Assembly: GCA_030602885.1 (NCBI GenBank)
Contig: JAUVYV010000017.1
Coordinates: 1-64,000, forward strand
Source of the DNA: Phycisphaerales bacterium
GTDB lineage: Bacteria; Planctomycetota; Phycisphaerae; Sedimentisphaerales; Anaerobacaceae
DNA: 64,000 nt
Direction of reading: 5' to 3'
Part shown: piece after piece, positions 1-64,000 of the stretch
Numbering within the stretch: position 1 is the first letter of the stretch
Layout: the number at the start of each line of letters is the position of its first letter
The notes under the pieces: generated by a model
The model's input: the letters and a program-made list of their open reading frames with translations, nothing else
Told to the model about the DNA's origin: nothing
The model's database searches: none
Program-made: the position numbers and the translations under genes

Positions 1-450
1 ACTGCCTTGAAATGCGTGAGTTACGGCAGCCGGCAGAGAATTCTTGGACACTGATTCACACTGATTGACACTGATTTTTGAAAAAGTTCAAGGGCTGAGA
101 AACAAAATATAACATCTTGTAAATGGGTGGGCATTGTTGAACCCTCCTTTCTGATTGATTATTGACGATTTTCTATTGTCTATTGGCTATTAGTTTGATG
201 CATATTATACTTCATGGAAAGTTAGATGTCAAGTGAAATTTTGGGGATTTAGCCACAGAGCAATTTCTTTAGACAGGATAACAGGATTTGGATGGATTTT
301 GTCTTTGGTGGAGAGAGTTGCGGGGGTGGATTTTTGGGCTAAAAACGGGGGTTGGCGTGACGAAAACGCGCGAAAGTGTGAAAAAAATTGAAAAAAGCTG
401 CGAGATTATATTTAGTTGGTGAGTCCCTAGTTTTAAAAGTCGTGGCAGAT
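1..450. repeat. Gene-free left edge with three kinds of short repeat
   Basis: No convincing gene lies here. Three short repetitive patches are visible. The unit cactgatt occurs at 49-56, 59-66 and 69-76 with a period of 10. A run of attg/ctatt-type units covers about 152-193. The unit acaggat occurs at 273-279 and 281-287. Such patches are frequent between planctomycete genes and have no known function. The stretch lies just downstream of the minus-strand cassette, so it may hold its transcript end, but I see no clear hairpin with a T run. Confidence 0.55.
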
Positions 451-1029
451 TCATGACCTCGCCAAGGCTATATATTCCTTAAATATGTCATACATCGGCC
501 TAAGCTCTTCTTCAACCAAAGGCAGAGAGACTATCTTCATCTTCTCATCCATTTTGGCTTCAACCTGTTTCAAGCAGTCTTCGAAGTTCCCATACCTTTT
601 CCCAAGGATAGTGAAATAAAGGAAGACACCCTTGGGATGTATGAATCGATAGCAATCAGCATTAGCACATATTTGAGCTTCGAGAGACAAGAACTTCACT
701 CCTCCGTGGTGTCCTTTAACAGCGTTAAGTACAACTTCTTTGTATTTCTTCGCTAAGTCGAAGGCCGACAAAAACTCCTCGGCAGCATTGAGGCTCATCT
801 GAATATGATCTGGAATCCTCTTCTCCTGAAACGCTTGGCCCAACTTAACATCCATCATGGCAACGCCAATTTCTACCAGAGGGATGTTGGCTCCGAGTTT
901 CCCTGCAATGTGGCGCCCCTTGTCCAGAGAAATGTCCAGCAATATCATATCTGGAACACCGTGGGTATGGATCTCTTCTCTTGCGAAGCTAATTGCTTTC
1001 TCTGCTATGATCTCCAAGCTCGCTGACAT
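451..1029 (-). CDS. HD-domain-like protein with an altered HD pair
   Basis: This 192-residue soluble protein resembles the all-helical HD phosphohydrolase fold. H40 follows a basic turn, a hydrophobic helix leads to M59-D60 where the family normally has His-Asp, H75 comes next, then H107-H108, and D125 lies in a segment ending CANADCYRF that looks like the last metal-binding helix. If the alignment is right, one metal ligand (the His of HD) is replaced by Met, so catalysis may be changed or lost. It is the last gene of a four-gene minus-strand operon and starts 31 bases after the radical SAM gene. Substrate is unknown; HD proteins usually hydrolyse phosphate esters or nucleotides. The fold assignment is by motif only. 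Confidence 0.6.
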   Translation of the reverse strand: MSASLEIIAEKAISFAREEIHTHGVPDMILLDISLDKGRHIAGKLGANIPLVEIGVAMMDVKLGQAFQEKRIPDHIQMSLNAAEEFLSAFDLAKKYKEVVLNAVKGHHGGVKFLSLEAQICANADCYRFIHPKGVFLYFTILGKRYGNFEDCLKQVEAKMDEKMKIVSLPLVEEELRPMYDIFKEYIALARS

Positions 1030-1060
1030 GGCGTAACCTCCAAATTATCCATTTCCCTTG

Positions 1061-2029
1061 CTATTCGTATGTACAATGCTCAAATTGGTCAAACACTCGG
1101 TTTACTATACGCTCAATCTCAGTCCGATTCAACCCCGAAATGTGATGGCCGAAATCAGGCCGCAGTCGGCAGGGGCTTAACAACCCGTCAGATCGCAGAG
1201 CCATCTGAAATCGGCCACTTGCACAGGGGAAATTTGGACAAGTTCGGCAAAACGAGGAAAACACACGCGTTGACCGTTCTTTTCCATGATGATTGACCAC
1301 CAGAAGCTTGTTTGCTCCAAGCTTGAATGAATCCATTGCGATCCCACGGCCACCAGGTAGCCGCTCTCTTCCAACTCTTTCGTATCGTGCTTCGAGAGTG
1401 CCTATCAGATCATCAATACAGCAGAAGCATTGCTTCCACCTTTCACGGAACACGCCAGTGAAATCAAACGCATCGAATATCTTGGCATCGAATCCGTTGT
1501 ATTCACAGAAGTCCAAAATCTCTAAGATTTCATCACGGTTGGATTTGGTGACAACTATGTTTATCGTGATCCTCAATTTGTGTTTAGCCTCATGAATCGA
1601 TTCCAAAACATTTGCCAACGCATCCACACCTGTTATCTTCTCGAAGTTCGGCCTGGAAAGTGAATCCAAGCTTATCTTGCACTCGAATTGACCTGCATAC
1701 TTGGTAAGCCATTCCAACTCAGCCCTCACACGCGTTCCGTTCGTGTTGAAGATTATCTTTTGAAAACCAAGCTGGCATGCTCGTCTGAGTATTTCATGAG
1801 CACGTTTGGGCACAAGCAGTGGCTCGCCCCCTGTCAGGCGAACAACACTCACACCTCTTTCTTTAGCTGCTTCCAGAAGGCTCTTAATGCTTGCAACATC
1901 ACAGAATGTCTCGCACCTGATTATGTCCTCTCCATGAGGTGGGCAGTAGACGCAACGCATGTCGCAGGTTTGGTTAACCGAAATCCCAAGCGAAGGGATA
2001 ACTGAAAATGTCTTCCTATTTCTTGTCAT
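1061..2029 (-). CDS. MoaA-like radical SAM protein
   Basis: The 322-residue protein carries the radical SAM cluster motif CxxxCxxC at C22, C26 and C29 (CDMRCVYC), followed by LTGGEPLL, the glycine-rich SAM-binding strand. The C-terminal part has a second group of cysteines (CRTCPNFPC, then SPCRL about 20 residues on), like the second 4Fe-4S site of MoaA, the GTP 3',8-cyclase of molybdopterin synthesis, but with a different spacing. The usual MoaA partners (MoaC, MoaD, MoaE) are absent. It starts nine bases after the HAD-nucleotidyltransferase gene and was probably co-translated with it. I infer a radical modification of a nucleotide or sugar-nucleotide made in the same operon; the substrate is unknown. 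SPASM-type peptide modification is an alternative, but no precursor peptide is visible. Confidence 0.82.
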   Translation of the reverse strand: MTRNRKTFSVIPSLGISVNQTCDMRCVYCPPHGEDIIRCETFCDVASIKSLLEAAKERGVSVVRLTGGEPLLVPKRAHEILRRACQLGFQKIIFNTNGTRVRAELEWLTKYAGQFECKISLDSLSRPNFEKITGVDALANVLESIHEAKHKLRITINIVVTKSNRDEILEILDFCEYNGFDAKIFDAFDFTGVFRERWKQCFCCIDDLIGTLEARYERVGRERLPGGRGIAMDSFKLGANKLLVVNHHGKERSTRVFSSFCRTCPNFPCASGRFQMALRSDGLLSPCRLRPDFGHHISGLNRTEIERIVNRVFDQFEHCTYE

Positions 2030-2038
2030 GGACCGGGA

Positions 2039-3514
2039 CTACCAGGATACTAGCTCAACTGGGGTATGTCTGGAATCCTGTACGTAGTCCTGTTCCGTTT
2101 CATAGTGCCTCCAAGGACCCTCATAGACCAGTGAACCGATTCGTTGTTTCTCTCTGACAGCAACACTGACAGCTTCCTCAGTCATTTTGCTTTCGACATC
2201 ATGAAAAGTCCTCACAAACAATTCCTTCTGGTAGATGGACAATCCCATAAAGAGGAATTGGTTACTACTATCGCTTGGAGAACCTGACAAATCAATGGAC
2301 ACCACTATGCCGTTGGAATTTCGCATCATCCGTGAATGCCGAGTTCTGCCGTCATCGGGAACAAGAACGACTGTGCTGGTTCCTAATTGAGAGTACTTGA
2401 AAAACAGCAGCTCCAACAATCTTGGCGGATATAGAATATTCCCGTGGAGATAATAGAAGTTGCCGCCAATACTGTCAATACAGCCAAGAACGGCCGACAA
2501 CGTAGATTTGCTTCCCGTCTCAACAAAAACTGGCTCTATGTGGTACCGCGAACCATCACCCACTACAGATCGAATGTCATTGCCCTTGTGCTTGAGGAGA
2601 AAGTAGACTTTCCGACAGCCAACTGCTACAAGGGTGCGAACAAGATGATCAATGATCGGAATCCCTCCTACTTCTAAAGAGCATTTCTGTTTGTTCGTTG
2701 CAAGGCCCTTCATTCTGGTACCATGTCCGCCGCACACGATAACGGCTTCCGACACAGTTGTGTCCGATTTCTCTTGTGGAGCAAACACTCTTTCAAAGCC
2801 AAAATAATGTGGCTTTTCCAGCAAAGTCTCCACCTCGCTAAGAGAACGCACAAGTGCGTCAGGACAGTAACAAGGGCTTCCAACCTCGTCAGGACACACA
2901 TTTCTTCGCAAAAGATGAATAGTCCTGAGCGACAACTTCTTTGCTCCAAAAATGTCTGTGCTGTAGCGATCACCAATCATCACTGCATGTTTGGGCTGTG
3001 TCCCAAGCGAGTTCAGTGCGTACTTAAAAAGAAAGCTCTCCGGTTTCTTAAATGGGCATTCTCCAGAAATTGCCAACACAGAGAAGAAAAGGTTCAGCTT
3101 GTATCTCTCAATCAACCTTTGCAGACGTTGTTCATTCCCATTTGCCACAAAGCCAAGCTTGCGTTTCCGACTCTGAGTTTCAAGAAACGGAATCACGTCA
3201 TCAAATAGCTCTATGTGCCTTTCGTAGATTGAGAGAAAGTGGGCATAAACTCGTTGAAGTACATTTTCAATGTCCTTGTTAGAAGAAAGGCGTTCAAGGA
3301 CAGTTCTCCAAAACACAGGGTGGTATTCCCAGATGTACTCTCCGAACTGCTGAGAGAATTCTGCGTGAAATCTGAATAACTGGCCGGCGTTACATGAGCC
3401 AACCTCTTCAGAGATATTGCGTGCCATCTCTTGAAAAACGGACTCACGCTTCATTGTAAGCGATGAGTCATTTTCAATAGTCCTGTTGCCATCAAGGAGT
3501 ATTGTATCAATCAT
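2039..3514 (-). CDS. HAD-like phosphatase fused to a sugar-nucleotidyltransferase
   Basis: The 491-residue protein has two domains. Residues 1-235 are HAD-like: motif I is LLDGNRT (D8, with N10 where the second Asp is usual), motif II is near GFVANGN, a Lys lies in PFKKPES, and motif IV is GDRYSTDI. Residues 255-491 are an NTP_transferase domain with the signature GGHGTRMKG (262-270), a Lys at about 277 and GGIPIIDH, as in enzymes that form NDP-sugars from sugar 1-phosphates. This fusion pattern recalls heptose or other sugar-nucleotide routes, where a phosphatase precedes a nucleotidyltransferase. Its start overlaps the end of the upstream membrane-protein gene by 8 bases, which suggests translational coupling. 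The Asn in HAD motif I makes phosphatase activity uncertain. The exact sugar is unknown. Confidence 0.8.
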   Translation of the reverse strand: MIDTILLDGNRTIENDSSLTMKRESVFQEMARNISEEVGSCNAGQLFRFHAEFSQQFGEYIWEYHPVFWRTVLERLSSNKDIENVLQRVYAHFLSIYERHIELFDDVIPFLETQSRKRKLGFVANGNEQRLQRLIERYKLNLFFSVLAISGECPFKKPESFLFKYALNSLGTQPKHAVMIGDRYSTDIFGAKKLSLRTIHLLRRNVCPDEVGSPCYCPDALVRSLSEVETLLEKPHYFGFERVFAPQEKSDTTVSEAVIVCGGHGTRMKGLATNKQKCSLEVGGIPIIDHLVRTLVAVGCRKVYFLLKHKGNDIRSVVGDGSRYHIEPVFVETGSKSTLSAVLGCIDSIGGNFYYLHGNILYPPRLLELLFFKYSQLGTSTVVLVPDDGRTRHSRMMRNSNGIVVSIDLSGSPSDSSNQFLFMGLSIYQKELFVRTFHDVESKMTEEAVSVAVREKQRIGSLVYEGPWRHYETEQDYVQDSRHTPVELVSW

Positions 3515-4277
3515 CCGCTTTTACCTTAGGCGAATACTTCAATTCTTCAGCGTTCCTGGCGTATTTCCAGAGGCCATCAAAGTAGATTCTCATGCCAGTG
3601 TATAAAGGACTTCTTTTCAAAACTGACATGATAGGAAGTTGGGCACCTGAACTTCCCGGTACAAAAAAGGAAACGAAGGCTCGACTGTCCGCAATATAAA
3701 GTCTATGGCAGGCGGGCATTCTGTGCAACTTACACTCTACGTTTGGGTTCTCGGATTTAGCGTACATTACAGCCTGGACTGCACTGTAGACATCACTCCG
3801 ATACGTCTCGGTGTTCGGGCAACTGGGGTACAGCTTTGCTCGCTCAGCGATTTCAGGGTTATCACTTGGGTTGTCACCTGGGTCAGAAATCAAGACTCGC
3901 GTGTGTTTGTTCATATCTCTCAGGACAAAATGAAATGGCCTGTCTGGTCGGGTTATTGAAAAAGCTCTCATGCAGAGCACATCTATGAACGCAGATTTCC
4001 TTAAGGTTTTGATCATGTGCTTCTCTGCATTGGCCTGTGAATCATATAGAAACTCAATACCGTGTCCAAAGAACGCCGATGAGATCCTTTTAAGTATGCT
4101 TGGACGGAGATATCTAATCCCAATGACACCAAGCACCATCGCAATGAGGGATGAGAGGACGCCCAGGAAAAATGACCGCATGCCACTCATAGTTTGCTGT
4201 GCCTCAGATGTGCCCGGAGTGCCCAATGCCGCAAGGAATGAGTATATCTTTATAATTAGTACAAGTAGCTGGTTCAT
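3507..4277 (-). CDS. Membrane-anchored protein of unknown function, first gene of the cassette
   Basis: I do not recognise this 256-residue protein with certainty. It has two hydrophobic stretches, about residues 1-18 and 35-57, followed by a soluble domain of about 190 residues that should face the cytoplasm if the two segments form a hairpin. The soluble part alternates strands and helices and contains HRLYIAD at 191-197 and a basic/aromatic C-terminus; this weakly recalls phospholipase D-like domains, but the HxK motif is not intact. It heads the operon and overlaps the next gene by 8 bases. A membrane-bound sensor or effector paired with a nucleotide-modifying module is a reasonable guess, no more. 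Confidence 0.6.
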   Translation of the reverse strand: MNQLLVLIIKIYSFLAALGTPGTSEAQQTMSGMRSFFLGVLSSLIAMVLGVIGIRYLRPSILKRISSAFFGHGIEFLYDSQANAEKHMIKTLRKSAFIDVLCMRAFSITRPDRPFHFVLRDMNKHTRVLISDPGDNPSDNPEIAERAKLYPSCPNTETYRSDVYSAVQAVMYAKSENPNVECKLHRMPACHRLYIADSRAFVSFFVPGSSGAQLPIMSVLKRSPLYTGMRIYFDGLWKYARNAEELKYSPKVKADD

Positions 4278-4848
4278 GTCTTATCTCCTCTTGTTGCTAT
4301 CCGTTACATAGTTTGATTATACGGGATTTCCCATTTAACTTCATAAAGGGTGCTCCGCCACAAGGCGTCCTCCGTAAGGAGTCCTTAGGACTGCGGACTG
4401 CACGCTTTGACACTTTTTTTGAAGGACTCCTGTCCAGTTCAAGGCCTACAATACCAAAGGTTTCATCTCATTGTCAACAACTTTCCGGCAAATTTAGGAT
4501 GCCATGTCGCAAAAAGCACAAGAAAAGCGACATATTTGTGTGAAGAACCCACTTTTTCTTACTGTTTTTGCATACGTCCACTGTTGCCCTGGATTGGTAA
4601 GGCAAGGGAACATGGGTCCCCGGTTTGTGAATCCAAAGGAGCTCACCCGTAGGGATCTTCGCTACGCTTCGAGGGCGAAATATGGATTCCGTGTCAAGCA
4701 CGGAATGACAGGGGCGTTGTGAAGATGCCAGCGTCTTCGGGTGTGCCCTCGGCCAAAGGCCGAGGCTAAATAGGTCGCCTGCGGGGCAGGCGAATTGGTG
4801 GGGCAAGGCACTTGACCGGAGGTGGGGGTGGGGTATAGACTTTCGGCT
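4278..4848. repeat. Gene-free stretch with palindromic repeat elements
   Basis: This region separates the cassette from coaE and holds no convincing gene. It contains several perfect hairpins: arms 4686-4693 and 4699-4706 (attccgtg/cacggaat), 4747-4754 and 4758-4765 (cctcggcc/ggccgagg), and 4775-4781 and 4787-4793 (tcgcctg/caggcga). The first lies in a block resembling the dispersed palindromic repeats common between planctomycete genes. Small reading frames here are translations of these repeats. The promoter of the minus-strand cassette should lie near 4280-4330, but no clear -35/-10 pair stands out. Confidence 0.6.
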
Positions 4849-5466
4849 ATGGGCGAATCAGGAAAACGGCCGGTGATAGGGATTCTGGGTGGTCTCGGCT
4901 CAGGCAAGAGTACGGTGGCGGCGGAGTTCGGCAAATTAGGCTGTGCGGTAATCGACGCCGATAGAATAGCACATGAGCTTTTAGAGCGAAGTGATATTAA
5001 AGAAAAAGTCGTTGAGTGTTTCGGTGGTGGGATAACGGCGGGCAATGGGGCGATTGACCGCAGGAAGTTAGGGGAGGTTGTTTTTGCGGATAGCGGGCAA
5101 TTAAAACGGTTGACGGAGATATTGCACCCGGCTGTTTTGGAGCGTGTTGAGGGGCTTATAGAAGGGTATAAAAGGGATAGTCTGGTAAGAGGTATTGTGC
5201 TGGATATGCCTCTTTTGTTGGAAATTGGGTGGGAAAAGCGGTGTGAGAGGTTAATTTTTGTGGATTGTGATGAGAAAAAACGTGCGAAAAGGGCCAAAAA
5301 AATGGGGGTTTTCGGGGAAAACCAATTAAAAGTGCGAGAAAATTTTCAGATTTCTCTGGACAAGAAAAGAACCATCGCCGATAATACGGTTGTTAACAAT
5401 TCCGGCTTTTCGGAACTATCCAGGCAGGTCGCTGAAATCTTCTCAAGCATCGTGGATAACGGGTAA
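4849..5466 (+). CDS. coaE: Dephospho-CoA kinase
   Basis: The enzyme phosphorylates the 3' hydroxyl of dephospho-CoA with ATP, the last step of coenzyme A synthesis, in the cytoplasm. The N-terminus has the P-loop GGLGSGKST followed by the family motif DADRIAH; a later MPLLLE segment and the basic KKRAKRAKK lid region also fit. From ATG 4849 it is 205 residues, the normal family length. GTG codons at 4822 and 4828 follow a GGAGG run and would add up to nine residues, so the start is uncertain; 4849 gives the usual short lead before the P-loop. Rho follows 279 bases later. Confidence 0.9.
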   Translation: MGESGKRPVIGILGGLGSGKSTVAAEFGKLGCAVIDADRIAHELLERSDIKEKVVECFGGGITAGNGAIDRRKLGEVVFADSGQLKRLTEILHPAVLERVEGLIEGYKRDSLVRGIVLDMPLLLEIGWEKRCERLIFVDCDEKKRAKRAKKMGVFGENQLKVRENFQISLDKKRTIADNTVVNNSGFSELSRQVAEIFSSIVDNG

Positions 5467-5745
5467 GTGGGGTTTTTAGCAGCTCGCGTGATTCGTACCC
5501 GGCTTTTGAGTACTGAGAGCGTCCGACAAAACAGTTTTGGTCATCCTCAGCATGATAAAAATCCCGTGGTGAGGTCTGTAAACCGAGGCACTTTGCCAAA
5601 TTCATGATTAGTGCAGGACAGCCCGGAGAGGTTTGTTCGGACATTGAGAAAACGCTGCACAGTATGCAGAATCAAATCCCGTTGAATTCCTGAAACGATT
5701 TTTTAACAAAAGTTGCGATATTGCACAGATGCAAAAGGAGTAATC

Positions 5746-7239
5746 ATGGCTAAAGGTGGCGCAAAAGACGGAATAGGATCGAATAGACGCCGTAAGAAAA
5801 AGAAAAAAAGGAACAGTACAGGAGGGGTAGTCAACGAGCAGGCACAGGAGCTGCAAACCGACGTAGGGGTTGCGACGGATGAAGGGCCGGCCGAGGGACA
5901 GACAGCAAAGGAGGCAGCGAAGGCGAAGAAATCACAAGAGGAATCGACTCATGAGAAATACGAGCGTATCAAAAAAGGTAACCTCTATCTGGCCGACCTG
6001 CAAAAATTGACGGTGTCGGAGCTGCATGAACTCGCCAAGAAGGAAAACATCGCCGAATACAGCGCACTAAAGAAGCAGGATTTGATATTCAGGATTCTCA
6101 AAGAGCGCATTCGCCAGAACGGTCTGATGTTTGGAGAAGGGGTGCTGGAGGTTCTGCCTGACGGCTACGGCTTCCTGAGGAACCCGAATTACAACTACCT
6201 GTCAAGCCCGGATGATATTTACGTATCGCCCTCACAGATCAGACGTTTCGGGCTGCGGACCGGCAATGTCGTGTCGGGACAAATCCGACCTCCGAAGGAT
6301 TCTGAGAAGTACTTTGCGCTTTTGCGTGTCGAAGCCATCAACTTCGAAGACCCTGACAAGCTTTCTGAGAAGGCGGTATTCAGCGACCTGACGCCGCTGC
6401 ATCCGGAAGACAGGATTATTCTCGAAACAACATCCGAAGAGCTGAACATGCGAATCATCGACCTTGTCACTCCCGTCGGGAAGGGGCAGCGCGGGCTTAT
6501 CGTCGCTCCGCCGAGGACGGGCAAGACGATACTGCTCCAGAAGATAGCCAACGCCGTCAGTACGAACCATCCTGAGGCCAAGCTGATCGTCCTGCTGATT
6601 GACGAACGTCCGGAGGAAGTCACCGAGATGCAGCGCAAGACAGCCGAGGACGTTGAGGTCATCAGCTCGACGTTCGACGAGCCGGCAGCTCGTCACTGCC
6701 AGGTGGCCGAGGTGGTAATCGAAAAGGCAAAACGACTCGTTGAATACGGCAACGATGTGGTGATTCTGCTGGATTCAATTACCCGTCTTGCCCGAGCCTA
6801 CAACACAGAGCAGCCCCACTCGGGAAAGATACTCACCGGCGGTGTCGATGCGGGCGCGATGCAGATGCCGAAGAAATTCTTCGGTGCAGCGAGAAATATC
6901 GAAGAAGGCGGCTCGCTTACCATTTTCGCAACGGCGCTGATCGACACGGGCTCGAAGATGGACGAGGTTATCTTCGAGGAGTTCAAGGCAACCGGAAATA
7001 TGGAGCTGCACCTCGACAGGAAATTAGTTGACAGAAGGATCTGGCCTGCCATCGATATCAGCAGAAGTGGAACCCGAAGGGAAGAGCTGCTGCTGGACAA
7101 GAAGGAGCTGGAGCTGACGTATCGGCTACGAAGGGTCCTTAGTGAGATGAACCAGGTGGAGGCGGTGGAGCTGCTCAAGAACCGACTTGGCAAGTGCCGA
7201 ACGAACGCCGAGTTTTTGATGACGATGAGCCTCGATTAG
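5746..7239 (+). CDS. rho: Transcription termination factor Rho
   Basis: Rho is the hexameric RNA helicase that ends transcription at Rho-dependent sites. From ATG 5746, which has AAAAGGAG just upstream, the protein is 497 residues. Residues 1-70 are a basic then acidic low-complexity extension (RRKKKKKR) found before the Rho N domain (about 75-120). The RNA-binding cold-shock domain covers about 125-200. The ATPase part has Walker A APPRTGKT (254-261), Walker B ILLD (340-343) and the Q-loop region [15 protein letters not shown]. An upstream in-frame start at 5713 lacks a ribosome site. A strong intrinsic terminator lies downstream at 7416-7448. Confidence 0.96.
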
Positions 7240-7415
7240 ACAAACGGCATCGCTTCAGAGACACACCTCTGTCGTACACCAGCGCCGGCAGATTTGCACC
7301 GCTGCAAATCCACCTGCTCTCACCGGGCAATCACGTCCACAGCCGACGTAGAGGCCTGAATTGACGTCAATCAATTGACTGCTTTACTTATCCAACCGGT
7401 TTTATTAAGATACGA

Positions 7416-7448
7416 TTCCGGCAATCGGGTTTTGCCGGAATTTTCATT
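7416..7448 (+). terminator. Intrinsic terminator downstream of rho
   Basis: A perfect nine-base-pair hairpin (arms 7416-7424 and 7432-7440, ttccggcaa/ttgccggaa, seven-base loop) is followed directly by ttttcatttt. It lies between rho and valS in the right orientation to end the rho transcript. The valS start follows only about 25 bases later, so it may also act as an attenuator-like element in front of valS. Confidence 0.75.
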
Positions 7449-7473
7449 TTGTCGAATTTGCTACGGGTAGATA

Positions 7474-10400
7474 ATGGGCGAGCAGCTCTCAAAAGTTTAT
7501 GATCCGAAGACAACCGAGGAGCAGGCGAACGAGATTTGGCTTTGCGGCGGACATTTCCACGCCGAGCCGGTGAAAGACGGTGAGCGGCAGCGTAAGCCGT
7601 ATACGATAGTGATACCGCCGCCAAATGTGACGGCTGCACTTCACCTTGGGCACGCTCTCAATAATACACTTCAGGATATCCTGATTCGATATCACCGAAT
7701 GCTGGGTGACAATACGCTGTGGATGCCGGGGACGGACCATGCGGGTATTGCTACGCAGACGGTAGTGGAGAAGCGGATACTGTCGGAGGAAGGCAAGAGG
7801 CGGACGGATTTTGAACGCAGCGAGTTCATCGCGCGTGTGCAGGCGTGGAAGGATGAGTACGAGACCCAAATAATCGCTCAACTCAAGGCGATGGGCTGTT
7901 CGTGCGACTGGGACAGAACGCGGTTTACGATGGACGAAACCTGCGCACGGGCTGTTCGGGCAACTTTCTTTAAGCTGTTTAGGGATGGCTTGATTTATCG
8001 CGGCAAGCGCTTAGTGAACTGGGACCCTGCGACGCAGACGGTACTGGCAGACGATGAGGTCGAGCACGAGACGGTGCAGGGACATTTCTGGTATTTGCGG
8101 TATCCGCTGGCGGAATCGGTTGAGATCGAAGGACAAAAAGTCGAGCACGTCACGGTGGCGACGACGAGGCCTGAGACGATGCTTGGTGACACTGCTGTTG
8201 CGATGAATCCGAGCGACCCGCGGGCCAAGTATCTATTAGGCAAGAAAGTTCGGCTGCCTATTGTCGGGCGAATTATCCCTATAATCGCAGATGAGCATGT
8301 TGTGCTGCCGAATGTTAATAATGAAAATGATATGCATGGGCGGGACGCCCATGCCACGGCGCACGGGCAGGATGCCCGTGCCACGTTCAGCACCGGCTTT
8401 TTGAAGGTTACTCCCGCACACGACCCGGATGACTGGGCGATAGGACAGCGACACAATCTGGAAGTCATAAACGTGATGGCACCGGATGGCTCGATAAGTG
8501 ATAAGTACGGCTGGGAAGATGCCAGCGAACCCGAGGCGCAGGCACTGCTCGGCATGGACCGGTTTGAAGCCAGAGAGGCCATCGTCGAGTGGTTCCGCAA
8601 AGAGAAGCTTTTAGAGGATGTTCGTGAATATACCCACGAGGTCGGGCACAGCTATCGCAGCCACGTACCTATAGAGCCATACCTGTCCGACCAGTGGTAC
8701 ATCGCGGTGAAAAAACCGATTTCGTCGCTCGTGGCTCGTGACTCGTCTCTCGCAGAAGGTCTTATAGAAGGGACGAATGTGCCGGTCAATTCTTTAGCGG
8801 GGCTGGCGTTGAAGCCGCTGCTTGACGGGCGATTGCGATTTATCCCGGAGCGGTATGCAAAGACGTATCAGGCGTGGTTAGAGAATCTTCGCGACTGGCC
8901 CATCAGCAGACAGCTCTGGTGGGGACATCGAATACCCATCTGGAAGGTCATACTCGATAACGACCCATTTGATGAATCTGACAAAGTCCGAAAAGCTTCT
9001 CCAGAAGACAGTTTAAGATTGCAGTTTGAAGGCAGATTAAATAAGGTTGCAATTAATGCAGGATTAGAGGAAGAAAGTTTTTGCTGCAGACGTGCTGAGC
9101 ATTTCGCAGAGGCTTATGTTTGCCCTCGTAACAACAAGGGTAATGATTTCCTGAAATCCTTTAAGGAATTTGTAGACAGTTTGGAAGCTAAAGAAGTTAA
9201 GCCAGGCCAAGCAACACCCCTTGTACAGCAGATTCCTGGCGTGGATTACGATTTGCAGTCTAAGCTAGCTCATATGGTTGATAGCTTAGAACGGGATGCT
9301 GACGTACTTGATACGTGGTTTTCGTCGGCGTTGTGGCCTTTTAGTACGTTGGGCTGGCCTGAGGATAGTGCGGAATTGAAGACGTTTTATCCGGGTGATG
9401 TTCTGTGCACTGCGCGGGAGATTATCACGCTGTGGGTTTCGCGGATGGTGATGATGGGACAATACTGCGCCGGCGACATACCTTTCCGCGATGTGTATAT
9501 CCACGCGATGATACAGGACGGGCAGGGGCGCAAGATGAGCAAGAGCTTAGGTAACGGGATAGACCCGCTTGTGGCGATTGACAGCCACGGTGCAGACGCG
9601 ATGCGGTTTACGCTTGCGAGCATGACCACGGATACACAGGACATCCGGATGCCGGTCGCCAAAATGACCCTGCCGGACGGACGCTCGGTCAATACCTCGC
9701 CGAAGTTCGATATCGGCAGGAATTTCTGCAATAAGCTTTGGAACGCCTCGCGTTTTGCGATGATGAACCTGGAAGGCGTTAACCCTGACAAGTTCGATGT
9801 TGAGAAGCTGACTCTTACCGACCGATGGATTCTGTCGCGATTGGCCAGGTGCATCGACGAAGTCACAGACGCGCTCAATGAGTACAAGTATAATGAGCCG
9901 TTGAGTGCGCTTTATCGATTCTTCTGGAATGATTTTTGCGACTGGTATTTAGAGTGGGCCAAGCCGCGGATGGCGGATGAGCAGGAAAGACCGATTGCGC
10001 AGAACGTGCTTGCCTTTGTGCTTGACCAGACGCTTCGTCTGCTGCATCCGTTTGTGCCGTTCATTACCGAAGGGATTTTTCAGAAGCTAAATGAAATTGT
10101 ACCGCTTAGAAGACCGGCGGGCATTGCCGAGGTAAAGGAAGCTCAGGCATTAGTTTCTGCCGAGTGGCCGAGGAGAATCGAGCTTACAGATGAGCGGGCG
10201 GAGGGGCAAGTTGCGCTAATTCAGTCTGTGATCCGCGCGATAAGAGATATCAGAAGCAAATACAATAAACCACCAAGCGAAATGTTGTTCGCATCCGCGA
10301 AGTTGCTGCCAGAACATATTGGGGTTTTGAGCCAAAATGCGGAACTTATTAAGCAGTTGGCTGGTGTAAAGGACTTCAAGGCCGGAACAGCCATCGCAAA

Positions 10401-10665
10401 GCCGGCGAACGCCGCAGTTGCAATTGCCGATGCAACGGAAGTATATGTGCACGACATCATTGACCCAGAGGCGGAGCGTCAGCGATTAGAGAAGCAAAAA
10501 GAGCAGGTGGAAAAGGCGAAGAAGGGGGCGGAGGGCAAGCTCGGTAACGAGAATTTTGTGAGCAAGGCCAAGCCGGAGGTCGTGGCGCAGGCGAAGGAGC
10601 GGCTCGGTGAGCTGAAAGAACAATTAGAGACCATCGAGAAGCATCTTGCGGAGCTGGGTAGCTGA
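7474..10665 (+). CDS. valS: Valyl-tRNA synthetase with lineage-specific insertions
   Basis: The class I enzyme charges tRNA-Val and edits Thr-tRNA-Val. At 1063 residues it is longer than the usual 880-950. HLGH is at 57-60 and KMSKS at 687-691 (GRKMSKSLGNG). The C-terminal coiled coil (about 1000-1063, rich in Lys, Glu and Gln) is the tRNA-binding arm typical of ValRS. Two insertions stand out. One of about 20 residues at 286-305, HGRDAHATAHGQDARAT, is a translated intergenic-type repeat inside the editing domain. The other, about residues 492-608, is AT-richer than its surroundings and replaces the short zinc-finger segment before DVLDTWFSS. A DUF151 nuclease gene follows after 20 bases. Confidence 0.95.
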   Translation: MGEQLSKVYDPKTTEEQANEIWLCGGHFHAEPVKDGERQRKPYTIVIPPPNVTAALHLGHALNNTLQDILIRYHRMLGDNTLWMPGTDHAGIATQTVVEKRILSEEGKRRTDFERSEFIARVQAWKDEYETQIIAQLKAMGCSCDWDRTRFTMDETCARAVRATFFKLFRDGLIYRGKRLVNWDPATQTVLADDEVEHETVQGHFWYLRYPLAESVEIEGQKVEHVTVATTRPETMLGDTAVAMNPSDPRAKYLLGKKVRLPIVGRIIPIIADEHVVLPNVNNENDMHGRDAHATAHGQDARATFSTGFLKVTPAHDPDDWAIGQRHNLEVINVMAPDGSISDKYGWEDASEPEAQALLGMDRFEAREAIVEWFRKEKLLEDVREYTHEVGHSYRSHVPIEPYLSDQWYIAVKKPISSLVARDSSLAEGLIEGTNVPVNSLAGLALKPLLDGRLRFIPERYAKTYQAWLENLRDWPISRQLWWGHRIPIWKVILDNDPFDESDKVRKASPEDSLRLQFEGRLNKVAINAGLEEESFCCRRAEHFAEAYVCPRNNKGNDFLKSFKEFVDSLEAKEVKPGQATPLVQQIPGVDYDLQSKLAHMVDSLERDADVLDTWFSSALWPFSTLGWPEDSAELKTFYPGDVLCTAREIITLWVSRMVMMGQYCAGDIPFRDVYIHAMIQDGQGRKMSKSLGNGIDPLVAIDSHGADAMRFTLASMTTDTQDIRMPVAKMTLPDGRSVNTSPKFDIGRNFCNKLWNASRFAMMNLEGVNPDKFDVEKLTLTDRWILSRLARCIDEVTDALNEYKYNEPLSALYRFFWNDFCDWYLEWAKPRMADEQERPIAQNVLAFVLDQTLRLLHPFVPFITEGIFQKLNEIVPLRRPAGIAEVKEAQALVSAEWPRRIELTDERAEGQVALIQSVIRAIRDIRSKYNKPPSEMLFASAKLLPEHIGVLSQNAELIKQLAGVKDFKAGTAIAKPANAAVAIADATEVYVHDIIDPEAERQRLEKQKEQVEKAKKGAEGKLGNENFVSKAKPEVVAQAKERLGELKEQLETIEKHLAELGS
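8335..8385 (+). repeat. GRDARAT-type repeat inside valS
   Basis: Two imperfect copies of a unit with the core cgggacgcccatgccac and cgggcaggatgcccgtgccac lie in frame in valS and encode HGRDAHAT and HGQDARAT. Each unit holds a short palindrome (gggc...gccc). The same kind of unit recurs between genes at 46441-46515. Its insertion without breaking the frame shows the unit is a mobile or expanding sequence tolerated in an exposed loop. Confidence 0.75.
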
Positions 10666-10685
10666 AAAGGTAAGGGGATTCTGAG

Positions 10686-11081
10686 ATGGACGTTGAAGTA
10701 GAGCTGTCGCGTATAATAATCAACGAGACTTCCGACCAGCAGGTGATTGTGTTGAAGGAGCGTCACGGCCCGCGGAGCTTTCCGATAGTGATTGGGATAG
10801 TGGAGATTTTTGCCATTGACCGACGGCTGAAAGGTATTACGCCGCCGCGGCCTATGACGCACGATCTGCTGGACAGCGTAATCAAACACCTCGGGGGCAA
10901 GATAGAAAAGATAGTGATAAACGACCTGCGTAATCACACCTTCTATGCGAGAATTCATCTGCAGATGAACGGACAGACGGTGGAAATCGATTCTCGCCCT
11001 TCCGATGCAATTGCGCTGGGTGCGGCGTCAAGCTCGCCTATCTTTGTTGCTGAGCATGTGCTGAAGAAGGTTTGCGGGTAA
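10686..11081 (+). CDS. Bifunctional nuclease (DUF151) family protein
   Basis: This 131-residue protein matches the DUF151/BFN family: an N-terminal strand pair (VELSRIIINE), a central IVIGIVEIFAIDR, and a conserved RPSDAIALG followed by PIFVAEHVL near the C-terminus. Family members have been reported to have DNase and RNase activity and occur widely in planctomycetes, actinobacteria and plants. It starts 20 bases after valS and is probably co-transcribed with it. Its last 44 bases overlap the convergent lspA gene. The physiological substrate is unknown. Confidence 0.88.
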   Translation: MDVEVELSRIIINETSDQQVIVLKERHGPRSFPIVIGIVEIFAIDRRLKGITPPRPMTHDLLDSVIKHLGGKIEKIVINDLRNHTFYARIHLQMNGQTVEIDSRPSDAIALGAASSSPIFVAEHVLKKVCG

Positions 11082-11622
11082 AGATACTCGAGACGATTAA
11101 CAGGGCCACGGCAATACAAAGCAGACTGTCTGCCACGTTGAATGCGGGCCAGTGTCTGCCGGGCCAATAGACAACGTCGATGAAATCCCTGACGAGTCCG
11201 TCGTTAAAGAGGCGGTCATAAAGGTTGCCACAGACCCCTGCGGCAAAGAGGCCGAGGGCAACATGAACAATCCTTCGTTCGCTGCCGCTGAAAAGAAATA
11301 CGGCAAGAACGACCAGCAGCGCGGCAATCGAGACACCTATCAACCAGGTGCGCTGGCCGGTTGCAATTCCAAAGGCGGCGCCGGCGTTTTCGGCGGTCAC
11401 AATTGTGAGGAAACCTTTTATGACAGTGTAGCTTTCGCCGGGCTCGCTGAGCCAGGTGAAGACAGCACTTTTGCTCCAAATATCCAACACAAACCCAGCA
11501 ATAAACAAAGGCCAAAAGATGAGATGTGCCGAGAACGGCGGCAAAACGGAGGGGTATCCTTTTAAAAAACCCCGACTTGTCCCTGGCCGGGCACAGTCCT
11601 GTTGGCCTGGCGAATTTGTCAC
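11038..11622 (-). CDS. lspA: Lipoprotein signal peptidase (signal peptidase II)
   Basis: LspA cleaves the signal peptide of lipid-modified prolipoproteins in the inner membrane. The 194-residue protein has about four transmembrane segments and the family motifs ENAGAAFGI, GNLYDRLF (first catalytic Asp) and VADS (second catalytic Asp). The start is GTG 11622 and gives a longer N-terminus than usual, so a shorter form is possible. Many lipoproteins in this window (TPR protein, GalM, PhoD-like protein, amidase) would be its clients. It lies 34 bases after the TPR lipoprotein gene on the same strand and overlaps the convergent DUF151 gene by 44 bases. Confidence 0.92.
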   Translation of the reverse strand: MTNSPGQQDCARPGTSRGFLKGYPSVLPPFSAHLIFWPLFIAGFVLDIWSKSAVFTWLSEPGESYTVIKGFLTIVTAENAGAAFGIATGQRTWLIGVSIAALLVVLAVFLFSGSERRIVHVALGLFAAGVCGNLYDRLFNDGLVRDFIDVVYWPGRHWPAFNVADSLLCIAVALLIVSSIFTRKPSSAHAQQQR

Positions 11623-11656
11623 GTGTGTGAATCTGTCAAAAGAGATTTCGAATGTG

Positions 11657-12634
11657 TCACTGCGAGTATCTGTCTATTAGCCTCAGCAGCCGGTCACGTC
11701 GCGGCTGGTCGGGCTTTATGTCCAGAGAGCGTTGCCACTGCTCCACGGCCCTGGCCTGCAGCGCACCGTCCTGGTTGTTGAGAGCCCTGAGCATATAGGC
11801 AACGCCAAGGCCCCTGTGCGCTTCCCAATCCCGGCCATTTATCTCGATGGCTTTATTGTAGTTTTCAATTGCCCTGTCCCCATCCTCAAGGCGCAGATAG
11901 CAGTATCCAAGATACTGATAAGCCGTATTGTTTTCCGGCTGCATTTGTATCACAGCAGAGAGCAGCTCCTTAGCGGGTTCATTTCGGCCTGTCCTCAGGT
12001 AGGCAACCGCCAGTGACAGCATAGCTCCAAGATTATCACTATCTATCTCGAGGGCCCGTTTGTAAGAAGCAATCGAGCGTTCGTAATCTTTTTGCGAATC
12101 ATAGATGCTGCCGAGCAGCTGCTGAAGCTCGGTTATGTCGGGATCGATCTGCTCGGCTCTTTTGCCGTAAACGAGAGCCTCATTAAAATCCTTCAGCTCA
12201 TAATAGCACCTGGCGGCATCGAGATGGGCTCCGAGATGGTCGGGCCTAAGCTCACACGCCCTTCGGTATGAGCTGACGGCAAGCGTGAACCTTTTCATAG
12301 TCTTGTAAACGCGTCCGAGGGCAAAGTAATCCTTGAAAGACCAGGGGTTTAGCTGAGTGGCGGTTTCGTAGGCAGCGACACTTTGTTCGTAGTCCATGAG
12401 CTGTTCGTAAATCTCGCCGAGCATCGAATGCGCCAGCGAGAAACGTTTGTTGACCTTGACGGCCTGGTTGAGCTTTTCGATAGCCCCGTCATTTTCATCG
12501 AGCTCTCTCAGCATTACGGCATCGACATAGAACTCGACGGCCTGCTGCTCGGAAACACAGCCGGCAGAAAACAACAACACAAAACCAACCAGAGCCGTGA
12601 CGACTATAAGGCGAGCGTCCCTGCTATCGGACAT
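11657..12634 (-). CDS. TPR-repeat lipoprotein
   Basis: From ATG 12634 the protein has 325 residues: a signal sequence with the lipobox FSAGC at about residues 20-24, then seven to eight tetratricopeptide repeats with the usual pattern of Ala, Gly, Tyr and Pro (for example LGYCYLRLEDGDRAIENYNK). TPR lipoproteins act as protein-protein scaffolds at the envelope; the partner is unknown. A TTG start at 12658 would add eight residues without improving the signal sequence, and AAAAAGGG precedes the ATG. lspA follows on the same strand after 34 bases. Confidence 0.85.
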   Translation of the reverse strand: MSDSRDARLIVVTALVGFVLLFSAGCVSEQQAVEFYVDAVMLRELDENDGAIEKLNQAVKVNKRFSLAHSMLGEIYEQLMDYEQSVAAYETATQLNPWSFKDYFALGRVYKTMKRFTLAVSSYRRACELRPDHLGAHLDAARCYYELKDFNEALVYGKRAEQIDPDITELQQLLGSIYDSQKDYERSIASYKRALEIDSDNLGAMLSLAVAYLRTGRNEPAKELLSAVIQMQPENNTAYQYLGYCYLRLEDGDRAIENYNKAIEINGRDWEAHRGLGVAYMLRALNNQDGALQARAVEQWQRSLDIKPDQPRRDRLLRLIDRYSQ

Positions 12635-12911
12635 CCCTTTTTCCCCATTCGTGAACAAGAAAAAAGTTTTTACTTATCTTCACGTACAACGGTAATTTAC
12701 ACTCTGCTGCGGAATTATACCACAGTGGGCTGGACTGTCAAAAACTTTTAGCCCCGGCAGGATTTTTTTGAGGCAAGGGCTTTTCCACTAAATGTTTGAC
12801 ACAGTCGCTGCCGGCCCATATCATATCCCGTTAATTTAATCGGATGCAAAAGACATGGACGAGGCCTGCGCCTCGTCTCTGCTGCTTTTTGATTGAAAGG
12901 TTTGGTTTGTA

Positions 12912-14489
12912 ATGGCGAAAAAAGTGACTCTCGAGCGCAAACCGTTTGTGCTGATTATCCGTGACGGCTGGGGGCACAACCCGGATTGTCGGCAAGATGA
13001 ATACAATTCGATCAAGCGGGCAAATACGCCGGTTGACGATATGCTGATGGCGGAGTACCCGAACTGTCTGATTCACACCTTCGGCGAGTACGTGGGGCTG
13101 CCCGAAGGCACGATGGGCAACAGCGAGGTTGGGCATCAGAATATCGGTGCGGGCAGAATTGCCCCGCAGGAATCCGTCAGGATAAGCCGGGCCATTCGGG
13201 ACGGGTCATTCTTCGAGAACAAAGAGTTCGGCAATATGATCAGGTTCATCAGGGAACGTAACGGCAGGATGCACGTTATGGGCCTGTGCAGTAACATCGG
13301 CGTTCACTCATTCCTGGAGCATCTATACGCGCTGCTCGAGCTTGCCAAAAACAACGGTGTCGAGGAGGTGTTTATCCATGCGTTTACCGACGGGCGAGAC
13401 TCGCCGCCGGACAGCGGGGCGGGGTACATAGCCGAGATAGAGAAAAAGGCGGCCCAGACAGGCGTCGGCAAAATCGCATCGGTGATGGGCAGGTTCTATG
13501 CTATGGACCGTGACAGCCGATGGGAACGAGTCGAAAAGGCCTACAATTGCATGAGAACGGGCAAAGGTCTCAAGGCAGGCAGCGCAGCAGAGGCCGTCGC
13601 CAACAGCTATGCGGAAGATGTAACCGACGAATTCATCGAGCCGACCTGCATCGTCAATGAAGACAATGAGCCAATCGGTGCGATAACGGACGGCGACGCA
13701 GTGGTGTTTTTCAATTTCCGAGGTGACAGGCCTCGTGAGATTACAAGGGCGTTTGTCGATAAAGACTTCAAAGACTTTGCGCGGACGACAAGGCCTGACA
13801 TATACTATGTGTGTTTGACCGAATACGACGCCACGATTCCGGCGCCGGTGGCATTTCCCAAGCCGCCGAAGATGAAGAACATCTTAGGCGCCTACTGGAG
13901 CTCACTGGGTCTAAAGCAGTTCCGCTGCGCCGAGACGGAAAAGTATGCTCATGTCACTTTCTTTTTCAACGACTATACCGAAAAGCCGTTTGCCGGTGAG
14001 GACCGACAGATTGTCCCCTCGCCACGAGTGCGAACTTATGACTTGAAGCCGGAAATGAGCGCGTACGAAGTCACCGAGGTGGTGCTTGAGCGGCTGGATT
14101 CCGGCAAGTACGATGTGATGGTGATTAACTTTGCCAATCCGGATATGGTCGGGCATACCGGCATACTGGAAGCAGCAATCAAGGCGGCGGAGGTGGTGGA
14201 TGGATGCGTGGGCAGGATTCTTGAGAAGGTCAAGGAACTGGGCGGTGCTGCGATAGTGATGGCGGACCACGGCAACTTCGAAAAGATGATAGATGGAAAC
14301 CCGGACAACCCGCATACCGCACACACAGTCGGTGATGTCCCGTTAATCATCTTCGATGAGCGGTACAAAGGCCGAAAACTGCGGCAAGGCGGGACCTTAG
14401 CCGATACAGGGCCGACGCTGCTTGAGATGATGGGCGTAGCCCAGCCCGAAGAGATGACCGGAAAAAGCCTCCTTCATAACCGAGTCTAA
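12912..14489 (+). CDS. gpmI: 2,3-bisphosphoglycerate-independent phosphoglycerate mutase
   Basis: The enzyme interconverts 3- and 2-phosphoglycerate in glycolysis through a phosphoserine, using Mn2+. The 525-residue protein has the metal-binding RDGWG near residue 17, the catalytic Ser71 in MGNSEVGHQNIG, HAFTDGRDSPP, and the second metal site in MADHGNFEKM followed by NPHTAHT. Length and motif order match the alkaline-phosphatase-superfamily iPGM. The start has gaaagg upstream at proper spacing. The gene stands alone; mutL follows 293 bases later. Confidence 0.95.
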   Translation: MAKKVTLERKPFVLIIRDGWGHNPDCRQDEYNSIKRANTPVDDMLMAEYPNCLIHTFGEYVGLPEGTMGNSEVGHQNIGAGRIAPQESVRISRAIRDGSFFENKEFGNMIRFIRERNGRMHVMGLCSNIGVHSFLEHLYALLELAKNNGVEEVFIHAFTDGRDSPPDSGAGYIAEIEKKAAQTGVGKIASVMGRFYAMDRDSRWERVEKAYNCMRTGKGLKAGSAAEAVANSYAEDVTDEFIEPTCIVNEDNEPIGAITDGDAVVFFNFRGDRPREITRAFVDKDFKDFARTTRPDIYYVCLTEYDATIPAPVAFPKPPKMKNILGAYWSSLGLKQFRCAETEKYAHVTFFFNDYTEKPFAGEDRQIVPSPRVRTYDLKPEMSAYEVTEVVLERLDSGKYDVMVINFANPDMVGHTGILEAAIKAAEVVDGCVGRILEKVKELGGAAIVMADHGNFEKMIDGNPDNPHTAHTVGDVPLIIFDERYKGRKLRQGGTLADTGPTLLEMMGVAQPEEMTGKSLLHNRV

Positions 14490-14782
14490 AAACCATCCCG
14501 CGTGCGCAGACGCATATTTCAGGTGTCGTTCCCACCTCAGGCCGGGCGAGTTTGACAAAGAAGGAACGTTCAGTTAAGATGTCCGTGCCGGATTTTTGAT
14601 ACCACCGATGTGATTTTCGACAGACAAGCGGGGGCTTGAAGGTGCGCACAAGAAATGCAGGAGAACAAATGAATCGCCGGGCTATGTGGAGTATCAGCGG
14701 CGCGTTATCAGGTTCTGGAAAACCACTAAAGGGCCTTACCTTTTGAAGGGGACAAGCCGGCCTTGCGGGGCGGGAGAAAACG

Positions 14783-16549
14783 ATGGGACAAATAGTCGTC
14801 CTTGACCGGAATATGGTTAACATGATTGCAGCCGGTGAGGTAATCGAGCGGCCTGCGAGCGTGGTCAAGGAGCTGATGGAAAACAGCATCGACGCCGGCG
14901 CTACAAGCATAACAGTTGCCGTAGAAGACGGCGGGAGGAAACTGATATCGGTTACCGACAACGGCTGCGGTATGGACGCCGAGGACCTGGCGCGGGCCTT
15001 TGAGCCGCATACAACCAGCAAAGTCAGGACAAGTGAAGACCTTCGCGGGATATCGACGCTCGGCTTCAGAGGTGAGGCGTTGGCGAGTATCGCCTCGGTC
15101 TCGCAGGTGCGGGCGGTAAGCCGAATGAGAGATGAGCTTGCGGGTAGTTGCATCGAGAACGACTGCGGCGAAAAGAGCCCAATGTGCCCCTGCAGCACCG
15201 ACTACGGCACTACGATTCAGGTAAGAGACCTTTTCTACAAGCTTCCGGCCCGACGCAAATTCCTCAAGACCGCCAATACCGAAATGACCCATATCACCGA
15301 GCAGCTCACGCGAACGGCACTTGCGCGCGGCAACCTGGACCTGACGCTGGTGCACAACGGCAGGGAGCTGTATCGCCTGCCGGGTGACCACGGTACTCGC
15401 CCGCGCATCGCAGAGCTGTTTTCGCCCGAGATATCGGAGAACCTGATTGAAACCGAAAGCAGGGAAAAGGGCCTGCATATCTTTGCTCTTCTGGGCAGAC
15501 CCGACATCGCAAGAACGAGCAATAAGCTGCAGTATGTGCTCCTCAACGGTCGATTCATTCGCGATAAGTTCATCTCGCATGCAATCAAAGAGGCATACCG
15601 CGGCAGTATCGAGCCGAACAGATTTCCCGTAGCGTTTTTGTTTATCGAAATGCCCTATGAAGACTATGACGTGAACGTTCACCCCACCAAAATCGAAGTT
15701 CGCTTCTACAACAGCAATCTTGTTCATTCTCAGATACTGGCATGTGTGCGGGAAAAGCTGCTGGCAACAAATCTTGACACGGCGGGGAAGCTGCCGAGTG
15801 TCTCGGCTGCAGGTGTGCGGGAGCCGGACGGGAGAATCGCCGATGCCATGGCGGAATTTTTCAAAAGGCATCGGCCCGGTCAAACACAGCGGCGGCTTGA
15901 GTTTAGCCCGGGGAAAAGCACCGAACAGCGACCTCAACATATCAGAGGATTCTCCGGAGACCTGCCCGGTGCCCTGCCGGAGCGCAAGTTCCTGCAGATA
16001 CATGACTCGTTTATCGTGGCAGAAGCCGACGACGGTTTTCTCATCATCGACCAGCACGCCCTTCACGAGCGAATGATGTACGAAGATTTGCGCAGGCGCA
16101 TATCCGCGGGCAAACTCGAATCGCAAAAGCTTCTGATACCGGAGAGTTTTCAGTTGACCGACGCCCAGCAGGACGCCATCGACAACAACACTGAGCTTAT
16201 TGATAGACTTGGAATCGAGCTAACACCCTTTGGCCCGAGAACACAGGCCATCCAGGCATTTCCCACTCTGCTGGCCAAGGCCGAACTGGTTGACTTCGTC
16301 CGGGGGCTGCTGGATTTGCTCGCCGAAAGGGATGCGACACTCGATGCGGACGGTCTGCTTGACGAGGTCATTAATATGACCGCGTGCAAGGCGGCAATCA
16401 AGGCAGGCCAGAAACTGTCCGACAACGAAATCGAGCAGCTCCTCGCAGATAAGGAAATCATCGAACATTCGAGTCACTGTCCTCACGGCAGGCCGACCGC
16501 AATAAGATTTACACTGAGTGATTTGGAAAAACAGTTCAAGCGAACATGA
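14783..16549 (+). CDS. mutL: DNA mismatch repair protein MutL with endonuclease motifs
   Basis: MutL links MutS mismatch recognition to strand removal. The 588-residue protein has the GHKL ATPase motifs MENSIDAGA, DNGCGM and GFRGEAL in the first 110 residues. The C-terminal domain has DQHALHERMMYE at 423-434, the DQHA(x2)E(x4)E metal site of nicking MutL proteins, plus ACKAAIKAGQ and the CPHGRP zinc motif near the end. Thus it should nick DNA itself, as expected where no MutH exists. A GGGAG ribosome site precedes ATG 14783. The next gene, an ABC binding protein, starts within its stop codon (ATGA). Confidence 0.95.
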   Translation: MGQIVVLDRNMVNMIAAGEVIERPASVVKELMENSIDAGATSITVAVEDGGRKLISVTDNGCGMDAEDLARAFEPHTTSKVRTSEDLRGISTLGFRGEALASIASVSQVRAVSRMRDELAGSCIENDCGEKSPMCPCSTDYGTTIQVRDLFYKLPARRKFLKTANTEMTHITEQLTRTALARGNLDLTLVHNGRELYRLPGDHGTRPRIAELFSPEISENLIETESREKGLHIFALLGRPDIARTSNKLQYVLLNGRFIRDKFISHAIKEAYRGSIEPNRFPVAFLFIEMPYEDYDVNVHPTKIEVRFYNSNLVHSQILACVREKLLATNLDTAGKLPSVSAAGVREPDGRIADAMAEFFKRHRPGQTQRRLEFSPGKSTEQRPQHIRGFSGDLPGALPERKFLQIHDSFIVAEADDGFLIIDQHALHERMMYEDLRRRISAGKLESQKLLIPESFQLTDAQQDAIDNNTELIDRLGIELTPFGPRTQAIQAFPTLLAKAELVDFVRGLLDLLAERDATLDADGLLDEVINMTACKAAIKAGQKLSDNEIEQLLADKEIIEHSSHCPHGRPTAIRFTLSDLEKQFKRT

Positions 16550-17469
16550 CACCCAAAAAGACCTGGACATTACCGGTTATTGCAATCGTCGCTCTGTTCG
16601 GTGTCTTCGGTTTGTACCGGCACAGCGCATCAAGAAAGGTCCTTCCGGTAGCACGAACTCCAGCCGCAACGAGTCCGCCCGAACGGATTGTTTCGCTTGC
16701 ACCAAACCTTACCGAAATACTGTTCGCTCTCGGGCTCGGCGAGAAAGTCGTCGCCGTCTCCAACAATTGCGATTATCCGCCTGAGGCCGCCGGCAAACCC
16801 AAGGTGGGGACATTCTGGCAGCCGAATACCGAAGCGATAATTGCGGCAAAACCGGACCTGGTGGTCACGCTGTGGTTCGAGCAGCAGAAGGCCGTCGCAG
16901 ATACCCTGAGCAGAATCGGGCTTAACGTGTGGACTGTCAGGATAGAAGAGATTGCCCATCTTTATACCGCGATTGGAAAAATCGGCGAGGCCAGCGGCTG
17001 TGAAGAACGGGCCGAACAGCTGGTCCGGAGTATCAGGGGCCGCATGGATGAGCTCCGGTCACAATTCGCCTCAGCGGAAAAGGTTAAGGTCCTGTGGGTC
17101 ATTCAGACCGAGCCGCTGCGCGTGGCGGGAAGAGATACGTTCGTCAATCAGCTCATCGAGCTTGTCGGCGGCGAAAACGCAATCGGCCCAACCGTCCAGC
17201 AATACCCGCCCATAGGAACAGAAGAGCTGCTGAGCTGCGGTGCCGAGGTGATAATCCAGTCCGCGATGGTAACCGGTAATATCGAGCAGCAGCAAACCGC
17301 CGCCGAGGCGTTCTGGAGCAGATTCACGTCCTTGCCGGCTGTGAAAAATAAGAGGATTTACGTTGTCGGAGCCGATACAATGCTGCGGCTTGGGCCGAGA
17401 CTGCCCCAGGGCGCCGAGACTATCGCCCGTTGTCTGCACCCGAATATCAGCAAACAGCAGAGCCAGTAA
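16546..17469 (+). CDS. ABC importer binding protein, cobalamin/Fe-siderophore type
   Basis: This 307-residue protein has an uncleaved-looking N-terminal membrane segment (about residues 9-24) and then a class III periplasmic binding fold (BtuF/FhuD type): RIVSLAPNLTEILFALG, TFWQPNTEAIIAAKPDLVV and a long connecting helix. Such proteins deliver vitamin B12, heme or ferric siderophores to a FecCD permease. It overlaps mutL by four bases and is followed by permease and ATPase genes, giving a complete importer. Substrate cannot be read from sequence; B12 is plausible because a homocysteine methyltransferase and radical SAM chemistry occur nearby, but no cobalamin riboswitch is seen. Confidence 0.87.
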   Translation: MTPKKTWTLPVIAIVALFGVFGLYRHSASRKVLPVARTPAATSPPERIVSLAPNLTEILFALGLGEKVVAVSNNCDYPPEAAGKPKVGTFWQPNTEAIIAAKPDLVVTLWFEQQKAVADTLSRIGLNVWTVRIEEIAHLYTAIGKIGEASGCEERAEQLVRSIRGRMDELRSQFASAEKVKVLWVIQTEPLRVAGRDTFVNQLIELVGGENAIGPTVQQYPPIGTEELLSCGAEVIIQSAMVTGNIEQQQTAAEAFWSRFTSLPAVKNKRIYVVGADTMLRLGPRLPQGAETIARCLHPNISKQQSQ

Positions 17470-17478
17470 GGCAAACAA

Positions 17479-18510
17479 ATGTCCGAATTGCTGACAGCAA
17501 AGAATTTGACCGTCAAGATTCTCATCTGCCTGGCAGTGCTTGCTGCCGTGATGGGCCTTTGCACTTTCGTGGGGACACAGGATATCTCTGTCAAAAATGT
17601 TCTTGCCGGCCCCGGCACTGCACCCGGCGAAAACATTGACTATGATATATTCGTCCGCGTCAGGCTGCCGCGGGTAATCTTAGCGGCGCTGGTGGGAGCG
17701 GCACTGGCCGCCGCAGGCGTTGTGCTCCAGGCAATCCTGCGAAACCCGCTGGCCGACCCGTACATCCTCGGAATATCGAGCGGAGCAGGACTGGGCGTGA
17801 TTATTGCCGTTCTCCTGGGCGTCACCTGGAGCTTCTGGGCGGGCTCACCGATAGCGTTGTTTGCATTTGCCGGGTCGCTGCTGACCGTCTGGTTGGTCTG
17901 GACCGTCGGCTGCCTTGCGGGAAAATCCCAGGTAACAAGCCTGCTTTTAGCCGGTGTTGTGGTCAACGCCTTCTTCTCGGCGCTAATCATGTTTTTGACA
18001 TCGATAGCAAAAAGCGAGCAGGTCTATTCGACCATATTCTGGTTGATGGGCAACATAACAGAAAAAGAGCCCGCCGTATTGTGGGCCGCCGCCGTATGCA
18101 TTCTGGCCGGCGTGGTCGCTTTATTCGCCATATCTCAACGGCTGAACGTGCTGACATTCGGAGAGCAGCAGGCAAAAGACCTCGGCGTCGCCGCATCACG
18201 AACGCGAGCTATCGCCTTCGGCTTGGCCGCATTCATAACTGCAATTGCGGTCAGCCTGAGCGGCTTAGTCGGATTTGTCGGCCTGGTCGTTCCTCACGCG
18301 GTGCGGCTTGTGTTCGGACCCGACCACCGCCGGCTGCTGCCCATAAGCGCGATAACAGGTGCCGCCTTTCTGGTCGTCGCCGATACAATCGCACGGACAA
18401 TTGTCGCACCTGCCCAATTGCCGGTTGGTGTTATAACGGCAATTGCGGGCGGGCCTTTCTTTTTGCTCCTGCTGGCCAAGTACAGCAGAAAGGTGAGCTG
18501 GTTAAAATGA
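17479..18510 (+). CDS. FecCD-family ABC permease
   Basis: The 343-residue integral membrane protein has about ten hydrophobic helices and the family signatures RLPRVILAALVGAALAAAG and RNPLADPYILGISSGAGLG near residues 57-100, as in BtuC and FhuB. It forms the inner-membrane channel of the importer whose binding protein lies nine bases upstream and whose ATPase starts four bases before this stop codon (ATGA overlap). GLVGFVGLVVPHAVRL near residue 255 is the conserved contact region with the ATPase. Confidence 0.92.
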   Translation: MSELLTAKNLTVKILICLAVLAAVMGLCTFVGTQDISVKNVLAGPGTAPGENIDYDIFVRVRLPRVILAALVGAALAAAGVVLQAILRNPLADPYILGISSGAGLGVIIAVLLGVTWSFWAGSPIALFAFAGSLLTVWLVWTVGCLAGKSQVTSLLLAGVVVNAFFSALIMFLTSIAKSEQVYSTIFWLMGNITEKEPAVLWAAAVCILAGVVALFAISQRLNVLTFGEQQAKDLGVAASRTRAIAFGLAAFITAIAVSLSGLVGFVGLVVPHAVRLVFGPDHRRLLPISAITGAAFLVVADTIARTIVAPAQLPVGVITAIAGGPFFLLLLAKYSRKVSWLK

Positions 18511-19331
18511 ACGGCATCATAGAAGTCGAAAATCTGAGCTTCGGTTACACACCGCAGAGCACGATTCTAAAGGCCCTGAGCTTCGAGGTACCACCGGGAC
18601 AGTTTGTGGCGATAGCAGGCCCAAACGGCGCGGGCAAGACAACACTGTTGAATCTGCTTTGCGGGCTGCTCAAACCGAAAGCCGGCTCGATAAGGATTGA
18701 CACAGCAGACGTAGAATCGTACTCGGCCAAAGAGCTTGCAAAGAGAATGGCCGTTGTCCGTCAGGAGTTTGTGCCGGTATTTGACTTTTCGGTAGCAGAA
18801 GTCGTATCGATGGCAAGAACGCCTTATTTGGGGACATTCGGATTTGAAAGCAGCACCGACAAAGACGTCATCGCAGAGGCGCTTGCGATGACGGACACCG
18901 AGCGATTCGCGTCGCGGCCGCTCGCTCAGCTCAGCGGCGGCGAACGGCAGCGTGTCTTTATCGCAAGAGCGCTCGCCCAGGACACGCCCATCCTGCTCCT
19001 GGATGAGCCGACGAGCTTTCTCGATATGAAGCATCAGGTCGGCATATACGATTTGCTCAAGAAGATGCAGCTTGACAAGGGCAAGACAATCGTGGCCATA
19101 ACGCATGATATCAACCTCGCCGTGCAATACTGCGACAACGTTCTGCTGCTCGCATCAGACGGCGGCTACAGTCACGGCCCCGTCGAAGAAGTCCTCAACG
19201 CCGAGCTGATTGAAAAAGTATTCGCTGTGAAGACATTCAGCGGGAAAGCAGGCAAAAGCAGATTCTTCCTGCCCCGCGGCAAATTTGCCAGGGACACAGG
19301 CCGTACAGCACCGCAAACAAACGAATCCTGA
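18507..19331 (+). CDS. ABC importer ATPase, cobalamin/Fe-siderophore type
   Basis: From ATG 18507 the protein has 274 residues. It has Walker A GPNGAGKT (about 36-43), the signature LSGGERQR (about 136-143) and Walker B ILLLDEPT, with an H-loop in AITHDINLA. It energises the FecCD permease encoded just upstream, with a four-base overlap. A longer reading frame runs upstream into the permease gene but is out of register with any ATPase homology. The C-terminal 40 residues are a basic tail (SRFFLPRGKFARDTGR) of unknown role. Confidence 0.93.
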   Translation: MNGIIEVENLSFGYTPQSTILKALSFEVPPGQFVAIAGPNGAGKTTLLNLLCGLLKPKAGSIRIDTADVESYSAKELAKRMAVVRQEFVPVFDFSVAEVVSMARTPYLGTFGFESSTDKDVIAEALAMTDTERFASRPLAQLSGGERQRVFIARALAQDTPILLLDEPTSFLDMKHQVGIYDLLKKMQLDKGKTIVAITHDINLAVQYCDNVLLLASDGGYSHGPVEEVLNAELIEKVFAVKTFSGKAGKSRFFLPRGKFARDTGRTAPQTNES

Positions 19332-19556
19332 GCAGAAAATCCTCCGCTTCTGCTCCCACTAAGGGCTTGTTAATAATACACTTAAAGCTTTTATGCCGCC
19401 GCTGCCTGGTTTCCTGGCCCTGTAATAGAGTTTTTGCTTTCGCTGCCGGCGTAATTGGACGAAATAAGGGCTATGCGAATGACAGGCTAATATGTTAGCA
19501 TACAGGGTTTTATGAGTTACGTAGGACGCTGCGACAGAAAGAAAGGCGGATAACAG

Positions 19557-20030
19557 GTGGTACCGAAACGCAAAAAGGTCTCCAGAACAAAGACGAGTAT
19601 GACTCGAAAGAAAAAAGGGCGTCTCAGCCCCACCGATATGGAGCACTTCAAGCAAATGCTGCTGGCCAAGCGCAGAGAACTCCTCGGCAACGTAAACGAG
19701 ATGGAGGACGAAACACTCAAGAAGTCTCGCCTCGACGCCTCCGGGGATCTGTCGAGCATGCCTATCCACATGGCAGATATCGGAACCGATAACTACGAAC
19801 AGGAGTTCGTCCTCGACCTCATGGACAGCGAAAGAAAACTCCTCCGCGAGATAGACGATGCCCTTGGGCGTATCGAAAAGGGCAGATACGGCATTTGTGA
19901 GGGTACCGGAAAACCGATAGCCAAGGCCCGCCTCGAAGCCCAGCCCTGGGCCAGATACGGCGTCGAGCACGCACGCATGCTCGAACAGGGACTTGCAACC
20001 GAACCTGAAGAGCAAGAACTGCAGCGATAA
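19557..20030 (+). CDS. DksA/TraR-like protein with an eroded zinc finger
   Basis: The 157-residue protein has a basic N-terminus (residues 1-25), then a coiled-coil region with MEHFKQMLLAKRRELL and EFVLDLMDSERKLLREID, and a C-terminal RYGICEGTGKPIAKARLEA segment. This is the DksA/TraR layout, in which a coiled coil enters the RNA polymerase secondary channel. Of the four zinc cysteines only the first is kept; the others read Thr, Gly and His, so zinc binding is unlikely in the usual way. The start is a GTG with a weak ribosome site; ATG 19599 is an alternative. It probably modulates transcription initiation. Confidence 0.82.
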   Translation: MVPKRKKVSRTKTSMTRKKKGRLSPTDMEHFKQMLLAKRRELLGNVNEMEDETLKKSRLDASGDLSSMPIHMADIGTDNYEQEFVLDLMDSERKLLREIDDALGRIEKGRYGICEGTGKPIAKARLEAQPWARYGVEHARMLEQGLATEPEEQELQR

Positions 20031-20265
20031 GTATGGCAGGAAACTTCTTAAGCACTACTGGGAGGACTCTTAGCCGAGAAAACACAAAACAGGATATATC
20101 TCTACTTTGTCATTGAGCTGCTGATCGGCTGTTTCGGGCTTGCCGGGTATTGCGTTTCTCAATTTTCCTGCACGCCACAGCTCAATAGAGCCGGTCATAG
20201 ACGACGGCAGAAGATTTCTACTTGCAACAGGGCGAAGATTTGCTCTGATACCGACCGGCGAAACC

Positions 20266-20481
20266 ATGAAACGCAGATGCCCGATTTGCGGAAAAACCGT
20301 AAAAGCATCGGCTCACGAACAGCCCAAACAGGCGAGATTCTTCCCGTTCTGCTCCGAGCGGTGCAAGCTCATAGACCTTGGACAATGGTTTGACGCCGAA
20401 TACAAGATTGTCTCCAACCTGCAATCGGACGAGGATGACAAAACAATCGAAAATCCACAGGATACCATCGAGGACGGATAA
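20266..20481 (+). CDS. yacG: DNA gyrase inhibitor/zinc protein YacG
   Basis: From ATG 20266 this is a 71-residue protein with the YacG zinc site CPICGK ... FCSERCK followed by LIDLGQWFDAEYKI. YacG of E. coli binds GyrB and inhibits supercoiling; elsewhere the gene often sits next to coaE. Here it lies apart from coaE, after the DksA-like gene. The reading frame extends upstream to 20140, but that part shows no family similarity. The acidic tail (DEDDKTIENPQD) is typical. Confidence 0.85.
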   Translation: MKRRCPICGKTVKASAHEQPKQARFFPFCSERCKLIDLGQWFDAEYKIVSNLQSDEDDKTIENPQDTIEDG

Positions 20482-20599
20482 TAAACCCCAACCGGCAAAA
20501 ATATTACAAAAGTGCTTGAAAAAAGGCCGATAATAAAATATATACAGTATTGTTTTCTGCGAAGGCATAAGAACCGTAACTGTTTTGAAAGGAAGCAAA

Positions 20600-21919
20600 A
20601 TGGACAGTGCAGACCAATCCTCTCAATTTCTCGATAGTCTTCTGTTTCCCAGGATATTCCAAACCTTCCGAATGGCGATTCAACCAAGCAAGCTGATAAT
20701 CGCTTTCGGCGCAATAGCCATAATATGCCTGGCTGGGGCGCTCATGGACCTTACCGGAACCGTCGTCGGCACCGGCGGCATGCAGGGCCAGGAGACCGAG
20801 CTTCAGGTATATCTGGCAAACCCGGGGCGATTAGAGTCATACGTCGAACGATATAAGGACACCGGTGAAAGGCAGGGCGTATTCGGCACACTCTGGAGTT
20901 TCGCAAGGGATAAATTCCACGGCGCGCTCGAATCACTCTTTGCATTCGACCTGCCCGGAGTCGCAAGAAACGTCGCGGAGTATCTCAATGCAGTCGTCTG
21001 GGCGATGAAATACCATTACATCTACTGCATTTTCTTCGCTGTTATAGAGCTTGCGGTTATTGCTGTTGCCGGCGGGGCGATATGTCGAATTGCAGCTCTG
21101 CAATTTGCGAGAGGCGAGAAACCGGGGCTGGGTGAAGCCCTGCGGTTCAGCTTGAAGAAATTCACGAGTTTTTTCCTTACCCCGCTGGGCCCCGTTGTGT
21201 TAATCACCGCACTTTGCGTGCCTGTACTCTTGCTCGGGCTGCTGGTCAACATTCCAATAGTCGGGGACTTGATGCTGGTCATCTTTATGCTGTGCGCTCT
21301 TCTCTTAGGCGGAGTAATTGCGGTTGTTCTTATAGGGACTGTTCTGGGATTCAATCTGATGTTCCCGGCGATTGCCTATGACGGTGCAGACACCTTCGAC
21401 GCCATAGGACGAGCTTACAGCTACGTCAGCTCGAGGCCCTGGCGACTGGGATTTTATTACGCCATAGCCACCGTTTACGGTGCGATATGCTACATATTTG
21501 CGAGATTCGTTGCCTTTCTGATGCTGTGGTTAACGCATGCACTGCTGGGTTTTGCCGTATGGGCCAACAGTGCCGGCAACCAGCCCGACAAAATAATGGC
21601 CATCTGGCCCGAGCCGAGTTTCATGAAGCTCCACGCACTGTCAACCTTGACAGCAACTCGCTGGGAGTCATTCATTGCCTACATAGTGTACCTGTTCATT
21701 TTGATAGTCATAGGCCTGCTGGTCTCATTCATAACGAGCTACTACTTCTCAGCCAGCACCGCCATTTATGCACTAATGCGAAACAAGGTGGACAACACCG
21801 CTGTCGATGATATTTACATCTACCGCGAGGAAGCAAAATTTGAGCCGACACCAGCCGAAGATGTACCTGGCGAGGACAGCAGTTCGGAAAAAGAAGGCAA
21901 CTCGACCCAGAAGCAATAA
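20600..21919 (+). CDS. Multi-pass membrane protein of unknown function
   Basis: The 439-residue protein begins at ATG 20600 with GAAAGGAAG upstream. A hydrophobic segment at about 35-52 is followed by an extracytoplasmic loop of about 90 residues. A further five or so segments follow, including runs such as VVLITALCVPVLLLGLLVNI. The last 45 residues are acidic and hydrophilic (VPGEDSSSEKEGN). The middle resembles integral membrane proteins often listed as DUF4013- or YihY-like, but I cannot assign a family. A terminator lies just downstream. Confidence 0.8.
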   Translation: MDSADQSSQFLDSLLFPRIFQTFRMAIQPSKLIIAFGAIAIICLAGALMDLTGTVVGTGGMQGQETELQVYLANPGRLESYVERYKDTGERQGVFGTLWSFARDKFHGALESLFAFDLPGVARNVAEYLNAVVWAMKYHYIYCIFFAVIELAVIAVAGGAICRIAALQFARGEKPGLGEALRFSLKKFTSFFLTPLGPVVLITALCVPVLLLGLLVNIPIVGDLMLVIFMLCALLLGGVIAVVLIGTVLGFNLMFPAIAYDGADTFDAIGRAYSYVSSRPWRLGFYYAIATVYGAICYIFARFVAFLMLWLTHALLGFAVWANSAGNQPDKIMAIWPEPSFMKLHALSTLTATRWESFIAYIVYLFILIVIGLLVSFITSYYFSASTAIYALMRNKVDNTAVDDIYIYREEAKFEPTPAEDVPGEDSSSEKEGNSTQKQ

Positions 21920-21958
21920 AAGCACCCACGTGCCGATGCAAGCCGCCAAAGCTGCAAT

Positions 21959-21994
21959 AAAGGCCGATGCCGGACTGTGCATCGGCCTTTCCAT
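21959..21994 (+). terminator. Probable intrinsic terminator after the membrane protein gene
   Basis: A perfect 12-base-pair hairpin (arms 21959-21970 and 21979-21990, aaaggccgatgc/gcatcggccttt, eight-base loop) lies 40 bases after the stop codon. The T run is short (ttt then cc), so termination is likely but not certain. Confidence 0.6.
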
Positions 21995-22146
21995 TTGCCC
22001 GCCTGCTGTCACTCACACACGCAAATTGCCGATAGCACCCCCGCCGCCACACACACTGCTCACCAACACACTTGACAGACGCCTAAGCCATTATTAGAAT
22101 TGAGCTTGTAATTATTCATGGGGGAAAATATGACGATACAGGGAAT

Positions 22147-24105
<1,959 letters not shown>

Positions 24106-24211
24106 AAGACCCTCCTGCGAAAACCACGGCCCGCCCCACGGGTAGCTAAGCGCAATTTCCCCACCATGCCGCTATAACCACTGCTGCTCACTTGGCTTAC
24201 GGGATATATAT

Positions 24212-24256
24212 ATCAAAAAATGGAGACTGTAGCAACAATACAGAGTATTTTTTGAT
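24212..24256. terminator. Inverted repeat between convergent genes, candidate bidirectional terminator
   Basis: Arms atcaaaaaat (24212-24221) and attttttgat (24247-24256) are perfect complements, with an inner five-base stem ctgta/tacag (24227-24231, 24239-24243). It sits between the convergent dehydratase and accC genes, so it could stop transcription from both sides. It is AT-rich, unlike a typical GC-rich terminator, so it may have another role. Confidence 0.4.
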
Positions 24257-24375
24257 GTGATTCGGTTCAAAATACCGATATTCCGACATAGAAATCTAAG
24301 TTTATGTTGGAGGTTATCGAAATGTTTGGACCAGGTGAATATGCAGCAGATCAAACAGAAGCAATCTGCAGGTTT

Positions 24376-25713
24376 TCAGAAGTTGCGCTCGACGAAGCCG
24401 GTATCCACCTTGTTCTTGACAAACAGATTATGCGAGAGAATCGCAAGACACGCAGGTATCGTAGTCTTGATCGGCTCAATCACAAACTCGGACAAAGCCC
24501 TTCGCATCGTGGCGATAGCTTCCGCTCGGGATTCCTGATGAACGATAAGCTTGGCAATCATCGAGTCGTAACTTGCTGAAACCGTCCAGCCCTGAAAGAC
24601 GTGCGTATCCACCCGCACGCCTGGGCCGCCCGGAGCGATATAGCGAGTAATTGTGCCGGGGCAGGGTGCGAAATTTTCTGCAGGGTCTTCGGCGTTTATT
24701 CGACACTCGATGGCAACGCCGCTGTGCTTTATGTCCCGCTGGCTGAGCCCGAGCTTATCGCCGCCGGCTATCTTAAGCTGCCATTTAATCAGGTCGTGGC
24801 CTGTCACCATCTCGGTAACAGGATGCTCGACCTGAATTCGAGTGTTGGCCTCGATGAAATAGAAGTTTTTGTCCTTGTCGAGCAGAAATTCGACAGTAGC
24901 GGCGTTGACGTACTTCGCCTTCCTGATAATCCGCAACGCCGCATCGCACAGCTCCTCTCGCGTTCGCTCGTTAAGCACGGGACACGGCGATTCCTCTATC
25001 ATTTTCTGATGTCTTCGCTGAATGGAGCAGTCCCGCTCAAAGAAATGAACCGCATTACCCGACTTGTCTGCCATCACCTGAACCTCGACGTGCCTCGGCT
25101 CGACGACGAGTTTTTCAAGATACACGTTCGAGTCGCCAAACGCCGCTTCAGCTTCCGTCTGAGCGGAGGCAAAAGCAGCGCGAAAGCTCATATCGTTGTG
25201 GGCGATTCTCATCCCTCGCCCGCCGCCGCCGGCCGCCGCCTTTATCATCACCGGATAGCCAATCTTGTTCGCAAGCTTCAATGCCTCAGATTCGCTCTCA
25301 ATCGCTCCCTCCGAGCCCGGCACGACCTTAACCCTCACCTTCTGTGCCAATTTCCGAGCTTCTATCTTATCACCAAGTAATCGCATCGCCTCAGGCGCAG
25401 GCCCGATGAAGACTATCCCGCAGTCCCGACATATCTCCGCGAAGTTTATATTCTCGGCGAGAAACCCGTAGCCGGGATGAATCGCATCGACATCGGCAAT
25501 CTCGGCGGCACTTATGATTCGAGGGATGTTCAAATAGCTCTCGGCCGGACTCGCAGGGCCTATGCAGATGGCCTCATCGGCAAGATGCAGGTAAGCGGCG
25601 TCTTTGTCCGCCTCGGAATAGACGGCCACGGCCTCTACGCCCAGCTCGTGACATGCCCGAATGATACGCAGGGCTATTTCACCGCGATTAGCTATTAGGA
25701 TTCTGGAAAACAT
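24376..25713 (-). CDS. accC: Biotin carboxylase subunit of acetyl-CoA carboxylase
   Basis: The enzyme carboxylates the biotin on AccB using ATP and bicarbonate, the first step of fatty acid synthesis. The 445-residue protein has the N-terminal [18 protein letters not shown], the ATP-grasp glycine loop [28 protein letters not shown] with the catalytic Glu and Asn, and the family's usual length. The C-terminus beyond about 430 is somewhat divergent. It lies 33 bases after accB, so the two form an operon. The accA and accD subunits are not in this window. Confidence 0.95.
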
Positions 25714-25746
25714 AAACTCGCATCTCGGCTTCAGCGCAACAGCCTG

Positions 25747-26250
25747 TTATTCCGGCTTGACCTTGAAAAGCACCTGTCCATATTCAACCGCCTGCCCGTT
25801 CTCTGCCACTACCTCCGCTATCGTCCCGCCCACCTCGGCCTTTATCTCATTCATCACCTTCATTGCCTCAATGATGCAAACGACGGTGGTTGGCGTAACT
25901 TCCGAGCCGACCTCCACATAAACATCCGAATCGGGACTCGGTGTGGCATAGAACGTTCCGACAATCGGTGACTTTATCTCGACCAACCCCTTGCCATCCT
26001 GCTCAGATCCCTGCTGTACTTCTCCGCCCGAAGCCGTCGGCTGTACTTCTGCACCGGCGGCACCTGTGGGAGGGATAGCTGCGCCCATCATCGGCACGGC
26101 CGCAATCTGCGCCTTCGGAGCCGGACCGTCGCTTCGCTTCAGGAATATCTTGTCATCGCCGTGTTTTATCTCTATCTCGACAAGGTTATTTTCCTTCATT
26201 ATCGCAATTAATTCTTTTATCTTCTTAACATCGTTGTTCTTCTGGGCCAT
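25747..26250 (-). CDS. accB: Biotin carboxyl carrier protein of acetyl-CoA carboxylase
   Basis: AccB carries the biotin that moves CO2 between the carboxylase and transferase subunits. The 167-residue protein has an N-terminal helix region with [18 protein letters not shown], a linker rich in Ala, Gly and Pro (about 45-90) and the biotinyl domain with EAMKVMNE; the biotinylated Lys is K131. It precedes accC with a 33-base gap. It is 184 bases after the peptidase gene on the same strand. Confidence 0.95.
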
Positions 26251-26434
26251 ATTCGGTCCTTTCAGGATAGCAACCTAACCGCTCCATGTACTCAGACCGC
26301 GGACAGGGGTTGCCAAACAAATATAGTGTCTCTGTAGCCCTTTGCAAACAATTTCTCCTTCCACTTTCAGGCCACAGTCGCCTTCGCAAGACAGGCAAAA
26401 GCCCTGTTGCAACCGCAGATGCAAATGTACGCCC

Positions 26435-28048
26435 CTATCTAAGCGACGGTATGAGCCGAAGAAGAAATCTCCAGACGTTGTCAACCGAAGCAATGTTGAC
26501 GCGTTCGGCTGGACTGTGGGCATTCTCAATAGTAGGTCCTGCCGAAATCATCTCCATACCCTTGTATTTTTCGCCTATGACACCGCACTCGAGCCCCGCG
26601 TGAATCACCTTCACATCCGGCTCTCTGCCGCGAAGCTTCTCATAGACCTGCCTGGCCTTTTTAAGCAGCCCGCTGTCAACATTCGGCTTCCAGCCGGGAT
26701 ACCTTCCGCTCGTCGCCGCCTCGGCACCGGCGAGGGAAGCTGCAGCAGTAATCTTGCCCGTAATCTCCTCGAGCGAGCATACGTCGAAGCTGCGCTGTGA
26801 AGTCACTATCTCCAGCTCTCCTTTCTCGGCGAAGGTCCTTATCCTGGCAACATTGCTCGACGTCTCAACGACACCGTCAAACTCATGTGAAAATCGGTAC
26901 ACTCCGTGCGGCAATGCCAGCATCAAATTGACAATCCGATAGGCAACATCCCCGGAAAATACCTGTTCACACACACTTTTCCTCCGGCCCAGCAGCGTCA
27001 CAGTCAGCCCGGGGTCCGTCAATGCGAACTGCCCTTTCAGCGATACCGCCAAGATGCTGAGCTGCTCTTGCAGTCGCTCCAGCTCAGCCGGTTTTAAGCA
27101 CAAAACCGCACGTGCATCACGCGGTATCGCATTATGTGCCTTGCCGCCCTCGACCGAGCATATCCGCACATCCGCCGTCTGCCGCAACACATCGAGAACA
27201 CGAGCCAGAACGACAATCGCATTGGCCCTTTGCTCATCGATATCGATACCCGAATGACCGCCGCGAAGACCCGAAACTTCCAAAACATAGCATTGATATG
27301 ACGAAGATGCCTCAGACAACTGAAGCTTCAAAGTAATCTGTGTTTGCTCGCCTCCGGCACAACCGACAATAAAAGAATCATCCTCACCGTCGAGGTTGAT
27401 CAGGTATTTGCCCGTCACAAAGCCCTGCTCCAGCGCAGCGGCACCGGTAAGCCCCGTCTCCTCATCAACGGTAAACAGCAGCTCAAGCTTCGGGTGAGAA
27501 AGCTCCTTCTCCACCGCCAGGGCCAGCGACAATGCAACCCCCAATCCGTTGTCAGCCCCAAGTGTCGTACCCTCGGCACAAACCCAGCCGTCCTTCTCGA
27601 TGAGCTTTATCGCATCGGTCGAAAAATCGTGGTTGCTGTCCGGTTTTTTTTCACAAACCATATCCACGTGGCTTTGAAGCACAATACCGGCACTGGCTTC
27701 ATAGCCGGCTGTCGCGGGCAGCTCAATCACCGTATTGCCGACACCGTCACTGCGATACGACAGTCCCTTATCTTCCGCAAACGTCCGCAACCACTCGCAT
27801 ATCCGCTCCTCATGCCTCGAGCACCGTGGGATTCGACTGACCCGGCGAAACATCTCCCACACACCCTGCGCTTTCGCTTCCTCCAGACTCACCTTCACAT
27901 TGTTCACCATCTTCACACCTTCCGAACTGTCATACCCTACAGCCGCTGCTTCCTCCGCCGACATCGCCGGCCCAAGTAATTCCACAATCAGAAAAACCAA
28001 AACAGCATTCACATACGACCTGCTTTTCACCGTTCTTTTCTCCGGCAT
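26435..28048 (-). CDS. pepD: Aminoacyl-histidine dipeptidase (PepD-like, M20C)
   Basis: This zinc peptidase of the M20 family has the metal-ligand segments SHVDMVCEK and LGADNGLG, and the catalytic VDEETGLTGA. The carboxy-terminal part ends with a His-containing metal-binding segment (VIHAGLECGVIGEKY). From ATG 28048 it is 537 residues; the first 35 form a hydrophobic signal-like segment (VNAVLVFLIVELLGPAMSA), unusual for a normally cytoplasmic dipeptidase, and suggest export to the periplasm. An in-frame start at 28099 would put the hydrophobic segment deeper. It probably salvages peptides. Confidence 0.87.
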   Translation of the reverse strand: MPEKRTVKSRSYVNAVLVFLIVELLGPAMSAEEAAAVGYDSSEGVKMVNNVKVSLEEAKAQGVWEMFRRVSRIPRCSRHEERICEWLRTFAEDKGLSYRSDGVGNTVIELPATAGYEASAGIVLQSHVDMVCEKKPDSNHDFSTDAIKLIEKDGWVCAEGTTLGADNGLGVALSLALAVEKELSHPKLELLFTVDEETGLTGAAALEQGFVTGKYLINLDGEDDSFIVGCAGGEQTQITLKLQLSEASSSYQCYVLEVSGLRGGHSGIDIDEQRANAIVVLARVLDVLRQTADVRICSVEGGKAHNAIPRDARAVLCLKPAELERLQEQLSILAVSLKGQFALTDPGLTVTLLGRRKSVCEQVFSGDVAYRIVNLMLALPHGVYRFSHEFDGVVETSSNVARIRTFAEKGELEIVTSQRSFDVCSLEEITGKITAAASLAGAEAATSGRYPGWKPNVDSGLLKKARQVYEKLRGREPDVKVIHAGLECGVIGEKYKGMEMISAGPTIENAHSPAERVNIASVDNVWRFLLRLIPSLR

Positions 28049-28161
28049 ATTACAATCAAACAGGTTTATGATAGAAAGGCCGAGACACATTTCAACCACA
28101 TTTTAACCACACACCGACTGATAGCTTTCCGATACCCCGAGAAGTGGCCCCAAAACAAAAG

Positions 28162-28186
28162 GGCCGTGAACATTCCGCTCACGGCC
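28162..28186 (-). terminator. Terminator of the PEP-CTERM gene
   Basis: An eight-base-pair hairpin (arms 28162-28169 and 28179-28186, ggccgtga/tcacggcc) is followed on the minus strand by ttttgttttg. It lies 25 bases after the stop of the PEP-CTERM gene and fits an intrinsic terminator. Confidence 0.7.
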
Positions 28187-28210
28187 GAAGATGCCTGATA
28201 CCGTCGTTGC

Positions 28211-28882
28211 TTAACTTCGCCTTTTTCTCAACAGCACAGCCGAGCTAAGACCGAGCACCAAAATTGTGGCCGGCTCGGGAATTGGGGTAATACTCCAACT
28301 GACGTTCAAAACCGCAGTTCCAGTGATTAGCGAAGCGGGATTTCGGCTGCCTATCGGGTCAACCCTCACCCCAAGAAACGCCCCTCCTCCGGCGAGAATC
28401 GCCTCTGCCTCGGCAAGAACGTCTATGCTGAAGCTGCCCGTCGTGCCGACCGTATAGCCCACGGTATCGACGTAAGTGGCCCCGCTGGAAAAATCGCCGA
28501 GATCGGCTGTGCCGTTACCGGAGTAGGTAAACAGATCGAACGCATGCAACTGCGGTTCCACAAGGTCCAACGCCTCGACTTCAAAATCAAACGTCACCTC
28601 TGCGAGCGTCTGGCCGGCAAACGGACTCAAATCGTACTCCACAATTACGATGTCCTTATAAGCCGCATCCGCCGGCAAGCCGGCAACCATGCTTGCGAGC
28701 AGACCCGAGTCACTGTTGAAGCCGTCGCCACCGCCGTCAATCGGCCCGTCGTGAATGCTTGCCCAGGCCGAAGGTGTTACTGTTACCGCATGTGCGTCGT
28801 TCACTCCGGTCACTGCGGCGAGGAGCAGCACAGTCACTAAACGAAACACCGGCAAAAAAATCGATTGGCTCCGACTTCTCAT
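28211..28882 (-). CDS. Secreted protein with PEP-CTERM sorting signal
   Basis: From ATG 28882 (AAGGAG upstream) the protein has 223 residues. It has a signal peptide (about 1-32), a beta-rich domain of about 160 residues, and the C-terminal tripartite sorting signal: PEPAT, a hydrophobic segment (ILVLGLSSAVLL) and a basic end (RKRRS). PEP-CTERM proteins are processed by an exosortase, and are commonly exported to the surface or extracellular matrix; no exosortase gene is in the window. The passenger domain has no family I recognise. GTG 28888 is an alternative start. Confidence 0.88.
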   Translation of the reverse strand: MRSRSQSIFLPVFRLVTVLLLAAVTGVNDAHAVTVTPSAWASIHDGPIDGGGDGFNSDSGLLASMVAGLPADAAYKDIVIVEYDLSPFAGQTLAEVTFDFEVEALDLVEPQLHAFDLFTYSGNGTADLGDFSSGATYVDTVGYTVGTTGSFSIDVLAEAEAILAGGGAFLGVRVDPIGSRNPASLITGTAVLNVSWSITPIPEPATILVLGLSSAVLLRKRRS

Positions 28883-28888
28883 ACCCAC

Positions 28889-29285
28889 TCCTTAACTAAC
28901 CCCCCATCAAGGCATCGACAACGCATCGACGCCAATTCCATAATGTGACTTTCACCAGGCTGCAGATACACTCACACCTTGTCGCAAAGGGAAATCGCAC
29001 CGTAGGTTGATAATATCTGCTTACCCCCAATTCACAGCATTGTAGCAAAATCATATCCCCATGTCAAGGAGCATCCCCCCTCATACACACCAGCCAACGA
29101 CCTCAAACAACACCTTATTGCTGCACCTTCCTATAACTTCCCGACTCTCCGAAAGGAACACACGAAAAAGTTTTTCCGGACCTACAGAGAAATTTTTGAC
29201 TTTAGTATCTAAACCAAAAAAAAAAAGGGCTGCGAGCGAGATGCTCGCAGCCCGTGGGTTTTGCGCTGATGTATGTCAGGGTTGA
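28889..29285. other. Gene-free stretch between two secreted-protein genes
   Basis: Apart from the terminator at 29227-29253 and the presumed minus-strand promoter of the PEP-CTERM gene near 28890-28960, I see no gene, repeat or RNA here. The AT content rises around 29090-29230. Confidence 0.5.
29227..29253 (-). terminator. Strong terminator of the dockerin-like protein gene
   Basis: A perfect 11-base-pair hairpin (arms 29227-29237 and 29243-29253, gggctgcgagc/gctcgcagccc, five-base loop) is followed on the minus strand by a run of ten or more T residues. It lies 32 bases after the stop of the gene at 29286 and has all features of an intrinsic terminator. Confidence 0.88.
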
Positions 29286-32249
29286 TTACGGACCTGCGGT
29301 GAGCCACTGGTCGGCAAAGATGACGAAGTCAAAGAGATCGACCCAGCCGCTGCCGTCAAGGTCTGCAGGATTCACCTTGCCGGGATCGTTGGTTGTCAGC
29401 TCGAAAGCGACGTCCCAACTCATGGCTTTAGGATCACCGAAGGGCGGCCACATGATGGGTTGGCCGCCGGCCCAGGAGGTGACGTTGACCATCGGCGGCC
29501 AGGGTTGAGGCTGCATGCTGACGGCGTCGTCTTCGAAGATGTGCTGCCTTGTCTTCCAGCCCCACTGATAGAAGTTCGGGTCGGCATAGTCCGCTGCGTT
29601 CCAAACAGGAGCGATGCTGAGCCAGTAAATCTGCGGGTCGCACGGGTCATCGTTGGGCTCCTGGAAGAACCATTCGTCCTCGCTGAGAAGTTGTGTGAAC
29701 TGGAAGCACGAGTCCATTGGGATATCGTTACCTGGATCGCACGGGTCCATATCGGGTGATAGGAATCGTGGGTCTCTGTCGTAGCCGGCAAAGTTCCAGA
29801 CGTATTTGGTGCAGTAGTTTTCCCAGACGAGGGTGCCCGGATGGCTGAACGTGAGCGGGTCACAGGGGTCGGGGTCTTTGACGTTCGTCCAGATGCCGAG
29901 ATGAAATGCCTGCGGCATAACCGGAGGTGGATGCGGCTGAGTCCAGCCGATGAACGAACCCCACCAGTGAACGTCGGTTACCGGCCGGTTGTCGTCGCAA
30001 GGCCAGTCATCGGCGACAAGGTTTGGCCCATAAAAGTCGGACCATTCATCCCAGCCGATGATGACCGGCGGGTCGCTGTTTGCATCGACAGGGATTGGCG
30101 GCTGGCTGTACTTGGTGTAGATACCTTTTTCGACGGTTGTCTTGGGCGTTATCATCAACCAGTGCCAGTAGTTCCAGAGGAACATCCAGTTGCCGGGTCC
30201 AGGCGCCGGGCTTGGTCCGCCGACCCAGTTGCCGTTTTCATCGCAGATAATCCACTGAACGGTAGTCAAGTTGAAGCCCGGGTTGTTCATGTAGGAGCTG
30301 GCCGTTGGTGTTGCTGCACCGACACCGGTTTTGGAGGTGTCGATTCTAATCGTGTTCGGCTGGTTCCAGATAAGCGGCGTGCCGCTGCCCGGTGCCCCGC
30401 AGTTCCAGTACCACGCGCGCATCGGTCCGCCGAGCATCGGGTTGTTCTGCAGGCCGAGTGAGACCTGGGTAATTGCACCGCTGGGGCCGAACTGCGGAGG
30501 TGTCACCGTGACGGTGATGATGCAGTTTGTCAGATCCGGGTCTTTGTTGTACTTGAGCTGCCAGGCGGTTCCGAAATCGCCGGGCGCATCGTCGCCCCAG
30601 GCCATAACAAGTCCGTCATCATTGGGCTCATAGCCGCCCGCGCCGTTACCATCCCAGGTATAGAGCGTCGCCGGGTAGAACTCGGTCGTAGGATAAGGCT
30701 CTGTCTCGGGGTCGTGGTAGAGCAACCACTGTATCCAGTGGTCGTCCCACTGCGCGGGGTCGAGGGGCAGGACCTTGCCCTGCTCGTATGCGTTCTGCCA
30801 TTCGTCAAGGGTGTCTATCATAAGGAATGGGCTGAGCTTTTTGTCTTCTGCGACGACCATGGTTTCCATTGTGGCGCTTACCTGAGTGCCGTTTTCGGTC
30901 AGATAGACATTGCCCGGTACGACCTGAGGCGTTTTTGCTTTGACCTTCCAATCGGTGTACTTTCCTTCATTGGTGATTTCGTCGCCGGTATTGGCCTCGT
31001 AGCCGTAGCGTTTGATGAACCATGATCCCCCAAACCAGTTGGGCGGCGGAATTATTTCCACGTAGCCGGGGACGATGTGGGGTGCTTCGATTTCGAGGTC
31101 GCTTATATACATTAGCTGCGGGTCCCACTCAGTGATATTGAGCTCCCAGGAGTGCTCGTATGGGTATTCGCCGCCCACGTCGGTATAGCCGAGATAATCG
31201 AAGCTGAAGGTAAGCTCGTTCGGCTCGCGGTCAACTATCATAGTTGGCATCTGCTGACTGACAGGGACGTTCTTGTACGTCAGCTCGACGTGTCCGGGCA
31301 CCACTGCCGGGGTCTTGCCGTTTACTCTCCAGTCAATCCCCAAGCTGCCTCCGCCTGCGGTTATTTCAGCGCCGGGGTTGGCCTCGTAGCCGTAGCGGCC
31401 GTAGATAACGCCCTCACTTCCCCAGTTCGCCGGCGGGACGACCTGAACATAACCCGGATAGATAACCCAGGGCTCGACAACATCGATGTCGCTGATGATC
31501 TCGACATCGTTCCAGTCGTTTATTACCAGCTCCCAGATGTGCTGGTAGGGGTAATCGGGGTGCCTGGAGCCGACCCAGGAGAGGTCGTCCTGTGTGATAT
31601 AGTCCATATACATGAAGTCGAAATCCATGTTTTCGCCGGGCGCGGCTATTGTTATCTCTCCAATGACCTCAAGTGTTCCGGTGTAGGGGTCGAGGTTTTT
31701 CCAGCCCTCGTTGGGGTCGAAGGAGATGGGAGTGGTTCCGATGAGGTATCCCGGCAGGGGGGGGTCGAATGCCTCGCCGGCCGCGACAAGTACGAATGTT
31801 CCGGGTGAAACGGCAGCTCCGCTAAAGAGAAACTCGTTGATGTCGATAGCGACGAACAGAGGCGGGCCGGGCGCAGTGTGAGCAAGGTCGGCGAGGTGCT
31901 GAGGGATGAATCCGAAGTTTTCGCCGAGCCATGTGTTCAATTCGGCCAACTCATAGACGCCCTCGGCTTTTTCCTGGACAGCTCCGATGGAATGTTCGGC
32001 CGGGCCCGTAGCGGTGTCCTGCGCGACAGACAGGTCTGTAGCCCACCAGCCGCTGGTTACAGTGAGAGTGCTCCCTGCGGGCAGCCAGCCGTCGTAGATG
32101 GGGTCGCCAACGCGAAACCCGAAAAAGGTGTTCCAGACCCTGATGTCACTGCCACTGTCCTTGGTGATTGTGACCGTGGCGGCCAGGGCTGTCTGCGAAA
32201 GGCAGAATGTGACAAGCAGCACAACAATAAGAACTTTACATAACTTCAT
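29286..32249 (-). CDS. Large secreted protein with tandem modules and a dockerin-like tail
   Basis: The 987-residue protein starts with a clear signal peptide (LCKVLIVVLLVTFCLSQTALA) and has a GGAGG-type ribosome site. Two similar modules of about 115 residues lie at roughly 200-450; each contains the pattern PGYVxxxPPxNW, RYGYEANxGxEIT and VVPGxVxLT. The rest is rich in Trp, Pro and Asp with no family I recognise. The last 30 residues hold an EF-hand-like DLDGSGWVDLFDFVIFADQW, a dockerin type I half-repeat common in secreted Phycisphaerae proteins. It probably works outside the cell; a role in polysaccharide or matrix binding is a guess. Confidence 0.85.
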   Translation of the reverse strand: MKLCKVLIVVLLVTFCLSQTALAATVTITKDSGSDIRVWNTFFGFRVGDPIYDGWLPAGSTLTVTSGWWATDLSVAQDTATGPAEHSIGAVQEKAEGVYELAELNTWLGENFGFIPQHLADLAHTAPGPPLFVAIDINEFLFSGAAVSPGTFVLVAAGEAFDPPLPGYLIGTTPISFDPNEGWKNLDPYTGTLEVIGEITIAAPGENMDFDFMYMDYITQDDLSWVGSRHPDYPYQHIWELVINDWNDVEIISDIDVVEPWVIYPGYVQVVPPANWGSEGVIYGRYGYEANPGAEITAGGGSLGIDWRVNGKTPAVVPGHVELTYKNVPVSQQMPTMIVDREPNELTFSFDYLGYTDVGGEYPYEHSWELNITEWDPQLMYISDLEIEAPHIVPGYVEIIPPPNWFGGSWFIKRYGYEANTGDEITNEGKYTDWKVKAKTPQVVPGNVYLTENGTQVSATMETMVVAEDKKLSPFLMIDTLDEWQNAYEQGKVLPLDPAQWDDHWIQWLLYHDPETEPYPTTEFYPATLYTWDGNGAGGYEPNDDGLVMAWGDDAPGDFGTAWQLKYNKDPDLTNCIITVTVTPPQFGPSGAITQVSLGLQNNPMLGGPMRAWYWNCGAPGSGTPLIWNQPNTIRIDTSKTGVGAATPTASSYMNNPGFNLTTVQWIICDENGNWVGGPSPAPGPGNWMFLWNYWHWLMITPKTTVEKGIYTKYSQPPIPVDANSDPPVIIGWDEWSDFYGPNLVADDWPCDDNRPVTDVHWWGSFIGWTQPHPPPVMPQAFHLGIWTNVKDPDPCDPLTFSHPGTLVWENYCTKYVWNFAGYDRDPRFLSPDMDPCDPGNDIPMDSCFQFTQLLSEDEWFFQEPNDDPCDPQIYWLSIAPVWNAADYADPNFYQWGWKTRQHIFEDDAVSMQPQPWPPMVNVTSWAGGQPIMWPPFGDPKAMSWDVAFELTTNDPGKVNPADLDGSGWVDLFDFVIFADQWLTAGP

Positions 32250-32846
32250 TTCAAATCCTCCTAAAAAAACTTTCTGTTTTTCATTTGCCTTGTTTTACGA
32301 TGGGGAGGTAACTGTCTATGCCGATAGGGTAGGTCTGCGTTGGGGACGAAATCCTGTCGGGGTGCGGTACGACTTGGGACATACGAGCTCTCATACCACT
32401 CCTCGCCAAGCTCTTTTCCACAGTACCATGCATCTTGTACCTGCCCTTCCGATAAAAGTCAAGTTATTTCCTGGCAATCCGGTAATTTTTCCGAATCTCG
32501 CCCCCCCAGAGACCGCTATCCCCGGTGCGGCTCGAACGCACTACCTCCGGCCCCGCAGAACCGGACTTTGTCTTGTAAGTCTTTTTATGAAAAGCAGTTA
32601 TAACTACCAAATAAACACTTGTGGCCCTGGCCGCAACGCAACAAGAACCGAGCAGTACACCAGCCGACGGTAGTCGTCGCGCTCGCAAAAATTATTGACA
32701 TACGGCCCCGGCATCCCTTACGGCGATATCAGCAAAGAAGGTTTTCCCAAGAGAGTCTTTGAAAAGGATGGCCGGATTGTAATACAATAAAGTATCCTCG
32801 GTACACTAATCGGTCTTCATCGCATCCTTAAATGAGGAAGCTAAAG
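32250..32846. other. Gene-free region upstream of eda, holding a tRNA remnant
   Basis: No convincing gene lies here. The single recognisable element is a tRNA-like 3' fragment at 32517-32555, listed separately. The minus-strand promoter of the secreted-protein gene should lie near 32260-32320, and the eda promoter near 32720-32830, but no clear -35/-10 pair stands out. Confidence 0.5.
32517..32555 (-). pseudogene. tRNA-Arg 3' remnant
   Basis: Read on the minus strand, this copies the T arm and acceptor 3' strand of the tRNA-Arg gene at 33567-33640 with about four mismatches in 39 bases (both contain ctcgaacgcac and tatccccggtgcg on the plus strand). No matching 5' acceptor strand or D arm is found further along. 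It is exactly 1050 bases from the intact gene, with eda in between. Confidence 0.65.
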
Positions 32847-33500
32847 ATGAGCACACATGATGACATTTATCAAAAAATAAGAGCGTCCGGCGTGGTCCCT
32901 GTAGTCGCGATTGACTCTGTTGATTCGGCCCTGCCGTTGGCAGATGCCCTTATATTAGGCGGCTTGCCCGTCGCGGAAATTACGTTTCGCACCAGGGCCG
33001 CCGCAGATGTTATGAAGCTGCTGACAAAACAGCGGCCGGAGTTGTTGGTTGGTGCAGGTACCGTGCTTAACGTCGATGATTTGAAACGCGCCAAAGACTG
33101 CGGCGCCGGATTCGCCGTCGCGCCCGGCCTTAACGTCGGTGTGGTCAAAGCAGCACTGGATATTGACCTGCCGTTCACACCCGGCGTGATGACTCCGAGT
33201 GATATCGAGGCGGCTGTTTCGCTGGGGGTGACCGTGCTCAAGTTTTTCCCGGCAGAAGCTGCCGGCGGATTGAAGTTCCTTAAAAATCTCTGTGCTCCGT
33301 ACAGGCATCTCGGCGTCGAATTCATTCCTACAGGAGGCATTAACGCAGCTAACATGATGGACTACCTGTCTTCAGACGTTGTACTCGCAGTCGGCGGCAC
33401 GTGGGTGGCCAAAGGAGACGATATCGCAGCGGGCAACTGGGACAAAATCAAGAGCAACTGCAGGGAAATCTGTAAACTGCTCGCCGAATCCCGGTCATAA
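32847..33500 (+). CDS. eda: 2-keto-3-deoxy-6-phosphogluconate (KDPG/KHG) aldolase
   Basis: The enzyme splits KDPG to pyruvate and glyceraldehyde 3-phosphate, in the Entner-Doudoroff path or in uronate breakdown. The 217-residue protein from ATG 32847 (GAGGAAG upstream) has VVPVVAIDSVDSALPLADAL, EITFRTRAA with the catalytic Glu, GAGTVL, PGVMTPSDIE, and VLKFFPAEAAGG with the Schiff-base Lys. An in-frame ATG at 32832 lies inside the ribosome site. No edd or kinase gene is near. It stands between a tRNA remnant and tRNA-Arg. Confidence 0.93.
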   Translation: MSTHDDIYQKIRASGVVPVVAIDSVDSALPLADALILGGLPVAEITFRTRAAADVMKLLTKQRPELLVGAGTVLNVDDLKRAKDCGAGFAVAPGLNVGVVKAALDIDLPFTPGVMTPSDIEAAVSLGVTVLKFFPAEAAGGLKFLKNLCAPYRHLGVEFIPTGGINAANMMDYLSSDVVLAVGGTWVAKGDDIAAGNWDKIKSNCREICKLLAESRS

Positions 33501-33566
33501 AAGTCCGTCACCAAAACATCATGTCAATGCAAAGGTATCGGCGGTTGAGAAAATTCGATTACTCAA

Positions 33567-33640
33567 TATCCCCGGTGCGACTCGAACGCACAACCTCTGG
33601 CTCCGGAGGCCAACGCTCTATCCAATTGAGCTACGGGGAC
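33567..33640 (-). tRNA. tRNA-Arg (anticodon CCG)
   Basis: On the minus strand the 74-base gene folds as a full cloverleaf. The acceptor stem GTCCCCG pairs with CGGGGAT (the first pair is G-U), the D arm is GCTC...GAGC, and the anticodon stem TTGGC/GCCAG carries the loop CTCCGGA with anticodon CCG, reading the Arg codon CGG. The T arm is GTGCG-TTCGAGT-CGCAC and the discriminator base is A. CCA is not encoded. Confidence 0.93.
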
Positions 33641-33786
33641 CAAAATTCACATATTCATTACGCCAAAATCCGCCTCAAGTCAAGACCATATCGCCCGGCT
33701 ACGGCAGATGACACGCTATTCGGCACTTTTTCCACGCACAAAATACCCTCATTTTGTTATAATAACCGGTAGAGAAAAAAACCGTG

Positions 33787-35418
33787 ATGAAAAGCTCAAA
33801 ATTGCCAGTTTACCCACGCCTGCTTAAGATACTATTGCTCATCGCCGTAGCGTGCCGGGCTTCTGTTGTCTTTGCAGACCGACCCGACTGGAAAAAAGAA
33901 CAAGTCAACTGGCGACTGCCCGGCGGAAACCGCGCCAAATCAATCAGATATCCAAAGGGCAAACAGCCCCCTACACTCGCAAGACCACGCGACCGCGCCA
34001 AACGCCCTATACAGAAAACCATCTACCTCGCTGGAACAACCGGCCCATCAATCCTGGCCAATGTTATTGAATCTCCACCAATAGACGGTTTCGTTCCCTG
34101 GACCGTCGTAGCCGTCACCAGGGATCGCCTTGAAGAGCTCGAACTCGAAGCCGTGCCGACAACCACTATCTCAAACAACCACCCCAATGACTATGACCCG
34201 CAAACCGATTATCGTCTCGGCATATTCGACACTGGTGCAAGCGCTCACCTTATGGGCAATGCCGACGCCGTGCAGTCGGAACTCTTCAGCAACGACCTCG
34301 TCTCTGAGAACCCCGTTTTCATCACCGGTGTAATCGACTCGGTCGAGGCATTGGTAAGCCAGCCGATAGGAATCTTCGTCGATGGCCTCGGTGCAATCGA
34401 CGGCGGCGGTCTTTTCTCGGACACTTCCGGAGTTGTCGGCATGACGAACACCGCCATCATCGTCGGAAAACCCGTCACACCACCGACACCCGACTTGCCC
34501 ACAGCCATCGGTACACCCCTGGCGGTCTATTACACCGCTGTAATCCGTAACGACCTGCAGGTCAGCGTCAGCCGCAACGGCCAACAATACGCAGGTCCGA
34601 AAGTCACCTTCCACGAGCACTACTCCGGTGCAATACCTGACTACTCTATCAGAGTCCCCCTCGAGTTAAGACCGCTCGGCGGCGCTTCGGTACAATACGT
34701 TCCCTACATCAATCTCTTCGATATCTTTGGAGACCTCTTCAACCTCGACTTCAGCACGCCACAGACGCCATCGGTCATCATGGGAAATCTCTCGCAAAGT
34801 GTTTTCTTCGTCCACAGTGTTGACCTTACCGAATCAGGCAACACCGCCATCGACAAAGACCGCTTCATGCTCGATACCGGCGCTCAGGTCACTGTCATCG
34901 GTTCGAGAATCGGCGCCAGACTCGCCCTCGACCCGGACTACCCCGACTTCGAAGTGAAGATACAGGACGTCACCGGCGCGGCAGACTGGTTCCCCTCATT
35001 CTACATCGATTCAATCAAAATCCCGGCGCTCGGCCAGTGGCTCGTATTCGAAAATGTCCCCGTCGTTCTCCTCGATGTCGCTTCACCCGAAGGCGGAACT
35101 CTCGACGGCATAATCGGAATGAACCTCTTGTCCTATTACAATCTCGTCCTTCGCGGTGGCGGCCTGTTCCTCCAGGACGACCCCAGCCTCGAACTCCAGT
35201 TCATCGGTATCCCCGGCGACATCGCCCCCGGAGACGGCGACGACATAGTCAATATCCCAGACATCGCATTCCTTGCAGAGCACTGGCTTCAAACTCCCGC
35301 TTCACCGGGCTGGAATTCCACCTGCGACCTCGCCCCCTTAGCCGATCCCGACGGCATAATCAACTTCCTCGACTTCGCAGCCCTGGCAAAATACTGGCAG
35401 TCGGCATATATACCATAA
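33787..35418 (+). CDS. Secreted two-lobed aspartic protease-like protein with dockerin-like tail
   Basis: From ATG 33787 the 543-residue protein has a signal peptide (to about residue 30), a basic linker, and two aspartic-protease active-site motifs: IFDTGASAH (D148) and MLDTGAQVTV (D363). Each is followed later by the matching hydrophobic-hydrophobic-Gly element (GVVGM near 216; GIIGMNLLS near 440). This is the layout of pepsin-like proteases, rare in bacteria. The C-terminus holds two dockerin-like EF-hand pieces (DDIVNIPDIAFLAEHW and DGIINFLDFAALAKYW). It probably digests proteins outside the cell or is carried to a surface complex. GTG 33784 is an alternative start. Confidence 0.85.
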   Translation: MKSSKLPVYPRLLKILLLIAVACRASVVFADRPDWKKEQVNWRLPGGNRAKSIRYPKGKQPPTLARPRDRAKRPIQKTIYLAGTTGPSILANVIESPPIDGFVPWTVVAVTRDRLEELELEAVPTTTISNNHPNDYDPQTDYRLGIFDTGASAHLMGNADAVQSELFSNDLVSENPVFITGVIDSVEALVSQPIGIFVDGLGAIDGGGLFSDTSGVVGMTNTAIIVGKPVTPPTPDLPTAIGTPLAVYYTAVIRNDLQVSVSRNGQQYAGPKVTFHEHYSGAIPDYSIRVPLELRPLGGASVQYVPYINLFDIFGDLFNLDFSTPQTPSVIMGNLSQSVFFVHSVDLTESGNTAIDKDRFMLDTGAQVTVIGSRIGARLALDPDYPDFEVKIQDVTGAADWFPSFYIDSIKIPALGQWLVFENVPVVLLDVASPEGGTLDGIIGMNLLSYYNLVLRGGGLFLQDDPSLELQFIGIPGDIAPGDGDDIVNIPDIAFLAEHWLQTPASPGWNSTCDLAPLADPDGIINFLDFAALAKYWQSAYIP

Positions 35419-35532
35419 GCTCCATAACCTCTGACTAAGCCCACCTTTCGCCGGTCGCTGTACCAATCAATCCTTTGACACGCTCCTGCTTTCCAAATAT
35501 CATTATATCTTCGTCCTTTGAAGAGATAGCTA

Positions 35533-36819
35533 ATGAAAATGCTGATTGATTTTGCATACTTACTTACCGCCGTTGCCATAAGTCCCGTTGTCCTGTACCG
35601 GATGGCCAGGCACAAACGCTATCGCATCGGCTGGTCAAATCGCCTCGGCAAAATCGCCCGAAAACACCCCGACAAAAAATGCATCTGGATTCACGCCGTC
35701 AGCGTAGGCGAAGTAAACGCTACTAAAACCATCGTCACCGGATTACAGGACAAATTCCCCAATTACGAAATCGTCATCAGCACCACCACCGACACCGGCT
35801 TTGCCCGTGCAAACAAGCTCTACAGCGACCAGTTCGCCGTCTTCTTTTTCCCGCTCGACTTCTCGCCTGTAATGCAACGTGCCTTTGAAAGCATCCAACC
35901 CGACCTGTGCCTGCTGATGGAGCTGGAGGTCTGGCCCAACTTCACACAAATTGCGCACAATTCGAATATCCCCGTCGTCGTCGTCAACGGCAGAATCAGC
36001 GACAACAGTCTCGGCAAATACAAGCTCGCAAAGCCGCTGATGAAAAAGATATTTCAGAACGTAACTCTCATCCTCGCTCAGACCGCTGAATACGCCGACC
36101 GCTTCAAGGCAATCGGCGCACCCGCCGAAAAAGTAATCGTCACCGGCTCACTAAAATACGACACCGCCCAAATCGCCGACAGGGTCGCCGGCGCAGATGA
36201 GCTGGCAACACAACTTAATCTGGGAAAAGAGCCGTTTTGGATCGCAGGTGCTACCGGAAACGATGAGGAAAAAATAATCCTCGACGTACACAAAAAGCTC
36301 ACCGTCCAATTCCCACTCCTGCGCCTTGCAATAGTCCCCCGAAAACCCGAACGATTCAACGAAGTCGCCCAACTGATACAACAAGCCGACTTCGACCTTA
36401 TCCGATACAGCAGGATAAAGGAAGGATACAGCCCACCCCACGAGAGCAAACAGGCAGTCATATTAGGCGATACAATGGGTGATTTGCGAAAGTTCTATTC
36501 GCTCGCCACGGTGATTTTCGTAGGCCGCTCACTGGTGCCCATGGGCGGCTCCGATATGATAGAAGCCGCCGCCTTAGGCAAAACCACTATCTTCGGCCCG
36601 CACGCATTCAACTTCAACCACACCGTCAACGTCCTGCTAAAGGGCAGCGGCGCAATCCTGGTTAAAGATGGCCACGAACTGCTCGAATCTATACAAAAAT
36701 GCCTCACCGACCCCCACTACGCCGCACAAATCGCCCAACAAGGCCAAAACGTTATCCGAAACAACCAGGGTGCCACACAAAAAACTATCAACGAGATTCA
36801 AAAGCTCTTGGCCGACTAA
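35533..36819 (+). CDS. waaA: 3-deoxy-D-manno-octulosonic acid (Kdo) transferase
   Basis: WaaA (GT30) adds Kdo to the lipid A precursor at the inner membrane, so the organism probably makes lipopolysaccharide. The 428-residue protein has an N-terminal membrane anchor (FAYLLTAVAISPVVLYRM), IWIHAVSVGEVNATKTIV with the catalytic Glu, LMELEVWPNF, and the sugar-nucleotide motif MGGSDMIEAAALGKTTIFGP. Length and order match the family. It ends four bases inside the convergent homocysteine methyltransferase gene. Confidence 0.95.
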   Translation: MKMLIDFAYLLTAVAISPVVLYRMARHKRYRIGWSNRLGKIARKHPDKKCIWIHAVSVGEVNATKTIVTGLQDKFPNYEIVISTTTDTGFARANKLYSDQFAVFFFPLDFSPVMQRAFESIQPDLCLLMELEVWPNFTQIAHNSNIPVVVVNGRISDNSLGKYKLAKPLMKKIFQNVTLILAQTAEYADRFKAIGAPAEKVIVTGSLKYDTAQIADRVAGADELATQLNLGKEPFWIAGATGNDEEKIILDVHKKLTVQFPLLRLAIVPRKPERFNEVAQLIQQADFDLIRYSRIKEGYSPPHESKQAVILGDTMGDLRKFYSLATVIFVGRSLVPMGGSDMIEAAALGKTTIFGPHAFNFNHTVNVLLKGSGAILVKDGHELLESIQKCLTDPHYAAQIAQQGQNVIRNNQGATQKTINEIQKLLAD

Positions 36820-37718
36820 TCCATAAACAATTGCACCACCGCCTCGATATGCGCAGGGCCTGTCCCGCAGCAGCCCCCGATTATACTTACACCTGCTCTG
36901 AGTATCTGCTCTGCCGCCGCCGCAAACTCATCCGGCGTTACTCTGTAAACCGCCTTGCCGTCAATAAGCTCGGGCTTACCCGCATTCGGCTCGGCAAAAA
37001 CCGAAACTTCCCTGCCCGTCCCCTTCACAGCAGCGACGAATTCGCCTGCAAGCTCTACGTATTCATCAAGCGTCACCGTCCCGCAGTTAAATCCAACCGC
37101 ATCAACGCGAAGCGACACTATTCTCTCAACTGCCGACGCAATATCCACACCCATCATCGTCTTAAAATCCGCCCCCGCCTTGTCAAACGACATCGACGCC
37201 AGTACCGGCAATCCATCAGCCACTAACTTAACCGCTCCGATTGCCACCTCCGCCTCATCAAGGGCTGTCATCGTCTCGATGATAAAACCGTCCACACCAC
37301 CTTCCTTCAGCGCCTCGGCCTGCACAGCAAACGCATCCCGCAGCTCGTGCGCCTTCAAGCTGCCTACCGGCTCCAAGAAATCACCGCTTGGCCCGATATC
37401 ACCCAAAACGTACTTCTCCTCACCAACCGCCTGGCGAGCCAGTCGCGCACCGGTCAGGTTTATCTCCGTCACATACTCACCGTAACTATGCCTGTTCAGC
37501 GCATACCTGTTGGCGCCGAACGTATTCGTAATAACCGCCTCGCTGCCCGCCTTCGAATACGCACGGTGAACAGTCATCACAATATCCGGAGACTCCACAT
37601 TCAGATAATCGCTGCATTCGCCCACCTTTATTCCACGCGCGATCAACTGTGTCCCCATCGCACCGTCCAGCAGCAAAACCCCCCGCCCCAGTCTTTCTTT
37701 CAATGGCACTCTGCTCAC
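36816..37718 (-). CDS. Homocysteine S-methyltransferase domain protein
   Basis: The 300-residue protein is a free-standing homocysteine-binding barrel, equal to the N-terminal domain of MetH or to MmuM/BHMT: LLLDGAMGTQLIARG at the start, a Cys ligand in VGFNCGT near residue 210, and the zinc site GGCCGTGPAHI near 285. It transfers a methyl group to homocysteine to give methionine; the donor (S-methylmethionine, betaine or a corrinoid protein) cannot be read here. A corrinoid-linked role would fit the upstream ABC importer at 16546-19331. Its stop codon overlaps waaA. Confidence 0.87.
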   Translation of the reverse strand: MSRVPLKERLGRGVLLLDGAMGTQLIARGIKVGECSDYLNVESPDIVMTVHRAYSKAGSEAVITNTFGANRYALNRHSYGEYVTEINLTGARLARQAVGEEKYVLGDIGPSGDFLEPVGSLKAHELRDAFAVQAEALKEGGVDGFIIETMTALDEAEVAIGAVKLVADGLPVLASMSFDKAGADFKTMMGVDIASAVERIVSLRVDAVGFNCGTVTLDEYVELAGEFVAAVKGTGREVSVFAEPNAGKPELIDGKAVYRVTPDEFAAAAEQILRAGVSIIGGCCGTGPAHIEAVVQLFMD

Positions 37719-37751
37719 GAAAATCCGTCCTTTCCTTTTTATGTTTCCTTT

Positions 37752-38597
37752 TTACCTGCCTGCCTGTTCGACCGGCAGACCCTCGATAATCTGATAGACA
37801 TGCTCAAATCCTCGCGGCTTCGGCCGAACAAAAAGACGTGCACGCTGCTTGGCATTAAACTCCGCCGCCTTTACCGAGCCAAGCATAATTCTCACCGAAT
37901 CCTCTTTTTCTCCCCCGCCGCCACTAATCACTTTTATCATCTTCGCAGCATAAAATCCTTCCGCCACCTCCACATAATTCTCCGTCTCTGCACTAACAAC
38001 CACCTCACCATCGCCGTCAAAGTACTCAATCTTCGATATTAAGTACTCGCACGTGGAGATATATATTCGCTTGACAGCCGTCCCTTCTTTCTTCCTGCCC
38101 GTCAGAATATCAAAGCCACCACTGTTCGACAAATCCCACTCAAAGCCGTCAATGCAAACTACCCCAAGCGCCTCAAGCACCACTTTCGGACTTATCATCA
38201 GCTCATCACCCCTGCGACACTGCGACCATCTGCCGTACCAGTAGCTGCTCACCTCCTTCAGCTTCACCCAGAACCAGAACTCCTCCGCATTTGCTCCTAA
38301 AACAATCCCCGTCGCGTCAAACGCAACGTCACCCTGCAGATAAATCTCACTCGGCGGATTCACCCACAGCTTCACCGCAAAATTTTCTTTGTGCTCCTTG
38401 TCCTCGACGTAATACTTCAAACGGCACTGCCCGTTCGCCCTTATCGAAACCGCCCGCTCGGCCCGCCCTGCAAGCACCGCAACCGCCTCAGCCGCAGAAC
38501 CCTTCCCCGGACAAATGCGCACCGGCCCCCTAACCTTCTGCCCGCAACCGGCAATAACCAAAATCGCTGCAAAAGCTGTGACGAATCTCGATGACAC
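37752..38597 (-). CDS. Lipoprotein of a LolA/LolB-like type, function unknown
   Basis: I place the start at GTG 38597, after GGGGATATA, giving 281 residues with a short signal sequence and lipobox VIAGCG. The longer frame to 38711 includes a repeat tract that lies between genes. The mature part is beta-rich with NPPSEIYLQGDVAF and SPKVVLEALGV, like the outer-membrane lipoprotein sorting (LolA/LolB) or DUF4292 folds. These proteins hold lipid acyl chains. It lies 33 bases after the homocysteine methyltransferase gene start on the same strand. Confidence 0.72.
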   Translation of the reverse strand: MSSRFVTAFAAILVIAGCGQKVRGPVRICPGKGSAAEAVAVLAGRAERAVSIRANGQCRLKYYVEDKEHKENFAVKLWVNPPSEIYLQGDVAFDATGIVLGANAEEFWFWVKLKEVSSYWYGRWSQCRRGDELMISPKVVLEALGVVCIDGFEWDLSNSGGFDILTGRKKEGTAVKRIYISTCEYLISKIEYFDGDGEVVVSAETENYVEVAEGFYAAKMIKVISGGGGEKEDSVRIMLGSVKAAEFNAKQRARLFVRPKPRGFEHVYQIIEGLPVEQAGR

Positions 38598-38620
38598 TAT
38601 ATCCCCTAACCCGCTCGCAA

Positions 38621-38648
38621 TACGCAATACGCAATACGCGATACGATA
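38621..38648. repeat. Short tandem repeat, unit of about 8 bases (aatacgc)
   Basis: The unit aatacgc or gatacg recurs four to five times (cgcaatacgcaatacgcaat and on), between the hypothetical gene at 38650 and the lipoprotein gene start at 38597. Such tracts are common between planctomycete genes. It is not part of a coding gene if the GTG start is right. Confidence 0.7.
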
Positions 38649-38649
38649 T

Positions 38650-39138
38650 TCAAAGTTCCGCCTGCAGAATCTGACCAATCTGTGATGACAACTGCTGAAT
38701 CTGCTCCTCACCCAGATTCGGGTTTATAACTTCAACATAATCCTGCGTCCCCGTTATCCTTAGACGCCATATCTCCGCCCCGCCCTCGGTCCGCGACGAC
38801 TCGTATTTCAAACGCCTCCGCCTCATCAAAACCAGTGTCAGAACGAACCTGAAGTTGACCTTCCCCGGCTCTGTCTCTTTCTCTAACCGCTCGAAAAAAG
38901 TCGTCAGCACATCGTCGTCAACGAAAAGATGCTTCTTTTGGTCCGGCGCAGGCAGCTTCGTCTTCCAGTAACAATAGACCTCCGGCTTGGCCTGCTCCCA
39001 GTACTCCGCACAATAGTCACGTCTCGCAAATCCTTCCTCTGTCTCCACCAGCGCGGCAAAGTACTCTTCGCCCGGACTGATTTGCCTGCCCGTCCCGTAA
39101 CACCGCCCCAACGGCTTATCTATTTCCCACTCGTCCAT
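38650..39138 (-). CDS. Conserved hypothetical protein with a paired-cysteine N-terminus
   Basis: I do not recognise this 162-residue protein. It has a CYGTGRQISPGEEYFAAL segment near the N-terminus, resembling a treble-clef or C4-type start, and CAEYW near residue 43. A charged helical region rich in Leu and Arg (FRFVLTLVLMRRRRLKYES) follows, then a helix at the C-terminus. It precedes the lipoprotein gene by 53 bases, with a repeat tract between. The cysteines suggest metal binding, but a fold cannot be named. Confidence 0.7.
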   Translation of the reverse strand: MDEWEIDKPLGRCYGTGRQISPGEEYFAALVETEEGFARRDYCAEYWEQAKPEVYCYWKTKLPAPDQKKHLFVDDDVLTTFFERLEKETEPGKVNFRFVLTLVLMRRRRLKYESSRTEGGAEIWRLRITGTQDYVEVINPNLGEEQIQQLSSQIGQILQAEL

Positions 39139-39291
39139 CTGTTCCTGTCTTCAAGCTTCACAAGTCACTTTTCGCAACACTTCGAACCAGCCCATAATAT
39201 ACCTAATCACGCAACTGTGCCAATTCTTTTGCCACTGCTTCAACAAGAGCCCCGATAGTCTCCACTCGAATCCCTTACGCACCGGGACTCC

Positions 39292-39708
39292 TCAATCGAA
39301 CCGGAGGAATGCACACATGCCCACAACCGTTTTTGGCCCGATGCCCCTGACTTTCTGCAGGTCTTGGCAATCCTCGAAAGCCCGCCCACCTCGGCCCTGT
39401 CCAACCACACCTTCACGGTATGCAACTATCGAATTCGCCTTGCTAATTCCTATTCCCGGCAGTCTCACTAAGCTGCCCACGGGCGCATCATTCGGATTGA
39501 TTCTCCTCTCGGCGGTAATCTCCCCCGACTCACCACACCTCCACAACCATGGCGCCTCGAAGCCGGCAGAAAGCAAAACACCCATCCAAACCGCGATAAC
39601 AAGCGCAAAAAGCTCGATTCCGCTCTGTTCGGCCCTTTGTGAAGTAATCAAGCCGCCAGTCCCGGTCATCCTTGTCTGGTTTCCTCTTTCCGTCACTCGT
39701 TCGGTCAC
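39292..39708 (-). CDS. ComEA-like helix-hairpin-helix protein
   Basis: The 138-residue protein has a membrane segment (ELFALVIAVWMGVLLSAGF) and a C-terminal helix-hairpin-helix pair: VRLPGIGISKANSIVAYRE and VRGIGPKTVVGM. This layout matches ComEA-type DNA-uptake proteins, which bind double-stranded DNA outside the membrane. The start is GTG 39708, and its first base is the last base of the upstream stop codon (TAGTG), so translation is coupled to the GH10-like gene. ComEC or pilus genes are not in the window. Confidence 0.8.
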   Translation of the reverse strand: MTERVTERGNQTRMTGTGGLITSQRAEQSGIELFALVIAVWMGVLLSAGFEAPWLWRCGESGEITAERRINPNDAPVGSLVRLPGIGISKANSIVAYREGVVGQGRGGRAFEDCQDLQKVRGIGPKTVVGMCAFLRFD

Positions 39709-41183
39709 TACCTGCTGTAGATGGTATGACGCAGTTTCCTGAGCACATCATACGACTTCTTCGGCTCAAGCTTCGCCGTCAAAAGACCGCTGTTGGCTAT
39801 CATGCTCCCATCGGTGTCACTCAGATTCGAGTACACAACAGCATCCACGAAGGGCTTACTAAGCGCTATCCGATAAAACTGCTCCAGCCACTCTCCCTGA
39901 CGTGTCTCGTCCCATGCTTTGTGCCACAGCCCTGCAGCTTCCGGCGCATGCGGCCCGGAACCGTTCTTGCTCGGCACCTCTACGCCCGTTATGTAAAGGG
40001 ACTTTGCTATCGGCGCAAGATAATCCAGTATCGCCGATATCTGCATCATATCCCGAACGTGCATCCCCGCCTCGTCTTTCCCAAAACACATCTGAAGACC
40101 AAACGCATCAAAGTCTATACCACTCTGAACCACCATATCCATATAAACCAGCGGCGGAATCGTATCCGGAACACTCGCATAGTACTCTCCCCACGCATTT
40201 GTCACCTCGATTATCTTCACCGCACGATCCGTCGCCGCCTTCACCGCCATCGTCCCGGCTCGCGTTATCTCAAGTATCTGCTCAAACCCAAAACCAAAAT
40301 GATTGAACACGTTCAAACCCTTTATCGCGCACCACGCTCGGATAATCGCAGCGTAACGCGCAACCGTCGTCGCAACAAACTGATATGCGCTCTCACGTAT
40401 CTTCTCAAAGCTCGCCCCGTCCTGCACCAGCCACGCCGGAAGGTGCTCCCTGCTGAAGCACAAAAGTGGACCCGCACCCAACGCCATCTTCCGCTTGCCA
40501 AGTACATTCACGCACGCATCTATCTTCGAAAAATCGTAGCTGCCCCTCTCAACCTCTATTCGACCCCACTCCATCGGGATTATCGCAAAGCTGAACAGAT
40601 TCAGAAAACGCTCCACGTACTTCGCATTCGATATCTGCTCCGGATTCACCCGGCAGCCAAGACAAACACGTCCGAAACCGTGGCTTTTGCCTCGCGCACT
40701 AAACAACAGCTTTGCCTGCCGGGCCGCCAAACGCTCCGAAAATATCATCCCCTTCTTCAGAGATTCGTCCGCAAGCTTCGACGCCACCGACGAATCCGAT
40801 ATCTTCTGAATCGCCTCTATGAAAAGCCGCTGAGCATCCTCCCCAAGCTCATGTAAACCCTCCATCGCGTCAAAAAACGACCAGTCCTCACGCTTCTGCA
40901 CTATCTGCATCAGCTTCGCACGCGCTATCTCCAGATTCAGATTATACGGTTCCGCTCGTTCCGGAAGGCACGTCGTCGGCAAAAGAACCTTCCCGAAACC
41001 TTCCACCGGCCAGAGCAACGCCAGCCCCGCTGTCTCGAGATTCGCCCTGCCAAACTCAATCACACCCCCGTTAAACTCTATCCCAACTCGCCGCACCACC
41101 ATCCCGTCGCTGCCGAATACGTACGCACCATGCAGAGCGAACTCCTCACAGACCTTGCCGTTCTTGAATACTTGAAATCTCAC
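39708..41183 (-). CDS. GH10 endoxylanase-like protein with a missing acid/base Glu
   Basis: The 491-residue protein has an N-terminal beta-rich domain (about 1-170) and a TIM barrel like glycoside hydrolase family 10: VNPEQISN, WGRIEVERGSYDFSKID, DFDAFGLQMCF and YITGVEVPSKN with a nucleophile-like E402. At the place of the acid/base motif (usually WDVVNE) it reads RAWCAIKGLN, with no Glu, so normal xylanase activity is doubtful. It has no signal peptide, again unusual for GH10. It may be a carbohydrate-binding or non-classical enzyme. Its stop overlaps the next start (TAGTG). Confidence 0.78.
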   Translation of the reverse strand: MRFQVFKNGKVCEEFALHGAYVFGSDGMVVRRVGIEFNGGVIEFGRANLETAGLALLWPVEGFGKVLLPTTCLPERAEPYNLNLEIARAKLMQIVQKREDWSFFDAMEGLHELGEDAQRLFIEAIQKISDSSVASKLADESLKKGMIFSERLAARQAKLLFSARGKSHGFGRVCLGCRVNPEQISNAKYVERFLNLFSFAIIPMEWGRIEVERGSYDFSKIDACVNVLGKRKMALGAGPLLCFSREHLPAWLVQDGASFEKIRESAYQFVATTVARYAAIIRAWCAIKGLNVFNHFGFGFEQILEITRAGTMAVKAATDRAVKIIEVTNAWGEYYASVPDTIPPLVYMDMVVQSGIDFDAFGLQMCFGKDEAGMHVRDMMQISAILDYLAPIAKSLYITGVEVPSKNGSGPHAPEAAGLWHKAWDETRQGEWLEQFYRIALSKPFVDAVVYSNLSDTDGSMIANSGLLTAKLEPKKSYDVLRKLRHTIYSR

Positions 41184-41341
41184 CGTCTCTTAACCAAATC
41201 CCGGCCAAAAACCACATTAACATCCGCAACAGACAAGCAATTATAGCACCTCCCCCGGCAAACGCAAAAACAAACTTATACCCTTTTTGAAACCGGAAGA
41301 TATGCCAATGATTATGGAAGGATACAAACGAAATGAGACTA

Positions 41342-41812
41342 TCAGTTCGAGCTCGTCCCGCTGCCGCAAAACGCGCCCAACTGCTTCGTCTGACGCTCGT
41401 AAAGCTGATTGTTCTTCTCTATCAGCTTCGCTATCAGATCTATCTGGCTCAGTATAATTTCAATCAGGTCCATGTTCGCCAGTGTCGATTCCGGACTATA
41501 CTGCGGCAGTACAATGATTACATAACCGCATTTCGTCTCATCGCCACACACCGCCGATGCTACAATGCTCATCTCATCCGACTGCGTCACAACCGGCTCC
41601 TCACCGTCGTCTATCTTTTCGCATAGCTCCTTCAGAAATGCATCACTGAGATTGAGCTTCGAAAATCGCTCCGAGTCGCTCGGCCGGCTGTTCCCGTCCT
41701 CGTCTATCATTACTATCACCACGTTCTCTTCCGGAAGCACATTGAACAACTGACGTGCTATCTGCTCGTTCAATATCCCGCCCGGCGAAAAAAACGACTC
41801 GTATGTATCCAT
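41342..41812 (-). CDS. Hypothetical GAF-like signalling protein
   Basis: I cannot name this 156-residue soluble protein. Its pattern, NVVIVMIDEDGN, then VVTQSDEMSIVASAV, GYVIIVLPQYSPEST and a long final helix (LIEIILSQIDLIAKLIEKN), resembles a single GAF-type sensor domain. Its neighbours on the same strand include an anti-sigma-factor kinase and a STAS protein, which supports a sensory role. The N-terminus has no signal or membrane segment. Confidence 0.62.
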   Translation of the reverse strand: MDTYESFFSPGGILNEQIARQLFNVLPEENVVIVMIDEDGNSRPSDSERFSKLNLSDAFLKELCEKIDDGEEPVVTQSDEMSIVASAVCGDETKCGYVIIVLPQYSPESTLANMDLIEIILSQIDLIAKLIEKNNQLYERQTKQLGAFCGSGTSSN

Positions 41813-42006
41813 TTGACCTGCTCCTTACGCTATTGAGCCAAATACCTGTACGGACAATGACTTCGGTATTAACCCGGCCCAACTTCTACTCACAACACCG
41901 CAGGTCAAATTCTAATGCAGAAAAAACGCCCCCCGCATAACGAAGTGACTTTATAGGACCTTCCTCCCGCCTCAAAAACCACCCGACACAGCCGCCGTGC
42001 CAAACG

Positions 42007-42660
42007 CTAAAGCATCCTCTTCAGACGCCACATCGAAAAATTCCTCCCCGGACAATCCGTCACACGCGCCCCAGGAGTGCTGCCGTGACCGAATATCCGG
42101 CTCGTTGGAATCCTGTACCGCTGCTGCAGAAATCTTACAAGTTGAACAAGCGACTGCATCTGACGAGCAGTCGGACTGCTCCTGTTAAAATCCCCAACAA
42201 GACATATACCTATCCCCTCCTCATTGGCCCAGTTCCCAGCCGTCCCGCCGCAGTGTGCACCCTGTATCTGCTCACGCCACCGAAACGTCACCTCTACCTC
42301 GCCGTCGCCGCTGTCGGTGCCGTTGCCTATCACGAAATCGTAGCCAACACCCTCCCAGTGGTTGCCCTCACGATGCCACTTGTCAAATATCGCCGTGTTA
42401 CCCTCGTCAGTTCCCGAATGATGAATTATTATCGCTGTCCAGCCCCTTTCCACACCCGCCGGCGGATACCAGCTCCACGGAACGCCTCCCACAACGTCAA
42501 CTGTACCTCCGCCGCTCACCGGTACAGGATGCAATGGCCCCCTTGCTGAAGAGCTCGACACCCCATAATCATACACGACCGCCGGCATCGGCTCGGCATT
42601 GTAGATGCAGCCGGCACACAAAAAAACGCAACCAAAAATACATAAGGCTCTGCCAGACAT
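42007..42660 (-). CDS. N-acetylmuramoyl-L-alanine amidase-like lipoprotein
   Basis: From ATG 42660 the protein has 217 residues with a lipobox FLCAGC. The amidase_2/PGRP domain covers about 55-215: IIIHHSGTDEG (first zinc His), a middle ICLVGDFNRSSPT, and GHGSTPGARVTDCPG, with the last His and Cys of the zinc site. Such enzymes cut the amide bond between MurNAc and L-Ala in peptidoglycan; lipid anchoring places it in the envelope. ATG 42675 is an alternative start. The His of the usual DHRD/HRD segment appears as GHGS. Confidence 0.88.
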   Translation of the reverse strand: MSGRALCIFGCVFLCAGCIYNAEPMPAVVYDYGVSSSSARGPLHPVPVSGGGTVDVVGGVPWSWYPPAGVERGWTAIIIHHSGTDEGNTAIFDKWHREGNHWEGVGYDFVIGNGTDSGDGEVEVTFRWREQIQGAHCGGTAGNWANEEGIGICLVGDFNRSSPTARQMQSLVQLVRFLQQRYRIPTSRIFGHGSTPGARVTDCPGRNFSMWRLKRML

Positions 42661-42713
42661 CGAGTTATCTGTCACCCCCTATCCTTAGCAGCTTCGACAT
42701 AACGTTGTATCGG

Positions 42714-43181
42714 TCACGCCTTGATTTTGGCTGCACTTTTTGATGTATTCTCCTTCTCCTTCTCCTTCTCCTTAAACCGGACCATCCGAATGCTGTTGCC
42801 CTGCTTGTTGTACTCAACCACATCCATATACGAGCGAATGAGAAGCAGCCCCCGCCCTGCCGGCTTGAAAAGATTATCACCGTAACGAGGGTCCGGAACA
42901 ACCTCAGGGTCGAACCCCTCACCCTCGTCGGTCATGCATATCTCTATCCTGTCAGCACCAACCGAATAATCAATCTTCACCGCCTTGGTCGGCTCCATCT
43001 TGTTGCCGTGCTTTACCGCATTGATAAACGCCTCTTCCAGCGCAAGGTGAACCGCAAAAAAGTCCTCCTCACTGAAATCCTGCGCCTCCAGATTCACCAA
43101 AACCTGCTTGCAGACCTCAACTATCGCCAACGGCGTGCTTGAAATCACAACTGAACGGCTGACGGGCATTTTAGATACCAT
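42714..43181 (-). CDS. RsbW/SpoIIAB-type anti-sigma kinase with a KE-repeat tail
   Basis: The 155-residue protein has the GHKL ATPase motifs of serine kinases that bind sigma factors: LALEEAFINAVKHGN (N box), MTDEGEGFDPE (G1) and PAGRGLLLIRSYMD (G2). The C-terminus is a low-complexity KEKEKEKE tail made by a tandem six-base repeat at 42748-42773, followed by a basic end. With the STAS protein 115 bases upstream it forms a partner-switching pair; no sigma gene is adjacent. ATG 43169 is an alternative start. Confidence 0.88.
   Translation of the reverse strand: MVSKMPVSRSVVISSTPLAIVEVCKQVLVNLEAQDFSEEDFFAVHLALEEAFINAVKHGNKMEPTKAVKIDYSVGADRIEICMTDEGEGFDPEVVPDPRYGDNLFKPAGRGLLLIRSYMDVVEYNKQGNSIRMVRFKEKEKEKENTSKSAAKIKA
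42748..42773. repeat. Tandem hexamer repeat coding for the KE tail
   Basis: The six-base unit ttctcc occurs a little over four times in a row. On the minus strand it is in frame and codes alternating Lys and Glu at the C-terminus of the anti-sigma kinase. Such a tract can change length by slippage by whole codons pairs without breaking the frame. Confidence 0.85.
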
Positions 43182-43296
43182 GCTTTTTTAACACCCCGAA
43201 ATAACGCCCCAATCTCCCAGAACCTACATTCAAATCCCCTATCTTTCCCAAATCGCCAAAGCCCCACAAACTAACCATCCTCACTAACACCCCCTG

Positions 43297-43662
43297 CTAC
43301 TCTCCAGGCAAGCTCTCTATCGCACTCTCTACGTCCGGGTAAATCTCGAATATCTTCGTAAGACGCGTAATCTTAAACACTTCGTATATCCGAGAGCTTA
43401 TATTACAAAGACGCAGCTCGCCGTCCCGTTCGTAAATCTTCTTACTAACACGAATTAGAAGCCCTAATACCGCAGACGACAAAAACTGAACATTCCGGAA
43501 ATCAAGCACCAGGTTCAACTTCTCACCTTGCTCGACTACGCTCATCAGCGATTCCTGGAGCTCCTGAATATCCCGCTCCTCAAGTATCTTTTCGTCTGAG
43601 AACGTCAATACCGTCGCGCCACCGACATATTCTACGCTCACTCTCGGTTTGATCGGTGCCAT
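43297..43662 (-). CDS. STAS-domain anti-anti-sigma factor
   Basis: The 121-residue protein is a single STAS domain: VTFSDEKILEERDIQ, then LDFRNVQFLSSAVLGLL, where the phosphorylatable Ser of SpoIIAA/RsbV lies in the SS pair, and LRLCNISSRIYEVFKITRL. It would be switched by the RsbW-like kinase 115 bases downstream on the same strand, and release a sigma factor or other partner when unphosphorylated. Length and motif order are typical. Confidence 0.92.
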   Translation of the reverse strand: MAPIKPRVSVEYVGGATVLTFSDEKILEERDIQELQESLMSVVEQGEKLNLVLDFRNVQFLSSAVLGLLIRVSKKIYERDGELRLCNISSRIYEVFKITRLTKIFEIYPDVESAIESLPGE

Positions 43663-44005
43663 AATACTCTCCCAATACGTCCTTTAATCAACCAGAAATA
43701 GTATCCACGACACGACAAAATAGCAAGTTTTTTCAACTTTGGCAAAAGAAATTAAAATTTTTCGCCCTCCCCCGAAAACACGCCCTGATTCCCACACATT
43801 TCAAAAAAATTTGTAAATTCTATGTATTTTTCAGGTAAAAAAGCTTGCGTTCCGTTTTCGACAGTGGATAATGCAACCTGATATTGAGATATTCTTCAAC
43901 CTTGACATACCCTAACGTCCACACCTTTTATGATGGGACAGTTAGGCGTGCGTGTGGGCATGCTGGTTAAAACCTATTTAGTGACGTTTTTACAAGGAGA
44001 CCAAA
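43663..44005. promoter_or_regulatory. Divergent intergenic region with a candidate promoter for the Rrf2 gene
   Basis: This 343-base gap separates divergent genes. A TTGACA at 43902-43907 is followed by TTTTAT at 43926-43931 (18-base spacing), or TATGAT at 43929-43934. It fits a sigma-70-type promoter for the Rrf2 gene, about 75-80 bases before its start. AT-rich tracts occur at 43725-43760 and 43796-43850. No RNA gene is apparent. Confidence 0.45.
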
Positions 44006-44401
44006 ATGAAGATTAGCAGATCGACAGGCTATGCAATACTTGCCGCCGGCTATATTGCAAAGCACCAGAAGGATGGGATCATTCTTTCCCAGAGCATCTC
44101 AAAGGCGTACAAGATACCTCTCGAGTACCTCCTCAAGATCCTGCAGCAGCTTGTCAGAGCAAACATACTCCGAAGCAAAAGAGGTCCGCGAGGCGGCTTC
44201 CAGCTCGCAAGAACTACCAACAAAATCACCATGCTCGAAATCATCGAAGCCGTTGACGGGCCTATGGTCAGCCAGCTCAACCTCGCCGAGCATGCAGGAA
44301 AAGAAAAGTTCAGCGGTAAAGCCGAAAAGGCTTATGCTCAGGGACTCGCTCAGGCAAGGAGCGTCTATCATAAAGTCAAGCTCTCCAACCTCTTGAGCTG
44401 A
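44006..44401 (+). CDS. Rrf2-family transcription regulator without cysteines
   Basis: The 131-residue protein has the Rrf2 winged helix: STGYAILAAGYIAKH, SISKAYKIPLEYLLKILQQL (recognition helix), RGPRGGFQLA (wing) and ITMLEIIEAVDGP. Rrf2 proteins such as IscR or NsrR sense iron-sulfur clusters or NO through three Cys in the C-terminal third; this protein contains no Cys at all, so it must sense by another route or be a constitutive repressor. TTTTTACAAGGAGACC gives a good ribosome site. The target is unknown; autoregulation is likely. Confidence 0.88.
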   Translation: MKISRSTGYAILAAGYIAKHQKDGIILSQSISKAYKIPLEYLLKILQQLVRANILRSKRGPRGGFQLARTTNKITMLEIIEAVDGPMVSQLNLAEHAGKEKFSGKAEKAYAQGLAQARSVYHKVKLSNLLS

Positions 44402-44535
44402 CAATTCGCCGGCTGTGACCAAAATGATCGGCAGACATAGTCCGCAGGGGCCGCTTACACGGTATATGCTCAGTTCCATATACTGACGCGAGCGGCCTTT
44501 GCGAAATCTATCGCAGCCGTCACTTGTACGCCATT

Positions 44536-44808
44536 ATGGAAATCAGCGAATTCCAACAGTTAATCGCACGACTCTACGAAGAAACCGACCGCAGGAGAGG
44601 CGTCCCAAAAACCTTCCTCTGGTTCATCGAGGAGGTCGGTGAGCTCGCCACCGCTCTGGCCAAAAACAACACACAAAACAAAACCGAAGAATTCGCCGAC
44701 GTCTTCGCCTGGCTCTGCACACTTGCAAACATAAGCGACGTCGATTTGGAAAAGGCCTGTGAAAAATACACCAGCGGACGTCTCAAAGGATTCAAACCAA
44801 AACAATAG
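44536..44808 (+). CDS. MazG-like nucleotide pyrophosphohydrolase
   Basis: From ATG 44536 the protein has 90 residues. It has the MazG metal-binding helices FLWFIEEVGELATAL (EExxE-type) and KTEEFADVFAWLCTLANI (ExxD-type), and covers a single MazG domain. Such proteins hydrolyse NTPs to NMP and pyrophosphate and clean up non-canonical nucleotides. An earlier in-frame ATG at 44524 would add four residues. It follows the Rrf2 regulator on the same strand by 135 bases. Confidence 0.86.
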   Translation: MEISEFQQLIARLYEETDRRRGVPKTFLWFIEEVGELATALAKNNTQNKTEEFADVFAWLCTLANISDVDLEKACEKYTSGRLKGFKPKQ

Positions 44809-44894
44809 CTGCCACTAAACCTTTTCACCCCCACCGACCTCGCCTCGTGCCCGCCCGAACCCCCCGCTACAAGCTCAAAGCCCAATATACGCGA

Positions 44895-46406
44895 TTATTC
44901 CTCCAATCGCTCCTCAGGTGCCACTTTCCAGCGTCGCATTGATATAAGCACACCTGCGAACAACGTCGCTACAAGCCAGTCCCTGCCTAAAAGAACAAGC
45001 GAGAGAACCGGATACCCCTCATAAGCCGCGCTAAATTCCTTGATTAGCGAGTTCACAAGCAGCACTATCAGAACCGTCGGAATCACCAGCTTCACCGAAT
45101 AGTCCCACCACCACGATATCTTCGTGCTCGAAGCGTGGTCGATGTGCTCGCGAAGTCTCTTTGTCTTATAAACCCAACCCAACAGAATACACTCCAGAAG
45201 GCCGGCCAGCACAAGACCGTAATGGTTGACGAAATGGTCAACTATATCAATCCAGAAGAGCCCCCCCTGAGTCGTAAAGATTATGCTTCCCACAAAACCC
45301 GCTGTACAAAGGATTGAGACAATCGCTCCCCGCGAATAATGAAACTTGTCCACAATCCCCGACGTAAACGCCTCGATAATCGATATCGCCGATGACAGCC
45401 CCGCGATCACCAGGCTCGCGAAAAACAACATCCCGAAGATACCTGCAAACGAAGGCAGCAGGCTGATTGCCTTCGGAAACGCCACAAACGCCAAGCCGAT
45501 CCCCTTCGTCACAACCTCATCAACCGGCTGGCTCGTTTTGTTCGCCATATAGCCCAATATCGCAAACACCCCTAAACCCACGAAGACCGAGAAAATACAG
45601 TTGACCAGACTGATCACCACCGAGTCTCTCACTATCTCGCTCTTCCGCGGCAGATAAGACGCATAGGCGATCATTATCCCGAATGCCAAGCTCAGCGTGA
45701 AAAATATCTGCGAAAATGCGTCTATCCATACACCCACGTCCGCAAGACGACTGAAATCCGGACGCAGGTACACGGCAAGCCCTTCCCTCGCACCCTCAAG
45801 ACGAACGCTCCAGAATACCAGTATACCCATCAGAACAAACAACAGCGGCATGAAAAACTTGTTCGCACGCTCCAAACCCTTCTCCACACCAAGGTACACT
45901 ATGAACCAGCTCGAAAACCACACCACCGCCAAACCAAATAGTATCGGCGTCCGAACGTCGCCTATCTCGAAAGGCGAACCGCTCTTCATCAAAAACTCGG
46001 AGAAAAAAAACTTATCAGGGTCGTCTCCCCACCCAAGGTTGAATGACAGGAAAAAGAAATTCAGACACCACGAGATAATAACCGTATAGTAGAGCATAAT
46101 CCCGAACATCACAAACATGAGCTGCCACCAGCCCACCCACTCCCAACGCCTGCTGACCATCGCGTAAGATGCCGGCGCCGAACCCCTCATCTTGTGCCCC
46201 AATCCCACCTCCAGAATCATCAGCGGTATCCCTACCACCAGCAGCGCAAGAAAATACGGAATCAAAAATGCCCCGCCCCCATTCTTGTAACACAGATACG
46301 GAAACCTCCATATATTGCCCAACCCGACCGCCGAGCCAATCGCCGCAAGAAGAAAACCTATATGTGTCTTCCATTGAGGCCGGTGATGAGCCAACTGTAT
46401 TGCCAT
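44895..46406 (-). CDS. Sodium:neurotransmitter symporter-family transporter
   Basis: From ATG 46406 (GAAGGGGAC upstream) the protein has 503 residues and about 11-12 membrane segments. The signature is AAIGSAVGLGNIWRFPYLC, with the unwound first helix that binds sodium and substrate, and NGGGAFLIPYFLALL. Bacterial members (LeuT, MhsT, TnaT) import amino acids with Na+. The C-terminus ends ERLEE in the cytoplasm. TTG 46421 is an alternative start. It stands alone, so its substrate is not shown by context. Confidence 0.93.
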   Translation of the reverse strand: MAIQLAHHRPQWKTHIGFLLAAIGSAVGLGNIWRFPYLCYKNGGGAFLIPYFLALLVVGIPLMILEVGLGHKMRGSAPASYAMVSRRWEWVGWWQLMFVMFGIMLYYTVIISWCLNFFFLSFNLGWGDDPDKFFFSEFLMKSGSPFEIGDVRTPILFGLAVVWFSSWFIVYLGVEKGLERANKFFMPLLFVLMGILVFWSVRLEGAREGLAVYLRPDFSRLADVGVWIDAFSQIFFTLSLAFGIMIAYASYLPRKSEIVRDSVVISLVNCIFSVFVGLGVFAILGYMANKTSQPVDEVVTKGIGLAFVAFPKAISLLPSFAGIFGMLFFASLVIAGLSSAISIIEAFTSGIVDKFHYSRGAIVSILCTAGFVGSIIFTTQGGLFWIDIVDHFVNHYGLVLAGLLECILLGWVYKTKRLREHIDHASSTKISWWWDYSVKLVIPTVLIVLLVNSLIKEFSAAYEGYPVLSLVLLGRDWLVATLFAGVLISMRRWKVAPEERLEE

Positions 46407-46440
46407 ATTTGTCCCCTTCAAAACAATCCCGACAACTGAC

Positions 46441-46515
46441 GGTACACCCGTGACACGGGCATCTTGCCCGTGTATCTCATACCCACCTGTGGCACGGCCA
46501 TCCTGGCCATGAATC
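46441..46515. repeat. GRDARAT-type repeat between genes
   Basis: Units with cgtgacacgggcatcttgcccgtg and tggcacggccatcctggccatga lie between the symporter and amidohydrolase genes. Each has a short palindrome (cgggca/tgcccg, ggcca/tggcc). On the opposite strand they match the units inside valS at 8335-8385. Confidence 0.72.
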
Positions 46516-46550
46516 CACCGACATTGCCCCCTTGAATCCGAGTTCCTTAC

Positions 46551-47330
46551 TTAGTGCTCAATCCCCAGCAGCTTCAGCGTGTCACGCTCGATAACACCGC
46601 GGATCGCCCCGCGAGGAACCGTCGGCAGATTCGCCTCCCCCAAAAGCTTGTTGAACCCCAGCAGTGTCTCCATGCACTCACCTGCACTCGCAGCAGGAAA
46701 ACCGCTCCCGAACAAAAGCTTGTCCATCACTCCCTGCTCATACGCACCAACAACCACATTATACACCTGCCAAACCTTACCCGGTCTCACTGTCAAATCC
46801 GCGTAAACATTCTTGTGTTTCCCCACAAGCCATAACGTCTGCTCAAAAAACGGCATCCCCATACTGCCGACCACAATCTTTAACCCCCCGAACGTCCTCG
46901 CCACCTCGTCCAGCAGATACGGCTGTGAATATTCCAGAACTCCCTCGGCACCGGACGCTGTATTATGAAAAAACACCGGCAGACCAAGCTCCTCCGCCGT
47001 CTCATACAAACGCATCGCCCTGCTGTGCGCCGGATGAAAACCGCACCGGCAGCAGTACAAAACCACACCCTTCAATCCCAGTTTCTCTCGCAAGGCGCCT
47101 ATACTCTTCACACCCACCGCATCCTCCGTCGGCTCAACCACCCCAAAGCCGACCATCTTCTCGGTGTGCCTCCCAACGTATTCACTCACGACCCTGTTGG
47201 CTTCCTCGCCGCTGACACCCCCAAATGGCAGCACCACCGACATATCAACCGGCTCCGTCGCCTCTAAATACGCCGATTCATCAAACTCTTCCACCTTACA
47301 ACTGATATGCGTATGGCAGTCTACTATCAT
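46551..47330 (-). CDS. Amidohydrolase 2 family protein
   Basis: The 259-residue protein has the metallo-dependent hydrolase start DCHTHIS (HxH metal site), GVVLYCCRCGFHPAHSR near residue 90, LPVFFHNTASG with a conserved His in the middle, and FGSGFPAASAG near the C-terminus where family members carry an Asp. This is the COG2159 type of TIM-barrel hydrolase or decarboxylase. The Asp position reading GSGFP instead of GSDxP makes a full metal centre uncertain. The substrate is unknown. It has no signal peptide and is likely cytoplasmic. Confidence 0.83.
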   Translation of the reverse strand: MIVDCHTHISCKVEEFDESAYLEATEPVDMSVVLPFGGVSGEEANRVVSEYVGRHTEKMVGFGVVEPTEDAVGVKSIGALREKLGLKGVVLYCCRCGFHPAHSRAMRLYETAEELGLPVFFHNTASGAEGVLEYSQPYLLDEVARTFGGLKIVVGSMGMPFFEQTLWLVGKHKNVYADLTVRPGKVWQVYNVVVGAYEQGVMDKLLFGSGFPAASAGECMETLLGFNKLLGEANLPTVPRGAIRGVIERDTLKLLGIEH

Positions 47331-47601
47331 TCCATGACCCCTTTAAATCCTTTTAGCCCTGCTCTCTCATACGCTACACACCCAAAAATCCACCGTCAAG
47401 AACATTTATTGCGCCCCTCTCACGTCCGCCTCACAACAAAAACCCCTTCCTTGACCTGGCAACAATCCAAATATAAGATATTACCATCAGCATTGCCTTT
47501 GTCGCAACGGAGACGAAAACACCGGAGACTCGATAGTCTGACATTTTGAATTTCGCTGTGTAATTTTGCATTTTGATTTTTGCCTTTTGATTTGGAGTAC
47601 T

Positions 47602-48021
47602 ATGGATTGCCCGGCCTGTAAAAACGCAATGATTACCCTTGAGCTCACCGAGGTCGAAATCGACTACTGCACCGATTGCTCCGGCATCTGGCTCGACGCC
47701 GGCGAGCTTGAACAACTCCTCGGCCACGCCGACAAATCAAAACAGCTAATCAGTTCCTTTCGGCTTGACCCAACCTGCACCGAAAAGCCCCGAAAATGCC
47801 CCATCTGCGACAGGAAAATGGAAAAGGTCCTCGTCGGCACTGACAAACCCGTCCTTTTGATAGACCGATGCCGCCGAGGCGACGGACTCTGGTTCGACGC
47901 CGGCGAGCTCCAAAACATCATCGACCGTGCCCGTCTCGATCCCGAAAACAAAATCAAAAAACTACTCGCCGACATGTTCGGCCGCGACCGAAACACAAAA
48001 CAAATGGAGCAGAACGAATAA
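47602..48021 (+). CDS. Double zinc-ribbon (zf-TFIIB) protein
   Basis: From ATG 47602 (GGAG upstream) the protein has 139 residues with two copies of the zf-TFIIB-type ribbon. Copy one is CPACKNA ... YCTDCSGIWLDAGELEQLL, copy two is CPICDRK ... DRCRRGDGLWFDAGELQNII; in copy two the last Cys is replaced (CRRGD), so that ribbon may not bind zinc fully. Small proteins of this sort occur widely and may aid assembly of other proteins; the function is not established. The AT-rich lead before the start holds ttttgcattttgatttttgc-type units. GalM follows after two bases. Confidence 0.86.
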   Translation: MDCPACKNAMITLELTEVEIDYCTDCSGIWLDAGELEQLLGHADKSKQLISSFRLDPTCTEKPRKCPICDRKMEKVLVGTDKPVLLIDRCRRGDGLWFDAGELQNIIDRARLDPENKIKKLLADMFGRDRNTKQMEQNE

Positions 48022-48023
48022 AA

Positions 48024-49151
48024 ATGCAATCCGGATATCCCACAATACTTCCCATTCTCGCAGCACTGTGCATTCTCGCCTGTACTTCGCCCATCACTTA
48101 CGGAGACAAAAAAATGACCATCGAAAAGCAAGATTTTGGAAAAATTCACCGCCCCCAGGGCGTCTATCTCTATACCATGACCAACAAAAACGGACTCATA
48201 GCGAAAGTAACCGACTACGGCGCTATCCTCACCGAGCTGCACGTTCCCGACCGCGATGGCAACCTCGCCGACGTTGTCCTCGGCTACCCAAACCTCGAAG
48301 GCTACGTCGGCGACGGCTGGAAAATGGGCGCCACCGTCGGACGCTACGCCAACCGTATCTCAAACGCTTCTTTCACAATCGACGGCACCGAATACAAAAT
48401 CACAACAAACCTCGGGAAAGACCACATCCACGGCGGAAAAAAGGGCTTCGACGACCAAATCTGGAATGCCGAGCCAATCGAATCCGACAACGCCGTAGCC
48501 GTCAAATTCTCCTACACAAGCCCCAACGGCGAAGAGGGCTTCCCAGGCAAACTCGATGTCACCGTCACCTACACACTCACAAATGACAACGAATTGAAAA
48601 TCGACTACGAAGCAACTACCGATAAATCCACCGTCGTCAACCTCACCAACCACAGCTACTTCAACCTCGCCGGCCACGACAACGGCCACATCCTCGACCA
48701 CGTCCTCACCATTAACGCCGAAACCTACACCGACGCCGACGACCGACGATTCCCAACAGGCCAAATAAAATCCGTCAAGGATACGCCCATTGACTTCACA
48801 AAACCTGTGCCCATCGGCGCACGAATCAAGCAAGCAGGTGGAATCTACGACCACAACTACTGCATAACCGACGCCGATGGCTCGGTCAAGCTCGCCGCAC
48901 GCGTCACCGAACCAAAGTCAGGCAGAGTAATGGAACTCTATACAACCCAGCCCGGCGTCCAGCTCTTTACCCCCAACTACTCGGGCTCCATGAAAGGAAA
49001 AGACAACACCTCATACACCGGCTACGCCGCATTCTGCCTCGAAACGCAGCACTACCCCGATTCACCAAATAAGCCCAACTTCCCTTCGACAATACTACGA
49101 CCCGGCGAGCAATACAAACACACAGCCGTTTTCAAATTCTCAATCGAGTAA
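48024..49151 (+). CDS. galM: Aldose 1-epimerase (galactose mutarotase), lipoprotein
   Basis: The enzyme interconverts alpha and beta aldoses. The 375-residue protein starts at ATG 48024, has a signal sequence with lipobox ILAC, and the mutarotase motifs ATVGRYANRISN, LTNHSYFNLAG (catalytic His region) and DHNYCI; the catalytic Glu lies in FCLETQHYPDSPN. Lipid anchoring means it works in the envelope on sugars entering the cell, unlike the cytoplasmic GalM of E. coli. It starts two bases after the zinc-ribbon gene stop and is followed by another lipoprotein with a related fold. Confidence 0.93.
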   Translation: MQSGYPTILPILAALCILACTSPITYGDKKMTIEKQDFGKIHRPQGVYLYTMTNKNGLIAKVTDYGAILTELHVPDRDGNLADVVLGYPNLEGYVGDGWKMGATVGRYANRISNASFTIDGTEYKITTNLGKDHIHGGKKGFDDQIWNAEPIESDNAVAVKFSYTSPNGEEGFPGKLDVTVTYTLTNDNELKIDYEATTDKSTVVNLTNHSYFNLAGHDNGHILDHVLTINAETYTDADDRRFPTGQIKSVKDTPIDFTKPVPIGARIKQAGGIYDHNYCITDADGSVKLAARVTEPKSGRVMELYTTQPGVQLFTPNYSGSMKGKDNTSYTGYAAFCLETQHYPDSPNKPNFPSTILRPGEQYKHTAVFKFSIE

Positions 49152-49188
49152 ATAAAGAAAATGAAAAAATACTGGAAGGTAACTGATT

Positions 49189-50403
49189 ATGAAAATCTGC
49201 CCGACACTTATCACACTATCTTTCTTGACCGTTATGGGATGCTCACAGACTAATAATAAGATAGCGACTTTCGGCGAGGACCTTGCCTTCCTCGAGAAGC
49301 ACACCGACTGCATCGTCCTCTCAGACCCTAACGGTATGGCACGGCTCGCCATCGTCCCCGAATACCAGGGCCGCGTCATGACATCCACCGCCAAAGGCCT
49401 CGACGGAATGAGCTTCGGCTGGATCAACAAGAAGCTCATCGAATCGGGCAAAACTCAAAAACACATCAACGCCTATGGCGGCGAAGAACGCTTCTGGATG
49501 GGCCCCGAAGGCGGACAGTTCGCTATCTACTTCCCCGAAGGTGCGCCTTTCGAGTTCGAACACTGGCAGGTCCCGCCTGTCATCGATACCGAACCATTCG
49601 ACCTCGTATCCAAAACAGACAACATCGCTGTTTTCACAAAGACCGCTTCTCTGACTAACTGGTCCGGCACAAAGTTTGACATTCGAATTGACCGCGACAT
49701 ACGACTGCTCAGCAGCGGCGATGCAGCCGGCAAGCTCGGCATAGACATTCCCGCTTCGGTCAGCCCGGTCGTCTATGAAACCGTCAGCAAAATCACCAAC
49801 AAAGGCGATAAGCCCTGGAAAAAACAAACGGGCTTGCTCTCAATCTGGATTCTCAGCATGTTCAATCCCTCCGACCGAACCACGGTCGTAATCCCCTTCA
49901 ACCCTTGCCGCGAAGACGCTCTCGGCCCGATAGTAAATGACACTTACTTCGGCAAGGTGCCCGCCGACAGACTTGTCGTCAAAGAAAAAATCCTTTTCTT
50001 CAAGGCCGACGGAAAGTACCGAAGCAAGATTGGCCTGTCCCCTTACAGGGCCAAGCCAATCCTCGGCAGCTACGACGCAGCCAACAAGGTACTAACGCTC
50101 GTCCAGTACACAAAACCCAAAGGGATCACAGACTACGTCAACTCAATGTGGCAGATGCAGGACAAACCCTTTTCCGGTGACGTCGTAAATTCCTACAATG
50201 ACGGCCCCGTCAACCCAGGGGAAAAACCTATGGGCCCGTTCTACGAGCTCGAAAGCTCCTCGCCTGCTCTCGAACTCGCGCCCGGCCAATCCGTCTCGCA
50301 CATCCATCGCGTCTTCCACTTCGTCGGACCCGAACCTGAACTCGACAAAATCGCAGCAGCAACACTGAACGTCACACTCGAAGAAATCAAAAATGCCTTA
50401 TAG
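49189..50403 (+). CDS. Lipoprotein of the DUF6786 type, probable mutarotase-like fold
   Basis: The 404-residue protein has a signal sequence with lipobox VMGCS. The mature part has HINAYGGEERFWMGPEGGQF, PFEFEHWQVPP, and near the C-terminus SHIHRVFHFVG. I associate this pattern with the DUF6786 family of planctomycetes and Bacteroidetes, which has a galactose mutarotase-like supersandwich. No enzyme activity is established. It lies 37 bases after galM and likely shares its transcript. Confidence 0.78.
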   Translation: MKICPTLITLSFLTVMGCSQTNNKIATFGEDLAFLEKHTDCIVLSDPNGMARLAIVPEYQGRVMTSTAKGLDGMSFGWINKKLIESGKTQKHINAYGGEERFWMGPEGGQFAIYFPEGAPFEFEHWQVPPVIDTEPFDLVSKTDNIAVFTKTASLTNWSGTKFDIRIDRDIRLLSSGDAAGKLGIDIPASVSPVVYETVSKITNKGDKPWKKQTGLLSIWILSMFNPSDRTTVVIPFNPCREDALGPIVNDTYFGKVPADRLVVKEKILFFKADGKYRSKIGLSPYRAKPILGSYDAANKVLTLVQYTKPKGITDYVNSMWQMQDKPFSGDVVNSYNDGPVNPGEKPMGPFYELESSSPALELAPGQSVSHIHRVFHFVGPEPELDKIAAATLNVTLEEIKNAL

Positions 50404-50446
50404 AACGCTGTTCGCAAAATAATACAGAAAGCAAAGGAGATAAATT

Positions 50447-51019
50447 ATGGGCACAACACTTATCACCCTGATCGTCATTCTGGTTCTGGCGGTAATCCTG
50501 GTGGCCTCCATCATCGGAATCTACAACGCACTCGTCCGCTTCCGCAACCAGGTCGATAACGCCTGGTCACAGATTGACGTCCAGTTGAAACGCCGACACG
50601 ACCTCATCCCCAACCTCGTCGAGACCGCAAAGGGTTACATGAAGCATGAACGAGGCACTCTCGAAGCCGTCACCAACGCCAGAGCCGCCGCTATGGGAGC
50701 TAAAGGCGTTGCCGGCGCCGCAAAAGCCGAAGGCGCCCTCGGTGAAGCGCTCAGCAAGTTCATGCTCGTTGTCGAAAACTATCCCGACCTCAAGGCCAAC
50801 ACCAACTTCCTCCAGGTACAGGAAGAGCTCACCAGCACGGAAAACAAGATCGCCTTCTCGAGACAGGCTTACAACGACCAGGTACTCTTTTTCAACAACA
50901 AGATTCAGATGTTCCCCTCGAACATCATCGCCGGCATGTTCGTCTTCACAAAACGCGACTTCTTCGAAATCGAAGCCCCCGCCGAACGCGAAGTACCAAA
51001 AGTCGATTTCAGCTCGTAA
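50447..51019 (+). CDS. LemA family protein
   Basis: The 190-residue protein has one N-terminal membrane segment ([23 protein letters not shown]) and the conserved LemA core: [58 protein letters not shown] and [10 protein letters not shown]. LemA proteins are helical and face the periplasm or outside; in many bacteria lemA lies next to an M48 protease gene, as seen here two genes later. AAAGGAG precedes the ATG. Exact role unknown. Confidence 0.93.
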
Positions 51020-51040
51020 CCTCTGTCTGGGCCGATTGCC

Positions 51041-53392
51041 ATGACCGAAAGGATACTTCCATCGGTAATACTTATTGTGCTGCTGCTGACATTCTGCGGC
51101 TGCGTTCAGCTACAGAAAACAAGCCCTTCATTTGTCGGCGCCTGGCCCGCCGACATCGAACGCACCTGGGTAGGCCCCGAATACTGGGCCAACCGCCTCC
51201 AGGATTGGCAAATCTCAAAAGGCCGACTCGAATGCCTCGAAGCACGCCCCGAAAAGCCAATGCGAACCGTGCACCTGCTCACCCGCCGCCTCGCCGAAAA
51301 CGATGGTGACATCCGGTTGACTGTGAAAACGGGTTTGATTGAACCCCAGGACCACCAACCCCCGGACGCCGCAGCCGGATTTCTCATCGGCGCAGGGGCT
51401 AAACTCGACTACCGCGCCGCCGCCCTCGTCCACCACAGCCCAAATACCGGCGGCGGCCTCTTTGCCGGCGTCAAAACCGACGGCACCCTCTTCATCGCAG
51501 ACTTCAGCAAAAAACAATCTCCGATAGGCGCCGTCCTCGCAGAATCAAAAAAAATCACAAAGCTCCCAAAACAGTTCGGTCTTTCACTCCTCGCAACACC
51601 AAAAGACAACCGCTACATATTGAGACTTGACCTGCTCGACCGCCAATCCCACAAGCAGCTCGACACCCTCACACTCGATGATATCGACCCCGGACGCCTC
51701 ATCGGCAGTATCGCCCTCGTCTCACACCCCGGCTCAAAAAATCCCACCGCACGTTTCTGGTTCCAGGAATGGGGCGTCGCCGGTTCAAAACTCGAAGACC
51801 ACCCCGAAAGAACCGCAGGCCCTATCCTCTCCGCCCAGCACACCCTCAGCAGAAATACTCTAAAACTCACCGCTCAGATGATGCCGCTCGGCAAAAAAGA
51901 CAACCAGACCGTCACCCTCACCTTTGAACAAGCCGGCCGGCCAAACGCCGTCGCCACCAACATTATTGTCCCCGGCTACACCGCCACATTCAAAGTTGAA
52001 GACTGGGACGACACAAAAGACACACCCTACTCGATCGTATATTACCTCAAGCAGCCCGATGGCTATTCCAAACGCTACACCTATTCCGGCACCGTCAGAC
52101 ACAACCCAATAGACAAAGACACAATCACCGTCGCCGGCTTCACCGGAAACCACAACCTGAAACACCCCGGCGTCGAACGCGGAATCCCATGGACCCACGC
52201 CGGCATCTGGTTCCCCCATAACGATGTCGTTACCAACGTCGCCAAACACAGACCCGACCTGCTCTTCTTCTCCGGTGACCAGGTTTACGAAGGCGCAAGC
52301 CCAACCCGACCAGAACCTTTCCCAACGGAAATCGGACAGCTCGACTACCTCTACAAGTGGTACCTCTGGTGCTGGGCCTTCCGTGACCTCGCACGTGACA
52401 TACCTTGCGTCTGTATCCCCGACGACCACGACGTCTTCCAGGGCAACCTCTTCGGATGCTCAGGACGGCTCGCACCGAAAAGCTGGCACGACGGTGGTTA
52501 CAAATGGCCCGCTGAAACCATCAATATGGTAGAGAGAACACAGACCTCGCATCTGCCCGACCCCTACGACCCTACACCCGTCCAGAGAGGCATCGGAGTC
52601 TATTATTGCTCAATGAATTACGGCTCCGTCAGCTTCGCAATCGTCGAAGACAGAAAATTCAAAGGCGACTACAACCTCGTCCCCGGCGCCCTCATTGAGG
52701 ATGCGCACATTGTCACGCCCTACTACTCCGTCGAAAATGCCGACGTCCCCGGCGTACCACTCCTCGGCCAAAGACAGCTTGACTTCCTCGACAACTGGAC
52801 CGCCGATTGGTCAAACCACGCTGTGTTCAAAGTCCTCCTCTCCCAGACCATTTTCTGTAACCTCCAGACCCGCGACACTTACCACGACAAGCTCGACCGA
52901 GACCTCGACTCAAACGGCTGGCCTCAGTCCGCCCGTAACAGGGCTCTGCGCATACTTCGCAAGGCCAACGTCTTCCACCTCGCCGGAGACCAGCACCTCG
53001 CTTCAATCGTACACCACGGCGCCGACGACTGGGATGACTCTATATGGTCCTTCTGCGTCCCCTCAATCGCAAACTTCTACCCCCGCTCATGGCTGCCACC
53101 CCAACCCGGCGGCAATCATCAGCTCGGTATGCCGCCTTACACGGGCCAATACAAAGACGGCTTCGGCAACCACATCACCGTCTGGGCAGCAGCAAACCCG
53201 AACGACCCAACAGGAAAGGAACCGAGAGCATTGCACGACAATATGCCCGGCTACGGTATAGTAAAGCTCAACAAGTCTGACAGAACTATCACAATGGAAT
53301 GCTGGCCGCGATACGCTGACCCTGCCGACCCCAACACCGGCTCCCAGTATCCCGGCTGGCCAAAAACGATCAAGCTCGGAGAGAATCGTTGA
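51041..53392 (+). CDS. PhoD-like metallophosphatase lipoprotein
   Basis: The 783-residue protein has a lipobox FCGC, a beta-rich N-terminal half, and from about residue 360 a calcineurin-like phosphatase domain of the alkaline phosphatase D family: DLLFFSGDQVYEG, IPDDHDVFQGN (GD...DDHD metal ligands), HLAGDQHLASIVHHG. PhoD-type enzymes use Fe/Ca to hydrolyse phosphodiesters outside the cytoplasm. The ends suggest a lipid-anchored enzyme in the envelope. It is sandwiched between lemA and M48 protease genes, with gaps of 21 and 4 bases, so the three are one transcript. Confidence 0.88.
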   Translation: MTERILPSVILIVLLLTFCGCVQLQKTSPSFVGAWPADIERTWVGPEYWANRLQDWQISKGRLECLEARPEKPMRTVHLLTRRLAENDGDIRLTVKTGLIEPQDHQPPDAAAGFLIGAGAKLDYRAAALVHHSPNTGGGLFAGVKTDGTLFIADFSKKQSPIGAVLAESKKITKLPKQFGLSLLATPKDNRYILRLDLLDRQSHKQLDTLTLDDIDPGRLIGSIALVSHPGSKNPTARFWFQEWGVAGSKLEDHPERTAGPILSAQHTLSRNTLKLTAQMMPLGKKDNQTVTLTFEQAGRPNAVATNIIVPGYTATFKVEDWDDTKDTPYSIVYYLKQPDGYSKRYTYSGTVRHNPIDKDTITVAGFTGNHNLKHPGVERGIPWTHAGIWFPHNDVVTNVAKHRPDLLFFSGDQVYEGASPTRPEPFPTEIGQLDYLYKWYLWCWAFRDLARDIPCVCIPDDHDVFQGNLFGCSGRLAPKSWHDGGYKWPAETINMVERTQTSHLPDPYDPTPVQRGIGVYYCSMNYGSVSFAIVEDRKFKGDYNLVPGALIEDAHIVTPYYSVENADVPGVPLLGQRQLDFLDNWTADWSNHAVFKVLLSQTIFCNLQTRDTYHDKLDRDLDSNGWPQSARNRALRILRKANVFHLAGDQHLASIVHHGADDWDDSIWSFCVPSIANFYPRSWLPPQPGGNHQLGMPPYTGQYKDGFGNHITVWAAANPNDPTGKEPRALHDNMPGYGIVKLNKSDRTITMECWPRYADPADPNTGSQYPGWPKTIKLGENR

Positions 53393-53396
53393 CGCT

Positions 53397-54641
53397 ATGT
53401 GGGAACTAATCAGAGTAAACAAGAGGAATTCGATCATACTGCTCACCGTGATGGCCCTCGTCCTGCTGGCGCTCGGCTTCGTCATAGGTCTCGGCTTCAT
53501 GGGCCCGCGAGGCGGCTTCACTGGAATCATCATCGCTACCGCAGTCTGGTTCATTATGACTATCATCAGCTTCGCCGGCGGAGACCAGATACTCCTCCGC
53601 GCAAGCCGGGCAACCCCCGTCACCCACGACGTCCACCCCCAGCTCTTCAACATCGTCGAGGAAATGAAAATCGCCGCGTCCCTGCCCAAAATGCCAAAAG
53701 TCTATATCATCAACGACCCCGCCCCCAACGCCTTCGCAACGGGCAGAAGCCCCGAAACCGCCTCCGTCGCCGTCACCGCTGGCCTGCTCGCACGCCTCAA
53801 CCGTGACGAGCTGCAGGGAGTCGTCGCTCACGAAGTAAGCCACATCCTCCACCGTGACATCCTCTTCGTCACCCTCGCCGGGGTAATGCTCGGCACAATT
53901 GTCATCCTCTCCCAGATCTTCCTGCGAGGCATGTTCTACAGCTCAATGGGTTCTCGAAGAAGATATTCCTCAGGCGGCAAAGGCTCCGGCCAGGCCGCAA
54001 TCCTGCTTATCATCATCGCAATCATCGCTGCCGTCCTCGCTCCCATTATGGCGCAACTGCTCTACTTCGCACTGTCGCGAAAACGTGAATACCTCGCCGA
54101 CGCCGGTGCCGCACGCCTCACCAGATACCCCGAAGGACTCGCAAGCGCGCTGGAAAAAATAGCAAACGACCCCTCGCCCCAATTAGCCAGTGTCAACAAA
54201 GTCACCGCGCCGATGTACATCGCCAATCCCTTCAAAAAGAAAGGCACCAGAAAACTCTCAGACCTCACCAGCACCCATCCCCCAATCTCCGAACGAGTCA
54301 AAATCCTGCGCAACATGGCCCGAGGCGCCTCCTTCAAAGACTACTCCGACGCATTCACAAAAGTCACAAAGCATAGCACGGTCGTCCCCGCCGTCGCTTT
54401 CACCAAAGAAGACATCGCACTCCGCCAGGCCTCCGAACAGGCAAAGAAGAAACAAAGAACGGAAAAACAGCTCCGCCAAGTCGGTGATATTATGCGAAGG
54501 GTCAACGGCTTCGCCTTCCTCGGCTGCCTCTGCGGCCTCACTCTGAAAATCCCCCCGAACTACAAGGCGCCGTCAGTGAAGTGCCCGCGATGCAAAAGAG
54601 TTCTCGATATAAAAAAACATAGCTCAAAACCATCCAAATAG
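53397..54641 (+). CDS. M48 zinc metalloprotease, HtpX-like, with C-terminal zinc ribbon
   Basis: The 414-residue membrane protease has two N-terminal membrane segments, the zinc site VVAHEVSHILH (HExxH) near 142-150, two more segments, and REYLADAGAARL, where the third zinc ligand Glu lies. The C-terminal 60 residues include CLCGLTLKIPPNY and KCPRCKRVLDI, a zinc ribbon not present in classic HtpX. HtpX-type enzymes degrade damaged membrane proteins. Four bases separate it from the PhoD-like gene. lemA-M48 pairs are common elsewhere. Confidence 0.92.
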   Translation: MWELIRVNKRNSIILLTVMALVLLALGFVIGLGFMGPRGGFTGIIIATAVWFIMTIISFAGGDQILLRASRATPVTHDVHPQLFNIVEEMKIAASLPKMPKVYIINDPAPNAFATGRSPETASVAVTAGLLARLNRDELQGVVAHEVSHILHRDILFVTLAGVMLGTIVILSQIFLRGMFYSSMGSRRRYSSGGKGSGQAAILLIIIAIIAAVLAPIMAQLLYFALSRKREYLADAGAARLTRYPEGLASALEKIANDPSPQLASVNKVTAPMYIANPFKKKGTRKLSDLTSTHPPISERVKILRNMARGASFKDYSDAFTKVTKHSTVVPAVAFTKEDIALRQASEQAKKKQRTEKQLRQVGDIMRRVNGFAFLGCLCGLTLKIPPNYKAPSVKCPRCKRVLDIKKHSSKPSK

Positions 54642-54687
54642 TCCTGAGCTATGTTATGGGAATGTGGGAGGAGAATCTAAAAAAATA

Positions 54688-54984
54688 TCACCCTGCTTTT
54701 AGTCCGAATCGCAGATTCTCTATCAGCTTGCGATTCCTCGCCACGTCCTGCTCAATCCTGTCGAACTTCTGCCGGCAGACAAACACAAACAGCTCCTTCT
54801 CAGGCCGACCGTTCCCGCCGTTATTGCTCTCACTGCCGTTCGACTCCGTGACCTTCTGCACAATGAAATCGTTGATCAGCTCCCGCTGCTCCTTCAGCAT
54901 CCTGTGCAGCAGCTTCATCGTATCGTGAAGAACCGATACCTCACGCTCCAAAGCCAAAACCCTCTGCTGCATCGTAAGCCTCAT
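54688..54984 (-). CDS. Small coiled-coil protein of unknown function
   Basis: The 98-residue protein has two amphipathic helices: QQRVLALEREVSVLHDTMKLL at the N-terminus and KFDRIEQDVARNRKLIENL at the C-terminus, with a glycine/asparagine linker (NGSESNNGGNGR) between. The pattern predicts a coiled-coil hairpin. There is no motif for a catalytic role. It is the only minus-strand gene in a plus-strand stretch. I rate it as probably real because of its regular heptads and its matching ribosome site region (AAAGAGATG). Confidence 0.6.
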   Translation of the reverse strand: MRLTMQQRVLALEREVSVLHDTMKLLHRMLKEQRELINDFIVQKVTESNGSESNNGGNGRPEKELFVFVCRQKFDRIEQDVARNRKLIENLRFGLKAG

Positions 54985-55364
54985 CTCTTTTACCTCGTTT
55001 CTGCGACAAAACTCCGTCGCTGCATTTCACCCTCTATACCTTAACTCCGAAGCCATTTTCGCCCACACCGGTTTTCCCCCAGCCGGTCAATTGTTCACTC
55101 TATTATTATCTATCATTCCTGTCGCGAGTTTGTTCTTCCGTCGAACCCTTGATACCTCGCCGATCCATCAACGCCCGTATTGTAAACCACCGGCCCACCT
55201 CTTCTCACAGAAGTAAGGTATTTGGCGTCCATAAATCAGGGTATCCCCTGCACAATTCCCTTGCCCGCCCTCATCTTTTCGCCGAAAATGCCCATACTCC
55301 TGATTCAAGATAGGCCTTGATTGTGTTTTTAGCAGCCGAAAAAAGCTCAAGGGAGACGTGCGAA
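54985..55364. other. Gene-free stretch
   Basis: I see no convincing gene, repeat or RNA in this 380-base gap. It should hold the promoters of the coiled-coil gene (minus) and of the isomerase-like gene (plus). Two small reading frames present here do not look like proteins. Confidence 0.5.
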
Positions 55365-56318
55365 ATGAAACAACAAAGCAAACCTCTATCCCGCCGCACC
55401 ATTCTCAAGAACTCACTTCTCTCCACCGGCGCATTACTTTCTGCCCCGGCCATAAAATCCGCCCTCGCCGCCCAGACAGCCAAAAAACCGCTCCGCCTCG
55501 GCGGTCCCGTCTTCGAAAAGTACGACTCCCCCGATAACTGGGTAAAAGCCGTAAAGCAGCTCGGCTACAACGCCGCATACTGCCCTGTCGGGGTAAATGA
55601 AAAAGATGATGTGATAAAGGCCTACGAAAAAGCCGCCAAAGACGCCGATATCGTTATCGCAGAAGTCGGCGCCTGGAGCAATCCAATCAGCCCGAATCCA
55701 CGCGAAAGAGAAAAAGCACTCAAAAAATGCCGCGATTCCCTCGCACTCGCCGACCGAATCGGCGCAAACTGCTGCGTTAACATCGCCGGCTCAAAAAATC
55801 CAAAAAACTGGGCGGGCCACCACCCCCTTAACTTCACCGACGAAACCTTTGATATGATTGTTGAAACCACCCGTTCAATCATCGACGAGGTAAAGCCAAC
55901 CCGCACCTTCTACACACTCGAAACAATGCCCTGGGCTTACCCCGACTCCGCCGATTCTTACCTCAAACTCGTCAGAGCAATCGACCGAAAACACTTCGCC
56001 GTACACCTCGACCCCGTAAACCTCATCTGCAGCCCTCAGCGATACTACTCCAACGGAAAAATAATCTCCGAATGTTTCGAAAAGCTCGGCTCAATGGTCA
56101 AATCCTGCCACGCAAAAGACATCACTCTAACCCAGGAGCTAACCACTCATCTAAACGAAGTAAGACCCGGCAAAGGCGGCCTCGACTACAAAACCTTCCT
56201 CTCCGAACTAAGCAAGCTAAACGACATCCCCCTCATGCTCGAACACCTCAACACCCCAGAAGAATACAACCTCGCCGCAAAACACATCCGCTCGGTCGCC
56301 GCCTCCCTGAACCTATGA
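55365..56318 (+). CDS. Tat-exported sugar phosphate isomerase/epimerase-like protein
   Basis: From ATG 55365 (GGGAGA upstream) the protein has 317 residues. The N-terminus carries a twin-arginine signal: SRRTILKNSLLSTGALLSA. The mature part is an AP-endonuclease-2/xylose-isomerase-like TIM barrel (VKAVKQLGYNAAYCPVG; FYTLETMPWAYPDS with a metal-binding Glu; FAVHLDPVNLI; KSCHAKDI). Such proteins isomerise or epimerise sugars in catabolism; folded export fits a metal-containing enzyme. The ending LEHLNTPEEY retains a typical Glu. The substrate is unknown. Confidence 0.87.
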   Translation: MKQQSKPLSRRTILKNSLLSTGALLSAPAIKSALAAQTAKKPLRLGGPVFEKYDSPDNWVKAVKQLGYNAAYCPVGVNEKDDVIKAYEKAAKDADIVIAEVGAWSNPISPNPREREKALKKCRDSLALADRIGANCCVNIAGSKNPKNWAGHHPLNFTDETFDMIVETTRSIIDEVKPTRTFYTLETMPWAYPDSADSYLKLVRAIDRKHFAVHLDPVNLICSPQRYYSNGKIISECFEKLGSMVKSCHAKDITLTQELTTHLNEVRPGKGGLDYKTFLSELSKLNDIPLMLEHLNTPEEYNLAAKHIRSVAASLNL

Positions 56319-56426
56319 CCTTTGACCATTATTCTCCCACACCTTGCTCTCGCCGCTCCAGCACACCACACTTCTCACGAATATTTAACCCTTAGAGCCT
56401 ATCCTAATAATCGGCTCTAAATCTTC

Positions 56427-57179
56427 TCACTCCTCTCCACTAAGCTCCACCACCTCCCCCGCCTTCAATACCGTCACCTTGCACACCGCTTTTTCTGCAA
56501 ACTCATCAGCGTCCGCTTTGCTGCCCACAATGTCACCCCAGTGATAAGGTATCGCCTGCTTGGGCCCGAACGCCTTAGTCGCCTCCGCCGCCTCAGAAAC
56601 ATTCATCGTGTACGTTCCTCCAACCGCAAGCAAAGCCAGGTCAATGTCCTTCAACGCCTTCATCTCATCCGTTAAATCCGTATCGCCGGCATAGTATATC
56701 CGTTTGCCCCCAACCTCTACCACAAACCCAAGCCACTCATTCCCCTTCGGATGAAACTTCTTCGCCAGATTATACGCCGCCACACCCGTAACATTCACAT
56801 CACCGGCCTCAATCGTCTGGCCCGGCCTCAACGCCTCGCCCCTGTTCTCCTGCTTCACAACATCACCTGATGCAATCAGCTTCGCCCCCTCCTTCCACAC
56901 CTTCTTCACGTCACCCGCAGAATAGTGGTCATGGTGACTGTGGCTCACCAAAACAACCGTCGCATCGTGCGCCGCCTCGGTCAGCTTCCACGGGTCGATA
57001 TATATCACATCCTCACCCGCCGTAATCTTAAAACTCGCATGTCCAAACCACTGCAATTTCACAGCCATTGCTGCCTCCTTTCCTTCTTCACTCGCCTCTA
57101 ATGTCTCCACCTTCTCTTCGAATCCCCACACCACAAGACCAAAACAAATCACCCAAACCAATAATCGCCACGCTCGCAT
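56427..57179 (-). CDS. Metallo-beta-lactamase-fold hydrolase with signal peptide (UPF0173 type)
   Basis: The 250-residue protein has an N-terminal hydrophobic signal-like segment (RLLVWVICFGLVVWGFE) and a metallo-hydrolase core of the UPF0173/YtkL type: LQWFGHASFKI, VSHSHHDHYSAGDV (HxHxDH metal site), YYAGDTDLTDEM and IPYHWGDIVG. This points to a two-metal hydrolase working outside the cytoplasm; the substrate is unknown. AAGGAG precedes ATG 57179. It is alone on the minus strand between plus-strand genes. Confidence 0.88.
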   Translation of the reverse strand: MRAWRLLVWVICFGLVVWGFEEKVETLEASEEGKEAAMAVKLQWFGHASFKITAGEDVIYIDPWKLTEAAHDATVVLVSHSHHDHYSAGDVKKVWKEGAKLIASGDVVKQENRGEALRPGQTIEAGDVNVTGVAAYNLAKKFHPKGNEWLGFVVEVGGKRIYYAGDTDLTDEMKALKDIDLALLAVGGTYTMNVSEAAEATKAFGPKQAIPYHWGDIVGSKADADEFAEKAVCKVTVLKAGEVVELSGEE

Positions 57180-57389
57180 ATCCTTCTCCTTAAAGTCAAA
57201 TCCTCACTCAAAATTCCTTTGCCTCGTACACGATAACTCAAACGAATCAATTCGTCAAATCAGATTGCAGCCCCAAAACCTTTTGCAATTTGCGGCAGAT
57301 CCGGCTATAATACTAATAGAGGTACCCGAGCAGTTACCAGGAAGCGTTAAAAACACCCAAACTGTAATTCTGACAGTGCGGATGGAATA

Positions 57390-58190
57390 ATGGCCAACGA
57401 CGCCGAACCCGACATACTGAGCCACCAGGCAAGAAAACCCCAAATACACATCCTCTCGCTCGACCCTGTCCTCACAGACGATGTCTATGAACGCCTCGAG
57501 AACCACCCTAAAACAAGGTTCTACCGGCTAATCATCCCCAACACCCTCCAATGGAAACCCCGCATCCGGGAAATCGACGCAATGGCCCAGGACACCACCT
57601 CCTCAAGACTCCTCATCATCGATGTCCGAAGGATAACACTGCCAAAGCTCCAGCAGGCATACAACAAAATCGTCGGCTACAATCGAAAAGACCTCAACAA
57701 GACCTGCTTCACAATCCTCATCGGCGACGGCCCGCTCAACCTCCTGCAGCCCGGAAAGGCCCCCGATGTCTTCGTCTCCCATCTCGCCTTTATGAGAGTC
57801 GATTACACCCCCGCCGTTTTCTTCTACGACCCGCTCATCCATTACGACGCCGACGAAATCGACTCATCAATGGACGAGTCCTTCGTCCTGCCCACCGAGC
57901 TGCCCAAACGCCTGAAACCCTTCTTCCCCGGCGATGGCATAAAGGTCGCCGCCGTAAGAAGCTTCTTCCGTGCCGCCGCCCTGCCCGAAGACACAAAAAA
58001 ACAGAGACTCAAAATGCTCGCAGCCATCTATCAAAAACGAATCAAACAGCAGTTCCCAGGCCGGGAAGACAAGTTCAAAGGATGGCTCTCAAAAAACGGC
58101 GTCCGCCTCGCCACCGAGAAGATGCACTTCTACCCCATCTTCTTCGAAGATTGGGTCCACGACCTAATGCAAAAAGCCGCAAATCCCTGA
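57390..58190 (+). CDS. Conserved hypothetical protein
   Basis: I do not recognise this 266-residue protein. It has alternating strands and helices in the first 150 residues (IHILSLDPVLTDDVYERL, RLLIIDVRRITLPKLQQAY, CFTILIGDGP) that suggest an alpha/beta fold of the Rossmann or receiver type. Later it has a basic, helix-rich C-terminal part with AAIYQKRIKQQFPGRE and a conserved-looking KMHFYPIFFEDW. There is no signal peptide. It ends 185 bases before the DUF89 gene. Confidence 0.72.
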   Translation: MANDAEPDILSHQARKPQIHILSLDPVLTDDVYERLENHPKTRFYRLIIPNTLQWKPRIREIDAMAQDTTSSRLLIIDVRRITLPKLQQAYNKIVGYNRKDLNKTCFTILIGDGPLNLLQPGKAPDVFVSHLAFMRVDYTPAVFFYDPLIHYDADEIDSSMDESFVLPTELPKRLKPFFPGDGIKVAAVRSFFRAAALPEDTKKQRLKMLAAIYQKRIKQQFPGREDKFKGWLSKNGVRLATEKMHFYPIFFEDWVHDLMQKAANP

Positions 58191-58268
58191 CCCTCAGAAC
58201 ACCTCTTAAACCCTGCTAAACCCGCCGAAAGAAAAAATTTGCACTTTTCTCGATTTTTTACTGGATTT

Positions 58269-58290
58269 ATTATGAGCATATGCCCATAAT
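58269..58290. promoter_or_regulatory. Near-perfect palindrome upstream of the DUF89 gene, candidate operator
   Basis: The 22-base sequence attatg-ag-catatg-cc-cataat is a palindrome except at its two 2-base spacers, where ag faces cc. It lies 85 bases before the DUF89 start, at the head of the accessory cluster, and is AT-rich in a GC-rich area. It looks like a dimeric regulator's binding site. No regulator gene is visible in the window. Confidence 0.5.
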
Positions 58291-58374
58291 ATACGTAGAG
58301 ACTGTATAAAGCCCAAAAGGTGGCGAAATAACCGGCTAAACCATATTTCGGCAGCTAAGAAGGCCTGACCATTT

Positions 58375-59268
58375 ATGAAAACGTATTTCGACTGTATCCC
58401 GTGCTTCATCCGCCAGGTCCTTGACTCCGTTCGCCTCACCACCGACGACCAGGACGTCCACATTCAGGTCCTCCGCCGGGCCCTGCGCCTCGCCGCCGAT
58501 ATGGACCTCACCCAGAGCCCGCCCGCCATGGCCCAGCAGATACACCGCTTCATCCGTGAGCTCACCGCAAACCCCGACCCATACATCGAAATCAAAAACC
58601 GCTTCAACAAAATCGCACTCGAAATGTATCCTGACCTGATTGACCTTGTTGACAAATCACACAACCCCCTCGAAACGGCTGTCCGGCTCGCTATGGCGGG
58701 AAATATCATCGACTTCGGCGTCAACTCAGGACTCGAAGAACAGCACCTCAAAGATGCAATCACTGAATCCCTCGACATGGAACTCGATACCAACGCCCTC
58801 GAAGATCTCAAAATCGCCGCAGACCAGGCCGAAACAATCCTCTATATCGCCGATAACGCCGGCGAAATCGTCTTCGACCGCATCCTCATCGAAAAACTAC
58901 CCACAGAAAAAATTACCTGTGTCGTCAGGGGCGGCCCCATCCTCAACGACGCCACAATCGAAGATGCACAGATCGCAGGTATAACCGACATCGCCGAGAC
59001 TATCGACAACGGCTCCGATGCGCCCGGCACGATACTCGATACCTGCTCGCAAGACTTCCGGCGGCGCTTCAGCCGGGCCGACCTCATAATCGCAAAAGGA
59101 CAGGGTAACTACGAAACACTAAGCGACATCGATAAAGACATCTTCTTCATCCTCAGAGCCAAGTGCCCCGTCATCGCAAAACACCTCGACTGTCGGGTTG
59201 GTGCAATGATTCTGAGCAAAACCAAAACACTTGACAGAATTGCTGATTTGAAGGAGGACAACAACTAA
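58375..59268 (+). CDS. DUF89/ARMT1-like metal-dependent damage-control phosphatase
   Basis: The 297-residue protein has the DUF89 N-terminus MKTYFDCIPCFIRQ, then NIIDFGV, YIADNAGEIVFDRIL with the metal-binding Asp-Asn, VRGGPILNDATIEDA, and LIIAKGQGNYETL near residue 245. DUF89 proteins hydrolyse phosphate from damaged or overflow sugar phosphates with Mn or Co. It heads the cluster; its stop codon is directly followed by the ATG of the first DUF5320-like frame. A candidate operator lies upstream. Confidence 0.92.
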   Translation: MKTYFDCIPCFIRQVLDSVRLTTDDQDVHIQVLRRALRLAADMDLTQSPPAMAQQIHRFIRELTANPDPYIEIKNRFNKIALEMYPDLIDLVDKSHNPLETAVRLAMAGNIIDFGVNSGLEEQHLKDAITESLDMELDTNALEDLKIAADQAETILYIADNAGEIVFDRILIEKLPTEKITCVVRGGPILNDATIEDAQIAGITDIAETIDNGSDAPGTILDTCSQDFRRRFSRADLIIAKGQGNYETLSDIDKDIFFILRAKCPVIAKHLDCRVGAMILSKTKTLDRIADLKEDNN

Positions 59269-59763
59269 ATGCCTGGATTTGACGGAACAGGGCCGTTGGG
59301 CAAAGGCCCGATGACCGGGCTTGGGCGAGGGTTCTGTGTCTTGAAAACCTCGCAAGAAGACCCTAAACACGTTCAGGGTTTTGTGGGAATAAATGGAAGA
59401 CCTGTTGGCTCAACAGGTAAAATTGCTAACTATTCTGAAAAGGAGGTGATTAATATGCCATTTGGAGACCGAACAGGTCCTGCTGGTATGGGACCTATGA
59501 CAGGCAGAGCCGCCGGTTTCTGTGCGGGCTATCCCGTACCGGGCTATATGAACCCCGTTGGAGCAAGGGGGTTTGCCCCTGCTGCCGGCGTACCGGCATT
59601 CGGGCCTTATGGTGCAGGTTCGTACGCTTACGGCGCTCCCTATAGAGCCCCTTATGCCGCCTGGGGCAATCCATGGCTCCGCAGAGGATTTGGCTTTGGT
59701 TTTGGCCGAGGTTTCGGTCGGGGCCGTGGTAGAGGCAGAGGCAGATTTGGGTTTTGGTACTAA
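59269..59763 (+). CDS. DUF5320-type glycine-rich protein, possibly two proteins in one frame
   Basis: This frame of 164 residues may be one gene or two. A ribosome site (GAAGGAGG) precedes ATG 59269, starting a 62-residue part MPGFDGTGPLGKGPMTG ... A second and stronger ribosome site lies inside at 59440-59448 before ATG 59455, starting MPFGDRTGPAGMGPMTGR, a second copy of the DUF5320-type head, followed by AGFCAGYPVPGYMNP and a Gly/Arg/Phe-rich tail. The inner protein of 102 residues matches the paralog at 60113 best. A perfect seven-base-pair hairpin lies at 59401-59417 between the two. Function is unknown; these proteins accompany NifX-type and MinD-type genes in anaerobes. Confidence 0.78.
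   Translation: MPGFDGTGPLGKGPMTGLGRGFCVLKTSQEDPKHVQGFVGINGRPVGSTGKIANYSEKEVINMPFGDRTGPAGMGPMTGRAAGFCAGYPVPGYMNPVGARGFAPAAGVPAFGPYGAGSYAYGAPYRAPYAAWGNPWLRRGFGFGFGRGFGRGRGRGRGRFGFWY
59437..59457 (+). promoter_or_regulatory. Internal ribosome binding site and start in the DUF5320 frame
   Basis: gaaaaggaggtgat ends five bases before ATG 59455 and is nearly complementary to the 16S rRNA tail over its length, stronger than the site at 59269. It suggests that translation of the 102-residue protein starts here. Confidence 0.7.
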
Positions 59764-59778
59764 GTTCAAACATAGCAT

Positions 59779-59797
59779 TTAACTCCTAAGGAGTTAA
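59779..59797 (+). promoter_or_regulatory. Hairpin holding a GGAG before the zinc-ribbon gene
   Basis: ttaactcc-taa-ggagttaa is a perfect eight-base-pair hairpin (59779-59786, 59790-59797) 21 bases before ATG 59818. It traps a GGAG sequence but not the nearer gaaagg that probably serves the gene. It may protect the message or pause the polymerase; it is too AT-rich for a standard terminator. Confidence 0.4.
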
Positions 59798-59817
59798 TTG
59801 CAGAAAGGATGGATATT

Positions 59818-60054
59818 ATGCCAAGAGGAAACGGTACAGGCCCTGCAGGCCGGGGTCCCGGAACAGGTCGTGGTATGGGTCGAGGTCAAGGCCAGGGACA
59901 GGGTAGAGGCCGAATGGGCGGACCTTTTGCAGCAGGGCCGGGCGGAAATTGTGTCTGTCCGAGCTGCGGAACAGCGGTTGCTCATGTTGTCGGACAGCCC
60001 TGTAATGCGCAAAGCTGTCCCAAATGTGGTACACAAATGACTCGTGCTACGTAG
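59818..60054 (+). CDS. Small Gly/Arg-rich protein with a zinc ribbon
   Basis: From ATG 59818 (GAAAGG upstream) the protein has 78 residues. The first half is a DUF5320-like head (MPRGNGTGPAGRGPGTGRG) and Gly/Gln/Arg repeats. The second half holds CVCPSCGTAVAH and a CNAQSCPKCGTQM, two CxxC pairs that could form a zinc or Fe site. It is a paralog of its neighbours with the Cys part in place of the aromatic tail. ATG 59809 is too close to the ribosome site. Confidence 0.8.
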   Translation: MPRGNGTGPAGRGPGTGRGMGRGQGQGQGRGRMGGPFAAGPGGNCVCPSCGTAVAHVVGQPCNAQSCPKCGTQMTRAT

Positions 60055-60112
60055 CGGGTACTTCGCAGAGTAGTACAAGAGGTTAACATTTTTTTTTGAA
60101 AGGAGATCTATT

Positions 60113-60502
60113 ATGCCACGTGGAGATGGAACAGGTCCTGGAGGTATGGGACCAATGACGGGTAGAGCTGCGGGTTTTTGTGCGGGCTATCCAGTGCCGG
60201 GTTATATGAATCCTGTTGGCGGCCGCGGCTACTGGGGCTTCGGCCGAGGTGGCGGCTGGGGCCGAGGTGGCGGTTGGGGCCGAGGTCGAGGCTTTGGTTG
60301 GGCCGGAGCCGGATACGGCATGCCTGCTTATGGCGGTGCTGTGAACCCTTATGCTTATGGCGATGCGCCGTTTGCTCCGGCAGTGACAGCCGAGCAGGAG
60401 CTCGACGGCCTCAAAGGCCAAGCGGAATATCTTGAAGATAGTCTCGATGAAATCAAAAAACGCATAGAAGAACTCGAAAGCCAGAAAACCAGCAAAAAAT
60501 AA
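60113..60502 (+). CDS. DUF5320-type glycine-rich protein with coiled-coil tail
   Basis: The 129-residue protein begins MPRGDGTGPGGMGPMTGR and AGFCAGYPVPGYMNPVGGRG, the DUF5320 head, followed by Gly/Arg/Trp repeats (GGGWGRGGGWGRGRGFGW) and a C-terminal coiled coil (LKGQAEYLEDSLDEIKKRIEELE). GAAAGGAG precedes the ATG. It and the frames at 59269, 59455 and 59818 form an array of related proteins. The coiled coil probably sets oligomer state; the Cys may bind metal. Confidence 0.87.
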   Translation: MPRGDGTGPGGMGPMTGRAAGFCAGYPVPGYMNPVGGRGYWGFGRGGGWGRGGGWGRGRGFGWAGAGYGMPAYGGAVNPYAYGDAPFAPAVTAEQELDGLKGQAEYLEDSLDEIKKRIEELESQKTSKK

Positions 60503-60525
60503 AAAATAGACAGCCACGGATTTGT

Positions 60526-60605
60526 ACCTTCCTGATGCGGTTTCGAGCCTCGGTAGAGATGCTGCGCATCTATCATAATCCGGGGTTGCAAATCCCAGGG
60601 AAGGT
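60526..60605 (+). ncRNA. Possible structured leader RNA before the OsmC gene
   Basis: Outer arms accttcc (60526-60532) and ggaaggt (60599-60605) are perfect complements enclosing about 66 bases. Inside are a perfect hairpin agatgc-tgc-gcatct (60557-60571) and a ggggttgcaaatccc hairpin (about 60582-60596). The multi-arm layout just before the OsmC gene suggests a regulatory leader. It does not match any riboswitch class I can name, and it fails as a tRNA. Confidence 0.35.
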
Positions 60606-60628
60606 TTTAATCGTGGGGAGTATCACCT

Positions 60629-61054
60629 ATGGAAGTTTTGGTTAAGCATGAAAGCGGATTCCGGTTCTCGGCAAGCTGTAGGGGATATACTGTTACGACC
60701 GGACGCGGTGAGGACGGAAATGACGAGCGGGACGGAATGTGGCCAGCCCAGCTCTTCGAAGCATCGATTGGAATGTGTATCGGTGCTTATGTCGTCAAAT
60801 TCTGCACTGAGCAGAGTATTCCTTATGAAGGTATGACGATTGAGCTGAGCCGCCGAACAGAGGCCTGCTCGCCAAATACTACTTCGTCGAGTGGAAAGCT
60901 GTCGCGCACAACAAGAATTGATGCAAAAATCCGCCTCAGCACCAAATTGTCCCAAGAACAGCGGAAAGGTATCCTGGAAGCGGCTGACCTCTGCCATATA
61001 ACTAACAGTATCAAAGAGAGCATGCAAATTGTTTGTTCTCTGGCAGACGCTTAA
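60629..61054 (+). CDS. OsmC family protein
   Basis: The 141-residue protein is of the OsmC/Ohr fold: AQLFEASIGMCIGAYVVKFC with the first catalytic Cys, and ILEAADLCHITNSIKESM with the second. These two Cys reduce organic peroxides, or bind thiol substrates in the wider family. The start follows GGGGAG at good spacing. It probably protects the cluster's metal proteins from oxygen, or handles sulfur; this is inferred from neighbours. Confidence 0.87.
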   Translation: MEVLVKHESGFRFSASCRGYTVTTGRGEDGNDERDGMWPAQLFEASIGMCIGAYVVKFCTEQSIPYEGMTIELSRRTEACSPNTTSSSGKLSRTTRIDAKIRLSTKLSQEQRKGILEAADLCHITNSIKESMQIVCSLADA

Positions 61055-61097
61055 AGTGGACAACGTTATAAAAACAGCTTAACAAGGGGACTAAACG

Positions 61098-61292
61098 ATG
61101 CCAATATTCGAGTACAAGTGTAATAAATGCGGGCACAAGACGGAATTTCTGGAAAAAAGCAGCGGCAAGAACAAGCATGTTTGCGAAAAGTGTGGAAGTT
61201 CTGATATGCAGAAAATATTTTCGGGCTTTTCCGTTGGGCAAACTAACCGCAGCAACGGTTCCTGTCCAACCGGTACATGTCCCATATCTTAG
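61098..61292 (+). CDS. FmdB-type zinc ribbon protein
   Basis: The 64-residue protein has the FmdB start MPIFEYKCNKCGH and a second pair CEKCGSSDMQKIFSGFS, making a four-Cys zinc ribbon. The C-terminus adds CPTGTCPIS, a further CxxxxC pair. FmdB was named as a regulator beside formamidase genes, but most family members have unknown roles. A GGGGAC site precedes the ATG. It lies between OsmC and the NifX-type gene. Confidence 0.9.
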   Translation: MPIFEYKCNKCGHKTEFLEKSSGKNKHVCEKCGSSDMQKIFSGFSVGQTNRSNGSCPTGTCPIS

Positions 61293-61304
61293 AAAGGATA
61301 CCTT

Positions 61305-61673
61305 ATGAAAATTGCAATAACAGCAACCGGCAAAACACTGGATTCACAGGTTGACCCCCGCTTCGGAAGGGCCGCCTGCTTTATCATCGCCGACACCGAA
61401 ACAATGGAGTTTACCGCAATAGAAAACGATAACATCGCCGCAGCAGGTGGGGCCGGAATCAGCTCAGCAAAAACCGTTATCGACGCCGGCGCCGAAGCTG
61501 TCCTCACCGGCAACTGCGGTCCAAACGCTCACCGCACCCTCGCCGCCGCAAACATTAAGCTCTTCACCGGCCTGACCGGTTCCGTCCAGACCGCTGTCGA
61601 ACAGTTCAATAGCGGAAAACTAACCGAGACCACCGCACCTAACGTCCAGTCTCACTTTGGCATGGATACTTAA
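61305..61673 (+). CDS. NifX/NifB-type (MTH1175-like) metal-cluster protein
   Basis: The 122-residue protein matches the Nitro_FeMo-Co/MTH1175 fold: KIAITATGKTLDSQVDPRFGRAACFIIAD, GAGISSAKTVIDAGAEAVLTGNCGPNA and a C-terminal FNSGKLTE. Members bind iron-molybdenum cofactor precursors in nitrogen fixation or the Mo-Cu-S cluster in orange protein (ORP). No nif genes are here, so an ORP-like role is more likely. AAAGGATACC precedes the ATG. It overlaps no gene but is followed directly by the broken ATPase. Confidence 0.91.
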   Translation: MKIAITATGKTLDSQVDPRFGRAACFIIADTETMEFTAIENDNIAAAGGAGISSAKTVIDAGAEAVLTGNCGPNAHRTLAAANIKLFTGLTGSVQTAVEQFNSGKLTETTAPNVQSHFGMDT

Positions 61674-61674
61674 A

Positions 61675-61921
61675 ATGGACGACCGTCTCGTCATCGCTGT
61701 CGCAAGTGGAAAAGGTGGCACAGGCAAAACAACCGTCGCCACCAATCTCGCGAGCACCGCCGGGTTTGGGCACCGTGCTTCTAAACGGCCCGGCATCAAG
61801 ACGAGGTACCGTGGGCGACAAGGTCGTAATTATATCCTACTGCCAGGTTCCCGCCGAAAAAGCAAAAGATTTGCAGCCAAAAATAGTGTTTGTCAATAAT
61901 CAAAATAAACCAGAGGAGTAG
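61675..61921 (+). pseudogene. Chimera of a MinD-type ATPase start and a panD tail
   Basis: The first 85 bases code MDDRLVIAVASGKGGTGK and TTVATNLAST, the P-loop start of a MinD-type ATPase, almost the same DNA as the start of the gene at 62767. Then homology stops. From about 61763, in another frame, the DNA codes LGTVLLNGPASRRGTVGDK, VVIISYCQVPAEKAKDLQPK and IVFVNNQNKPEE, which matches the C-terminal half of aspartate 1-decarboxylase (PanD), ending at 61921. The PanD self-cleavage Gly-Ser site and N-terminus are missing. Neither piece can be functional. It looks like a deletion that joined two genes. Confidence 0.75.
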
Positions 61922-61925
61922 CTAA

Positions 61926-62522
61926 GTGGAAAAAAGAGCAATCCTGCGATGTGGACAATGCGACGGTAAAGAATGTCACGATGGCAAGGATTGTTTTTCG
62001 CGGGCCGGTGAGCATAAACAACTATATCAAGACAGCCATATAGCAAAACTGCACAAGGCCGCTTCGGCAATTGAGGCCCGTTTCTATGGTAAAGAAACGC
62101 GATTGGGCGAGACAATCTTCCTTGCCAAAGAGTTGGGATGCCAAAGACTTGGTTTGGCCTTTTGCATTGGCTTAAGCGAAGAAGCAAAGGTTATCGACGA
62201 AATTCTCTCAAAACATTTTGAAGTGGTATCGGTGTGCTGCAAGGTTTGTGGAATCGACAAGAAGGATTTTGATTTGCCACAGATTTCACCGGAAAACTAT
62301 GAAGTTATGTGTAACCCCGCTGGCCAGGCGCAGCTGCTAAATAATGCAAAAACGCAGCTCAACGTCTTATGTGGGCTTTGTGTTGGACACGATGCTGTTT
62401 TTGCCAGAATCTCAAATGCTCCTGTAACAACGCTTATTGCAAAAGACCGTGTATTGGCTCACAACCCCGCTGCTGCTGTTTACAGCCGCTATATTCGAAA
62501 ACACTTTAGCGAAATCACATAA
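61926..62522 (+). CDS. DUF1847 metal-binding protein
   Basis: The 198-residue protein starts at GTG 61926 with AGAGGAG just upstream. It has a N-terminal Cys cluster (CGQCDGKECHDGKDC), a central VVSVCCKVCGIDKKDF, and MCNPAGQAQLLNNA followed by LNVLCGLCVGHD. The Cys layout fits DUF1847, predicted to bind a metal or iron-sulfur centre. It is found in anaerobes beside Fe-S and redox genes. DNA here is more AT-rich than the flanks. Function unknown. Confidence 0.88.
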   Translation: MEKRAILRCGQCDGKECHDGKDCFSRAGEHKQLYQDSHIAKLHKAASAIEARFYGKETRLGETIFLAKELGCQRLGLAFCIGLSEEAKVIDEILSKHFEVVSVCCKVCGIDKKDFDLPQISPENYEVMCNPAGQAQLLNNAKTQLNVLCGLCVGHDAVFARISNAPVTTLIAKDRVLAHNPAAAVYSRYIRKHFSEIT

Positions 62523-62534
62523 CGAAGGTAAATA

Positions 62535-62759
62535 ATGGAGCAAACATTCAAAGCTGCGGAAATTAATGTCGGATTTCATCCGACCGGTTACAGAATAGAC
62601 AAAACCGCTTCACCGATGAACCGTTATACGAAATGGCAAATTCTGCCGCCAAAGCAATGGCGTAATCCGAAACCGGTTTGTTTTGATTCCCTGCCGCAGC
62701 AAGGATGGTTTAAAAAAGATAACTTTGATTGGGATAAGATTAATACCGCTGAGGAGTAA
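62535..62759 (+). CDS. Small hypothetical protein
   Basis: I do not recognise this 74-residue protein. It starts 12 bases after the DUF1847 gene with a GAAGGTAA ribosome site, and its stop lies five bases before the next start. It has many aromatic and basic residues (MNRYTKWQILPPKQWRNPKP) and no Cys. The tight spacing and good ribosome site favour a real gene. Confidence 0.68.
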   Translation: MEQTFKAAEINVGFHPTGYRIDKTASPMNRYTKWQILPPKQWRNPKPVCFDSLPQQGWFKKDNFDWDKINTAEE

Positions 62760-62766
62760 GTTTGAT

Positions 62767-63630
62767 ATGAAAATAGCAATTGCCAGCGGTAAAGGCGGCA
62801 CAGGCAAAACCACCGTCGCCACCAATCTCGCACGCACCGCCGCACGGCTCGGCTGCAAAACACAGTACCTCGACTGCGACGTCGAAGAGCCAAACGGACA
62901 CATCTTCCTGAAACCAAAAATCGACAGCACCCAACCCGTCACTGTCGATGTGCCCAAAGTGGACCTGCAAAAGTGCACCGGCTGCGGCAAGTGCGGCGAG
63001 CTTTGTCAATATAGCGCTATCATCTCACTCGCCGAACACAACGTCCTCACTTTCGAGCAGCTCTGCCACTCCTGCACCGGCTGTTGGCTCATCTGCCCCG
63101 AAAACGCAATCGAACCGGCCCCCCTCGAAATCGGACAAATCGAGCTCGGGAAAGCCGGCTCCCTCCACTTCGCAAGCGGCCTGCTCAACATCGGCCACGT
63201 CAGAACACCTTCGATGATTAAAGAAGTCAAAAAACACTTGGACCCCGATTCACTTGCTTTTATCGATGTCCCCCCGGGCACATCCTGCCCCGTAGTCGAG
63301 GCACTTAAAGACACTGACTTCGTCCTGCTCGTCACCGAGCCGACCCCCTTCGGCCTCAACGACCTCAAACTCGCCGTCGCACTCGCAAGAGAAATGCTCC
63401 TGCCATTCGCCGTCGTCATAAACCGCTCCGGTATCGGCAACGACCAGGTCAAACAATACTGCCACGCCGAGAATATTAACATCGCCCTCGAATTGCCCGA
63501 CGACATAAGAATCGCCCACGCCTATTCGCAAGGCCGAATGCTCATCGACGAACTGCCTGAATACAAAAAACACTTTACCCGGTTGTACAAATATCTCGAA
63601 ACTATACCGGACAAACGCCATGATACATAA
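62767..63630 (+). CDS. MinD-superfamily P-loop ATPase with inserted ferredoxin domain
   Basis: From ATG 62767 (GAGGAG upstream) the protein has 287 residues. The deviant Walker A is GKGGTGKTT at residues 8-16. An insert at about 62-117 holds two ferredoxin motifs, CTGCGKCGELCQ and CHSCTGCWLICPENAI, enough for two 4Fe-4S clusters. It resumes with PSMIKEVKKHL and FIDVPPGTSCPVVEA, the switch 2 region. Such proteins lie beside MTH1175-type genes and are thought to build or load metal-sulfur clusters with ATP; usually two copies occur, while here the first copy is broken. The next gene overlaps by 11 bases. Confidence 0.93.
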   Translation: MKIAIASGKGGTGKTTVATNLARTAARLGCKTQYLDCDVEEPNGHIFLKPKIDSTQPVTVDVPKVDLQKCTGCGKCGELCQYSAIISLAEHNVLTFEQLCHSCTGCWLICPENAIEPAPLEIGQIELGKAGSLHFASGLLNIGHVRTPSMIKEVKKHLDPDSLAFIDVPPGTSCPVVEALKDTDFVLLVTEPTPFGLNDLKLAVALAREMLLPFAVVINRSGIGNDQVKQYCHAENINIALELPDDIRIAHAYSQGRMLIDELPEYKKHFTRLYKYLETIPDKRHDT

Positions 63631-63970
63631 CGACTACGAATTCAGAGAAAGAATAAATCGCCACCTGCAGGCACAAAAAGCCGCCCGGCGCATCCTCGGC
63701 GTCACCGAAAACGCAGGCACAGAACAGTTCAAAAAAGCGTACAGGCGGGCATCGCTGAAATATCATCCAGACCATCACCCGGATGACCCCGTCGCACATA
63801 AAAAGTTTCTGCTCGTCAAGTGCGCTTATGAATTATTGGCCAAAGACCGGCCCTGCGATATCATCCTGGAGCAAATCAATGCCTGGCTCGATGTTCCCGA
63901 CGACGACAAATACCGACTCGACAATCCCTGGGGACATTTCCTCTGGTGGCGGGAAAAATTCTTCGACTAA
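63620..63970 (+). CDS. DnaJ-like J-domain protein
   Basis: The 116-residue protein has a single J-domain at about 20-75: QKAARRILGVTENAGTEQFK, KAYRRASLKYHPDHHPDD with the key HPD, and CAYELLAKD. There is no Gly/Phe or zinc region, so it is a type III J-protein that would direct DnaK to a client, perhaps a cluster protein, as HscB does in Fe-S assembly. It overlaps the ATPase gene by 11 bases, so the two are coupled. Confidence 0.87.
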   Translation: MIHNDYEFRERINRHLQAQKAARRILGVTENAGTEQFKKAYRRASLKYHPDHHPDDPVAHKKFLLVKCAYELLAKDRPCDIILEQINAWLDVPDDDKYRLDNPWGHFLWWREKFFD

Positions 63971-63987
63971 AAGGAAAATTGCCTTTA

Positions 63988-64000
63988 TGCGAAAATACAT
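63988..64000 (+). CDS. Start of a gene cut by the window edge
   Basis: An ATG at 63988 with AAAGGAAAA about ten bases upstream follows the J-domain gene after 17 bases. Only four codons are visible, so nothing can be said about the product. It probably continues the accessory cluster. Confidence 0.35.

Follow-up and report, generated by a model that had tools for sequence, protein, structure and literature searches.

The gene at positions 33787-35418, on the forward strand of the window (the whole 64,000-nucleotide stretch of DNA that was analysed), is translated in a single unbroken frame into a protein of 543 amino acids. Its start codon is the ATG at 33787, and a start at the GTG at 33784 would make the protein one residue longer. 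An earlier sequence-only reading of this frame had claimed two DTG motifs, a signal peptide and a dockerin-like tail, and all of these are present in the translation: the motifs are D148-T-G-A and D363-T-G-A, the N-terminus carries a hydrophobic signal, and the chain ends in a double dockerin-like repeat. We infer that the protein is exported. Upstream lies a tRNA-Arg(CCG) gene (33567-33640, minus strand), with a gene for KDPG aldolase upstream of the tRNA. The features of the gene and its downstream neighbor are as follows.

33787..35418, + strand: whole gene for a two-lobed, putatively exported aspartic protease homologue of 543 aa (translation; homologues in 81/161 genomes of the same order)
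33787..33879, + strand: putative signal peptide, residues 1-31, with a hydrophobic helix at 9-28 followed by VVFA/D (sequence; helix 9-28 in the model; putative cleavage site)
33880..34041, + strand: N-terminal segment, residues 32-85, with strands 35-43 and 49-56 and then a low-confidence stretch (model secondary structure)
34042..34572, + strand: N lobe, residues 86-262 (model, structural superposition, lobe-lobe profile alignment)
34228..34236, + strand: first catalytic-type motif, D148-T-G (D in 59/59 and DTGA in 55/59 homologues)
34300..34359, + strand: N-lobe flap-like hairpin, residues 172-191, strands 172-180 and 185-191 (G181 invariant; putative role)
34504..34512, + strand: A240-I241-G242, psi-loop partner of D148 (lobe-lobe profile alignment; BLAST in L126/L127)
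34573..34761, + strand: inter-lobe connection, residues 263-325 (AF2 model)
34762..35208, + strand: C lobe, residues 326-474, with PF13650 at 359-446 (Pfam E 4.2e-11; all 33 scanned members match)
34873..34881, + strand: second catalytic-type motif, D363-T-G (DTGAQ in 58/59 and DAGAQ in 1/59 homologues)
34948..35022, + strand: C-lobe flap-like hairpin, residues 388-412, strands 388-393 and 399-412, V-T-G at 395-397 (putative role)
35110..35118, + strand: I442-I443-G444, psi-loop partner of D363 (GIIGMN or close variants in all 59)
35209..35415, + strand: dockerin-like tail, residues 475-543, two degenerate EF-hand-like repeats (Pfam, profile match, model helices 490-498 and 527-535)
35533..36819, + strand: waaA/kdtA (Kdo transferase), next gene downstream (PF04413; synteny)

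The protease gene and waaA are paired in 24 homologous loci; many other loci, some of them on short contigs, yielded no such pair. A promoter-like site of waaA's own is located at 35475-35503. With the pair not found at many loci and a separate promoter-like site present, no functional link to waaA was drawn. Within the protein, residues 32-85 are weakly conserved (mean entropy 2.48 bits in the 59-member alignment), with pLDDT values of 66-75 at residues 61-80 of the AF2 model, and could be either a mature N-terminal strand or a propeptide-like segment.

Conservation was assessed in an alignment of 59 members, made up of the query and homologues sharing 28-52% identity with it. Every one of the 59 has both D148 and D363, Thr149 and Thr364 are kept in nearly all, G150, G365, G444 and N446 are also invariant, and G242 is near-invariant. 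When the protein sequence was shuffled, two DTG[A/S] motifs turned up in just 11 of 20,000 trials, and because D148 and D363 are conserved throughout and DTGAQ in 58 of the 59, the paired motif is far beyond chance. We infer that the protein has proteolytic activity. An inactive homologue of the binding type, using the fold as a scaffold or receptor without cleaving peptides, might be suspected from L081 (the same gene as L043), whose C-lobe motif reads DAG, unusual for an active enzyme. Retention of both Asp residues and nearly all of the Thr residues down to 28% identity argues against loss of catalysis, which we regard as improbable.

Each DTG motif had also been credited with a later hydrophobic-Gly partner. 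This holds for both lobes, but the N-lobe partner is A240-I241-G242 (in TAIGTP) and not the nearer V216-V217-G218, a candidate that was ruled out since the lobe alignment and secondary structure favor the former. TAIGTPL in the N lobe pairs with GIIGMNL in the C lobe in the profile alignment of lobes, and in the model each of these stretches forms a short strand that leads into a short helix. Of the two flap-like hairpins, that of the C lobe carries a near-invariant glycine, G397. In the 59-member sequence alignment, the N-lobe hairpin (172-195) shows no conserved Tyr as a candidate for Tyr75 of the pepsin flap.

AlphaFold2, run with the family alignment, scored the full protein at pLDDT 89.6 and pTM 0.84; for the core (residues 86-474) the values were 92.6 and 0.90. 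In superpositions of this core, the tethered HIV-1 protease dimers 4ep2 (Z 14.3, 2.9 A, 192 of 198 residues) and 3ka2 (Z 14.2, 3.2 A, 198 of 203 residues) fit closely; such dimers overall aligned over 192-198 of 198-203 residues at 2.9-3.3 A, with both lobes in one superposition. Pepsins, renins and plasmepsins aligned over 243-258 residues at 3.7-4.2 A (Z 13.5-14.1). The closest structural match was PDB 9iy9, a putative endopeptidase of Bacteroides fragilis (Z 15.9, 238 residues, 3.5 A). Foldseek's own superpositions were looser, with rmsd values of 6-14 A and TM-scores of 0.30-0.43 by query length, and the tight structural fit therefore rests on VIA-align. Because one superposition spans both lobes, the DTG loops appear to be placed as in a dimer, and on the strength of the model D148 and D363 should face each other in one chain.

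These results agree with the two-lobed aspartic protease fold that had been proposed for the single chain. The opposite outcome had been envisaged as well, namely that the two Asp residues do not face each other or belong to separate dimerizing domains, and neither arrangement occurs in the model. Either lobe alone does resemble one retropepsin protomer, which is what would be expected of two separate retropepsin domains each dimerizing with another molecule. However, a single confident model puts the lobes in an intramolecular dimer arrangement, and the motifs of the two lobes differ consistently (DTGAS and DTGAQ), as expected of a fixed heterodimer, so that pairing between molecules seems very unlikely. 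The engineered tethered HIV-1 protease dimers (4ep2, 3ka2, 1hvc) likewise have two retropepsin lobes in one chain. Those proteins are artificial and symmetric, whereas this one occurs in nature, its lobes are not identical, and it has long inserts and an inter-lobe connection of about 60 residues.

The two lobes are related to each other in sequence. HHalign of the N lobe (86-262) against the C lobe (326-474) gave a probability of 95%, compared with 0.1-0.4% for reversed, column-shuffled and unrelated-segment controls, and with the DTG columns masked the lobes still align over 94 columns (E 5e-4). L126 and L127 are distant members that end in PEP-CTERM tails. The motif is DTGAQV in each of their lobes, and the similarity is detected by BLASTP of lobe against lobe, at E 2.1e-5 in L127 and 4.4e-4 in L126, over a span running from the DTG to past the psi-loop Gly. 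Based on the lobe-lobe HHalign result, the masked alignment and the BLASTP matches, the most likely origin of the protein is a single lobe that was duplicated and fused. The C lobe is of the retropepsin type represented by PF13650, and the N lobe, judged by its sequence, is a diverged duplicate of that lobe.

The sequence-only reading had described the layout as pepsin-like, and in part this stands: there are two lobes in one chain, with one Asp each. Membership in the pepsin family was not borne out. PF00026 (pepsin family A1) had no match at E <= 0.1 in 33 members, and the sole recognized catalytic domain is the retropepsin-type PF13650 (Asp_protease_2), found on the C lobe with 43.9 bits against a cut-off of 24.3 and matching 33 of 33 members scanned at E <= 0.1. 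The gag-asp_proteas family is a lower-ranked Pfam match on the same C-lobe region. When the N lobe was compared with PF13650 it fell below the cut-off in all four members tested (best E 0.0048, 18.0 bits), and both lobes possess a flap-like hairpin.

It could still be argued that the protein is a true bacterial member of pepsin family A1, similar to the shewasins and diverged beyond the reach of the Pfam model. As in A1 enzymes, the bacterial shewasins included, each of two lobes in the one chain contributes an Asp, and the core can be superposed on pepsins, renins and plasmepsins at Z of about 13-14 over about 250 residues. Several observations nevertheless make this unlikely. PF13650 rather than PF00026 is matched throughout the members scanned; DTGA is found in both lobes; and the fit to the tethered HIV-protease dimers covers more of the structure, at a lower rmsd, than the fit to the pepsins. 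In pepsin, sequence similarity between the lobes is confined to the DTG and hydrophobic-hydrophobic-Gly motifs (Rawlings and Bateman, PMC2761423), whereas the lobes compared here are alike over 94-98 columns. Moreover, the known bacterial A1 homologues are all predicted to be intracellular (PMC2761423), while a signal peptide is present here. Because the lobe similarity exceeds the motif-only similarity of pepsin, and PF00026 is unmatched in the 33 members, we place the protein outside family A1, as a clan-AA protease homologue with two lobes, nearest in kind to the retropepsins.

The likeness to retropepsins and other PF13650 proteins, to the Rickettsia protease APRc, which has retropepsin-like properties (PMC4140852), and to RloA of Pseudomonas, which was shown to be a homodimer (PMC12239564), extends to the lobe fold, DTGA, the psi-loop Gly partner and the flap-like hairpin. 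Retropepsins, APRc and RloA, however, have one lobe per chain, whereas here two diverged lobes are fused; family A2 retropepsins are single-lobe homodimers, and this protein carries its two lobes in one 543-aa chain. The Bacteroides structure 9iy9 resembles it in having both lobes in one chain, within residues 177-437, but differs in an extra N-terminal region of about 180 residues and has no detectable sequence match to it. Among the papers searched on 9iy9, on a two-lobed Bacteroides enzyme and on planctomycete aspartic proteases, none dealt with this family. A weak phmmer match to haemolysin (E 0.085) was taken as chance.

Alignment queries of the genome contigs recovered 66 loci; an earlier search of contigs with the single protein by DNA patterns had given no match. 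Among the better genomes of the order 36 of 66 have a homologue, the total being the 81 of 161 given above. Profile searches found homologues in about a third of the genomes sampled from the class, many through the C lobe only, and almost none in the rest of the phylum. Named homologue records come from Sedimentisphaerales, Phycisphaerales and related Planctomycetota metagenome assemblies, and no second PF13650 protein was found in the genome under study. Two D[T/S]G motifs also occur in the distant Phycisphaerae relatives L016, L017 and L126-L130, several of which have PEP-CTERM-like ends, and for this reason the bilobed architecture is wider than the orthologous group. We lean slightly towards the view that a planctomycete lineage duplicated and fused a retropepsin-type lobe independently of the pepsin event, giving rise to a natural tethered retropepsin whose lobes can still be recognized as duplicates in distant relatives.

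The C-terminal tail (D-I-A-P...V-N-x-x-D and D-L-A-P...I-N-x-x-D) had been read as a possible means of attachment to a surface complex. Like type I dockerins and the 'GC-type dockerin' NCBIfam model NF041540, which matches 22 of 33 members at E <= 0.1, it has two EF-hand-like repeats at the C-terminus, and the family tail profile matches solved cellulosomal dockerins (E 7.6e-5). In contrast to type I dockerins, its Pfam Dockerin_1 (PF00404) score is below the cut-off (12.9 versus 22.9 bits; 13 of 33 members match at E <= 0.1), its loop spacing is altered, to D-I-A-P-x-x-x-D-G from the dockerin D-x-N-x-D-G, and the genome holds no Pfam cohesin. For cohesin (PF00963) there was no match in the genome, an assembly that is 97.6% complete, even at E <= 1, and among the 159 genomes of the order searched a match was found in 9 and none in 150. 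In nine aligned members the chain stops shortly after the second lobe, with both Asp residues kept; together with one further tail-less sequence they form a single clade in the family tree (support 100/99). The idea that the tail-less homologues come from genomes without dockerin-like domains was rejected, as each such genome has 6-16 Dockerin_1 matches.

A cohesin/dockerin peptidase complex has been hypothesized for some planctomycetes (PMC6461901), and a true dockerin docking the protease on a cohesin scaffold, in a 'planctosome'-like peptidase complex, would accord with the profile match to cellulosomal dockerins and with the nine genomes of the order that do have a cohesin match. We nonetheless consider such docking unlikely here, given the altered loop, the cohesin searches and a tail-less clade whose genomes keep other dockerin-like domains; the proposal of cohesin-based surface attachment is thus not upheld for this genome. 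The tail is probably not part of a cellulosome; in other members of the phylum a cohesin scaffold may take up such proteins. Since about 20 other open reading frames of the genome have similar tails, no Pfam cohesin was found and one clade of homologues has lost the tail, it is a general, dispensable accessory module.

Related C-terminal elements were observed elsewhere. A 987-aa DUF7901 (PF25470) protein at 29286-32249 (minus strand) ends in a single dockerin-like half repeat (PADLDGSGWVDLFDFVIFADQWL), and the tail motif therefore also occurs as one repeat. L126, L127 and L129 have a PEP-CTERM-like end after a double repeat. A 225-aa protein at 28211-28888 (minus strand) has a C-terminal PEP-CTERM-like motif just below the Pfam cut-off, so that this genome probably has both PEP-CTERM sorting and dockerin-like tails.

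Taken as a whole, the gene probably encodes an exported, single-chain, two-lobed clan-AA aspartic protease derived from a retropepsin-like (PF13650) lobe that was duplicated and fused. We propose that the protein would first be exported by the Sec pathway, and that each lobe would present one DTG loop, D148 or D363, held by its own psi-loop Gly partner. The two Asp residues, opposed across the cleft, would activate a water molecule for general acid-base catalysis, and a peptide substrate held under the two flap-like hairpins (172-191 and 388-412) would then be cleaved. The dockerin-like tail may serve as an accessory surface-retention or folding module, common to many secreted proteins of these bacteria and dispensable for catalysis. 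The presence of DTGA, rather than DTGS or DTGT, in both lobes, as in retropepsins, suggests a predicted pH optimum that is mildly acidic to neutral and less acidic than that of pepsin; this argument from DTGA to pH optimum draws on retropepsins and renin.

Pepsin is thought to come from a duplicated and fused single lobe, and its lobes are too diverged for this to be read from their sequences. Fused retropepsin-like lobes in one bacterial chain mirror that supposed origin, and a bilobed bacterial family with alignable lobes opens the duplication-fusion route to direct study. The bacterial examples described so far have been A1 homologues predicted to be intracellular or homodimeric retropepsin-like enzymes, to which the present protein adds a bilobed, presumably exported aspartic protease outside A1.

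Two further observations concern the surrounding DNA. At 39708-41183 (minus strand) there is a divergent GH10-like protein (PF00331, E 2.1e-7) with no evident signal peptide. Beyond the KDPG aldolase gene, 1,050 bp away from the intact tRNA-Arg(CCG) gene, a 42-nt stretch (32517-32558) is 88% identical to the 3′ part of that tRNA gene (33567-33608), and has the look of a leftover tRNA piece or a duplicated attachment site.
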